A stretch of 32,696 nucleotides of DNA from Candidatus Bathyarchaeota archaeon (GTDB lineage Archaea; Thermoproteota; Bathyarchaeia; Bathyarchaeales; Bathycorpusculaceae): assembly GCA_026014545.1 (NCBI GenBank), contig JAOZIH010000014.1, positions 1 to 32,696 of the forward strand. The letters run 5' to 3'. The notes below the pieces were generated by a model. It saw only the letters and a list, made by a program, of their open reading frames with translations. It did no database searches and had not been told where the DNA came from. Below, piece by piece: positions 1-32,696 of this stretch (positions are counted from its first letter, which is position 1; each line of letters begins with the position of its first letter). A program made the position numbers and the translations under genes.

Positions 1-400
1 TTTCCGCGGGCACCATACGTATCGTGACTATCTCAAGTGGCGGCAGATTAGCCTCTATTCTTTTCTGGTTAATTTTTAAGGCGGTTTTTTCGGTTTCCTC
101 GCTTACAACAAGCGCTTCAATGCACATGTCAGTCAGCGTGTTACCGTAAGGGTCGTTTAGCGGAATAATCTCTGCCCTATCGATTAGCCCTTGCTCTTTA
201 AGAAAAGCTTGCAGCTCTTTTAGGCGCTCTTCGTATGATGCGGTTATATGTGGTTTGCCCATTTTCTTCACGAACTCGTCTGCGCATAAGCCGATTAAGA
301 CGCGCGTGCCTATTTCGAAGGCTTTCATGAGCAGGGCTTTGTGTCCTTTGTGTAATTCGTCGAAGGTTCCGCCGACCGCCACTTTTCTAAAACGTTTCAT
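1..400 (-). CDS. coaD: Phosphopantetheine adenylyltransferase, archaeal type (partial, 3' end off window)
   Basis: This gene is open to the left edge, so only about the first 133 residues are present. The product begins MKRFRKVAVGGTFDELHKGH, which carries the nucleotidyltransferase signature GTFD and HxGH (HKGH, residues 17-20). Later segments (VVSEET, then a PLEIVTI-like stretch) match the archaeal PPAT family. The enzyme transfers AMP from ATP to 4'-phosphopantetheine to give dephospho-CoA, the penultimate step of CoA synthesis. The ATG at 400 lies inside the end of the pantoate kinase gene (14-nt overlap), which indicates translational coupling. Its pairing with pantoate kinase supports the CoA assignment over another cytidylyltransferase-like enzyme. 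Confidence 0.88.
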   Translation of the reverse strand, partial: MKRFRKVAVGGTFDELHKGHKALLMKAFEIGTRVLIGLCADEFVKKMGKPHITASYEERLKELQAFLKEQGLIDRAEIIPLNDPYGNTLTDMCIEALVVSEETEKTALKINQKRIEANLPPLEIVTIRMVPAE

Positions 401-1328
401 GCCTTACCAGCCTAGCGCCTTGAAAGTCAATCTTGGCTACAAGGATGTTCTCGTTTGGCAAGACCTGCTTAAAAGCTTCTGCTATTTCTGCTGCATTTTC
501 CTCAAGCGTAAGCGCGTGAACAGCCTCGCCGACCATATTCTGCGCCACGCCAACGGCGCCCGCCTGCTCAGCTAACTTTGCCAGACGCCTAACCCGCGGC
601 GTCATAAAACCGGTTTTCTCAGCGAACTCTAGGCAGCATGCCATAAAGTTTTCCACAGAGGGCTCATCTAAAATCGCCTCAAGAGTTTTTTTGCCCCAAC
701 GGTTAACTTCACGCCGCTTCTCAGCCGACGCAAGCACTTGCCTCGTTGGGATGGCGCCGAAAACACCCGCGACAATAGCGTAATTATCACTTAGGGGAAT
801 GCGGTCGATGACGCTTATTCCCGGCGCGCCTGGCTCAATTGTGAGAATGCATCCGCCAAGCATTAGCGGGCCAACAGTGCCCAGCCCAGTTCTGCATTGC
901 ACTTCCGCGACATGTGCGATTCTGCCAATCTGATTGTAAGTAAGCGGCAGCTCAAAGGCCTTCGACAGCGCTAAAGCTGCGGTTAATGCGCCTGCTGCGC
1001 TGGAGCCAAAGCCCGCGCCGATTGGAACATCAACTTTGTGATTGACTGTAACCTCGTAGAACTTGCTGCTTCTACGCAGCAGCATCTCGGCGACTGTGCG
1101 GGTTGTTTCCGCTTCTGGCGCAGGGACACCGTTAATTAAAACGCGGATAGTGTTTGCTTTTGCCTCGGAAACAGTGACTTCGGTTAGAACGCCCCTTTGG
1201 ATGCCGAAGCCGCCGCCTCTGGCGCCTACCCGCTCCAAATCCACAATTGGCGCTCCATCGACTGTTCTATCGCAGATTTCAAAAAAGCTGGAGATGCCCG
1301 CAGGGCTGAAGGCGCTTGCTTTAGGCAA
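387..1328 (-). CDS. Pantoate kinase (GHMP superfamily)
   Basis: The product is 313 residues long and is a GHMP-fold kinase. The glycine-rich phosphate-binding motif PIGAGFGSSAAGA lies at about residues 102-114, and a second Gly-rich segment, GLGTVGPLMLGG, at about 148-159. Archaea lacking bacterial PanC/PanK phosphorylate pantoate with this enzyme, and phosphopantothenate synthetase then makes phosphopantothenate. The start is TTG at 1328, preceded by the Shine-Dalgarno-like GAGAGGAAG; the upstream in-frame stop leaves no longer start. The gene sits 12 nt after the membrane protein gene and overlaps the adenylyltransferase gene, so the three look like one operon. Homoserine or shikimate kinase is the main alternative, but the length and the neighbouring PPAT favour pantoate kinase. 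Confidence 0.87.
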   Translation of the reverse strand: MPKASAFSPAGISSFFEICDRTVDGAPIVDLERVGARGGGFGIQRGVLTEVTVSEAKANTIRVLINGVPAPEAETTRTVAEMLLRRSSKFYEVTVNHKVDVPIGAGFGSSAAGALTAALALSKAFELPLTYNQIGRIAHVAEVQCRTGLGTVGPLMLGGCILTIEPGAPGISVIDRIPLSDNYAIVAGVFGAIPTRQVLASAEKRREVNRWGKKTLEAILDEPSVENFMACCLEFAEKTGFMTPRVRRLAKLAEQAGAVGVAQNMVGEAVHALTLEENAAEIAEAFKQVLPNENILVAKIDFQGARLVRHETF

Positions 1329-1340
1329 CAGTGCTTCCTC

Positions 1341-2078
1341 TCACTTTTCAGGCCGAGATACTAATGATGGGAAGGCTTTGTAGCAGACTTTTACAATTGG
1401 CGGAACAATGGTTACGAGAAAAGGAATCTCGGTGGCGAAAGTCCATACAAGCCAAAGGAAAATTGCGTAGACGGGCGCGTTACGTTCAAATCCCGTAAGC
1501 GGCAATGGCAGGAATTGGCTGTACACCCAGAGGCCGACGCCTATGATGACGCTGCCCACCAAGAGGCCTACAACAGCGGCTAAGCCGTAATTTTTCCATT
1601 CAGGCTTCCATAACCCAACGCCAACAACTAATGCCACGCTAATAAAGAGCACGCCAAGGAACATGGCAGCCAAGTCTGCAGTTAAGACTTCAATCATGAA
1701 TAGGTATCCAATCAGCCCTGTTAGTACTGCGCTACCCACGGCCAATGCGAGAACTATGCGGTGCATGCTCATTTTGTTCCTTGAAAGGTAGCCGATGAGA
1801 TAGAAGCCTGCGAAATTTGATGGAACGCCGACGGTGAGGCTTAATAGGGCGATTCCGTGTCCTGGCTGAACCATGTCGCTTATGAAGATGCCGATGGCGG
1901 CGCTTGTTCCTCCAACCCATGGGCCGAAGAGCACCGCGAAGATTGCGGGCACTATGACCGCGGGCCAGAATCTGACTACGCCAACGGCTGGGCTTACTAT
2001 TCCCATGTTTGTTAAAATTCCAACTACTGCATAAAGCGCGGCGCTAACGCCGGTCATCGCCACATGCAACGCTTTCAT
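1341..2078 (-). CDS. ECF-type transporter S-component-like membrane protein
   Basis: The product is 245 residues long and very hydrophobic, with about six or seven membrane segments. Its N-terminal half (GVSAALYAVVG, then VRFWPAVIVPAIFAVLFGPW and GGTSAAIGIFISD) resembles ECF vitamin-transporter S components. In that family an integral S subunit binds the substrate, and a separate EcfT/EcfA module energises transport. No EcfT or ATPase gene is in this window, so a shared module elsewhere would be needed. It is the first gene of the unit with pantoate kinase and PPAT, so pantoate, pantothenate or a related precursor is a reasonable substrate guess, but only by context. The ATG at 2078 is preceded by AAGGTGC, and a TATA-like ACTATAACG lies near 2117-2125. 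Confidence 0.65.
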   Translation of the reverse strand: MKALHVAMTGVSAALYAVVGILTNMGIVSPAVGVVRFWPAVIVPAIFAVLFGPWVGGTSAAIGIFISDMVQPGHGIALLSLTVGVPSNFAGFYLIGYLSRNKMSMHRIVLALAVGSAVLTGLIGYLFMIEVLTADLAAMFLGVLFISVALVVGVGLWKPEWKNYGLAAVVGLLVGSVIIGVGLWVYSQFLPLPLTGFERNAPVYAIFLWLVWTFATEIPFLVTIVPPIVKVCYKAFPSLVSRPEK

Positions 2079-2198
2079 GCATACAGCACCTTTTTGTGAA
2101 TCATGCAGAAAAGCGTTATAGTTAGATAAGGCTTCCGTATGGATTGTTTATACATGTTTAAACCAAACTGATGTATTCACGACGACAGATTTCAGCGC

Positions 2199-2534
2199 TT
2201 ATTTTTTGTGCCTGCGGATTCGTTCTTGCCTTTGAGTTTTTATGCGCCAGTCGCGCTTCCGCTGCGTTTCAAATGTAATCTTAGTTGGGCTTGGAGGGTT
2301 AGGCGGCAGCTTCCTGTAATGTGCTATATTCCTGTAAAATGTTTCATAGTCTATTCTGCCCTCTTTGAGCGCCTCGATATTCCGGTTTAAGTCTGCTTTT
2401 GCTGTAGCGTCCGCTGCTCCATCAAATAAATCTGAATAAACCGTATAAGCGGCATGGAACTGGAAATTTGAGGTGTCGTCGATCAAAAGTTTCTTTGGCT
2501 GTGCGACTTCATTTTTGTTAGGTTCTTCACTCAT
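2199..2534 (-). CDS. Conserved-looking hypothetical protein, 111 residues, basic C-terminus
   Basis: I do not recognise the family. The product has a polar N-terminus, a helical middle with several aromatics (residues about 25-70), a PPNPPSP turn, and a strongly basic tail ending in RIRRHKK that suggests nucleic acid or ribosome contact. Support for a real gene comes from a clean promoter: a TATA element ATATAAAAG on the minus strand (about 2577-2586) some 45 nt before the ATG, and a weak Shine-Dalgarno-like GCGGGAAAA directly before it. No signal peptide, membrane segment or Cys/His cluster is visible. It stands alone between the CoA unit and the HIT gene. Confidence 0.65.
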   Translation of the reverse strand: MSEEPNKNEVAQPKKLLIDDTSNFQFHAAYTVYSDLFDGAADATAKADLNRNIEALKEGRIDYETFYRNIAHYRKLPPNPPSPTKITFETQRKRDWRIKTQRQERIRRHKK

Positions 2535-2682
2535 ATTTTTCCCGCATTTACGCAGAGTATCCTTTGGCGCCTCTTCCTTTTATATCTGTCCCCAATTTTA
2601 GCCGATTCTTAGCTAGAAAATATCTTGGGCTAAGCATCAAATGTCCATCAAAAAGTTTCCGTTAAAGCTTTAGCCAATAGTT

Positions 2683-3090
2683 TCAGATGAAACGTCTTAT
2701 CCTTGCCGCGTCTTCCTCTAACAATTGCAAATCACGAATTTCAAGATGACGCAAGAAGGCGCCGTGCGTGTTCATTGGAATAACATGCACATGAACGTGA
2801 AAAATCACTTGACCAGCCGCAGCGCCATTATTCTGCACAATTCGAATGCCTGCAGCGGACATCGCGCCTTTTACGGCGTGAGCTATTTTCTTCACGACCT
2901 TGTATAGGTATGCATGCTCATCCTCTGGGATATCAAAGATGTTCTCGTAATGCTTCTTAGGCACAACAAGTGTATGGCCAATATTTGCAGGCTGTATACT
3001 CATAAATGCTATTACCTGATTATCCTCGTAGACTACGCTTGCAGGCGCTTCTCTGCGCACTATCTTGCAGAAGATACATGATTCAGACAA
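2683..3090 (-). CDS. HIT-family nucleotide hydrolase/transferase
   Basis: The product is 135 residues, typical for the family. It opens with CIFCKIVRREAPASVVYED, in which the CxxC pair is a common zinc site in HIT proteins. The catalytic histidine triad is HVHVHVIP, at about residues 98-105. HIT proteins of the Hint/HinT branch hydrolyse nucleoside phosphoramidates or AMP-lysine-type adducts; the physiological substrate cannot be told from sequence. The start is TTG at 3090 (TTG-TCT-GAA); no ATG lies at the expected N-terminus. It is divergent from the MetE-like gene, with 97 nt between the two starts, and a minus-strand TATA-like TTATTAAAG lies near 3121-3130. Confidence 0.88.
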   Translation of the reverse strand: MSESCIFCKIVRREAPASVVYEDNQVIAFMSIQPANIGHTLVVPKKHYENIFDIPEDEHAYLYKVVKKIAHAVKGAMSAAGIRIVQNNGAAAGQVIFHVHVHVIPMNTHGAFLRHLEIRDLQLLEEDAARIRRFI

Positions 3091-3153
3091 CGCGGCACAC
3101 TGCTCCAGTAATGCTGTAAATCTTTAATAAGTCAAGGTTAAAAATGCAGCTAT

Positions 3154-3165
3154 AGATTTAAAAGA
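3154..3165 (+). promoter_or_regulatory. TATA-like element of the MetE-like gene, leaderless start
   Basis: The A/T element GATTTAAAAG lies about 26-30 nt before the ATG at 3188, the usual distance from an archaeal TATA box to the transcription start. No Shine-Dalgarno sequence precedes the ATG. Both points suggest a leaderless mRNA. Confidence 0.5.
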
Positions 3166-3187
3166 ATTCCATCGCCAATATAGCCTC

Positions 3188-4213
3188 ATGAGCACATTAG
3201 TTGATGACATAGGCAGTTTTCCGCTTCCGCCAAGCGTCAGCAAAGACGCCTTCAACAGGGCATATCAGCTTGCAAGAGATGCCATAATTAGCGGCGGAGA
3301 CATCAGCAAAAACGAGTTCGTAAGGAAAAATTTCTACGAGGTCACACTTGAGTCATTCAAGAAAAAAATCATGACAGGATTAGATGTGACAAACTATCCC
3401 CAGCAGTATGATGGAATCAAGCAGGTCAGCGACCTTATTCACAAGGCAATGGAGAAGGGTTCTTTCTTGGTCGATGAGAAGCAGTCGATTCTTCCCGAAG
3501 TGCACCTAATTAACGCGGAAGCAAAAGCGCTCAGCGAAGAATTTAGAAAAAAGATTCTGCTGCGCGTATCAATATTCGGCCCGCTGGAGCTTTACTTGAA
3601 GGAAGTAGGAACAACGCCGTATGAAGATGTGCTGAAAAGCTTCGCAGAAACCATCCGCCGCTTCGCCAAGAACGCCATCCTAAACTCCAAGCACATCGAA
3701 ACCAAAGTGGTATCTATAGACGAACCGAGCTTTGGCTTCCTAAACATCGCTGCCGAGAAAGATTTGATATGCGATGTGCTGGAGAAGGCATTTGACTTTC
3801 AAGGAGCAGTGAGGCAGATTCATCTTCATTCAGCATCGCGGTTGCCCGACTTGCTGGAAGTGGCTAACATTGATGTGGTGTCTTTTGAGTATGCGGCGTC
3901 GCCGCGCAACATCGAAAGCGTCTCGAGGCGGATGCTGGAGGAGGCAGATAAGCAAATCCGCGTCGGCGTTTCAAGGACCGACATAGACGCAATTATGGCG
4001 GAGCTTCATGACCAAGGCGTAGAGAAGCCAACCGCTGAGCAACTGGTTGAGGATGAAAAGACGATAAGAAAACGCTATGAGAGAGCTAAGGAGAAATTTG
4101 GAGACCGCATGACCTTTACGGGGCCTGACTGCGGCCTCGGAAGCTGGCCCAGCCAAGAAGCAGCACAGCTTCTGCTGAAAAGAACCGTAAACGCCGTAAA
4201 GAAAACCTCTTGA
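3188..4213 (+). CDS. Short MetE-family (cobalamin-independent methionine synthase fold) methyltransferase
   Basis: The product is 341 residues and matches only the C-terminal catalytic barrel of MetE; the N-terminal folate domain is absent. Archaeal short MetE proteins of this type transfer a methyl group from a corrinoid protein or other donor to homocysteine. Conserved features seen are IDEP (177-180), IHLH (211-214), FEY with Glu234, and GPDCGL with Cys315. By alignment to E. coli MetE, whose zinc ligands are His641, Cys643, Glu665 and Cys726, the Cys643 position is Ala216 here (HSA instead of HxC). One metal ligand is therefore missing or replaced. The transcript looks leaderless. Methionine synthesis is the default role; another thiol methyl transfer is possible. 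Confidence 0.75.
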   Translation: MSTLVDDIGSFPLPPSVSKDAFNRAYQLARDAIISGGDISKNEFVRKNFYEVTLESFKKKIMTGLDVTNYPQQYDGIKQVSDLIHKAMEKGSFLVDEKQSILPEVHLINAEAKALSEEFRKKILLRVSIFGPLELYLKEVGTTPYEDVLKSFAETIRRFAKNAILNSKHIETKVVSIDEPSFGFLNIAAEKDLICDVLEKAFDFQGAVRQIHLHSASRLPDLLEVANIDVVSFEYAASPRNIESVSRRMLEEADKQIRVGVSRTDIDAIMAELHDQGVEKPTAEQLVEDEKTIRKRYERAKEKFGDRMTFTGPDCGLGSWPSQEAAQLLLKRTVNAVKKTS

Positions 4214-4214
4214 A

Positions 4215-4859
4215 TTAACGTAGCAGTATTTTCTCGCCAGTCGCGATGTACACAATTGCCTCGCAGACATAGGTTGCATGGTCAGCTATGCGTTCTAGAT
4301 ATCGCATTACCAGCACGCTGGAAATGACGCATTTAGGATCAACATTCACTTTCTCAATTAGCCGATTAAGGTAATCAATAAATATTTTGTCAACTTCCTG
4401 TTCAAGTGTAGAAACAGTTTTAGCCAAGGCTACGTCGTACTTCCTAAGCGAGTCAATGCTTATCCTAACCATTTTCATAACTTTCTCGCTGACTTCTTGA
4501 ATGAAAGAGCGCATCCATGTTTCGCATTCCGTTATCCCGCATAGCTTGTCAGTAACATATGAAATGTCTAGGGCGTATCGGCTGTAGCGGCTGAAATCGT
4601 AGGCTATTTTCATGTAGGATTTTATGGTTCGTAGGTCAGATGCCACAGGCTGAAATCTGGAGATTAGCTCGAATGTTTTATCTTCGATTTCTTCAGCCAT
4701 TGCCATAAGAAGCTCTGACATTTCCTGCACTTGTCGGTGCGCGCTCTCGCCGCTTAGGTAGCTTTGAATTGCCAAGTCGACTGTTTCATAGGTTAATTCG
4801 GCCATTTTGCAAAGTAGCGCGGACTGCTCTTCTAAACCCGCGTCTATTAGTCTGCTCAT
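4215..4859 (-). CDS. phoU: Phosphate transport regulator PhoU
   Basis: The product is 214 residues and all-helical, in two PhoU repeats. Each has the acidic pattern seen in the family (MAEEIEDKTFELISR and LEQEVDKIFIDYLNRL), and the C-terminal ERIADHATYVCEA segment is a family hallmark. PhoU dampens phosphate uptake through the Pst transporter and binds metal through its acidic clusters. It is the last gene of the pst operon, 2 nt after pstB. Its stop faces the stop of the MetE-like gene with a single base between them. Confidence 0.92.
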   Translation of the reverse strand: MSRLIDAGLEEQSALLCKMAELTYETVDLAIQSYLSGESAHRQVQEMSELLMAMAEEIEDKTFELISRFQPVASDLRTIKSYMKIAYDFSRYSRYALDISYVTDKLCGITECETWMRSFIQEVSEKVMKMVRISIDSLRKYDVALAKTVSTLEQEVDKIFIDYLNRLIEKVNVDPKCVISSVLVMRYLERIADHATYVCEAIVYIATGEKILLR

Positions 4860-4861
4860 GC

Positions 4862-5638
4862 TTATCCAAACTCTCCCGTAATGTATTTCTCAGTAAGCGC
4901 GTTCTTGGGATTTTCAAAAATATCTTTGGTTAATCCGTATTCAATAAGTTCGCCGAGGTAAAGAAAAGCGGTATAATCGGAAACCCGTGAGGCTTGCTGC
5001 ATGTTATGCGTCACAATCACGACCGTATATTCCTTAGATAAATCTCTAATTAAGCTTTCAATTTTTGCCGTTGCAATCGGATCCAGCGCAGAACAGGGCT
5101 CATCCATCAAAATAACCTCTGGATTCACCGCTAAAGCGCGGGCAATGCAAAGTCGCTGCTGCTGGCCGCCGGAAAGGCTGGTTCCCGGCTTCTTCAAATC
5201 ATCTTTAACTTCATCCCATAAGCTTGCTTGCTGAAGACATTTCTTTACCACTTCGTCCAGCGCTGGACCTTTTTTGGCGTCCATGAGTTTCAAGCCGGCT
5301 GCCACATTATCATAAATTGACATCGTAGGAAAGGGGTTTGGTTTCTGGAACACCATGCCTACTCTTCTGCGGATTTGCACAGGGTCAACATCGTCATCGT
5401 ATATGTTTTTTCCGTCCAGCAGCACGCGTCCTGAAACCTTTGCGCCTGGCACTAGCTCATGCATTCGGTTTAATGTTCTAATTAGCGTTGATTTACCGCA
5501 GCCGGAAGGGCCGATGATTGCGGTTACAACATTGGCTCTAATTGAGAGGTTAATGTCTCTTAAAGCTTGTTTTTGCCCGAACCATGCGTTCAATTTTTCT
5601 GTTTTTATCTTTTCGCTGTTACCCATGTGCTCATTCAC
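4862..5638 (-). CDS. pstB: Phosphate ABC transporter ATP-binding protein PstB
   Basis: The product is 258 residues. It has Walker [10 protein letters not shown] (43-51), Q-loop region VFQKPNPFP (97-105), ABC signature LSGGQQQR (155-162) and Walker B VILMDEP (175-181), followed by the D-loop SALDP and the switch histidine in VTHNM. The VFQKPNPFP and LSGGQQQR wording is specific to PstB. It energises phosphate import through PstC and PstA. The GTG start at 5638 overlaps the pstA stop (GTGA); an ATG four codons in (5626) is an alternative start. Confidence 0.95.
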
Positions 5639-6465
5639 TTTCTAAATTGTCTTCGACTGGCGATTCTTACGCATACATTTAACGTCAGAACTATTAAAAT
5701 CAGCACTAAAGCTGCGCCCCAAGCCTGCGCCTGCACCGCTACGGACGGCTGCCTCGAATTTAGGAACACCCTTAACGGAAGTGCATCCATAGGTTGATTG
5801 AAGCCCTGAAAGAAGTAAGTGTTTCCCATGATTGTCAGCAAGATCGGCGCGGTTTCACCAGCTATTCTGGCTATCGCAAGAAGTGTACCTGTTACTAAGC
5901 CTTGCCCTGCTGCGGGAAGAACTACGCGAATGATAGTTTTCCAATGGTGCAAGCCCAATGCTAAGGCTGCTTCACGGACTGAGGTGGGTACAAGCTTCAA
6001 GGATTCTTCTGTTGTTCTTGCTACTATGGGAATCATTATAAACGATAGCGCTGCGGCGCCTGCAAGCGGAGAGAAGCTTCCCGTTATGCCTACGACGACT
6101 ATGCTGAAGGCGGTTATGCCCACCACTATGGAAGGAAACTCTGTGAGGATGTCATTGATGGTTCGCATGACTGAAGCGTACTTGTTGCCGCCGAATTCAG
6201 CCAGATAAACGCCTGACATTATACCTATGGGAACTCCGATTAGGCTAGTTAATCCGATTAGAATTAATGTTCCTTGTATAGCTGGGCCTATGCCGCCTTC
6301 TAAGCCGTTGGCTGTTAGGAAATGTAGGCTTAATTGCGGCGCGCCTCGTGCAATCACTTCAAAAATTATACTTGCTAAGGGGATAATCGCGATAATGACA
6401 CAAAGGAGACAAAGAACATATGCGATTTTGTCCTTGAATCTTCTGAAGCGGTAGCTGCTGAGCAT
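5635..6465 (-). CDS. pstA: Phosphate ABC transporter permease PstA
   Basis: The product is 276 residues with about six membrane helices. The inner-membrane permease coupling region is visible ([19 protein letters not shown], then [11 protein letters not shown]), where the EAA loop contacts PstB. It pairs with PstC to form the phosphate channel. The ATG at 6465 directly abuts the pstC stop at 6466, and its own stop overlaps the pstB start by 4 nt, so the two permeases and the ATPase are tightly coupled. Confidence 0.94.
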
Positions 6466-7407
6466 TTACTCCACTGCGCCTCCTTTAATTTTTAAGATGC
6501 GACTAACCATTACGTGGGCGATTATGTTGATGAGGAGACTTATCAGCAGCAGGACTAAGCCGGCGCCCATGTAAGCGGATTTTTCCAGCGGTGTTGGCGC
6601 CTCCAAAAAGCCGTTGGCAATTAGCGAAGGCAATGTTTGTCCAGGCTGGAATAGCGATGTGGGCATGGCTGTTGGGCCGACGGCGTTGCCTATGACCATT
6701 GTTACAGCCATAGTTTCGCCTATTGCGCGGCCTAAACCGAGGATTATGGCGCCTAAAATTCCTGAGCGCCCGTAACTTAGAACCCAATGGCGGATTACTT
6801 CCCATTTTGTTGCGCCGATGCCGTACGCAGCTTCTCTGATGGAATTAGGAACCGCGCTGATTACCTCTCTGGAAACCGAGGCGACCGTGGGGATAATCAT
6901 TATTGCGAGTATTATGCCTGCAGTTAAGAGGTCAAGCCCGAAAGGGGTTCCGCTAAAAATTGGAATACCCCCGAGAGAAGCGCTCAATGGAGTTTCAATG
7001 TAGTTTAGAACCCAGAAGCGGAGGACAAACAGCCCCCAGAGGCCGAATATAACGCTGGGCACAGCGGCCAGCAGTTCGATTAGGTATGAAACGGGCACAC
7101 GGATAACTTTCGGCGCCATTTCCACAAGGAAAATTGCGATTCCTAGGCTTAAGGGGACGCCGATCAAAAGCGCAATGCTGGAAGTAACCAGTGTTCCAAG
7201 CATGTAGGGAAGTACACCAAATGATTCTCGGCCTTCAACAGGATTCCAGTTTATTCCCGTAAAGAATCCTAAGCCAAATCGTTGCAGGACTATTGTCGAG
7301 CCAGTTGACAGAACGTATAGGGTAGCAAATAAAATAACTGCAGCTGAAGCTACTAATACTCCTGCTGCCACTTTGAATATTGCGTCGCCAGTTACGCTTA
7401 TTCGCAT
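6466..7407 (-). CDS. pstC: Phosphate ABC transporter permease PstC
   Basis: The product is 313 residues with six predicted membrane helices. The family-typical segment is GVPLSLGIAIFLVEMAP, and the EAA-type coupling loop is VPNSIREAAYGIGATKWEV; the motif LGRAIGETMAVTMVIGN is close to diagnostic for PstC. The ATG at 7407 is preceded by GGGAGA. Only 69 nt separate it from the end of pstS, and that gap holds an A/T-rich hairpin that could set the ratio of binding protein to permease. Confidence 0.94.
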   Translation of the reverse strand: MRISVTGDAIFKVAAGVLVASAAVILFATLYVLSTGSTIVLQRFGLGFFTGINWNPVEGRESFGVLPYMLGTLVTSSIALLIGVPLSLGIAIFLVEMAPKVIRVPVSYLIELLAAVPSVIFGLWGLFVLRFWVLNYIETPLSASLGGIPIFSGTPFGLDLLTAGIILAIMIIPTVASVSREVISAVPNSIREAAYGIGATKWEVIRHWVLSYGRSGILGAIILGLGRAIGETMAVTMVIGNAVGPTAMPTSLFQPGQTLPSLIANGFLEAPTPLEKSAYMGAGLVLLLISLLINIIAHVMVSRILKIKGGAVE

Positions 7408-7428
7408 TTTATCATTCTCCCGATGATT

Positions 7429-7453
7429 AATAACAAAAAAAGTTTTGGTTATT
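7429..7453 (-). other. A/T-rich hairpin in the pstS-pstC gap
   Basis: On the minus strand the RNA would read AATAAC-CAAAA-CTTT-TTTTG-TTATT, an almost perfect stem. Such a stem between a binding-protein gene and its permease genes often protects the upstream mRNA or attenuates read-through. The function here is inferred, and no run of T follows to make it a classic terminator. Confidence 0.4.
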
Positions 7454-7476
7454 AGGCAACTTACCTAACTCAGCCA

Positions 7477-8757
7477 TTAAGATATTAGCGATTGCCCATT
7501 GAATGTTATTGACCGTATCGTTGCTTCGTTAAGCTGAACCAAGTTAGATGGCAGAGGTGCATATTGCAAGCCTGATGCAAGCTGCTGACCGTCGTGTATA
7601 ACGTACCAGAGAAAGTCTACGAGCTGTCTTGCCTTGTCTAAGGTCATGCCGGGAATAACATTGAGTTCTTTATACACAAGCAAGTATGTTGGTGTCACTA
7701 TCGGGTAAGCTTGACTTCCAGGCGTATTGAGGAGACTTACTCCTGTCCAATCTCCGCTTCCTGCGGGCAGCCCGCTTGTTGGAAGCGATTCAGCAGCTGC
7801 TGTTGTCGAAGCAAGTGAGGGCATCACGAAGTTTCCAGCTGGATTTTGGATTGCTGCCACGGGCATATTGTTCTGTAGAGCATAGGCTAATTCAATGTAG
7901 CCTATGGCATATTGCGTTTGGTTTACTGTGGCTGCGACATTGGCGTTGCCACTGGCGCCAACTGTTACTCCTGGCCATTGGACTGAAGTGCCGCTTCCCA
8001 CTTGGCTATTCCATGTGGGGCTTACGGCGCTTAGGTATTTTGTGAACCAGTTAGTTGTGCCTGAGCTGTCAGATCTGCGAACTTTGACTATGTCCTGGTT
8101 TGGAAGCTGGATTGTCGGGTTCAAAGCAGCAATTGCGGGATCATTCCATTTAGTTATTGTACCCAAGTAGATGTCTGCGATTATTGGACCTGTTAACTTG
8201 AGCCCGCTTGGGACGCCTGGCAGATTATAGGTTATTACTATGGCGCCTATTGTTTCTGGAATATGCAACGCGTTAGGTGCTGCTTCACGTTGAGAAGCGG
8301 TAAGCGCAGCATCCGAGGCTGCGAAGTCCACTGTTTTGCTTGTGAAGGCAGATATGCCAGCGCCGCTGCCGACTCCTTGGTAGTTGATTTGAACGTTTGT
8401 TCTAACCTGCGTAGTATAATGCGCTATTATGGCGTTAAGTAGTGGTTGAGGGAAGGTGGCGCCTGCGCCGTTAAGTGTTGCTGGGCCGGGAGTTGGCGTA
8501 GGTGTTGGGGTTGGTGTTGGGGTAGGTGTAGCTGTGGCTGTTGGTGTAGGAGTGGTCGTAGGCGTCGGTGTAGCTGTGGCTGACGGCGTAGGTGAAGTTT
8601 GTGGCGTTGGTGTAGGTGTTAAAGTCGGCGTCGGTGTTGGAGTTGGGCTAGGCGAAGTAGATGGCTCTGATGCTGGTTGTGTCAAGTACATGTAGCTTAC
8701 TATGCCCATTACTATTATGGCTATGGCGACGATTGCTAAAGTCATTGTTTTATTCAT
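7477..8757 (-). CDS. pstS: Phosphate-binding protein PstS with Pro/Thr-rich linker
   Basis: The product has 426 residues from the ATG at 8757, which is preceded by GGAGAAG at good spacing; a longer reading to 8796 lacks such support. An N-terminal hydrophobic segment (about 6-24) has no lipobox cysteine, so it probably stays as a membrane anchor. Residues about 26-93 are a Pro/Thr/Ala repeat, a likely glycosylated stalk across the cell envelope. The binding domain starts GAGATFPQP (about 97-105) and keeps PstS features such as DFAASDA and [13 protein letters not shown], which line the phosphate site. It captures phosphate for PstCAB. It is the first gene of the operon, facing the AbrB-PhoU regulator gene. 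Confidence 0.94.
8470..8680 (-). repeat. Low-complexity Pro/Thr codon tract inside pstS
   Basis: About 70 codons of near-tandem CCX-ACX repeats encode the stalk of PstS. Third bases vary strongly, which argues for selection on the peptide and not recent slippage, although the length of such tracts usually differs between strains. The opposite strand shows a meaningless Val-Gly open frame. Confidence 0.8.
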
Positions 8758-8797
8758 TATTTCTTCTCCATTGTTTTTCGAATAGGCGATACGCAAC

Positions 8798-8870
8798 TTT
8801 AATTATATATATTCTCCCAATAGTCATTATAGACTATATAGAAACAAGCTTTATCTATAGGAATATTTGT
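8798..8870. promoter_or_regulatory. Divergent pstS / AbrB-PhoU promoter with inverted repeats
   Basis: The 134 nt between the two starts carry an A/T element for each direction: AATTATATATATTC (about 8800-8815) for pstS on the minus strand, and ACTATATAGAAAC (about 8833-8845) for the plus-strand regulator. Inverted repeat TAGTC-ATTATA-GACTA spans 8821-8836, and a nested repeat TATAG-A-CTATA spans 8828-8838, abutting or overlapping the plus-strand TATA box. A protein bound there could block both promoters. The likely ligand, the neighbouring AbrB-PhoU protein, is an inference. Confidence 0.5.
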
Positions 8871-8891
8871 ATTAGTACAGAGGCAACAGGG

Positions 8892-9941
8892 ATGAACAGC
8901 TCTTCGCTGACACATAGGGACGAAACACGAAAATTACAGGTAACAGGCGGATCCACGTACATACTCTCCTTGCCTAAACGGTGGATCACACAAAATCAGC
9001 TTACAAAGGGAAGTCCATTACTGGTGCGCGAGGAAGAGGATGGATCTCTTTCAATTGTTTCCTCAAAATTTAAGAAAACGGAAAAACAAGATGAGGCCTT
9101 AATACGCGTCTCGGCGGTTGACAAACCAGAAGCCGTAACGAGAAAGGCGGTTGCAGCCTATTTAGTGGGTTACAATATTCTTCGCATAAAAGCTCAGGGA
9201 CAACAGCAGTTATCCTCAAAGTTAAGGAACTACCTCAAAAGCTTTGCAAGACATTTCCTCGTTGGCACGGAAATTGTGACAGATACGCCTACAGATCTTG
9301 TTCTGCAGGTTCTGCTTAACTATCCGGAGCTTTCCGTCCAAAGCGCGCTGAGAAGGATGGCGATTATCACCGCGTCAATGCATAGGGACGCCATAGCCGC
9401 GCTTAAAAGCTTGGATTACACCGCAGCAAAAGCAGTGATCGAAACAGACAATGAAGTTGACCGCTTCAACCTCTACATAATCCGTTTGCTTAAGCTAGCT
9501 GTGTCAAAGCCACAAATCTTAAAGGAAATAGGCTTAAAAAATGCAAAACATTGCCTTGGATATCGACTCATAACAAAATCCATTGAACGAACAGCTGATC
9601 ACGCAACAAAAATTGCAGAAAACGTGCTCGCCCTTCAGGAAAAAGTAAGCGACGAATTCATTGAAAGAATAGAAAAAATGAGCGCCACAGCAATTTCCAT
9701 GTTTGAGGATGCCATCGAATCGCTTTTCAAAGGCGACTTCAACTTGGCAGAAACCGTCATTGAGAAGATACCTCAAATCGTTAAACTGGAAAAAGACGCG
9801 GTTCTTGCATCTCATAAATTCGGCGCGGAAGAAATCGCAAATTTGAGCTTGCTAATCGAAAGTGTACGGCGAACAGCCGAGTATGCCAGCGACATCGCGG
9901 AGATAGTGCTTAACTTAAATGTAGAGTCAATAATAGGTTGA
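8892..9941 (+). CDS. AbrB/SpoVT-type DNA-binding domain fused to PhoU-like repeats; probable phosphate regulator
   Basis: The product has 349 residues from the ATG at 8892. The open frame runs further upstream, but that part lies inside the promoter and pstS and has no family resemblance. Residues about 8-60 form a swapped-hairpin AbrB-like domain (RKLQVTGGSTYILSLPKRW, then a SPLLVREEEDGSLSIV strand pair). The rest is helical, with PhoU features: ETDNEVDRFNLYIIRLL, a SIERTADHATKIAENVL segment and a second RRTAEYASDIAEIVLN. Archaeal proteins of this architecture are often annotated as PhoU. The DNA-binding domain and the divergent position next to pstS suggest that it links phosphate status to transcription of the operon, and this window therefore has two PhoU-type proteins for one transporter. 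Confidence 0.82.
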   Translation: MNSSSLTHRDETRKLQVTGGSTYILSLPKRWITQNQLTKGSPLLVREEEDGSLSIVSSKFKKTEKQDEALIRVSAVDKPEAVTRKAVAAYLVGYNILRIKAQGQQQLSSKLRNYLKSFARHFLVGTEIVTDTPTDLVLQVLLNYPELSVQSALRRMAIITASMHRDAIAALKSLDYTAAKAVIETDNEVDRFNLYIIRLLKLAVSKPQILKEIGLKNAKHCLGYRLITKSIERTADHATKIAENVLALQEKVSDEFIERIEKMSATAISMFEDAIESLFKGDFNLAETVIEKIPQIVKLEKDAVLASHKFGAEEIANLSLLIESVRRTAEYASDIAEIVLNLNVESIIG

Positions 9942-10060
9942 ACCCTTTGTGAAGCTACAGAAAGCAGCTAAACTATTAATCAAACATATATCTAATCCTC
10001 AAGTAAAAACGAGAAAATAAAAATATGATTAAGTTCTAGGCAGAACGCTAAAAGGCAGAT

Positions 10061-10924
10061 TTAGTTTTTAGGTGCTGCTTTCTCCAGTGCGCTGTTTAGG
10101 CTGAGCATTTCCATGTGCGCTTTCCGGATCAAGTCTGCAATGGTGTCTTTTGTGGGAACTGCGGCGTTCAGCGCGAGCGCATAGGCTTTTTGATGTGCAA
10201 GCTGCAGTAGCATGGTTATGTTTTCTGCTGTTGGATAAGCTATACTTAAGGATAAGGCGAATGCTTCACCTTGGCTTTGCTCTAAACTCTTACGTGTTGC
10301 GTCAATGTCAATTTTGAGCTGGTCGCCCTCTATCAGTACACCTTCATCTATAATTGCCTTCAGCGATAAACCTGCCTCGACCGCTTTGATTCCAAGCTTT
10401 GACAGGACACTTGCAAGGCTCTCGGAAATAACCTCGCCCTTCTTAGCCACAAGAGTGTCCTTGCTCACCCAGACGCTGCCGGATTCAATTCTCGTCGGCA
10501 AACCAACAGCATTCAACTGGCTTATTATTGGGCCAGGAGGTTGTCCAGTGTTTCCAGCTGGAACCACCACATCCATGGCGGCGGTATCGCCTGCCTTGGC
10601 AAAAGTCTTAACCTTGCCGCGCTCAAGAAGAAGCGCCAACTTGAACGGGTTAAGGTTGGTGAACAAGAAGAGGTTGGGGCCTTCCAGGTACTTCTCAAGC
10701 TGCTTCAGCTCTGCACGCTTGGTGTTCTCGATGGCGAGTCTTGTTAGCGTGTTTTTTAAGACTTTCATGTGAACTTTTCCGGCTAAACTTTTCTTTAGCT
10801 CTTGAAGCTGTGTAGCGCGAACTTTTTGCAGGCTGGCGATGCCTACTGCTTTGTATTCCATGAGTAAAGCTTTTATTGCGTCGATTTCGCCGCTTTTTTC
10901 TTCTAGTACTTGTTGTGAAGGCAT
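10061..10924 (-). CDS. rpl10: Large-subunit ribosomal protein L10 (P0 stalk protein)
   Basis: The product has 287 residues from the ATG at 10924; a TTG three codons upstream (10933) is an alternative start. The N-terminal rRNA-binding domain shows VRATQLQELKKSL, MKVLKNTLTRLAIE and GPNLFLFTN. A middle P0-specific insertion follows (PAGNTGQPPGPIISQL...). The C-terminal long helices (about 225-287) are where archaeal P0 binds three L12 dimers. The acidic, Phe-containing tail found on many archaeal P0 proteins is not present; the protein ends in ALEKAAPKN. Gene L12, which normally follows L10, is absent: the next gene is convergent. It lies 14 nt after L1. Confidence 0.93.
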   Translation of the reverse strand: MPSQQVLEEKSGEIDAIKALLMEYKAVGIASLQKVRATQLQELKKSLAGKVHMKVLKNTLTRLAIENTKRAELKQLEKYLEGPNLFLFTNLNPFKLALLLERGKVKTFAKAGDTAAMDVVVPAGNTGQPPGPIISQLNAVGLPTRIESGSVWVSKDTLVAKKGEVISESLASVLSKLGIKAVEAGLSLKAIIDEGVLIEGDQLKIDIDATRKSLEQSQGEAFALSLSIAYPTAENITMLLQLAHQKAYALALNAAVPTKDTIADLIRKAHMEMLSLNSALEKAAPKN

Positions 10925-10938
10925 ATGCGTCAACTCTG

Positions 10939-11589
10939 TTAAGGAGTAATCTTTACTGGCTCACCCATGGATGCCTTTACATAAGCCACTTTAATGTGCT
11001 TGAGGCCTCGTTTAAGTTTTCCTTCAACAACTCTTAGAACCGCTTGAATGTTGTCTACAAGCTCTTCGTCAGGCATATCTTCTGTCCCGATGGAGCATTG
11101 AATTATAGGTTGGTTGCGCATTTTGACGACGATGGTCTTGCGCTGTTTGAGTATTAGGTTTGCGATGTCAGCATTTGGCGGAACAGGTACAGGAAGCTTT
11201 CCTCTTGGACCTAAAACAGGCCCGAAAATCTTGCCTACAAGCGGCATCAACGGAGTTTCGGCTATGAATACATCGTAGTCGCTTGCTATTTTTCGCAGTT
11301 CTTTTTTCTTGCCGGCTAACGCTTCAAGTTCAGGCTTCTCAAGAACAAGATCTGCCTGGGCGTTTTTTGCTTTAAGCGCTAATTCGCCAGAGGCGATTAC
11401 GCATATTTTGTTTGGTTTTCCTGTGGCGTGAGGAAGTTCGAGAACTTGCTGTATTTTCCCTTCAGGAGCTTTCATGTCAACCTCTTTAAGGTTTAGAATC
11501 AGCTCTACTGTTTGCTTGAATTTTTTTTGTCCAGATTTCGCCTTTGCCTCTTTAACGGCGTCTAACAGCGATTTTTTGTCTAAGGGCAT
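10939..11589 (-). CDS. rpl1: Large-subunit ribosomal protein L1
   Basis: The product is 216 residues, the usual archaeal length. It has the two-domain L1 pattern, including GPVLGPRGKLPVPVPPNAD (the conserved domain II loop), GTEDMPDEELVDNI and a C-terminal IKVAYVKASMGEPVKI. L1 forms the mobile stalk next to the E site and in archaea also represses its own mRNA. It follows L11 after a 54-nt gap, larger than the other gaps in this operon, in which a TATA-like element is seen. Confidence 0.95.
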   Translation of the reverse strand: MPLDKKSLLDAVKEAKAKSGQKKFKQTVELILNLKEVDMKAPEGKIQQVLELPHATGKPNKICVIASGELALKAKNAQADLVLEKPELEALAGKKKELRKIASDYDVFIAETPLMPLVGKIFGPVLGPRGKLPVPVPPNADIANLILKQRKTIVVKMRNQPIIQCSIGTEDMPDEELVDNIQAVLRVVEGKLKRGLKHIKVAYVKASMGEPVKITP

Positions 11590-11594
11590 CTTTT

Positions 11595-11640
11595 TGAGCC
11601 TCGTGCCAATGAGGTGATGGAACCCGATTATAAAAATATT
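11595..11640 (-). promoter_or_regulatory. Possible internal promoter or leader of L1
   Basis: The gap between L11 and L1 holds a minus-strand TATA-like TTTTTATAA (about 11629-11637), about 40-48 nt before the L1 ATG. A short stem CCTC/GAGG (11599-11602 with 11611-11614) lies in the leader. Archaeal L1 feedback sites are found in or near the start of the L1 gene, so this leader is a candidate, but the 4-bp stem is weak. Confidence 0.3.
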
Positions 11641-11643
11641 CGC

Positions 11644-12141
11644 TTACTCGTTGCTTTTATTAAATAATTCCGCGTATTTGCCTTCGTCAATTTCCGCTTG
11701 CACTTCACGCGGGTCTTTGCCCTCAACCGTAACGCCCATGCTGACGCAGGTGCCTAGAATTTCCTTGGCAGCTTTCTCCAGAGTTGTCGCCAGTAGCTCT
11801 TTGCGTTTTATTTTGGCTATGCGAATCACTTGTTCCATGTTAAGGTTGCCTACTTTCGCCGTGTTAGGTGTCCCTGAGCCTTTCTCGATTTTCAATTCGC
11901 TCACGATCAGCGCTGAAGTCGTCGGCGTTCCAACTGTAACCTCGAAGGTTTTGGTTTCAACATCCACCGCCACTTTCACGGGGACCTTCATGCCCGCGTA
12001 ATCTTTCGTAAGCTCATTTATCTTGTTCACAACAGCCATTGTGTTGATGCCTAAAGGTCCGAGTGCAGGGCCTAGCGGTGGTCCAGCGGTTGCTTGTCCG
12101 CCGCTTACGAGTAATTCTACAATTTTTTTCTCAGCCATCAT
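11644..12141 (-). CDS. rpl11: Large-subunit ribosomal protein L11
   Basis: The product is 165 residues. The N-terminal domain is diagnostic ([20 protein letters not shown]), and the C-terminal RNA-binding domain follows ([18 protein letters not shown], then [10 protein letters not shown]). L11 forms the base of the GTPase-associated stalk with L10. The ATG at 12141 overlaps the spt5 stop in ATGA form; a second ATG one codon on is equally possible. Confidence 0.96.
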
Positions 12142-12623
12142 TCTTCACCAGCCTTTGCTCTTTCAACTAATTTAACATAGTCTGAATGAACTGTGATGGG
12201 CAAAGTAAACGTGGCTTCTAACAGCTCAAGTGTAACCTCGCCCTTAGACTTATCTAACCGCGTAATTTTCGCGCGCATACCCTTGAAGGGGCCGCCAGTT
12301 ATTTCCACCACATCATCCTCATTCAAATCTTCAAGAACAGGCTTTCTGATGATGTAACGCTCAATTTCAGAGAAGCTCACCAAGCCGGGAATACGCGAGC
12401 GCACATGCCTTATACCAGCTATGGCTTCCTCCACGAAGTGCGGGCCGTCAGCTTCAATGAAAACATAGCCTTTTAACGCTTCAGGAACGAGAATAGCTTT
12501 TATGGGAATGTGCTCCATTTCCACCTTTGCCGCTACAAGCCTTGCCACATTACGCTCTTGCCCTGTGGTTGTTTTAACCACGAAAATTTTCGCCTGCGGC
12601 TGCTCTTCAGTTTTTTTCTCCAT
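12138..12623 (-). CDS. spt5: Transcription elongation factor Spt5 (archaeal NusG)
   Basis: The product is 161 residues with an NGN domain (about 10-90: [36 protein letters not shown]) followed by a KOW domain (about 103-150: [19 protein letters not shown]). Spt5 with Spt4 binds the RNA polymerase clamp and promotes processive elongation; in archaea its gene sits with secE and L11, as here. The stop overlaps the L11 start. Confidence 0.95.
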
Positions 12624-12636
12624 ACAACTCTTCCTT

Positions 12637-12825
12637 CTATGAGGCAGGTACTGCTGTGGCGCCGCCTAAGGCGAAAGAAAGCAACTTAATTATGAACCCA
12701 ATTAGGCCGATGGCGCCTATGCCTAGAAAACTAATTTTCAGCGATAGCCAAAGCTCATCTTTCCCAGGTTTCACGGCTAACTTTAGGGTTCTCGCGCATT
12801 GAGATAGAAACGATTTTACGCCCAT
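12637..12825 (-). CDS. secE: Preprotein translocase subunit SecE (Sec61 gamma)
   Basis: The product is 62 residues. The amphipathic N-terminal helix (SFLSQCARTLKLAVKPGKDE) is followed by a single membrane helix (about 30-54), as expected for archaeal SecE. It clamps SecY in the protein-conducting channel. It is first in the operon with spt5, L11, L1 and L10. Minus-strand TATA candidates are TTTATTA (about 12862-12868) and TTTTAAA (about 12884-12892); the first would give a nearly leaderless mRNA. Confidence 0.92.
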   Translation of the reverse strand: MGVKSFLSQCARTLKLAVKPGKDELWLSLKISFLGIGAIGLIGFIIKLLSFALGGATAVPAS

Positions 12826-12910
12826 ATTTACCGCACACTCAAGATTTCATTAAGGAATAATAAACGTTACTGTAATTTTTGAGGTTTAAAAGCTAACTGC
12901 GGCGGAATTA

Positions 12911-13735
12911 TTAAATTTTCTTATATGGAAGACCGATTTCCTGCAGCGCTGCGAGCAGCTGCGGCTTGTCTGCGCTTTTTATTCCCTTCCAATCGAGAAC
13001 TGCAGCGTCCACAGGCTCCAATGTCTTCTCGAGGCATTGACGGAGCATTGCAGCGTCAACCACTGGAACCGCGTATTTAGGGATTATATGACCGAAAATG
13101 GTTTCGCTGTCTAAAGCCATGCGGGTAAATCGTTCATTGTAATGTGTTCCGCCTATGCCGAGAACAGCCTTTTTCTCGGAAACGCCGAATTTGCCGATAG
13201 CCAACATCGCCGCATGCGCCACGGCTTCAGCAGCTCGCGGGTCACGCCACTGCTGCGGTGAGCTACCCAACTCCACAAACATTGCTGGCGCATTAAGCGA
13301 TGGACCATGATGGGTGCATTCATAGCTTACCTCATACTCGAGCTTCATGCCATCTTTGAAGTAGGAAAGCGCCTTCAGCGCGTCGTGCATAGCGGCTGCA
13401 GGCGCGACAGAGACATGCCGCGGTAAACCTCCAAATTCCGCTGCGCCCAAGTTGCCTGGTGTATGAACTGAAAGCGTGGGCTTGCCGCTTGTGCTACTAT
13501 GCCGCGAGATGAAGACAATTAAGCTTGGGTTAGGGAAGCTGCCGGTTAGGTACTGCGCGTTTACGGTTTCTTCGCTGAGTATTATGAGGTTAACTTCTTT
13601 GCCGTTTACAACCGCTGCGTAAATAGGGTTTCCCTGGAAGGTTTGGCCGGTCGGCTTGAATGGATAATGCTCCAGAACTTGCCTTGTTATGGTTAAGCTT
13701 GCCACGTCTTTAAGTGAAGCCGCAAGCAGTATCAT
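12911..13735 (-). CDS. dtdA: D-aminoacyl-tRNA deacylase, archaeal DTD2/GEK1 type
   Basis: The product is 274 residues. Family features in order are FISRHSSTSGKPTLSVHTPGN (about 80-100, with conserved His), YECTHHGPSL, FVELGSSPQQWRDP, and the signature GIGGTHYNERFT. The enzyme removes D-amino acids mischarged on tRNA, and DTD2 is reported to remove aldehyde adducts from aminoacyl-tRNA as well. It is zinc-dependent in the known members. It is transcribed away from the carbamoyltransferase gene, with 104 nt between the starts. Confidence 0.95.
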   Translation of the reverse strand: MILLAASLKDVASLTITRQVLEHYPFKPTGQTFQGNPIYAAVVNGKEVNLIILSEETVNAQYLTGSFPNPSLIVFISRHSSTSGKPTLSVHTPGNLGAAEFGGLPRHVSVAPAAAMHDALKALSYFKDGMKLEYEVSYECTHHGPSLNAPAMFVELGSSPQQWRDPRAAEAVAHAAMLAIGKFGVSEKKAVLGIGGTHYNERFTRMALDSETIFGHIIPKYAVPVVDAAMLRQCLEKTLEPVDAAVLDWKGIKSADKPQLLAALQEIGLPYKKI

Positions 13736-13839
13736 GCAGGGAGCCTTCGCATTAAAGACTCAGCCTATAGAGAAAAAGGTTTCCATAAAGCTTATTTGCC
13801 AAACGCAGCTTCAACCTCTCTGCGAGAGACGAGGCAAAA

Positions 13840-14751
13840 ATGCACTTACTCAACTTTAAGGAGTTATCCCCTCAGCAGCTCAATGAGCTAATTGACTTAG
13901 GCATCGAGGTTAAACACAACCCTGAGAAATACCGTAAGGCGTTGGATGCGAAGTCGCTTGCGCTGATTTTTCAGAAGACCAGCACACGCACGCGAGTTGC
14001 GTTCGAAGTGGCTATGACGCAGCTAGGCGGACATGCACTGTACATAGACTGGCGCACCACAAACTTCACCTTGGCAGACATCTACGATGAAACAAAATAT
14101 TTGTCGCGTAACGTGGACGGCATAATGGCGCGGCTGCTGCGGCACGCGGATCTGCAGCGCATGGCAGAGGCATCGCGTGTGCCGGTGATTAATGGCTGCG
14201 ACGAAAAATATCATCCAACCCAAGCCATCGCGGATTTAATCACGATAAAGGAGAAGCATGGCAAGCTAAAGGGCGCGCGGCTGGTTTTCATAGGCGTGCA
14301 TAATAACGTGTGCAACTCGCTGATTGAGGGCTGCACCAAAACAGGCGTTAAGCTGACCACCGTAACACCAATAATTAACGAGCAGGCGCGGGATGAGGAG
14401 CTTATGCAAGCGGCGAAGAAGACGGGGCTTTGGCAAACCACGCTTGACGCGGCAGAGGCAGTGGCGGACGCAGACTTCGTTTACACGGACACGTGGATTG
14501 ACATGGAATATTTCACTGACCCGAAGTTCGCCGAGGAGAAGGAGAAGCGCACAAAGCAGATGATGCCGTATCAGGTTAACAGGGCGCTGATGAAGGGAAG
14601 CAACGCGTACATTATGCATGATATGCCCATACACAGAGGCTACGAAATAAGCGCAGACATCATTGAGGATAAGCGCTCAGTAATCTATGAGCAGGCAGAA
14701 AATAGGCTGTACTCAGCAAAAGCAATATTGCTGAAGCTGCTGTGTGCTTAA
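13840..14751 (+). CDS. Aspartate/ornithine carbamoyltransferase-family enzyme, substrate uncertain
   Basis: The product is 303 residues. The carbamoyl-phosphate site is intact: STRTR (48-52) and HPTQ (125-128), with LSRNVDGIMAR and VPVINGCDEKYHP as in OTCases. The amino-acid site is not that of an OTCase: HPCQ is HPTQ, the SMG motif region reads DTWIDMEYF (217-225), and HCLP is HDMP (260-263). The usual charged loop between residues 70 and 80 is also changed. It may therefore carbamoylate a different amine. The ATG at 13840 has GAGG seven nt upstream, and a 5-bp stem CTCTC-TGC-GAGAG (13816-13828) lies just before it. No arginine or pyrimidine genes are adjacent. Automatic annotation would probably say argF. 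Confidence 0.75.
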   Translation: MHLLNFKELSPQQLNELIDLGIEVKHNPEKYRKALDAKSLALIFQKTSTRTRVAFEVAMTQLGGHALYIDWRTTNFTLADIYDETKYLSRNVDGIMARLLRHADLQRMAEASRVPVINGCDEKYHPTQAIADLITIKEKHGKLKGARLVFIGVHNNVCNSLIEGCTKTGVKLTTVTPIINEQARDEELMQAAKKTGLWQTTLDAAEAVADADFVYTDTWIDMEYFTDPKFAEEKEKRTKQMMPYQVNRALMKGSNAYIMHDMPIHRGYEISADIIEDKRSVIYEQAENRLYSAKAILLKLLCA

Positions 14752-14786
14752 GTACGCGAAAAAATTGTCCATTCTATATAAACTGT

Positions 14787-14840
14787 AATTTTTTTTAGTG
14801 TTAAATTATAATTGAAATTGGCGAGATTAGATTTAATCTC
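14787..14840 (+). terminator. T-run and hairpin downstream of the carbamoyltransferase gene
   Basis: After the stop at 14751 there is a run of eight T near 14790-14797, a typical archaeal termination signal. Further on a perfect 7-bp stem, GAGATTA-GATT-TAATCTC (14823-14840), follows. The 254 nt between the two flanking genes hold no supported coding sequence. Confidence 0.4.
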
Positions 14841-14961
14841 TAAATCCCAAAATTGAATTTTAATCTAACCAGCACGAACTGTTTCGCTCTGTTATTCCTT
14901 AACTATCTCAACGAAAAAGCTGAAGAAGCAATTAGACACCTCGGGGCGCATACTTGAAAAT

Positions 14962-14990
14962 AAAAAAATGGGATGTGGGCTGGCGCCTGC
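14962..14990 (-). terminator. Terminator of the secreted-protein gene
   Basis: Read on the minus strand, a near-palindromic GCAGGCGCCAGC (14979-14990) follows the stop at 15006. Seven T (14962-14968) come 10 nt later, then further T-rich sequence. This fits the 3' end of the 15006-15527 transcript. Confidence 0.45.
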
Positions 14991-15005
14991 TAATCTAATA
15001 AGATA

Positions 15006-15527
15006 TCAAACTCTTATTGCGGCACGTAGTATTAGCAGGGTTATGGAGCTATCAGTTTGCAGTGAACCCGCGATTCTTGCAACGTATAGGTGCCCCCACA
15101 TCCAGAAGTATCGTCCTGCCAGTTTCAGCGTAACAGGTTGCCCCTCAGGACCTGTACCCTCTGCTTGTAGGAGAAAGACATGCTTATCGCGAAGGACTGC
15201 GCCGTTTCCTTCTGTAATTGCAAATTCGGTTCCATTTATTCCGACAGTGCCTTCTACTACATTGAATTTTATAATTGTTTCATTGACCTCTGTAGCCTCT
15301 AATGCTAAAGCAAAGCCAGCGGAAGTTATCACAGCTTGACCATTAGCCTTATCAACAGCAATGCCTTTCGCATTCAACATTCTTGCTTGACTTGACTGGG
15401 TTTCTTCAGCAGTTGCAGAGGGGACTGAAGCGTAAGCATAGGGGAAAGATATGATGAAAACAAGAGCTAAGGCAGTTGTTGCTATGAGAAGCATTTTTTG
15501 TTTCTTGTTTTGGGTAAACATTTTCAT
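15006..15527 (-). CDS. Secreted hypothetical protein with signal peptide
   Basis: The product is 173 residues. A basic N-terminus (KKQK) and hydrophobic core (about 13-31) ending in AYA-S look like a Sec signal peptide, with a cut near residue 34. The mature part is beta-rich, with alternating hydrophobic stretches (AVITSAGFALAL, IIKFNVVEGTVGING) and no cysteine. I do not recognise the family. The ATG at 15527 has a strong GGAGGTG site, and a perfect inverted repeat, AACATTG-TTT-CAATGTT, lies directly before that site (15539-15555). It may be co-transcribed with the two genes upstream (16289 to 15619), 91 nt away. Confidence 0.7.
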   Translation of the reverse strand: MKMFTQNKKQKMLLIATTALALVFIISFPYAYASVPSATAEETQSSQARMLNAKGIAVDKANGQAVITSAGFALALEATEVNETIIKFNVVEGTVGINGTEFAITEGNGAVLRDKHVFLLQAEGTGPEGQPVTLKLAGRYFWMWGHLYVARIAGSLQTDSSITLLILRAAIRV

Positions 15528-15538
15528 TTTTCACCTCC

Positions 15539-15555
15539 AACATTGTTTCAATGTT
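15539..15555. promoter_or_regulatory. Inverted repeat before the secreted-protein gene
   Basis: AACATTG-TTT-CAATGTT is a perfect 7-bp inverted repeat abutting the Shine-Dalgarno sequence of the 15527 start. It could be an operator or a leader hairpin that controls ribosome access. Confidence 0.4.
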
Positions 15556-15601
15556 TACGTCTCTTTGTCAAGTGTTTAAAAAAGAAGCCGCACTTTTGAT
15601 G

Positions 15602-15614
15602 TGCACCAAAGGTG
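15602..15614. promoter_or_regulatory. Palindrome copy A (TGCACCAAAGGTG)
   Basis: This 13-nt sequence, built on the inverted repeat CACC-AAA-GGTG, lies in the gap between the membrane-protein and secreted-protein genes. The same 13 nt recur at 16011-16023, and the TGCACC core recurs at 16297-16302. Its placement in each gap of one gene group suggests a binding site for the encoded winged-helix protein. Confidence 0.45.
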
Positions 15615-15618
15615 TATG

Positions 15619-16002
15619 TTAAGACCGCTGTTCGTCGAGTTTTCCAGCAAGTATTTCTTCCTCAAGGTGGAGAAGCAACCCTATTCGGCGCTCCCACTTG
15701 CTGAAGAACCTATATTGAGAGTACATTGCGTATATACTGTAGCCGAGGAATACTCCTGCCACAATCAAGAATACGAAGACGCCGAGGCCAAGTTCCATGC
15801 GTCTAATGATAAGTATTAGCCATAAAACGACTATAAATAAGAATCCTGAAGAAATCAGACCTATAAGCGTGCCGTTTCTGAATTTGCTCCATTCCTTATC
15901 TAACTCGAACAAAAAATCATGCAAAGACTTAATTGGATATGACTTCTCGCTTTTTTCTTCGCTCATTGTCTCTTCCTCACTTTCTTTTACATTGTTGCTC
16001 AT
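15619..16002 (-). CDS. Two-TM membrane hypothetical protein
   Basis: The product is 127 residues. A charged N-terminus (Glu/Lys/Ser-rich, about 1-40) is followed by two membrane helices (about 45-65 and 72-94) and a charged C-terminal helix. The layout, regulator first and short membrane protein second, resembles archaeal units in which a wHTH protein controls its own membrane partner; the function is unknown. The ATG at 16002 has only a close AGGT. An internal ATG at 15966 has GAGG at normal spacing and could be the true start, giving 115 residues. It follows the wHTH gene by 29 nt. Confidence 0.7.
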   Translation of the reverse strand: MSNNVKESEEETMSEEKSEKSYPIKSLHDFLFELDKEWSKFRNGTLIGLISSGFLFIVVLWLILIIRRMELGLGVFVFLIVAGVFLGYSIYAMYSQYRFFSKWERRIGLLLHLEEEILAGKLDEQRS

Positions 16003-16010
16003 ATACCTAA

Positions 16011-16023
16011 TGCACCAAAGGTG
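16011..16023. promoter_or_regulatory. Palindrome copy B (TGCACCAAAGGTG)
   Basis: This is an exact second copy of the 13-nt sequence at 15602-15614, located between the winged-helix gene and the membrane-protein gene, 9 nt before the latter's ATG. Confidence 0.45.
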
Positions 16024-16031
16024 AATTCTTT

Positions 16032-16289
16032 TTACAAGATAGAGGGCAACGATTTGCGCAATTCAATATAGAGCCGCCGCCCTTCCTCTGTCAACGTGCA
16101 ACCTCCTTCCTCATTTTCTTTTACCAATTTCTTCTCAACCAGAAAGGCCAAATGCTTCAAGAAATCATCATAAGAGAGGTTCGTGGATTTTCGCCAAACT
16201 TGTGTACGTGGCTGGGGCTTTGTGTTAAAAAACAAGAATTCAAGGATTTCAAAGCGAATCTGAGCCGCACCTTTTCGCATATGCCCCAT
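16032..16289 (-). CDS. Small winged-helix DNA-binding protein
   Basis: The product is 85 residues, the size of single-domain archaeal wHTH regulators. It starts with a helix (AQIRFEILEFLFF), continues with a putative recognition region (NLSYDDFLKHLAFLVEKKLV) and ends with the wing and last helix (GGCTLTEEGRRLYIELRKSL). This is the arrangement of transcriptional regulators annotated as winged helix or PF14947-like. The ATG at 16289 has a good TATA element upstream (16337-16344). The leader contains GTGCACC, a half copy of the palindrome found in the next two gaps, which would fit autoregulation. Confidence 0.78.
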   Translation of the reverse strand: MGHMRKGAAQIRFEILEFLFFNTKPQPRTQVWRKSTNLSYDDFLKHLAFLVEKKLVKENEEGGCTLTEEGRRLYIELRKSLPSIL

Positions 16290-16295
16290 CTATAA

Positions 16296-16344
16296 GTGCA
16301 CCATTCCAGGATAGCCAAAGTTTGCTGAATGGGGATATATATAA
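16296..16344 (-). promoter_or_regulatory. Promoter and half-site upstream of the winged-helix gene
   Basis: A minus-strand TTATATAT box (16337-16344) predicts a transcription start near 16314 and a 25-nt leader. The element GTGCACC (plus-strand reading, 16296-16302) lies within that leader and shares the TGCACC core with the palindromes at 15602 and 16011. Confidence 0.5.
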
Positions 16345-16470
16345 TTCGCGCTTTTGCTGAAAACCAGTTAACCGCTACCCGCATCAGAATGAAGTGCAAA
16401 GAATTGAATTCTAATCCAACTATCCTAATGTTCTTAGTGCTTGAAAGAAAATAAGGCAGCTTGCAGCATT

Positions 16471-17376
16471 CTATCTTAGTATCATCTTAACGAATTTTTC
16501 CGGATTAAAAGGTTCCAAATCTTTGTACGCCTGCCCCACGCCGATGAACAGGATAGGCTTCTGCGTCACGTATGTGACGCTTAGGGCGGAGCCGCCTTTC
16601 ACGTCCGCATCCACCTTCGTCAGTATCGTTGCGTCTATGCCTATGGCTTTGTGGAATTCTTCAGCCTGCATAACCGCATCGTTGCCAATCAGCGAGTCTA
16701 CCGTCAGTATCGTCAGGTCAGGCGAAACTACGCGCTTCACCTTCGCCAACTCATTCATTAGGTTCTGGTTGGTTTGCATCCGCCCAGCCGTGTCAATCAG
16801 CACGACGTTTACTCCATGCGCCTTGGCGTGGCTTATGGCGTCGTAGGCGACTGCGGCTGGGTCCGCACCGTAGTTGTGCTTTATTATGCGCATGCCCAAG
16901 CGTTTAGCGTGCTCCTCAAGCTGCTCGATGGAGCCAGCGCGGTAGGTGTCGCTGCCCGCCAACACCACAGAGTAGCCTTTCTCACGCAGGAAGAGGGCAA
17001 CTTTGGCGATTGTTGTTGTCTTGCCTGTGCCGTTTATGCCTACGAAAAGCAGCACCAGCGGCTCGCCTTTCTTGCGCTTCTCCTCCGCCTTCTTTAACAG
17101 GTCGATTTTGTTGTTTGTAAGCATAACCTCCAAGAGCACTTGCCGCAGGTTTTCTTCCACGATTTTTTTGCGGTCTTCCATGCGCTTGACCTGCATGCCC
17201 ACCAAGCGCTTTTGCAGTTCCTCGCAGATGCGGTCAGCCACGGGGAAGGCAACGTCATTCTCGGCAAGGGTCATTTTAAAATCGGAAAGGATGGGGCTTA
17301 GGTTTTCGGCCTTAAGCTCGGTTGTAGTGACTTTGGTTACGAGAGTTTTAAAGCCTGACTTAAGCCGGTCAAACAT
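16471..17376 (-). CDS. ftsY: Signal recognition particle receptor FtsY
   Basis: The product is 301 residues: an SRP GTPase NG domain with no long acidic A domain, as in many archaea. GTPase motifs are G1 GINGTGKTTT (about 113-122), DTYRAG (143-148), G3 DTAGR (195-199) and G4 TKVD (253-256), followed by the GVGQAYKDLEPF closing loop. FtsY docks the SRP-ribosome complex at the membrane and hydrolyses GTP with SRP54. The ATG overlaps the end of pfdA by 8 nt. It is last in the ribosome/chaperone operon. Confidence 0.97.
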   Translation of the reverse strand: MFDRLKSGFKTLVTKVTTTELKAENLSPILSDFKMTLAENDVAFPVADRICEELQKRLVGMQVKRMEDRKKIVEENLRQVLLEVMLTNNKIDLLKKAEEKRKKGEPLVLLFVGINGTGKTTTIAKVALFLREKGYSVVLAGSDTYRAGSIEQLEEHAKRLGMRIIKHNYGADPAAVAYDAISHAKAHGVNVVLIDTAGRMQTNQNLMNELAKVKRVVSPDLTILTVDSLIGNDAVMQAEEFHKAIGIDATILTKVDADVKGGSALSVTYVTQKPILFIGVGQAYKDLEPFNPEKFVKMILR

Positions 17377-17821
17377 CGCTTGAAGCTTTCCCTTCTCTCA
17401 ATTTGGCGACTAAACCTTCGGCACGATTCCTGTCAGCGTTAATTCGTTCGGCTACCTGCGCAAACTGCTGCTGCACCGAATTTAGCGTTTTTTCCAGCTC
17501 CTCTAGGCGCTCTTTAACCATGGCTTTTGCCTCCTGCAGCGTTTTCTCGACGGATATGCCCGCGCCGATGCCTACGACAACCTTGTCAGGCGCCGCCAAC
17601 TTCGCCTTTAGGTATGAGCTTCCGCCTATGGGGACAAGAAGCTCCGTGTTCTCCTTTTCCTTTTCCACACTTTCCAATGTCATCTGGGCATAAGACAAGT
17701 CCGTTATGGCCGCAGTTAGCATGCTGATTCGTTGCTGCAGCGTCTCTGCAGTCTGCTCTAAAAGGCGCATTTCAAGGCTGAGTCTGCGAAGCTCCTCTTC
17801 CTCTGCGCTTATCTTCGCCAA
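17369..17821 (-). CDS. pfdA: Prefoldin alpha subunit
   Basis: The product is 150 residues. Two long coiled-coil helices (about 1-50 and 95-140) flank a beta hairpin with VPIGGSSYLKAKL and KVVVGIGAGISVEKTL, the prefoldin alpha signature. Prefoldin captures unfolded proteins and passes them to the thermosome. The start is TTG at 17821, right after the LX stop, with GGGGAA just upstream. It overlaps ftsY. Confidence 0.95.
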   Translation of the reverse strand: MAKISAEEEELRRLSLEMRLLEQTAETLQQRISMLTAAITDLSYAQMTLESVEKEKENTELLVPIGGSSYLKAKLAAPDKVVVGIGAGISVEKTLQEAKAMVKERLEELEKTLNSVQQQFAQVAERINADRNRAEGLVAKLREGKASSDV

Positions 17822-17823
17822 CC

Positions 17824-18051
17824 TTATTCCCCAGCCACAATCTTCTTCAAAACGGGATTCTTAATTTCTGTTGGCGCAACCTCGTCAACGCTGAGTATTT
17901 TAATGTGGTGCCGTTTGACGCGGTGCTTGCTGCCGATTTCTGCATAAACTTTCTCCACTGCATGCTCAGCTTTGGCTGCCAACATTTCCTTTGCGAAGGG
18001 CGTTTTCAAATTTGGTTTACGAATCTCGCCAGTTACTCTGAAAACCTTCAT
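17824..18051 (-). CDS. rplX: Large-subunit ribosomal protein LX (L18a/L20a)
   Basis: The product is 75 residues, the full length of archaeal LX. It starts MKVFRVTGEIRKPN and has FAKEMLAAKAEHAVEKVYAEIGSKHRVKRHHIKI, the conserved helix and basic strand. LX is an archaeal relative of eukaryotic L18a. Its ATG overlaps the eIF6 stop in ATGA form. Confidence 0.93.
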   Translation of the reverse strand: MKVFRVTGEIRKPNLKTPFAKEMLAAKAEHAVEKVYAEIGSKHRVKRHHIKILSVDEVAPTEIKNPVLKKIVAGE

Positions 18052-18734
18052 GCTGTATCAACTTCCTGCACAACATCCAATGCATTCCCAATTATAAACA
18101 TCTCGGGTCCAGTAGTCAAAGAACCAGCCACTGCAGCGTAACTATTGGCAATTAAGCCCGTGCCCACATATGGTATGCCACAGTTGATTGTGCCAACATC
18201 CACTGGAACCTTGAATACACTTTCCAAAACCTTCTTCTCCTCTTCGCTTAGCAGCGGATGCGCAAGAACACCTTTGTTTGTTGCCACTGCAAGGGAACCA
18301 ACATATGGTAGCCCGGCAATCTCCGCTGGCACCGCATCAACGCAGAGTGTTTCGGAGATTTTGCTTATCTCCGGCGGCTTAAAACGTGGATCTACGACTG
18401 CGCCGTGATCGTTTGCTAAAACTAGATTGCCATAAGCGGTTTTTTTTGTTTCCATCACTGTGATGTTGCCCTCAAAAGATGCTTTAATGGCGGCGTACTC
18501 TTCTTCCTTGATTGAGTGAGGTAGCAGAATTCCGTTTGAGTTTGCACATGCCAACGCGCCGACCAGCACGGATCCGGCAATGGATGTGTGGATAAGCTTT
18601 GCTTTTAGCCAGTCTGCTGTTCGCTGGGCCTTCTTTAGCGGCACAGCCTTCGGGATTATTACAAATTTATCTGTTGCAAGCGAGTAAACGCCTATACTTG
18701 CGCTTCCAGCGATGCTTGTCAGGTAAACGGCCAA
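18048..18734 (-). CDS. eif6: Translation initiation factor aIF6 (ribosome anti-association factor)
   Basis: The product is 228 residues with the five-fold pseudo-symmetric eIF6 repeats (for example GSASIGVYSLATDKF, GLPYVGSLAVATNKGVLAHP and GIPYVGTGLIANSYAAVAG). It binds the large subunit at L14 and L24 and prevents premature joining. The start is TTG at 18734, 3 nt after the L31e stop, consistent with translational coupling. It is next to LX, its usual archaeal partner. Confidence 0.96.
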   Translation of the reverse strand: MAVYLTSIAGSASIGVYSLATDKFVIIPKAVPLKKAQRTADWLKAKLIHTSIAGSVLVGALACANSNGILLPHSIKEEEYAAIKASFEGNITVMETKKTAYGNLVLANDHGAVVDPRFKPPEISKISETLCVDAVPAEIAGLPYVGSLAVATNKGVLAHPLLSEEEKKVLESVFKVPVDVGTINCGIPYVGTGLIANSYAAVAGSLTTGPEMFIIGNALDVVQEVDTA

Positions 18735-18737
18735 GGA

Positions 18738-19232
18738 TTATTCGCCCTCAGCCAGATAAAGGGTAACATTACCATCCTTGTCTTTAGCGGCTCGCACTCG
18801 AATCTTTCTAGGAGGCTTCTCTATGCCTCTACTCCAAACTTTCTCGTTAACCTCGTTACTTATCACAAGCTTGGGCAATTCTTCTTTTTCCTCTTCGGCC
18901 TCGACGGGTATTTCCAGTTTCATGTGCCTAATTATGAACTCCCGAATTAGCTGAATAGCACGCGGTGCTCTTTTCTTAGGCGGCCTAGCTAACGCCTTAA
19001 CGAGCGGAATCGTGTAGATGCGCTCCTCAACTATTTCTTCGCCTTCTTCCTCCTTCAGCTTCCGCGGCGCAACTTTTGCCTCTTCCTCTGCCGCTGCTGC
19101 TTCCTCTACAGGCTCTTCTTCTAAAAGTTCTTTGATTTCATCAGCAGCCTTCTCTTCGCTGATGCGTGTGTCCACTGCTTCATCGTCAACTTTAGATGCG
19201 GTTTCTTCTGCTTTAACTTCTTCTTTACTCAT
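18738..19232 (-). CDS. rpl31e: Large-subunit ribosomal protein L31e with long acidic N-terminal extension
   Basis: The product is 164 residues, about twice the family's usual 80-95. The L31e core is at about 67-160 (EERIYTIPLVKALARP, RAPRAIQLIREFIIRHMK, VWSRGIEKPPRKIRVRA). The first 66 residues are Glu/Ala/Lys-rich and low in complexity, and a short EEEKEEL insertion interrupts the core near 116-122. L31e lies by the exit tunnel, where nascent-chain factors bind, so the tail could contact them. The ATG at 19232 has GGTGG at good spacing and the extension is in frame with no other start, so it looks genuine. Confidence 0.92.
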   Translation of the reverse strand: MSKEEVKAEETASKVDDEAVDTRISEEKAADEIKELLEEEPVEEAAAAEEEAKVAPRKLKEEEGEEIVEERIYTIPLVKALARPPKKRAPRAIQLIREFIIRHMKLEIPVEAEEEKEELPKLVISNEVNEKVWSRGIEKPPRKIRVRAAKDKDGNVTLYLAEGE

Positions 19233-19245
19233 AGAGTTCCACCCT

Positions 19246-19410
19246 CTATGCCTTTATTTTCCGTATTCTCCAATTTCTTCTCCGCTTCGGATTCGTTCTT
19301 ACTTTGCCGTCGGTGCGTACGATTACCCATGTTGGAACGGCTTTTTTCTGTTTGTTAGCTTTAGCTAATCTGCGTTTTTTAGCTGCAGGTTTAACTCTTG
19401 CCATACTCAT
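19246..19410 (-). CDS. rpl39e: Large-subunit ribosomal protein L39e
   Basis: The product has 54 residues, deduced directly from the sequence because the gene is very short. It is almost entirely basic and has the family pattern [26 protein letters not shown] and RRRNWR. L39e lines the nascent peptide exit tunnel. The ATG at 19410 overlaps the PDCD5 stop (ATGA); a second ATG two codons on (19404) would give the more usual MARVKP start. L31e follows after 13 nt. Confidence 0.95.
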
Positions 19411-19736
19411 ACCCTTCTGATTTTTGTTTCTCGCTTTCGCGATTGAAGTTGAATTAATATCTGTTTCAGCTGCGCATCTGACAATGGTATAGGCAACTTG
19501 CCTACTTGCGCTAGCTGTATCAACTGAAGCTCCAGTTGCTCAGCGAACTCGGGCTTAACCATCTTCAGATTGGTCAGCCTCTGCCGTGCCTCAGGCGAAA
19601 GAATCTGCCGCAGTAACGCTTGCTTCTGCGCTTCCAACTGCTGCTCTGCTTGCGCTTGCCTTTGCTCATCACTCAGCTTTTGTTGCAGCGCCAAAAGTTT
19701 TCTTCTGCGGATCGCCTCAAGCTCTTCATCTGACAT
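19407..19736 (-). CDS. PDCD5-family DNA-binding protein
   Basis: The product is 109 residues. It is the compact helical PDCD5/TFAR19 fold, with a charged N-terminal helix ([18 protein letters not shown]), Gln-rich linker, [25 protein letters not shown] and a basic C-terminus. Archaeal members bind DNA weakly, and their function is unsettled. The gene lies between S19e and L39e, the conserved archaeal position. Confidence 0.92.
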
Positions 19737-19738
19737 CC

Positions 19739-20203
19739 TTAGTCGCCTTTATACTTCCTAAGCTCAGGAACTGTTTTCGCTAATTCTTTATGCAGATCAG
19801 CGGCTATCTCCTGAAGAAGCTTCCGGCCCTTCGGAGTGAGGATTCTTCCTCGTGGTCGTGTAGTTTGCACTAGGCCTGCTACTTCGAGTTGTTGAAGAAT
19901 TTTTCTAATGTTGCTTCCGCCAGCTTTCACCACATGCTCAGGTTTAACGCCGAAGTCTTTTCTTCCACCGTAGGCAGAGCGCAGCTTTTCAAGTCCTACG
20001 GGACCGTGAACATAAATTTTACGCAGTATCGAAGCGCTGCGAATATACCACCAGTTGGGGTTTTGCGGCTGCTTCTCCACGTGAGCGCCAGTTTTAGCAA
20101 GGCTTGCCCAAGCTGGAGGCTGCACTTCATCAACGTTCTCTTTTAGATACTTGGCTAGTTTCTCGATGAATTGTGATGCCGGGACATCGTATGGAGTTGT
20201 CAA
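19739..20203 (-). CDS. rps19e: Small-subunit ribosomal protein S19e
   Basis: The product has 154 residues from the TTG at 20203. Features are [19 protein letters not shown], the [20 protein letters not shown] segment, [20 protein letters not shown] and [13 protein letters not shown], all typical of S19e. S19e sits in the head of the 30S subunit and is specific to archaea and eukaryotes. An open frame continues to 20320 with an ATG at 20245, but the TATA box at 20253-20260 would put transcription start near 20230, downstream of that ATG. TTG with AAAAAGGGAA upstream is therefore preferred. Confidence 0.93.
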
Positions 20204-20252
20204 GATGCTTGTTCCCTTTTTAATTTTTCCTTGCAGTAAAATCATTAAGCCT

Positions 20253-20260
20253 AATATAAA
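20253..20260 (-). promoter_or_regulatory. TATA box of the S19e-to-ftsY operon
   Basis: The minus-strand TTTATATT lies 50-57 nt before the TTG start. It gives a predicted leader of about 27 nt and decides the start choice for S19e. Confidence 0.6.
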
Positions 20261-20393
20261 TATTCTCTGGAAGCAGACAGGTTCTAAAAAGGAATATCCC
20301 TGATTACCTATGAAGGGCAATCTGAATTACAATTAGCCAATCAAGAAGACATAAAAGCAACCGCATGGTAACTTGAAGAAGCGGTGGTTAAGC

Positions 20394-20654
20394 ATGAAAC
20401 CGAAAATCACTAAGGCTACTGAAAAAGAGCGGCAGGAAGCGAAAGCTTGGCCTACTTGGGAAAAGGAAGCGTCCACGTTTCCGTGGGAGTATGATGAGCA
20501 GGAAAAGTGCTTAATTCTAGAGGGAAAAGCCATAGTGCATACACCTGAAGGAGACTTCGAGTTCGGCGCAGGCGACTACGTGGTGTTCCCAAAAGGTCTC
20601 AAGTGCACATGGGAGATTAAGCAGAAAATCAGAAAACACTACAATTTTGGCTAA
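20394..20654 (+). CDS. Small single-domain cupin-like protein
   Basis: The product has 86 residues from the ATG at 20394, with GGTGG nine nt upstream; a TTG at 20373 would add seven. The pattern CLILEGKAIVHTPEGDFEFGAGDYVVFPKGLKCTWEI is the beta-barrel of the DUF861/cupin_3 group, related to the ureidoglycine aminohydrolase fold. Only one histidine lies in the barrel, so the usual cupin metal site is absent and enzymatic activity is doubtful. It is divergent from the S19e operon and stands alone. Confidence 0.82.
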   Translation: MKPKITKATEKERQEAKAWPTWEKEASTFPWEYDEQEKCLILEGKAIVHTPEGDFEFGAGDYVVFPKGLKCTWEIKQKIRKHYNFG

Positions 20655-20773
20655 GCCAGCGCCTCCTACATATTTTTTATAGCGGACAAGCTTGCGGAAG
20701 TTTTTTAGGTGCCTTCGTACGGTTTTTAGCGTAACTACCGACTTGAATAACCTTTAGAAAGCCAGTTGAGAAC

Positions 20774-22429
20774 ATGAACAGAACAGGCTTAAGCACGCTT
20801 TCGGCATGGTTGAAAATTAAAGTTGACAAATGGAGATTAGCCTTCCTAGTTTTTGCGCTAGTTTACGCGTTTCTTATCACGCTGAACCTGTCAGCCATGG
20901 CGATTCAATGGGATGAAATTACGCATTTAAACGGCGGCTTACGCCTCCTCCGCGGACTTTTCCAGGAGTATTTTGCCTATAACGCGTTTTATCCGCCAAT
21001 GTACGATGCCCTAACAGCAGTCTTCTTAGGCGTGCTCGGCGTAAGCGTGTTCGCTGGCAGATTTGTCTCCGTGGTCTTCGCGCTTCTTTCGCTTCTTATG
21101 GTGTATAAAACGGCGGATAGGATGTATGGCGCGAAAATTGCGCTTTTGTCCAGCATTCTGCTTGGCGTGATGCCTGGGTTTGTTTGGCTGTCGCGGATAG
21201 CAATGATAGAAACCATGCTTGTGTTCTTCTTCACAGCCTCCATGTACTTTTTCTTCAACTGGCTACGTACACACCGAAACAGAGACTTAGTGTTAAGCGG
21301 CTTGGCACTGGGCATAGGCTTTCTTGTTAAATATCAGATACTTGTCGCAGGCGTCGTGATGATAGCAAGCGTGCTCCTTTTGAGCCGCAATTATCTGAAG
21401 GAAAAGTTCTCCAAGATGCCGCTTTTGATTGTGGCTGTCGCTTTGGTGGTGATTCCATGGATTTTCATTTCCTACCAGATCTACGCCACGGGTATGCTGG
21501 ATCAGTGGCTGTACGCTTTGAGCATGGGCAATCCTGAGAAGTCGCTTTACAGCGAGCGCTTTGGGCCGTATGCACTCCCCGTATTCTATTTTATCGAGAT
21601 GACTTGGCCATACAGCAACGTTCATCCAGTCTCTTTCTTCCTCTACATAGCGGGTTTGGCTGGCTTGGGACTTTTAGCGTGGAGAAGGCGAACCGAAGAC
21701 AAGTTTCTCCTAGTATGGTTCGCAGTAGTTTTCATCTTCTTTACGCTGATACCGAATAAGCAATGGCGATATGTGATTCCACTGTTTCCAGTTTTAGCGA
21801 TTTCCGCAGCCAGCCTCATCACGTTCGTTTACGGCAAAATCGCGAAAGCGTTGCGGTCGGAGCGCGTCAGCGTAAACAAGAAGCGGGCTGCCAAGATTGC
21901 CGCTGGGCTGTTCACTGTATTCCTCGCGGTTTCCTTCTTCCTAAGCATAAGCGATGCCTATTACTGGGTTGCAAAAGACCAGATTGAAGTGCCCATTGAA
22001 GCCGCGACGCGATATGCAGCTAGTCGCCTTGGCGAGAACGAGTCGATAATGCTCGTGTGCCCCTTCAACCTTTTCAGTCATGACATGGTGAAGTTCTACT
22101 TATACGCTGACGGCACAAGGCATAATGCGGTTTGGCAGTATCCTGAGCTGCCCGTGGACACTTACACGCCCAATTTCGACATAAACGAGTTCATCGCCTT
22201 ATGCGAGGAACGCAACGTGAAGTACGTGTTTACGTATGAGTATGGCGGCGATGTGTCCTACTTCAACACGACGCTATGCCTTATGGACATTTATCAGATG
22301 TTTTATGCGTCGGGCAGATTTGCGCCTCTCTTTGGTAATGATACGGTGGAGGACATGATTAAGGACGGGCGGCTACCAGCCTTCGGCACGAATCCGCGTA
22401 GAATTCTCATCTTGACGTTCTTACGTTAA
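20774..22429 (+). CDS. GT-C fold glycosyltransferase, family 39 / ArnT-PMT-like
   Basis: The product is 551 residues, with about ten membrane helices in the first 415 residues and a soluble C-terminal part. The first extracytoplasmic loop contains WDEITHLNGG (about 44-53), the Asp-Glu motif that acts as the catalytic acid pair in PMT/ArnT enzymes. These proteins transfer sugars from polyprenyl-phosphate carriers to lipids or proteins on the outer face of the membrane. Acceptor and donor are unknown. It overlaps the stop of the convergent PPC-domain gene by 9 nt. Confidence 0.85.
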   Translation: MNRTGLSTLSAWLKIKVDKWRLAFLVFALVYAFLITLNLSAMAIQWDEITHLNGGLRLLRGLFQEYFAYNAFYPPMYDALTAVFLGVLGVSVFAGRFVSVVFALLSLLMVYKTADRMYGAKIALLSSILLGVMPGFVWLSRIAMIETMLVFFFTASMYFFFNWLRTHRNRDLVLSGLALGIGFLVKYQILVAGVVMIASVLLLSRNYLKEKFSKMPLLIVAVALVVIPWIFISYQIYATGMLDQWLYALSMGNPEKSLYSERFGPYALPVFYFIEMTWPYSNVHPVSFFLYIAGLAGLGLLAWRRRTEDKFLLVWFAVVFIFFTLIPNKQWRYVIPLFPVLAISAASLITFVYGKIAKALRSERVSVNKKRAAKIAAGLFTVFLAVSFFLSISDAYYWVAKDQIEVPIEAATRYAASRLGENESIMLVCPFNLFSHDMVKFYLYADGTRHNAVWQYPELPVDTYTPNFDINEFIALCEERNVKYVFTYEYGGDVSYFNTTLCLMDIYQMFYASGRFAPLFGNDTVEDMIKDGRLPAFGTNPRRILILTFLR

Positions 22430-22876
22430 CCCTTGAACCTCAAGGAACTCGAACCGCGTTCTCTTATCCGCAGCGCGTTTCGCTTTTGCGCCTGCAAGTT
22501 CTATGATGACGACTTCGCCTATCTGCCAAACATCCACGCCCATGCGGACGCAGCCGGTTACCGTTTGCTCGTTTCTGCCGAAGCTAGCGTGCATATGAAG
22601 CTTAGGCTTGCCTGCTTCGTTCGCGAAGATTGTGCCGACGCCGCATGCTTCATGAACGCCGCTGAGAAGCGTAATCATGGGTTCCGGCGGGAAGGCGTCG
22701 CCGTCTTTTGGGCCGACGACCACGCGGCTTTTCTCTTTTGCGCCTCCCAAAAAGAAGCAGAGTGCTGCAGAAACTTGCTTTTCTGCGGCAAAGGATTCGA
22801 TGACTTCGTGGAGGCAGTCGCCATCGTGCAGCCTCAGCACGAAGATTCTTCCAAGTTTGGCTTCTGTGAACTCCAT
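22421..22876 (-). CDS. PPC-domain (DUF296) protein
   Basis: The product is 151 residues and a single PPC/DUF296 domain: FVLRLHDGDCLHEVIESFA, AALCFFLGGAKEK, the conserved PKLHMHASFGR with paired His, and GCVRMGVDVWQIGEVVIIEL. In plants the same domain accompanies an AT-hook and mediates oligomerisation; prokaryotic proteins are single-domain trimers that may bind DNA or a metal. No AT-hook is present. The ATG at 22876 has GAGG upstream, TATA-like TTTTTATAATAG at about 22920-22931, and a palindrome between them. Confidence 0.87.
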   Translation of the reverse strand: MEFTEAKLGRIFVLRLHDGDCLHEVIESFAAEKQVSAALCFFLGGAKEKSRVVVGPKDGDAFPPEPMITLLSGVHEACGVGTIFANEAGKPKLHMHASFGRNEQTVTGCVRMGVDVWQIGEVVIIELAGAKAKRAADKRTRFEFLEVQGLT

Positions 22877-22891
22877 TACTGTTTAACCTCG

Positions 22892-22902
22892 GTTCTTAGA
22901 AC
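22892..22902. promoter_or_regulatory. Palindrome at the predicted transcription start of the PPC gene
   Basis: GTTCT-T-AGAAC is a perfect 5-bp inverted repeat centred where the TATA box at about 22925 predicts transcription to begin, an ideal place for a repressor to bind. Short palindromes arise by chance, so this is a candidate only. Confidence 0.35.
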
Positions 22903-22975
22903 TAAATGTGAAAGAGCAAGCTATTATAAAAACAATTTTAAGCGTGAAGCTGCCTGCTGAAAAGTTCGCTTTAAG

Positions 22976-23128
22976 CTATATTCTTTTGAGGTAAAGCGGC
23001 TCGTTTGCTTCCTTTTTACGTTTTTTTCGAGAATTATTTGCGTTGCCGCTGTCTGCCGCGGTAACAGCGTAGACTACGCTATCTTTCTCGGTGGTTATTG
23101 AGGTTTTTTCTTTTCTGGCGCGGCTCAT
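22976..23128 (-). CDS. Small basic hypothetical protein, 50 residues
   Basis: The product was deduced from the sequence: it begins MSRARKEKTSITTEKDS and ends in KKRKKEANEPLYLKRI. It is rich in Lys/Arg (about 13 of 50) and polar, with a small hydrophobic patch SVVYAVTAAD, and is probably disordered or nucleic-acid-binding. Evidence for a real gene is a complete initiation region: minus-strand TATA-like ATTTATTAAG (about 23173-23182), a leader of about 22 nt and GAGGT eight nt before the ATG. I do not recognise a family. Confidence 0.6.
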   Translation of the reverse strand: MSRARKEKTSITTEKDSVVYAVTAADSGNANNSRKKRKKEANEPLYLKRI

Positions 23129-23344
23129 TTCTATAACCTCGCTTTTTCAAAGATAACAGTGTGATTAAACTTAATAAATGTTGTGAAAAACTCTGAAACT
23201 GAACGGAAAATAGCAAAAAACTTGGAAATTAATCGAAAATGCTGATAGAAACTTCATATCGACTGTATCGCCTTATCGGCGGCTTAATAGCTACCTTTTT
23301 GCCTACACATGAACATATGCATGCGCATTCTTAGTCTACCTTAA

Positions 23345-24448
23345 TTATTCTCTAAAGAAGCTTGTGAGCCGCTGCTGCTCTTCTTCTCGACTGAAGTGCG
23401 CGATTTTTACGCCTACACGGCGGATTTCAAGCTGGGATGCGCTGAGAAGCTTCTCGAAAAGTTCCTGCACTGTTCGCCGTAGCACAGCAATGTCTCTTGT
23501 GGCTGCTTCCAATGTGCGTGAGCGGCTTTTAGCGCTTAAATCAGTCATAACTGCCATTACGCCGATTTGCCTGAAGCTGACGCGTCTCTGCGCGGCGTCC
23601 CTTTGAATTTCCTCGATTAGCTGATTCGCCTTTTCCATTATGCGCGCCAGATCGCGCGTGTCCTCCTTCAGCGTGGCAATTCGGCTGATGGATTCAGCTT
23701 CGCCTACTTCCTGCACGGGCTCGTTATCGATGCCGTTTGCTGCGTTATGAAAGTATATTCCGAGCTTTTTCCCGAAAATCGCCACGAGCCTTTGCACATC
23801 ATAACGTGCGAGGTCGCCAATAGTCCTTATGCCCAACTCGCCCATTTTCGCCGCTGTTTTCCGCCCTACGCCTATGAGCTGATCAACAGGCAACGGCGAC
23901 AGGAAGCGCTGGACATCTTCCGGCTTGACTATTGTTAAGCCATCGGGCTTTTGCCTGTCAGCAGCGATTTTGGCGACCAGCTTGTTTGGGCCTACGCCCA
24001 CAGAGAAGGTTACGCCCACCTTATTTTTGATGTCGCTTTTCATTTTTTGCACTAAATCTTTGACAGCGTCGAAATTTCCGTTCACTTTTTGCGTGATATC
24101 CAAGTAAGCCTCGTCTATGCCTACCTGCTCGAAGGCATCCGCGTAGCCTCTAAGCGTCTCCATTACTTTGTTGGAGACTTGCTCATAAAACGCGGTGTCC
24201 ACAGGCAGAAAGACTGCGTCAGCGCCCTCCAGCCGCTTCTTCGCCAAATACAACGGAAGTCCAGATTTTACGCCGAACTTTCGGGCGACGTAGTTGGCGG
24301 TGCTTACGGCTCCGCTGTCCTCGGTGCGACCTGAATAAACGCCTACGACCACTGGCTTATCTTTGAGCGCGGGGTTCCGCAACTCCTCGCATTGGGCAAA
24401 GAAATAGTCCAGGTCCACCAGCATTATGACGCGGGTTCGCGATGGCAC
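23345..24448 (-). CDS. dinB: Y-family translesion DNA polymerase (DinB / Pol IV / Dpo4)
   Basis: The product has 367 residues from the GTG at 24448. The start is chosen because the SPL-like gene ends AGAGGTGA, which is both its stop and the Shine-Dalgarno site seven nt before this GTG. Catalytic residues are Asp12 and Asp14 in VDLDYFFAQ and the pair Asp112-Glu113 in GIDEAYLD (the more usual residue before IDEA is Ser). Helix-hairpin-helix (IGVGRKTAAKMGELGIRTIG) and little-finger domains follow. The last residues QQRLTSFF fit a PCNA-interacting peptide (QxxLxxFF). It bypasses DNA lesions. Confidence 0.95.
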   Translation of the reverse strand: MPSRTRVIMLVDLDYFFAQCEELRNPALKDKPVVVGVYSGRTEDSGAVSTANYVARKFGVKSGLPLYLAKKRLEGADAVFLPVDTAFYEQVSNKVMETLRGYADAFEQVGIDEAYLDITQKVNGNFDAVKDLVQKMKSDIKNKVGVTFSVGVGPNKLVAKIAADRQKPDGLTIVKPEDVQRFLSPLPVDQLIGVGRKTAAKMGELGIRTIGDLARYDVQRLVAIFGKKLGIYFHNAANGIDNEPVQEVGEAESISRIATLKEDTRDLARIMEKANQLIEEIQRDAAQRRVSFRQIGVMAVMTDLSAKSRSRTLEAATRDIAVLRRTVQELFEKLLSASQLEIRRVGVKIAHFSREEEQQRLTSFFRE

Positions 24449-24455
24449 AGCGTGT

Positions 24456-25319
24456 TCACCTCTGCTTCGCGGCAAGCAACCATGAGCCGTCGCATGCCGC
24501 CGTGTTCAGCTGCGTTAGACCTTCTCTGCAAACGCCAAATTTCATGTCGTTTGCCGTGGCTAAGCGGCGGATGTTGCTCAAGAGTTTAAGCCGCAAATTA
24601 GCGTGTAAAAGCGTGTAGCCGCCCTTTTTTTCGCCTTGCTCAAAATACAGTGGCTTTAGTTTCTCTGCGACTTGCGGCATGGCTGCTGAGAAGCGTTGCC
24701 AATTGTCTGGTTTAATCTTGTACGTGGAAGCAGTCACATGCTTGACGCCTATGCTTGCGAGGGTGCCAATCAAGCGTTCAGGCTTGTCGTTTACGAGTGG
24801 GATTATTGGGTCTACGCGCACGGACACGGGAATGCCCTTGGCTATCAGCGTTTCAACGGTTTTGAGGCGTTCTGCCGGCGCAGGCGCATTCGGCTCAAGC
24901 AGCCTCGCCACATCCCCGTCGTCTGTTGTTATGGTCAAGGCGACGGTGGAAGGCGCTTTACCCAAGAGGTCGATGTCTCGTGTGACAAGCGTGGATTTCG
25001 TGATTATCTGGATTCTGCAGTTGCTCTGCGCGAGAATTGCCAAGCACACCCGTGTCAAAAGCGCTTCGGCTTCAATCCGCGGGTAAGGGTCAGAGCTGTT
25101 GGCTATTGACACTGTTTCGCCCTTGAGCGTGGCGGCTTCCCGCTGCAAACGTCGTAGCAAGTCGCTTTTCGGTCTGCACTCGAAGAAGCGTGGAATGTAG
25201 CTGGAGGCGTAGCAGTAAACGCAGGAGTGGTCGCAGCCGGTGTAAGGGTTAAAGGTCAGTTTAGGCGGGCAAGTGCAAAGGCTACTGCGCCAAGGGTCAA
25301 ACCGCGAAATTAACGCCAA
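24456..25319 (-). CDS. SPL-family (SplB-like / Rv2578c-type) radical SAM protein
   Basis: The product is 287 residues. The iron-sulphur cluster motif CDHSCVYC (Cys29, Cys33, Cys36) follows FNPYTG, the lead-in typical of this radical SAM group that includes spore photoproduct lyase. Downstream are NSSDPYPRIE, IQIITKSTLVTRD, VALTITT and VSVRVDPIIPLV, segments of the SPL-like barrel. Whether it repairs DNA photoproducts is not established for this subgroup. It is translationally coupled to dinB (its stop is part of the dinB ribosome-binding site), which supports a DNA-damage role. The start is TTG at 25319; no ATG is available in the N-terminal region. Confidence 0.85.
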   Translation of the reverse strand: MALISRFDPWRSSLCTCPPKLTFNPYTGCDHSCVYCYASSYIPRFFECRPKSDLLRRLQREAATLKGETVSIANSSDPYPRIEAEALLTRVCLAILAQSNCRIQIITKSTLVTRDIDLLGKAPSTVALTITTDDGDVARLLEPNAPAPAERLKTVETLIAKGIPVSVRVDPIIPLVNDKPERLIGTLASIGVKHVTASTYKIKPDNWQRFSAAMPQVAEKLKPLYFEQGEKKGGYTLLHANLRLKLLSNIRRLATANDMKFGVCREGLTQLNTAACDGSWLLAAKQR

Positions 25320-25329
25320 ATCTACTCAC

Positions 25330-25342
25330 TACAGTTACTGTA
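25330..25342. promoter_or_regulatory. Perfect inverted repeat upstream of the SPL-dinB unit
   Basis: TACAGT-T-ACTGTA lies 11-23 nt before the TTG start of the SPL-like gene, within its leader or promoter. A repressor site controlling the damage-related pair is possible; the sequence is unlike the bacterial SOS box in orientation of the half sites. Confidence 0.4.
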
Positions 25343-25467
25343 AAGGTAAAGGCAGACAAAAACCATTCGCCATCATTGGTTAACTTCGAACTCCATAGAC
25401 GTAGGCAAACATGCTCATGGTTGGCAAGAAAATTTGATAAAAACGCATTTATCATTCAAAAAGCCTA

Positions 25468-26931
25468 TTGTTAAACAGGGCAAGAGATTTGCTACTTATA
25501 AAAAATAAGGCATTATCGCTCATCGCGTTGCTGTTGATGTTGCTGTTGCCAATCGTTAATGCGGGATCAACCTCTTCAGCGCCTTCTGCGCCTCCAGCCA
25601 TGGAATGGGATGCCTATTATGGAGGAAATGCGGGTCTTTCGGCATCTCAGGTGATTCAAACAAGCGACGGCGGCTACGCAATAGCAGGCAGACAGGGCGT
25701 ACACGCTATCCCGCCTTCAGTCTGGCTTGTTAAAACAGACGCAACTGGTAAAATGGAGTGGAATCAAACCTACGATTATTTGCTTAATGTCGCTGGTTTA
25801 GTGCAGACCAGCGATGGAGGCTACATGATGGCTGGCGATAGCTATACTACACAAGAGGGCTATCAAGGAATAACATACCCGCAGGGTATAATGCTTGTTA
25901 AAACCGACGCGCATGGCGGTGTTCAATGGAAGAAAACCTTGACTGGCACCAAGGATGGCAGCTCCTATATGATTCAGACAAGCGATGGAGGATACATCAT
26001 AGGAGGTAGCATAGATAAAAGCGGTTTTCTAATTAAGACAGACGCATCTGGAAGAGTCGAATGGAATAGAACCTATGGCGAACCAGATAAGAACAACAGT
26101 TTCAGCTCGGTTATCCAAACTATGGATGGAGGTTACGCGGCAGCAGGAACCGCAGAATTCAATGATACAAGTGCTTTTTGGCTCGTTAAGACTGATGGAA
26201 ACGGCAATGCCCTGTGGAGTAAAACCTACGGGTCAGGCGATAATCAAGCTAACTCTGCCGTTCAAACAACCGATGGCGGCTACGTTTTAGCGGGAAACAC
26301 ACACAGTTACGGTGCAGGCGCTTCTGACGCATGGCTTGTCAAAACCGATTCTCATGGAATCATACTATGGAATCGAACCTACGGCGGCGCTGGATTAATA
26401 ACTCTACACAGCGGTGCTGGAGATGCTGAGGTAAGTTCTGATGGGGCAGGTTATGATTTTGCATATTCTTTGATTCAGACGAGTGATGGCGGTTTGGCGT
26501 TCGCTGGGAAGACGCTTATGCCTAATAATTATGCCCTTGCTTGGCTTGTTAAGATGGATGCCGCTGGAAACGTTGAATGGAATCAAACCTACCCAAACAG
26601 GCAAATGGGCGGCGGAGGCTGGAGCGCAAACTGCCTCATCGAAACAAGCGACGGTGGATTCGCTCTAGCTGGTTCATGGGATTTCACAGACAGCATCAAT
26701 TATTACTATCTGGTTAAAACGGAGCCAGCGTTGCCGCCGCCAACTCCAACCCCTACAGGTTCAAGTTCAACTTCATCAAATTTCATTAAAGTAATTGTTA
26801 TTGTGATGGCGGCGTTGGTTGCGGTAGCTGTCTTCACAAGTCTGATATGCTACTTCAAGAAACGCAGTCATGCCGAAACTAACAAGGATAGCGAAATAGG
26901 ACAATCTTCTAAGCACCGCTTCCAGCCATAA
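25468..26931 (+). CDS. Membrane-anchored seven-repeat surface protein, probable beta-propeller
   Basis: The product is 487 residues. An N-terminal signal or anchor helix (about 11-32) is followed by seven repeats of about 50 residues (about 47-420), each with an SDGGYxxAG-type half and a WLVKTDxxGxxxWNxTY-type half. The last repeat stops at YYLVKTE, and the missing WN-TYGG strand is supplied by EWDAYYGG before the first repeat, a Velcro closure. A PT-rich linker, a membrane helix (about 437-460) and a basic tail follow. It is probably an extracellular binding scaffold; no catalytic motif is visible. The start is TTG at 25468, or TTG at 25489 with a better upstream AGGG. Confidence 0.82.
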   Translation: MLNRARDLLLIKNKALSLIALLLMLLLPIVNAGSTSSAPSAPPAMEWDAYYGGNAGLSASQVIQTSDGGYAIAGRQGVHAIPPSVWLVKTDATGKMEWNQTYDYLLNVAGLVQTSDGGYMMAGDSYTTQEGYQGITYPQGIMLVKTDAHGGVQWKKTLTGTKDGSSYMIQTSDGGYIIGGSIDKSGFLIKTDASGRVEWNRTYGEPDKNNSFSSVIQTMDGGYAAAGTAEFNDTSAFWLVKTDGNGNALWSKTYGSGDNQANSAVQTTDGGYVLAGNTHSYGAGASDAWLVKTDSHGIILWNRTYGGAGLITLHSGAGDAEVSSDGAGYDFAYSLIQTSDGGLAFAGKTLMPNNYALAWLVKMDAAGNVEWNQTYPNRQMGGGGWSANCLIETSDGGFALAGSWDFTDSINYYYLVKTEPALPPPTPTPTGSSSTSSNFIKVIVIVMAALVAVAVFTSLICYFKKRSHAETNKDSEIGQSSKHRFQP

Positions 26932-27067
26932 GAACGTAAAGGCTAACCAAAATAACCAATTGAACACGTTCAGAATCAAGAACTGATCACTGCAGAAAAT
27001 AGTAGCGCTTCTCTTGAGCTATTTACCTTTAAATGATGGAGCTATAATCAAAAAATCGCGAATCAAT

Positions 27068-27700
27068 TCACCAGAAGCAGGGAATGTACTCTCTAACCCG
27101 TAACTGCACACCCAATGCTTCGGCAACTTCACGGACCTTTTCCATGTCGACTTCAGGCATTCTTACCGCTGAAACTTCCACATCCAACCCAGCTGCTTTC
27201 GCTTTCTTCACAAAGTCCAGCACAGCCGATAAGCCGCCAGCAAACATGGGTCGGCAGTTCTCCGCGTAACTCGCCTCGTCATGTCCATTCAAGCTTACGC
27301 TGACCTTGCTGACGCCTGCATCGCGCATCTCCTGCGCCACTTCCCTGCCCTTGTTCAACACATAACCGTGCCCATTCGTGTTAACTCGAATCGTGATTGT
27401 GCCGCCGCAGCGCTCGCGTATCCACCGCGCAACCTCCAAAAGAACATCTAACCGTGCAGTTGGCTCGCCGAAACCGCAGAAAACCACCTCTCGCCACCGC
27501 CGCAGCGCCAAAGCAGATTCCAACGCCGCTTTCACTTCGGCTGCTGTCGGCTCCCTTTCCAGCTTCAGATTGAAGCCGCCTACGCCTTGCTTGAAGTTGC
27601 GGAAGCAGAACCAGCAGTTGTTCGAGCATCTGTTCGTGATGTTCAAGTAGAGATTATCATCCAACCAGTAAACAATACTTGGCTTTTCTCCGCGGCTCAT
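27068..27700 (-). CDS. Radical SAM protein of the TatD-linked group
   Basis: The product is 210 residues. YLNITNRCSNNCWFC carries the CxxxCxxC cluster site (Cys25, Cys29, Cys32), and FCGFGEPT and VRVNTNGHG are barrel segments that bind the methionyl end of SAM. The wording LYLNITNRC and the short length match the group named for its frequent neighbour TatD nuclease; no tatD gene is in this window. The substrate is unknown. The ATG at 27700 has GGGGAGC upstream and a TATA element, AACTATATAGTC (27739-27750). The C-terminus is compact (ending YIPCFW) and has no SPASM-like extra cluster. Confidence 0.82.
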   Translation of the reverse strand: MSRGEKPSIVYWLDDNLYLNITNRCSNNCWFCFRNFKQGVGGFNLKLEREPTAAEVKAALESALALRRWREVVFCGFGEPTARLDVLLEVARWIRERCGGTITIRVNTNGHGYVLNKGREVAQEMRDAGVSKVSVSLNGHDEASYAENCRPMFAGGLSAVLDFVKKAKAAGLDVEVSAVRMPEVDMEKVREVAEALGVQLRVREYIPCFW

Positions 27701-27769
27701 TTGTTGCTCCCCTGCTGCAGGCTACTAAACGCGGTATTTGACTATATAGTTTACAGTTTCTGCATGGAA

Positions 27770-27783
27770 AATGTTTTAAACTG
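27770..27783 (+). promoter_or_regulatory. TATA-like element of the small plus-strand unit
   Basis: AATGTTTTAAACTG lies about 45 nt before the ATG of a 28-codon frame, giving a predicted start near 27803. Confidence 0.35.
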
Positions 27784-27823
27784 AACAGGCTGTCCTCTTT
27801 TCTGCTTGAGGGGGCAGTGGGAA

Positions 27824-27910
27824 ATGAAAAAAGTACCGCTGTTTGAACATGAGTTTGCGCGTTATAGAAAGCGCCAAACAGCATGGCTCTTGAACAAACA
27901 AACCCGTTAA
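27824..27910 (+). CDS. Possible 28-residue small protein
   Basis: The open frame reads MKKVPLFEHEFARYRK... and is basic and amphipathic, with no Cys and no membrane segment. It is the only candidate gene in the 308-nt gap between the TatD-linked radical SAM gene (minus) and the next minus-strand gene. Support comes from a purine-rich GAGGGGGCAGTGGGAA just before the ATG, the upstream TATA-like element, and a terminator-like signal at 27964-27985. A non-coding RNA using the same signals would explain the evidence as well, and a frame this short can arise by chance. Confidence 0.3.
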   Translation: MKKVPLFEHEFARYRKRQTAWLLNKQTR

Positions 27911-27915
27911 AGCAG

Positions 27916-27928
27916 CGCCGCCACGGCG
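27916..27928 (+). other. GC-rich hairpin after the 28-codon frame
   Basis: CGCCG-CCA-CGGCG forms a stable 5-bp stem in a region otherwise poor in structure. It lies six nt after the TAA. Confidence 0.35.
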
Positions 27929-27963
27929 TGCGAGACAGAAGCAGACTATCTTACTGTAGCTTC

Positions 27964-27985
27964 GCAAATCGCGATTGCATTTTTT
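27964..27985 (+). terminator. Terminator-like hairpin and T-run
   Basis: GCAAATCGCGATTGC is a near-perfect inverted repeat followed by A and six T. It would end a short plus-strand transcript begun near 27803; no annotated plus-strand gene otherwise needs it. Confidence 0.45.
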
Positions 27986-28008
27986 CAAAACTACAAAGAA
28001 TAAAGGGC

Positions 28009-28836
28009 TTATCGCTGCTTCAGCCGTCCATAAGACAAGATGCTGATTAAAACCACAATAAGAAGCGTTGGTATGAGAATCCATGACGGAGTTGACGTTG
28101 TCTCCGAGTCAAGAAGAGAAAATGTAACCGCTAAATCGCCTAAAAGCGGCTTGGAATACTCAGAAAAAATGTGCAACCTCAAAATCTTTGCTGAATTCTC
28201 TTGGCTAACTTCATATTCTATTGGACTCCAGACGTTGTCGGTTGCCGTAGTAAACGCCTTCACGTCTGAAACGTTCGCCTCGAAGCGTATGGTAAAGTAA
28301 GCGGTTGAGTTGGGATTTAAAGGCGACAAGTATTCGCGTATGTTAAGGTCATACAGGAACACGTAAGACTCTTTTATCACCTGAATAGGGTGCTCATAGT
28401 GAATTTTAAGCACGAAATTGTCGGGAACAGGCGCCAATACGCAGCGAATCATGCTCCAATCGCCAAGTGCTGTATGATGAGTGCCATAATCGTAATAACT
28501 CCACTCAAACGGCACATCATCCACCGCAACGTGAATGTTTGTCGTGCCAGGCGGAATAGGATAAAGCATCGGCAACGCTTGCAAAGCACAATGCACATCA
28601 TCGGAGAGCGTAAGCACATAAATCGGATATACACCGTCAATCTTCGCCCACAAAGTCCCGTTGATGCAAACAACAGTGTAATTAATGTACTCTTCGGGCA
28701 TGGCAAAAACCAAGTTGGACAAATCAGGATTAGCTCCTGCCAAGCTAACAAACGCCAACCCAAATAGCATCAATGCCAAAAGCATCGAGATTAGAACCGC
28801 CACAAATAACACATTCTCTCTACAAATCACCGACAT
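28009..28836 (-). CDS. Membrane-anchored extracytoplasmic protein of unknown function
   Basis: The product has 275 residues from the ATG at 28836, which has AGGAAG at good spacing; the frame extends nine codons to a TTG without such a site. An N-terminal hydrophobic helix (about 8-34) acts as a signal or anchor. A beta-rich ectodomain follows, with several N-glycosylation-type sites (NYT, NGT, NST, NVS) and four ectodomain cysteines or fewer. A C-terminal membrane helix (about 248-269) and a short basic tail (GRLKQR) complete it. I do not recognise the domain. It stands alone. Confidence 0.75.
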   Translation of the reverse strand: MSVICRENVLFVAVLISMLLALMLFGLAFVSLAGANPDLSNLVFAMPEEYINYTVVCINGTLWAKIDGVYPIYVLTLSDDVHCALQALPMLYPIPPGTTNIHVAVDDVPFEWSYYDYGTHHTALGDWSMIRCVLAPVPDNFVLKIHYEHPIQVIKESYVFLYDLNIREYLSPLNPNSTAYFTIRFEANVSDVKAFTTATDNVWSPIEYEVSQENSAKILRLHIFSEYSKPLLGDLAVTFSLLDSETTSTPSWILIPTLLIVVLISILSYGRLKQR

Positions 28837-29044
28837 TTCGCTTCCTAAACCAACAATAAACAAGGTAATTTCTATGATTAAAGGATTCTGCCAAAATAAT
28901 TAACAAAAAAAGACGCTTATTAGCCAAAAATTCTCGTTCAGTACCATCATATTTGGCGGCTATTAGTGGTTCATTGCAGAAACCTATAGAGGGTCTACTC
29001 GGCAGCAAGCGCTTTCGTCTGATCGAATAAAGTTATTGCACACT

Positions 29045-29098
29045 GCTTTTAAAGGGAAAATTCTTATTTAAAGCCAGATACGCTATCTTATAGGAGGT
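29045..29098 (+). promoter_or_regulatory. Rubrerythrin promoter and strong ribosome-binding site
   Basis: TATA-like GCTTTTAAAGG (29045-29055) and TTATTTAAAGC (about 29064-29074) precede the ATG at 29106. The sequence TAGGAGGTTAAG is a near-consensus Shine-Dalgarno, the strongest in this window, suggesting high expression. Confidence 0.55.
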
Positions 29099-29105
29099 TA
29101 AGACT

Positions 29106-29678
29106 ATGGATTTTAAAGGTAGCAAAACAGAGAAGAATCTTTTGGCGGCGTTTGCAGGCGAATCGCAGGCTAGGACTCGCTACACCTTCTTTGCTAGCAT
29201 AGCCAAAAAAGAGGGTTATGAGCAGATAGCCGCAATTTTCCAAGAGACCGCTGACAACGAGAAAGAGCATGCAGAACTGTTCTTCAAGCACCTCAAGGGC
29301 GGAATAGTTGAGCTGCAAGCTGCTTACCCAGCGGGAGTGATTGGATCAACAGAAGAAAACTTGAAAGCTGCGGCTGAAGGCGAAAAAATGGAGTGGGGCA
29401 CGCTTTACCCCAACTTTGCAGAAGTCGCCGAGCAAGAGGGCTTCAGCGATGTGGCCCAAACTTTCCGCATGGTTGCCAAAGTGGAAGCCTACCACGAGCG
29501 CAGATACCTGAAACTGCTGGAGAACGTGAAGCAAGGCAAAGTGTTCAAGAAAGACAAGCCAATCAAATGGAAATGCAGGAACTGCGGCTTCGTCTACGAA
29601 GGCGCTGAAGCACCTGAGAAATGTCCTGTTTGCAGTCACCCAAGAAGTTACTTCGAAGTCTGGTGTGAAAACTACTGA
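29106..29678 (+). CDS. rbr: Rubrerythrin
   Basis: The product is 190 residues. The ferritin-like di-iron domain has Glu residues in FAGESQARTRY, QETADNEKEHAE and the second-half KVEAYHERRY. The C-terminal rubredoxin domain is WKCRNCGFVYEG ... CPVCSH (Cys157, 160, 173, 176). It reduces hydrogen peroxide to water with electrons from a rubredoxin-type carrier, a mark of an anaerobic lifestyle with oxygen defence. Confidence 0.97.
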   Translation: MDFKGSKTEKNLLAAFAGESQARTRYTFFASIAKKEGYEQIAAIFQETADNEKEHAELFFKHLKGGIVELQAAYPAGVIGSTEENLKAAAEGEKMEWGTLYPNFAEVAEQEGFSDVAQTFRMVAKVEAYHERRYLKLLENVKQGKVFKKDKPIKWKCRNCGFVYEGAEAPEKCPVCSHPRSYFEVWCENY

Positions 29679-29750
29679 ACCCGCGGCTTTTCTTAGTTTA
29701 AAGCCATACTATATGATGCTTTTTGCTCAGCCGGGTAACTTTGCCAAAGA

Positions 29751-30197
29751 TTAGCGAGACCTGCGGTAAAGTCCCACAAGCTCGCCTTCAGCAAGCACAT
29801 GCCCTTGCACTGCCTTTTCCACATCCCTTTTTCTTGCGTTAGGCTTTAAAGCCAATTCCACATCCAAAGCGTAAACCTTAAAGAAATATCTATGCGTCCC
29901 AGAAGGCGGACATGGCCCACCATAAGAGCGCTTTCCGAAATCATTCATTCCCTCGGTTCCTGGAACAGTGTTTTCCGCTATCTGCCTCGTGCTTCCCGGA
30001 ATGTTCCAGACTACCCAGTGGTCCCAAGTGCCCATGGGTGCATCAGGGTCATCAACAATCAACACCAGCGTTTTCGTTTCCTTTGGCACTCCGTCAATTG
30101 TCAAGGGCGGGTTTACATCGTCGCCATCACATGTATACTTGGCGGGAATAAACTTGCCGTTTTCAAACGCAGGGCTCGTTACAGACAACTTTCTCAT
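29751..30197 (-). CDS. YbhB/YbcL family protein (PEBP fold)
   Basis: The product has 148 residues from the ATG at 30197, with GAAGG eight nt before it; a TTG five codons upstream is less likely. The phosphatidylethanolamine-binding fold is evident from CDGDDVNPPL, the DDPDAPMGTWDHWVVWNIP segment and YGGPCPPSGTHRYFFKVYALD. Archaeal and bacterial members are soluble, with unknown ligands; annotation as a Raf kinase inhibitor reflects only fold similarity. It ends convergent with rubrerythrin. Confidence 0.94.
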   Translation of the reverse strand: MRKLSVTSPAFENGKFIPAKYTCDGDDVNPPLTIDGVPKETKTLVLIVDDPDAPMGTWDHWVVWNIPGSTRQIAENTVPGTEGMNDFGKRSYGGPCPPSGTHRYFFKVYALDVELALKPNARKRDVEKAVQGHVLAEGELVGLYRRSR

Positions 30198-30365
30198 AAG
30201 CGCAGCCTTCAATACAAATAAAGAACATTGCGATGCATAAAAATTTGTCTAACTACCAAATTATGATCAAGCGAAGACGCATGCATAGGAAATGCAGTTT
30301 ATGCTTGGCGCTAAAAAAGGCTATTAGCAAGAACCTGCAGAATAAGTTCAAAGGAGACTTTTGGC

Positions 30366-31154
30366 GTGTGCGGCATATTTGGACTTGCACTCAAAAAATC
30401 AATTCATCCAACTATAATTTTCCGCATCCTTCAAAAGCTTGAAGTCAGCCGCTACCCTGAAGAGGAAAAGCCTGTTGGCGGCTATGGTGCTGGCGTTGCT
30501 GTTCTCCTCGACGATGGGGGTATTCTTCTTGAAAAGGTTGGAAAAGTGGATGGGTCTCCAGCGGCGTATCTTGCAAAAATTATGGAACCTCGGCTTTCTG
30601 AGGTTTCAGTCTTGATTGGGCATGTGCGTTATCCAAGCCCGGAGTTTATGCACACCGCCCAACTCAGAGAGGCTACACAGACTTATGTTGAACGTTTCGA
30701 GCAAGAGCTGACTATCGTCTCAGCGCATAACGGCAAAGTAACCAATTATCAGGAGCTCCAAGCAAGGCTAAAAGGGCATGTTTTTGAAAGCGCAAAAGCA
30801 GGCTTAATCGATTCAGAAGTTATTCCACACTACTTTTCGGAGCTGCTTAATGAAACAGGAAATGCGGATGAAGCATTATACAGGCTTCTTTGCACCTTGC
30901 AGGGCTCAAACACTGTAAGCCTGCTTCACATTAATGAAGAAAACACGCTTCTGCACTTAATTCACAAGGGAAAAACGAGGGGGCTAACAGTGTGGACAAA
31001 CAGTAAGGGCGAAGTAGTTTTTTGCTCGCGCTCCGAACCGGTGATTGAAGAGTTTGGGTGGTTCCTGATTAGAGATGGATTCAAAGAAAAAGTTTCCATT
31101 AAATGGCGCGAAGATGTAGCGCTTAACCTCTCTTTTCCCATAGCACCAAAATAA
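30366..31154 (+). CDS. Stand-alone class II glutamine amidotransferase (GltB/GlxB-type domain)
   Basis: The product is 262 residues and begins (GTG)CGIFG, with Cys2 as the N-terminal nucleophile exposed once Met1 is removed. Other N-terminal-nucleophile features are IGHVRYPSPE and AHNGKVTNYQEL, which bind glutamine. In archaea the amidotransferase part of glutamate synthase, or of the related GlxB/MgsA enzymes, is a separate gene of about this size, and it delivers ammonia to a partner. No gltB2, gltB3 or other synthase subunit lies here, so the partner is elsewhere. AAAGGAGA lies eight nt before the GTG. Confidence 0.85.
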   Translation: MCGIFGLALKKSIHPTIIFRILQKLEVSRYPEEEKPVGGYGAGVAVLLDDGGILLEKVGKVDGSPAAYLAKIMEPRLSEVSVLIGHVRYPSPEFMHTAQLREATQTYVERFEQELTIVSAHNGKVTNYQELQARLKGHVFESAKAGLIDSEVIPHYFSELLNETGNADEALYRLLCTLQGSNTVSLLHINEENTLLHLIHKGKTRGLTVWTNSKGEVVFCSRSEPVIEEFGWFLIRDGFKEKVSIKWREDVALNLSFPIAPK

Positions 31155-31256
31155 AGCAGTCCGCAGGGTTTCTTCCGTATAATTTGCGAAGCGCCAGTTA
31201 AAATGCAATCAAAAGTGTAAGCTAACATTGCATGTGCAAGAAGTAAGTTACGAACA

Positions 31257-31439
31257 TTAGGTTTCTTTCCATTTTTCTATGATTAGTTTGTCGTCTCCTG
31301 GTTTGAAGCTTACACGCACGGGTATTGAACTTTCACATTTAAATGGAAACATGCTGTCATCGGCTACTCGTACGGGTAGATAAAGCAGATATTTTGAGTC
31401 TTTTCTCCTGAATAAGGTTCCTTTTCCCTCGTTTCCCAT
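31257..31439 (-). CDS. Small AbrB-like protein
   Basis: The product has 60 residues from the ATG at 31439, preceded by GGAGGAGGCGG; an ATG five codons upstream lies within that ribosome-binding site, so it is unlikely. The pattern TLFRRKDSKYLLYLPVRVADDSMFPF...IPVRVSFKPGDDKLIIEKW resembles the AbrB/SpoVT swapped-hairpin beta fold, with the hydrophobic and charged pattern of archaeal single-domain members. It could be a transcription regulator or an antitoxin, but no toxin gene is adjacent. Confidence 0.6.
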   Translation of the reverse strand: MGNEGKGTLFRRKDSKYLLYLPVRVADDSMFPFKCESSIPVRVSFKPGDDKLIIEKWKET

Positions 31440-31668
31440 CACCGCCTCCTCCATGCGAATTTTTTAGCTTTCTATTGGATAAGTTGCACTATTATTAAAA
31501 TTTGCGCTTTTTCTGCAACTTTAAAACATGCAATCGACCAAGCAAACACAATTTTTTTGCTGAAAAAGTGATCTTTCGACCGCCAAAGCCTCAGCCGCTA
31601 TTTGGAGTCAATTCTGGCTAAAGCATATAAGCAAGTCAAAGCACATGGAATTTACCGGAGGAGTTTGG

Positions 31669-32529
31669 GTGCGTCTCGCTCGGTTAATGCTTACATTAGT
31701 TGTAATATGCCTAATTTGCATCTCATGTTTCCGCAGTTCAGTAGACTACTACATAGCTCCCTCTGTTTCAGCCCTTGAATCAAATGAGCTATCTGCCTCG
31801 CTTTTCTGGTCAAACAGCTTGCTCTACCAAGGCGACACAGCAACTGTCAGGATATCGTTAAAAAGCAGTTCTACTGATCAACTGTTCATTTATTACATAG
31901 GCGTACATTTCGACTGGATGCCTGAAGGCGGCTTCTACGGCTACGATTTATCCGACAATCCTGTGCTCATCCCAGGTGGCGGCAGCTACATCTTCGATCC
32001 CATATCCATTCAAATTCCGATAAACGCAACTGCAGGTGAGCACAGCTATTTTGTTGGCATCGAAGGCAGACAAGGCTCAACCACCGCCTTCTCATGGGAC
32101 TCGCCGCCATCAACCGTGCAAATTCACCCGTTCGGTTACGCAATCATGCTGACGCAGATTGAACGTGAACTAAATGAGTCTGTTCATGCTAACTACGAAA
32201 GCGCAGAAGCCCGCTCGCTGGTGCAGCAAGCGCAAAGCGAATTTGCTAAGGCGCAGCCTTTGGCGCTTGAAGGAAAGTGGCAAGAAGCCTTGCCGCATTT
32301 GTATAACGCCTCTGACCTCTTGACTCAAGCAAGTGAAATAGAACAGTTAAATGCTGAGCAGAAGGCATCACAGCAAACCTTGCTGTTGTATGGAGCAATA
32401 ATAGCGGTTGTGACTGTTGCCGTTGCCGCCGTAATAGTTGTGGTAGTGCGGAAAAAACGGAAACGCCTAATCTCCGCGACTGCACAACCAAGCGAGACTG
32501 CTGAAGAGCCTACGGCAGAGCAAACTTGA
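31669..32529 (+). CDS. Membrane-anchored extracytoplasmic protein with beta domain and helical region
   Basis: The product has 286 residues from the GTG at 31669, which has GGAGGAG at ideal spacing; the ATG at 31645 lacks such a site and would put the GGAGGAG inside the coding sequence. Signal or anchor helix about 2-27. Residues about 35-155 look like an immunoglobulin-type beta domain (ending TVQIHPF). Residues about 160-230 form a charged helical stretch (ELNESVHANYESAEARSLV...). A final membrane helix (about 243-264) and a basic tail rich in Arg/Lys follow. Family unknown; typical of archaeal envelope proteins. Confidence 0.76.
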   Translation: MRLARLMLTLVVICLICISCFRSSVDYYIAPSVSALESNELSASLFWSNSLLYQGDTATVRISLKSSSTDQLFIYYIGVHFDWMPEGGFYGYDLSDNPVLIPGGGSYIFDPISIQIPINATAGEHSYFVGIEGRQGSTTAFSWDSPPSTVQIHPFGYAIMLTQIERELNESVHANYESAEARSLVQQAQSEFAKAQPLALEGKWQEALPHLYNASDLLTQASEIEQLNAEQKASQQTLLLYGAIIAVVTVAVAAVIVVVVRKKRKRLISATAQPSETAEEPTAEQT

Positions 32530-32608
32530 CACTCACCCATTTCGGTTGAAGGCATAGCCAACTTATCGGCAACGCGCATTGATCTCGCCTTTCTGCCGGT
32601 TGCATAAT

Positions 32609-32616
32609 GCTTAAAT
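32609..32616 (+). promoter_or_regulatory. TATA-like element of tRNA-Ala
   Basis: GCTTAAAT lies about 31-38 nt before the first tRNA base, consistent with a short leader removed by RNase P. Confidence 0.45.
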
Positions 32617-32646
32617 GTTTTTTTGCTGGTGCTTACTGTGTTTGAA

Positions 32647-32696
32647 GGGCTGGTAGATCAGTCTGGTATGATCGCCACGTTGGCATCGTGGAGGCC
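32647..32696 (+). tRNA. tRNA-Ala (anticodon GGC), 5' 50 nt, cut by window edge
   Basis: Acceptor 5' strand GGGCTGG (G3 in place for the Ala G3:U70 pair, though U70 is off the window). The D arm is GATC/GATC with a ten-base loop containing GG. The anticodon arm is CCACG-TTGGCAT-CGTGG, with anticodon GGC at 34-36. The variable region starts AGGCC. No intron interrupts the anticodon loop. The T arm and 3' end lie beyond the edge. Confidence 0.95.

Follow-up and report, generated by a model that had tools for sequence, protein, structure and literature searches.

A winged-helix gene paired with a two-transmembrane partner in Bathyarchaeia: two conserved operator types and a putative role in envelope control

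Bathyarchaeia are abundant uncultured archaea in which the regulation of transcription is little understood. The locus described here lies on a 32,696-nucleotide stretch (the window) that is one whole contig of a 1.86-Mb archaeal genome (1,858,296 bases). On the minus strand, an ORF at 16471-17376, which we take to be FtsY-like, is followed by genes for an 85-residue winged-helix (wHTH) protein (P0001, 16032-16289), a membrane protein with two transmembrane (2-TM) segments (P0002, 15619-15966) and a secreted protein (P0003, 15006-15527). The 13-nt palindrome TGCACCAAAGGTG occurs exactly at 15602-15614 and at 16011-16023, one copy in each intergenic gap. Is this repeat an operator, and if so, which protein binds it and which genes does it control? 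The original prediction, made from the window, held that the wHTH protein regulates its own unit, with the other two proteins as effectors of a possibly signal-responsive envelope system. Elsewhere in the window, a phosphate-uptake-like cluster was recognized by eye at 4215-9941 (PhoU-like, PstB-, PstA-, PstC- and PstS-like ORFs), including a second PhoU-like ORF at 8661-9941.

The repeat is real. Both copies are exact, and the genome-wide count that had been proposed as a check returned no others (two forward and zero reverse matches, and zero for a reversed-pattern control). When up to two mismatches were allowed, the window still contained just the same two copies. This loose count by itself proves nothing, because at least two such matches were present in 23 of 100 shuffled windows. 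Apart from these copies, the exact 13-mers that recur within 600 nt in the window are limited to four overlapping ones, all from a single pair (8525/8567).

The small wHTH protein is a real HTH_45 protein, as P0001 matched this family (PF14947) at E 3.5e-9 with 37 bits, above the Pfam gathering score of 25.5. Relatives scored 45.5 bits (L243) and 31 bits (L240) against the same family, and a profile search at E up to 0.01 found no relative of solved structure. Mean column identity was 81% for the wHTH protein (14 loci) and lower, at 48%, for the TM protein (15 loci). Among 60 relatives, counting the genome of the window itself, 14 had a homologue of the TM protein, and a profile search detected it in 55 of the 256 class genomes; these 55 include weak or partial matches in G184 (E 1.2e-5, within a 334-residue frame) and G081 (2.6e-7) and a fragment in G053. 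We examined 54 loci, all except G184, and found the TM gene in every one but G053. In 49 of these 53 loci, a wHTH gene directly adjoins the TM gene upstream on the same strand. It was missing upstream in L130, L153, L159 and L161, in L130 at least at a contig end. The distribution of the pair is patchy, since G001, an 85% complete genome of the same genus, had no TM match. At two loci (L052 and L053, in G056 and G047) the wHTH gene carries in-frame TAG codons and the TM gene is frameshifted, with the operator palindrome intact; in G104, of the same genus, the frames are intact. Recoding of the TAG codons is disfavoured, and decay of the pair is likelier, because the frameshift affects the adjoining TM gene as well.

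The coding region of the membrane protein lies within an ORF at 15619-16002. The alignment supports a start later than that of the ORF, most likely the ATG at 15966 (codon 13). With this start, the first copy of the palindrome on the minus strand ends 49 nt ahead of the beginning of the TM gene, in a promoter region. A structural model of low to medium confidence (mean pLDDT 69, pTM 0.39) consists of two long helices. In the alignment, the invariant aromatic and charged residues fall mainly on two segments that flank the membrane helices; the conserved residues include YP/H/F/EW/F and FF/W/R. These segments are presumably cytosolic and could hold the wHTH protein there.

The gap between the wHTH and TM genes contains operator type 1 (15999-16025, minus strand), in which the palindrome at 16011-16023 sits just upstream of the TATA-like box of the membrane-protein gene (TATAT, 16001-16005). 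The palindrome is kept in relatives, which had been put forward as a further check: CAYY-NNN-[GC]RTG was found in 48 of the 49 wHTH-to-TM gaps of the class, preceded by T-N in every one, and the 49th gap (L154) retains the right arm. Shuffled gaps gave a mean of 0.028 matches and a maximum of 1 in 49 (500 mononucleotide shuffle rounds), and reversed gaps gave none. We conclude that the palindrome is no local coincidence. Across 39 non-redundant gaps, information content was confined to the palindrome, the next few bases and the TATA-like box, with near-zero values at the flanking positions as far as the stretch ahead of the start codon. Some positions were imposed by the search expression. This does not apply to the invariant T that stands two bases ahead of CA, nor to the A, T and TATA-like positions that follow the palindrome. 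Conservation is weaker in the left arm, where two positions hold C or T, than in the right arm, so the strict symmetry of the palindrome is imperfect. In 24 of 48 sites, the AT-richest 8-mer begins 11 bp past the centre of the palindrome (range 9-14). Because the patterns for both operator types were drawn up from the same loci, the fair test of each is its rarity elsewhere. The type 1 pattern, which in the window matches 15999-16023, had 45 matches in 45 of the 256 genomes, and its reversed control had 2. It was present in 40 of the 55 genomes that have the TM gene, in all 40 beside that gene by coordinates, and in 5 of the 201 genomes without it; the remaining 15 genomes with the TM gene had no strict match.

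The leader of the wHTH gene itself gave a different result. The palindrome core TGCACC lies there at 16297-16302, and it had been pointed out together with the idea that the wHTH protein regulates its own unit. We rejected autoregulation at this position, as the palindrome was present in 0 of 49 wHTH leaders. GGTG occurs within the last 18 nt of 32 of the 49 leaders and GGTGCA in 12 of them, at the usual ribosome-binding place; all of these leader counts are approximate, since some leaders were cut at the profile match and not at a proven start codon. Read on the minus strand, the GGTGCA of the window looks like a Shine-Dalgarno site, which is likelier than an operator.

Operator type 2 (15589-15616, minus strand; pattern matched at 15589-15614) is longer than type 1 and stands ahead of varying envelope genes. 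It consists of the palindrome, here at 15602-15614, a conserved RTGMG block and a TATA-like box, which for the secreted-protein gene is TTTTTTAAA at 15575-15583. In 14 of 30 aligned sites the AT-richest 8-mer begins 26 bp past the palindrome centre (range 20-28), a palindrome-to-box distance about 15 bp greater than in type 1, and the RTGMG block is a possible third half-site. The pattern CAYYNNNGGTGNAYANNNNNNRTGMG had 40 matches in 39 of the 256 genomes, and its reversed control had 3. Genomes with the TM gene accounted for 36 of these matches (36 of 55 genomes), and those without it for 4, in 3 of 201 genomes (G182, G215 and G231). The G215 site, which precedes a small signal-peptide protein resembling that of G213, may be real. 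Among the 19 genomes with the TM gene that had no strict type 2 match, G014 carries a variant of the site. Of the 36 type 2 sites, 28 lie directly downstream of the TM gene and 8 lie away from the pair (G046, G039, G141, G143, G146, G147, G220 and G221), six on other contigs, which are fragments, one about 46 kb off and one about 3 kb off. A trans-acting regulator is likely, because in these 8 genomes the type 2 site is not beside the pair. G141 has two candidate targets, since besides its strict match there is another site, whose spacer is shorter by one base, on the contig that carries the pair. A large regulon was considered and rejected: a looser pattern, CAYYWDTGGTGCAY, had 35 matches in 60 genomes compared with 22 for the control. 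Fifteen of the 35 were at the pair, one was the G039:C28 site and the other 19 were at background level; the match G000:C39:28245, for instance, falls inside an ORF.

We took the first gene after each type 2 site in the 36 genomes as its target, reading the ORFs and running Pfam on examples. The target was a set of ABC exporter genes (a LolD-type ATPase with a MacB/FtsX permease) in 13 genomes, a P0003-like secreted protein in 7, another small protein with a signal-like N terminus in 5, and an exported protein of about 480 residues in 3, followed in G033 by a MacB-like permease recognized by eye. In 4 more, a TM-anchored protein precedes a CDP-alcohol phosphatidyltransferase (Pfam in L149 only). 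No clear ORF was called after the site in G134, G104, G221 and G229. All 32 readable first genes look like envelope or export genes. At five loci (L143, L149, L151, L157 and L226), operator 2 is followed by a TM-anchored protein, a CDP-alcohol phosphatidyltransferase and a radical-SAM-like gene, a lipid-related set that differs from the other targets (Pfam for the first two genes of L149 only).

In the lineage of the window, the gene behind the type 2 site is the one for P0003. Residues 49-171 of this protein are predicted to form an eight-stranded beta domain, with pLDDT mostly above 90. At an E limit of 0.001, Foldseek found no match that would name the fold. A second structural comparison gave OmpA-like, avidin-like and designed beta barrels, at Z 8.7-13.3 among the 50 matches listed; the fold class looks clear in the model, and the listed barrels are unrelated proteins, none a shown relative. 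Homologues of P0003 in two genomes with no TM match (G036 and G044) lack the palindrome. The proposed three-gene order is conserved for the wHTH and TM genes, while the full trio occurs in some lineages only and its third gene is interchangeable. A second inverted repeat in the window, AACATTG-TTT-CAATGTT (AACATTGTTTCAATGTT, 15539-15555), had also been singled out. It is present, but four relatives with the same trio of genes (L058, L060, L061 and L062) do not retain it, and it has no visible part in the system. Of the proposed envelope system, the HTH_45 identity of the wHTH protein, the conserved order of the wHTH and TM genes, the palindrome and the envelope or secreted nature of the readable genes behind the second site are supported; autoregulation through the leader and a role for the AACATTG repeat are not supported.

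The wHTH protein is the natural candidate for the palindrome binder, because the protein and its presumed site share the same genomes and are each conserved, and because the site is also found apart from the pair. We consider it probable that the two genes form a dyad in which the wHTH protein binds both operator types and controls its 2-TM partner and an envelope operon, and in which this partner is the likely membrane-side sensor. In the mechanism that we infer from sequence and gene arrangement, the wHTH protein would bind CAYY-NNN-GGTG, probably as a dimer, in two promoter settings. The type 1 site is near the TATA-like box of the 2-TM gene, a box whose first base lies about 11 bp past the palindrome centre, and this closeness suggests feedback on the partner: occupancy of the site would set the partner's level in a feedback loop. 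In the envelope operon, the type 2 palindrome lies about 15 bp further upstream, with the extra RTGMG before the box. A position upstream of the box suggests activation, and the wHTH protein would most likely activate the operon from there. The 2-TM protein would be the partner that tells the wHTH protein the state of the envelope.

The palindromes could instead be RNA hairpins, acting as 3' ends or stability elements just past the stop codons of the wHTH and TM genes. Type 1 does sit 5-17 nt past the wHTH stop, type 2 in the window begins 7 nt from where the TM stop codon starts, and G-U pairing would survive most of the C-to-T changes in the left arm. However, the stem is just 4 bp with no T run after it, and a right-arm change to A in L146 and L160 breaks the pairing. 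Strict type 2 sites lie up to 66 nt past the stop, or not beside the pair at all in the 8 genomes above, and for both operator types the spacing to a TATA-like box is almost constant, all of which makes hairpins quite improbable. Somewhat easier to entertain, though still unlikely, is that another factor binds the palindrome and that the wHTH protein is a regulated neighbour or a chromatin protein of the Sso10a kind. The NCBIfam Sso10a family matched the wHTH protein at E 1.2e-7, and the leader of its own gene lacks the palindrome. Against this, the NF053610 score of 31.7 bits is below the cut-off of 60, and the sites occur in the same genomes as the pair, each genome having roughly one site of either type. 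A chance match, which the shuffled windows would allow for the loose 13-mer, is already refuted by the class-wide conservation of type 1 over its shuffle mean and by the presence of type 2 in 36 of 55 TM genomes, and we give it practically no weight.

The dyad as we propose it resembles two described kinds of regulator. HAAS-PadR dyads combine a standalone wHTH gene with an alpha-helical membrane-linked partner, partners that include FtsX-like TM domains, and have been proposed as a two-component alternative for membrane stress (PMC11237479). Here too, a standalone wHTH gene stands beside a membrane-linked helical partner, in the 49 of 53 loci. The wHTH protein is of the HTH_45 family, however, with PadR absent among the Pfam matches of P0001 at E up to 1, and P0002 has no DUF1700, DUF1048 or DUF1129 at the same threshold. 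In the available portion of that report (PMC11237479), neither the conserved operators nor the promoter geometry found here is described for HAAS-PadR dyads. In Sulfolobus acidocaldarius, ArnR/ArnR1 has an HTH and two TM segments and controls surface structures, and the ArnR boxes are short inverted repeats upstream of BRE/TATA, within -43 to -84 (PMC6396743). With its HTH, two TM segments and inverted repeats upstream of TATA, the present system would be comparable to a split ArnR. ArnR combines all parts, HAMP and sensor domains included, in a single protein, and its box is TCGAC-N5-GTCGA (PMC6396743), whereas here separate ORFs of 85 and about 115 residues lack such domains and the site is CAYY-NNN-GGTG. 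By analogy, the dyad would work like HAAS-PadR or a split ArnR, yet it fails defining features of both. EarA is likewise an archaeal wHTH protein that binds upstream of the core promoter, and changes in the BRE bypass it; it controls the archaellum, with no membrane partner mentioned in the available text (PMC13286277). MacB/LolD-type ABC exporters are a target here and not a regulator, and in the window their slot holds the secreted beta protein. The arrangement found here, in which a conserved inverted repeat keeps an almost constant spacing to a TATA-like box, is the one expected for an archaeal transcription factor with its own operator. Among the papers listed from open-licence literature, which lacks most subscription papers, none showed an operator or regulon from Bathyarchaeia, or this pairing of genes.

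The locus offers a specific candidate factor, two operator types whose promoter geometry is almost constant and, in each genome, a small set of putative targets, and it presents an operator that stays constant while its target operon is exchanged. The dyad looks like a compact cell-surface switch of uncultured Bathyarchaeia. More tentatively, and with rather less confidence than in the dyad itself, we suggest that it may be a membrane-stress relay apart from two-component systems, in which a 2-TM helical hairpin would hold or modify, at the membrane, a wHTH protein that has no recognised ligand domain. Across the class, the pair and its operators would have stayed the same while the target operon changed again and again, between MacB/LolD exporters, secreted beta proteins and phospholipid-head-group enzymes. 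The pair may also reach into a further family of the phylum, where the external loop is larger.

A sample of 398 genomes from the phylum gave 33 TM matches, 28 in class members and 5 outside the class. One of the five, G465 (family f67), has a wHTH gene (profile E 1.3e-25) and a TM gene with TTCACCATTAGTGAA ahead of TTTAAA. The other four are from family f29, possibly ammonia oxidisers (L239-L242). Their TM similarity is weak (E 2.6e-5 to 8.2e-5), and their wHTH-containing frames of 118-136 residues did not match the wHTH profile significantly (E 0.55 or worse); the one tested, in L240, matched HTH_45 at 2.6e-7. The adjoining 2-TM protein has a long external loop between its helices, and there is no visible palindrome. 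The divergent neighbour of the f29 pair is an ABC ATPase in L239 and a small exported protein in L240-L242, with a PepSY domain in the one tested (L240).
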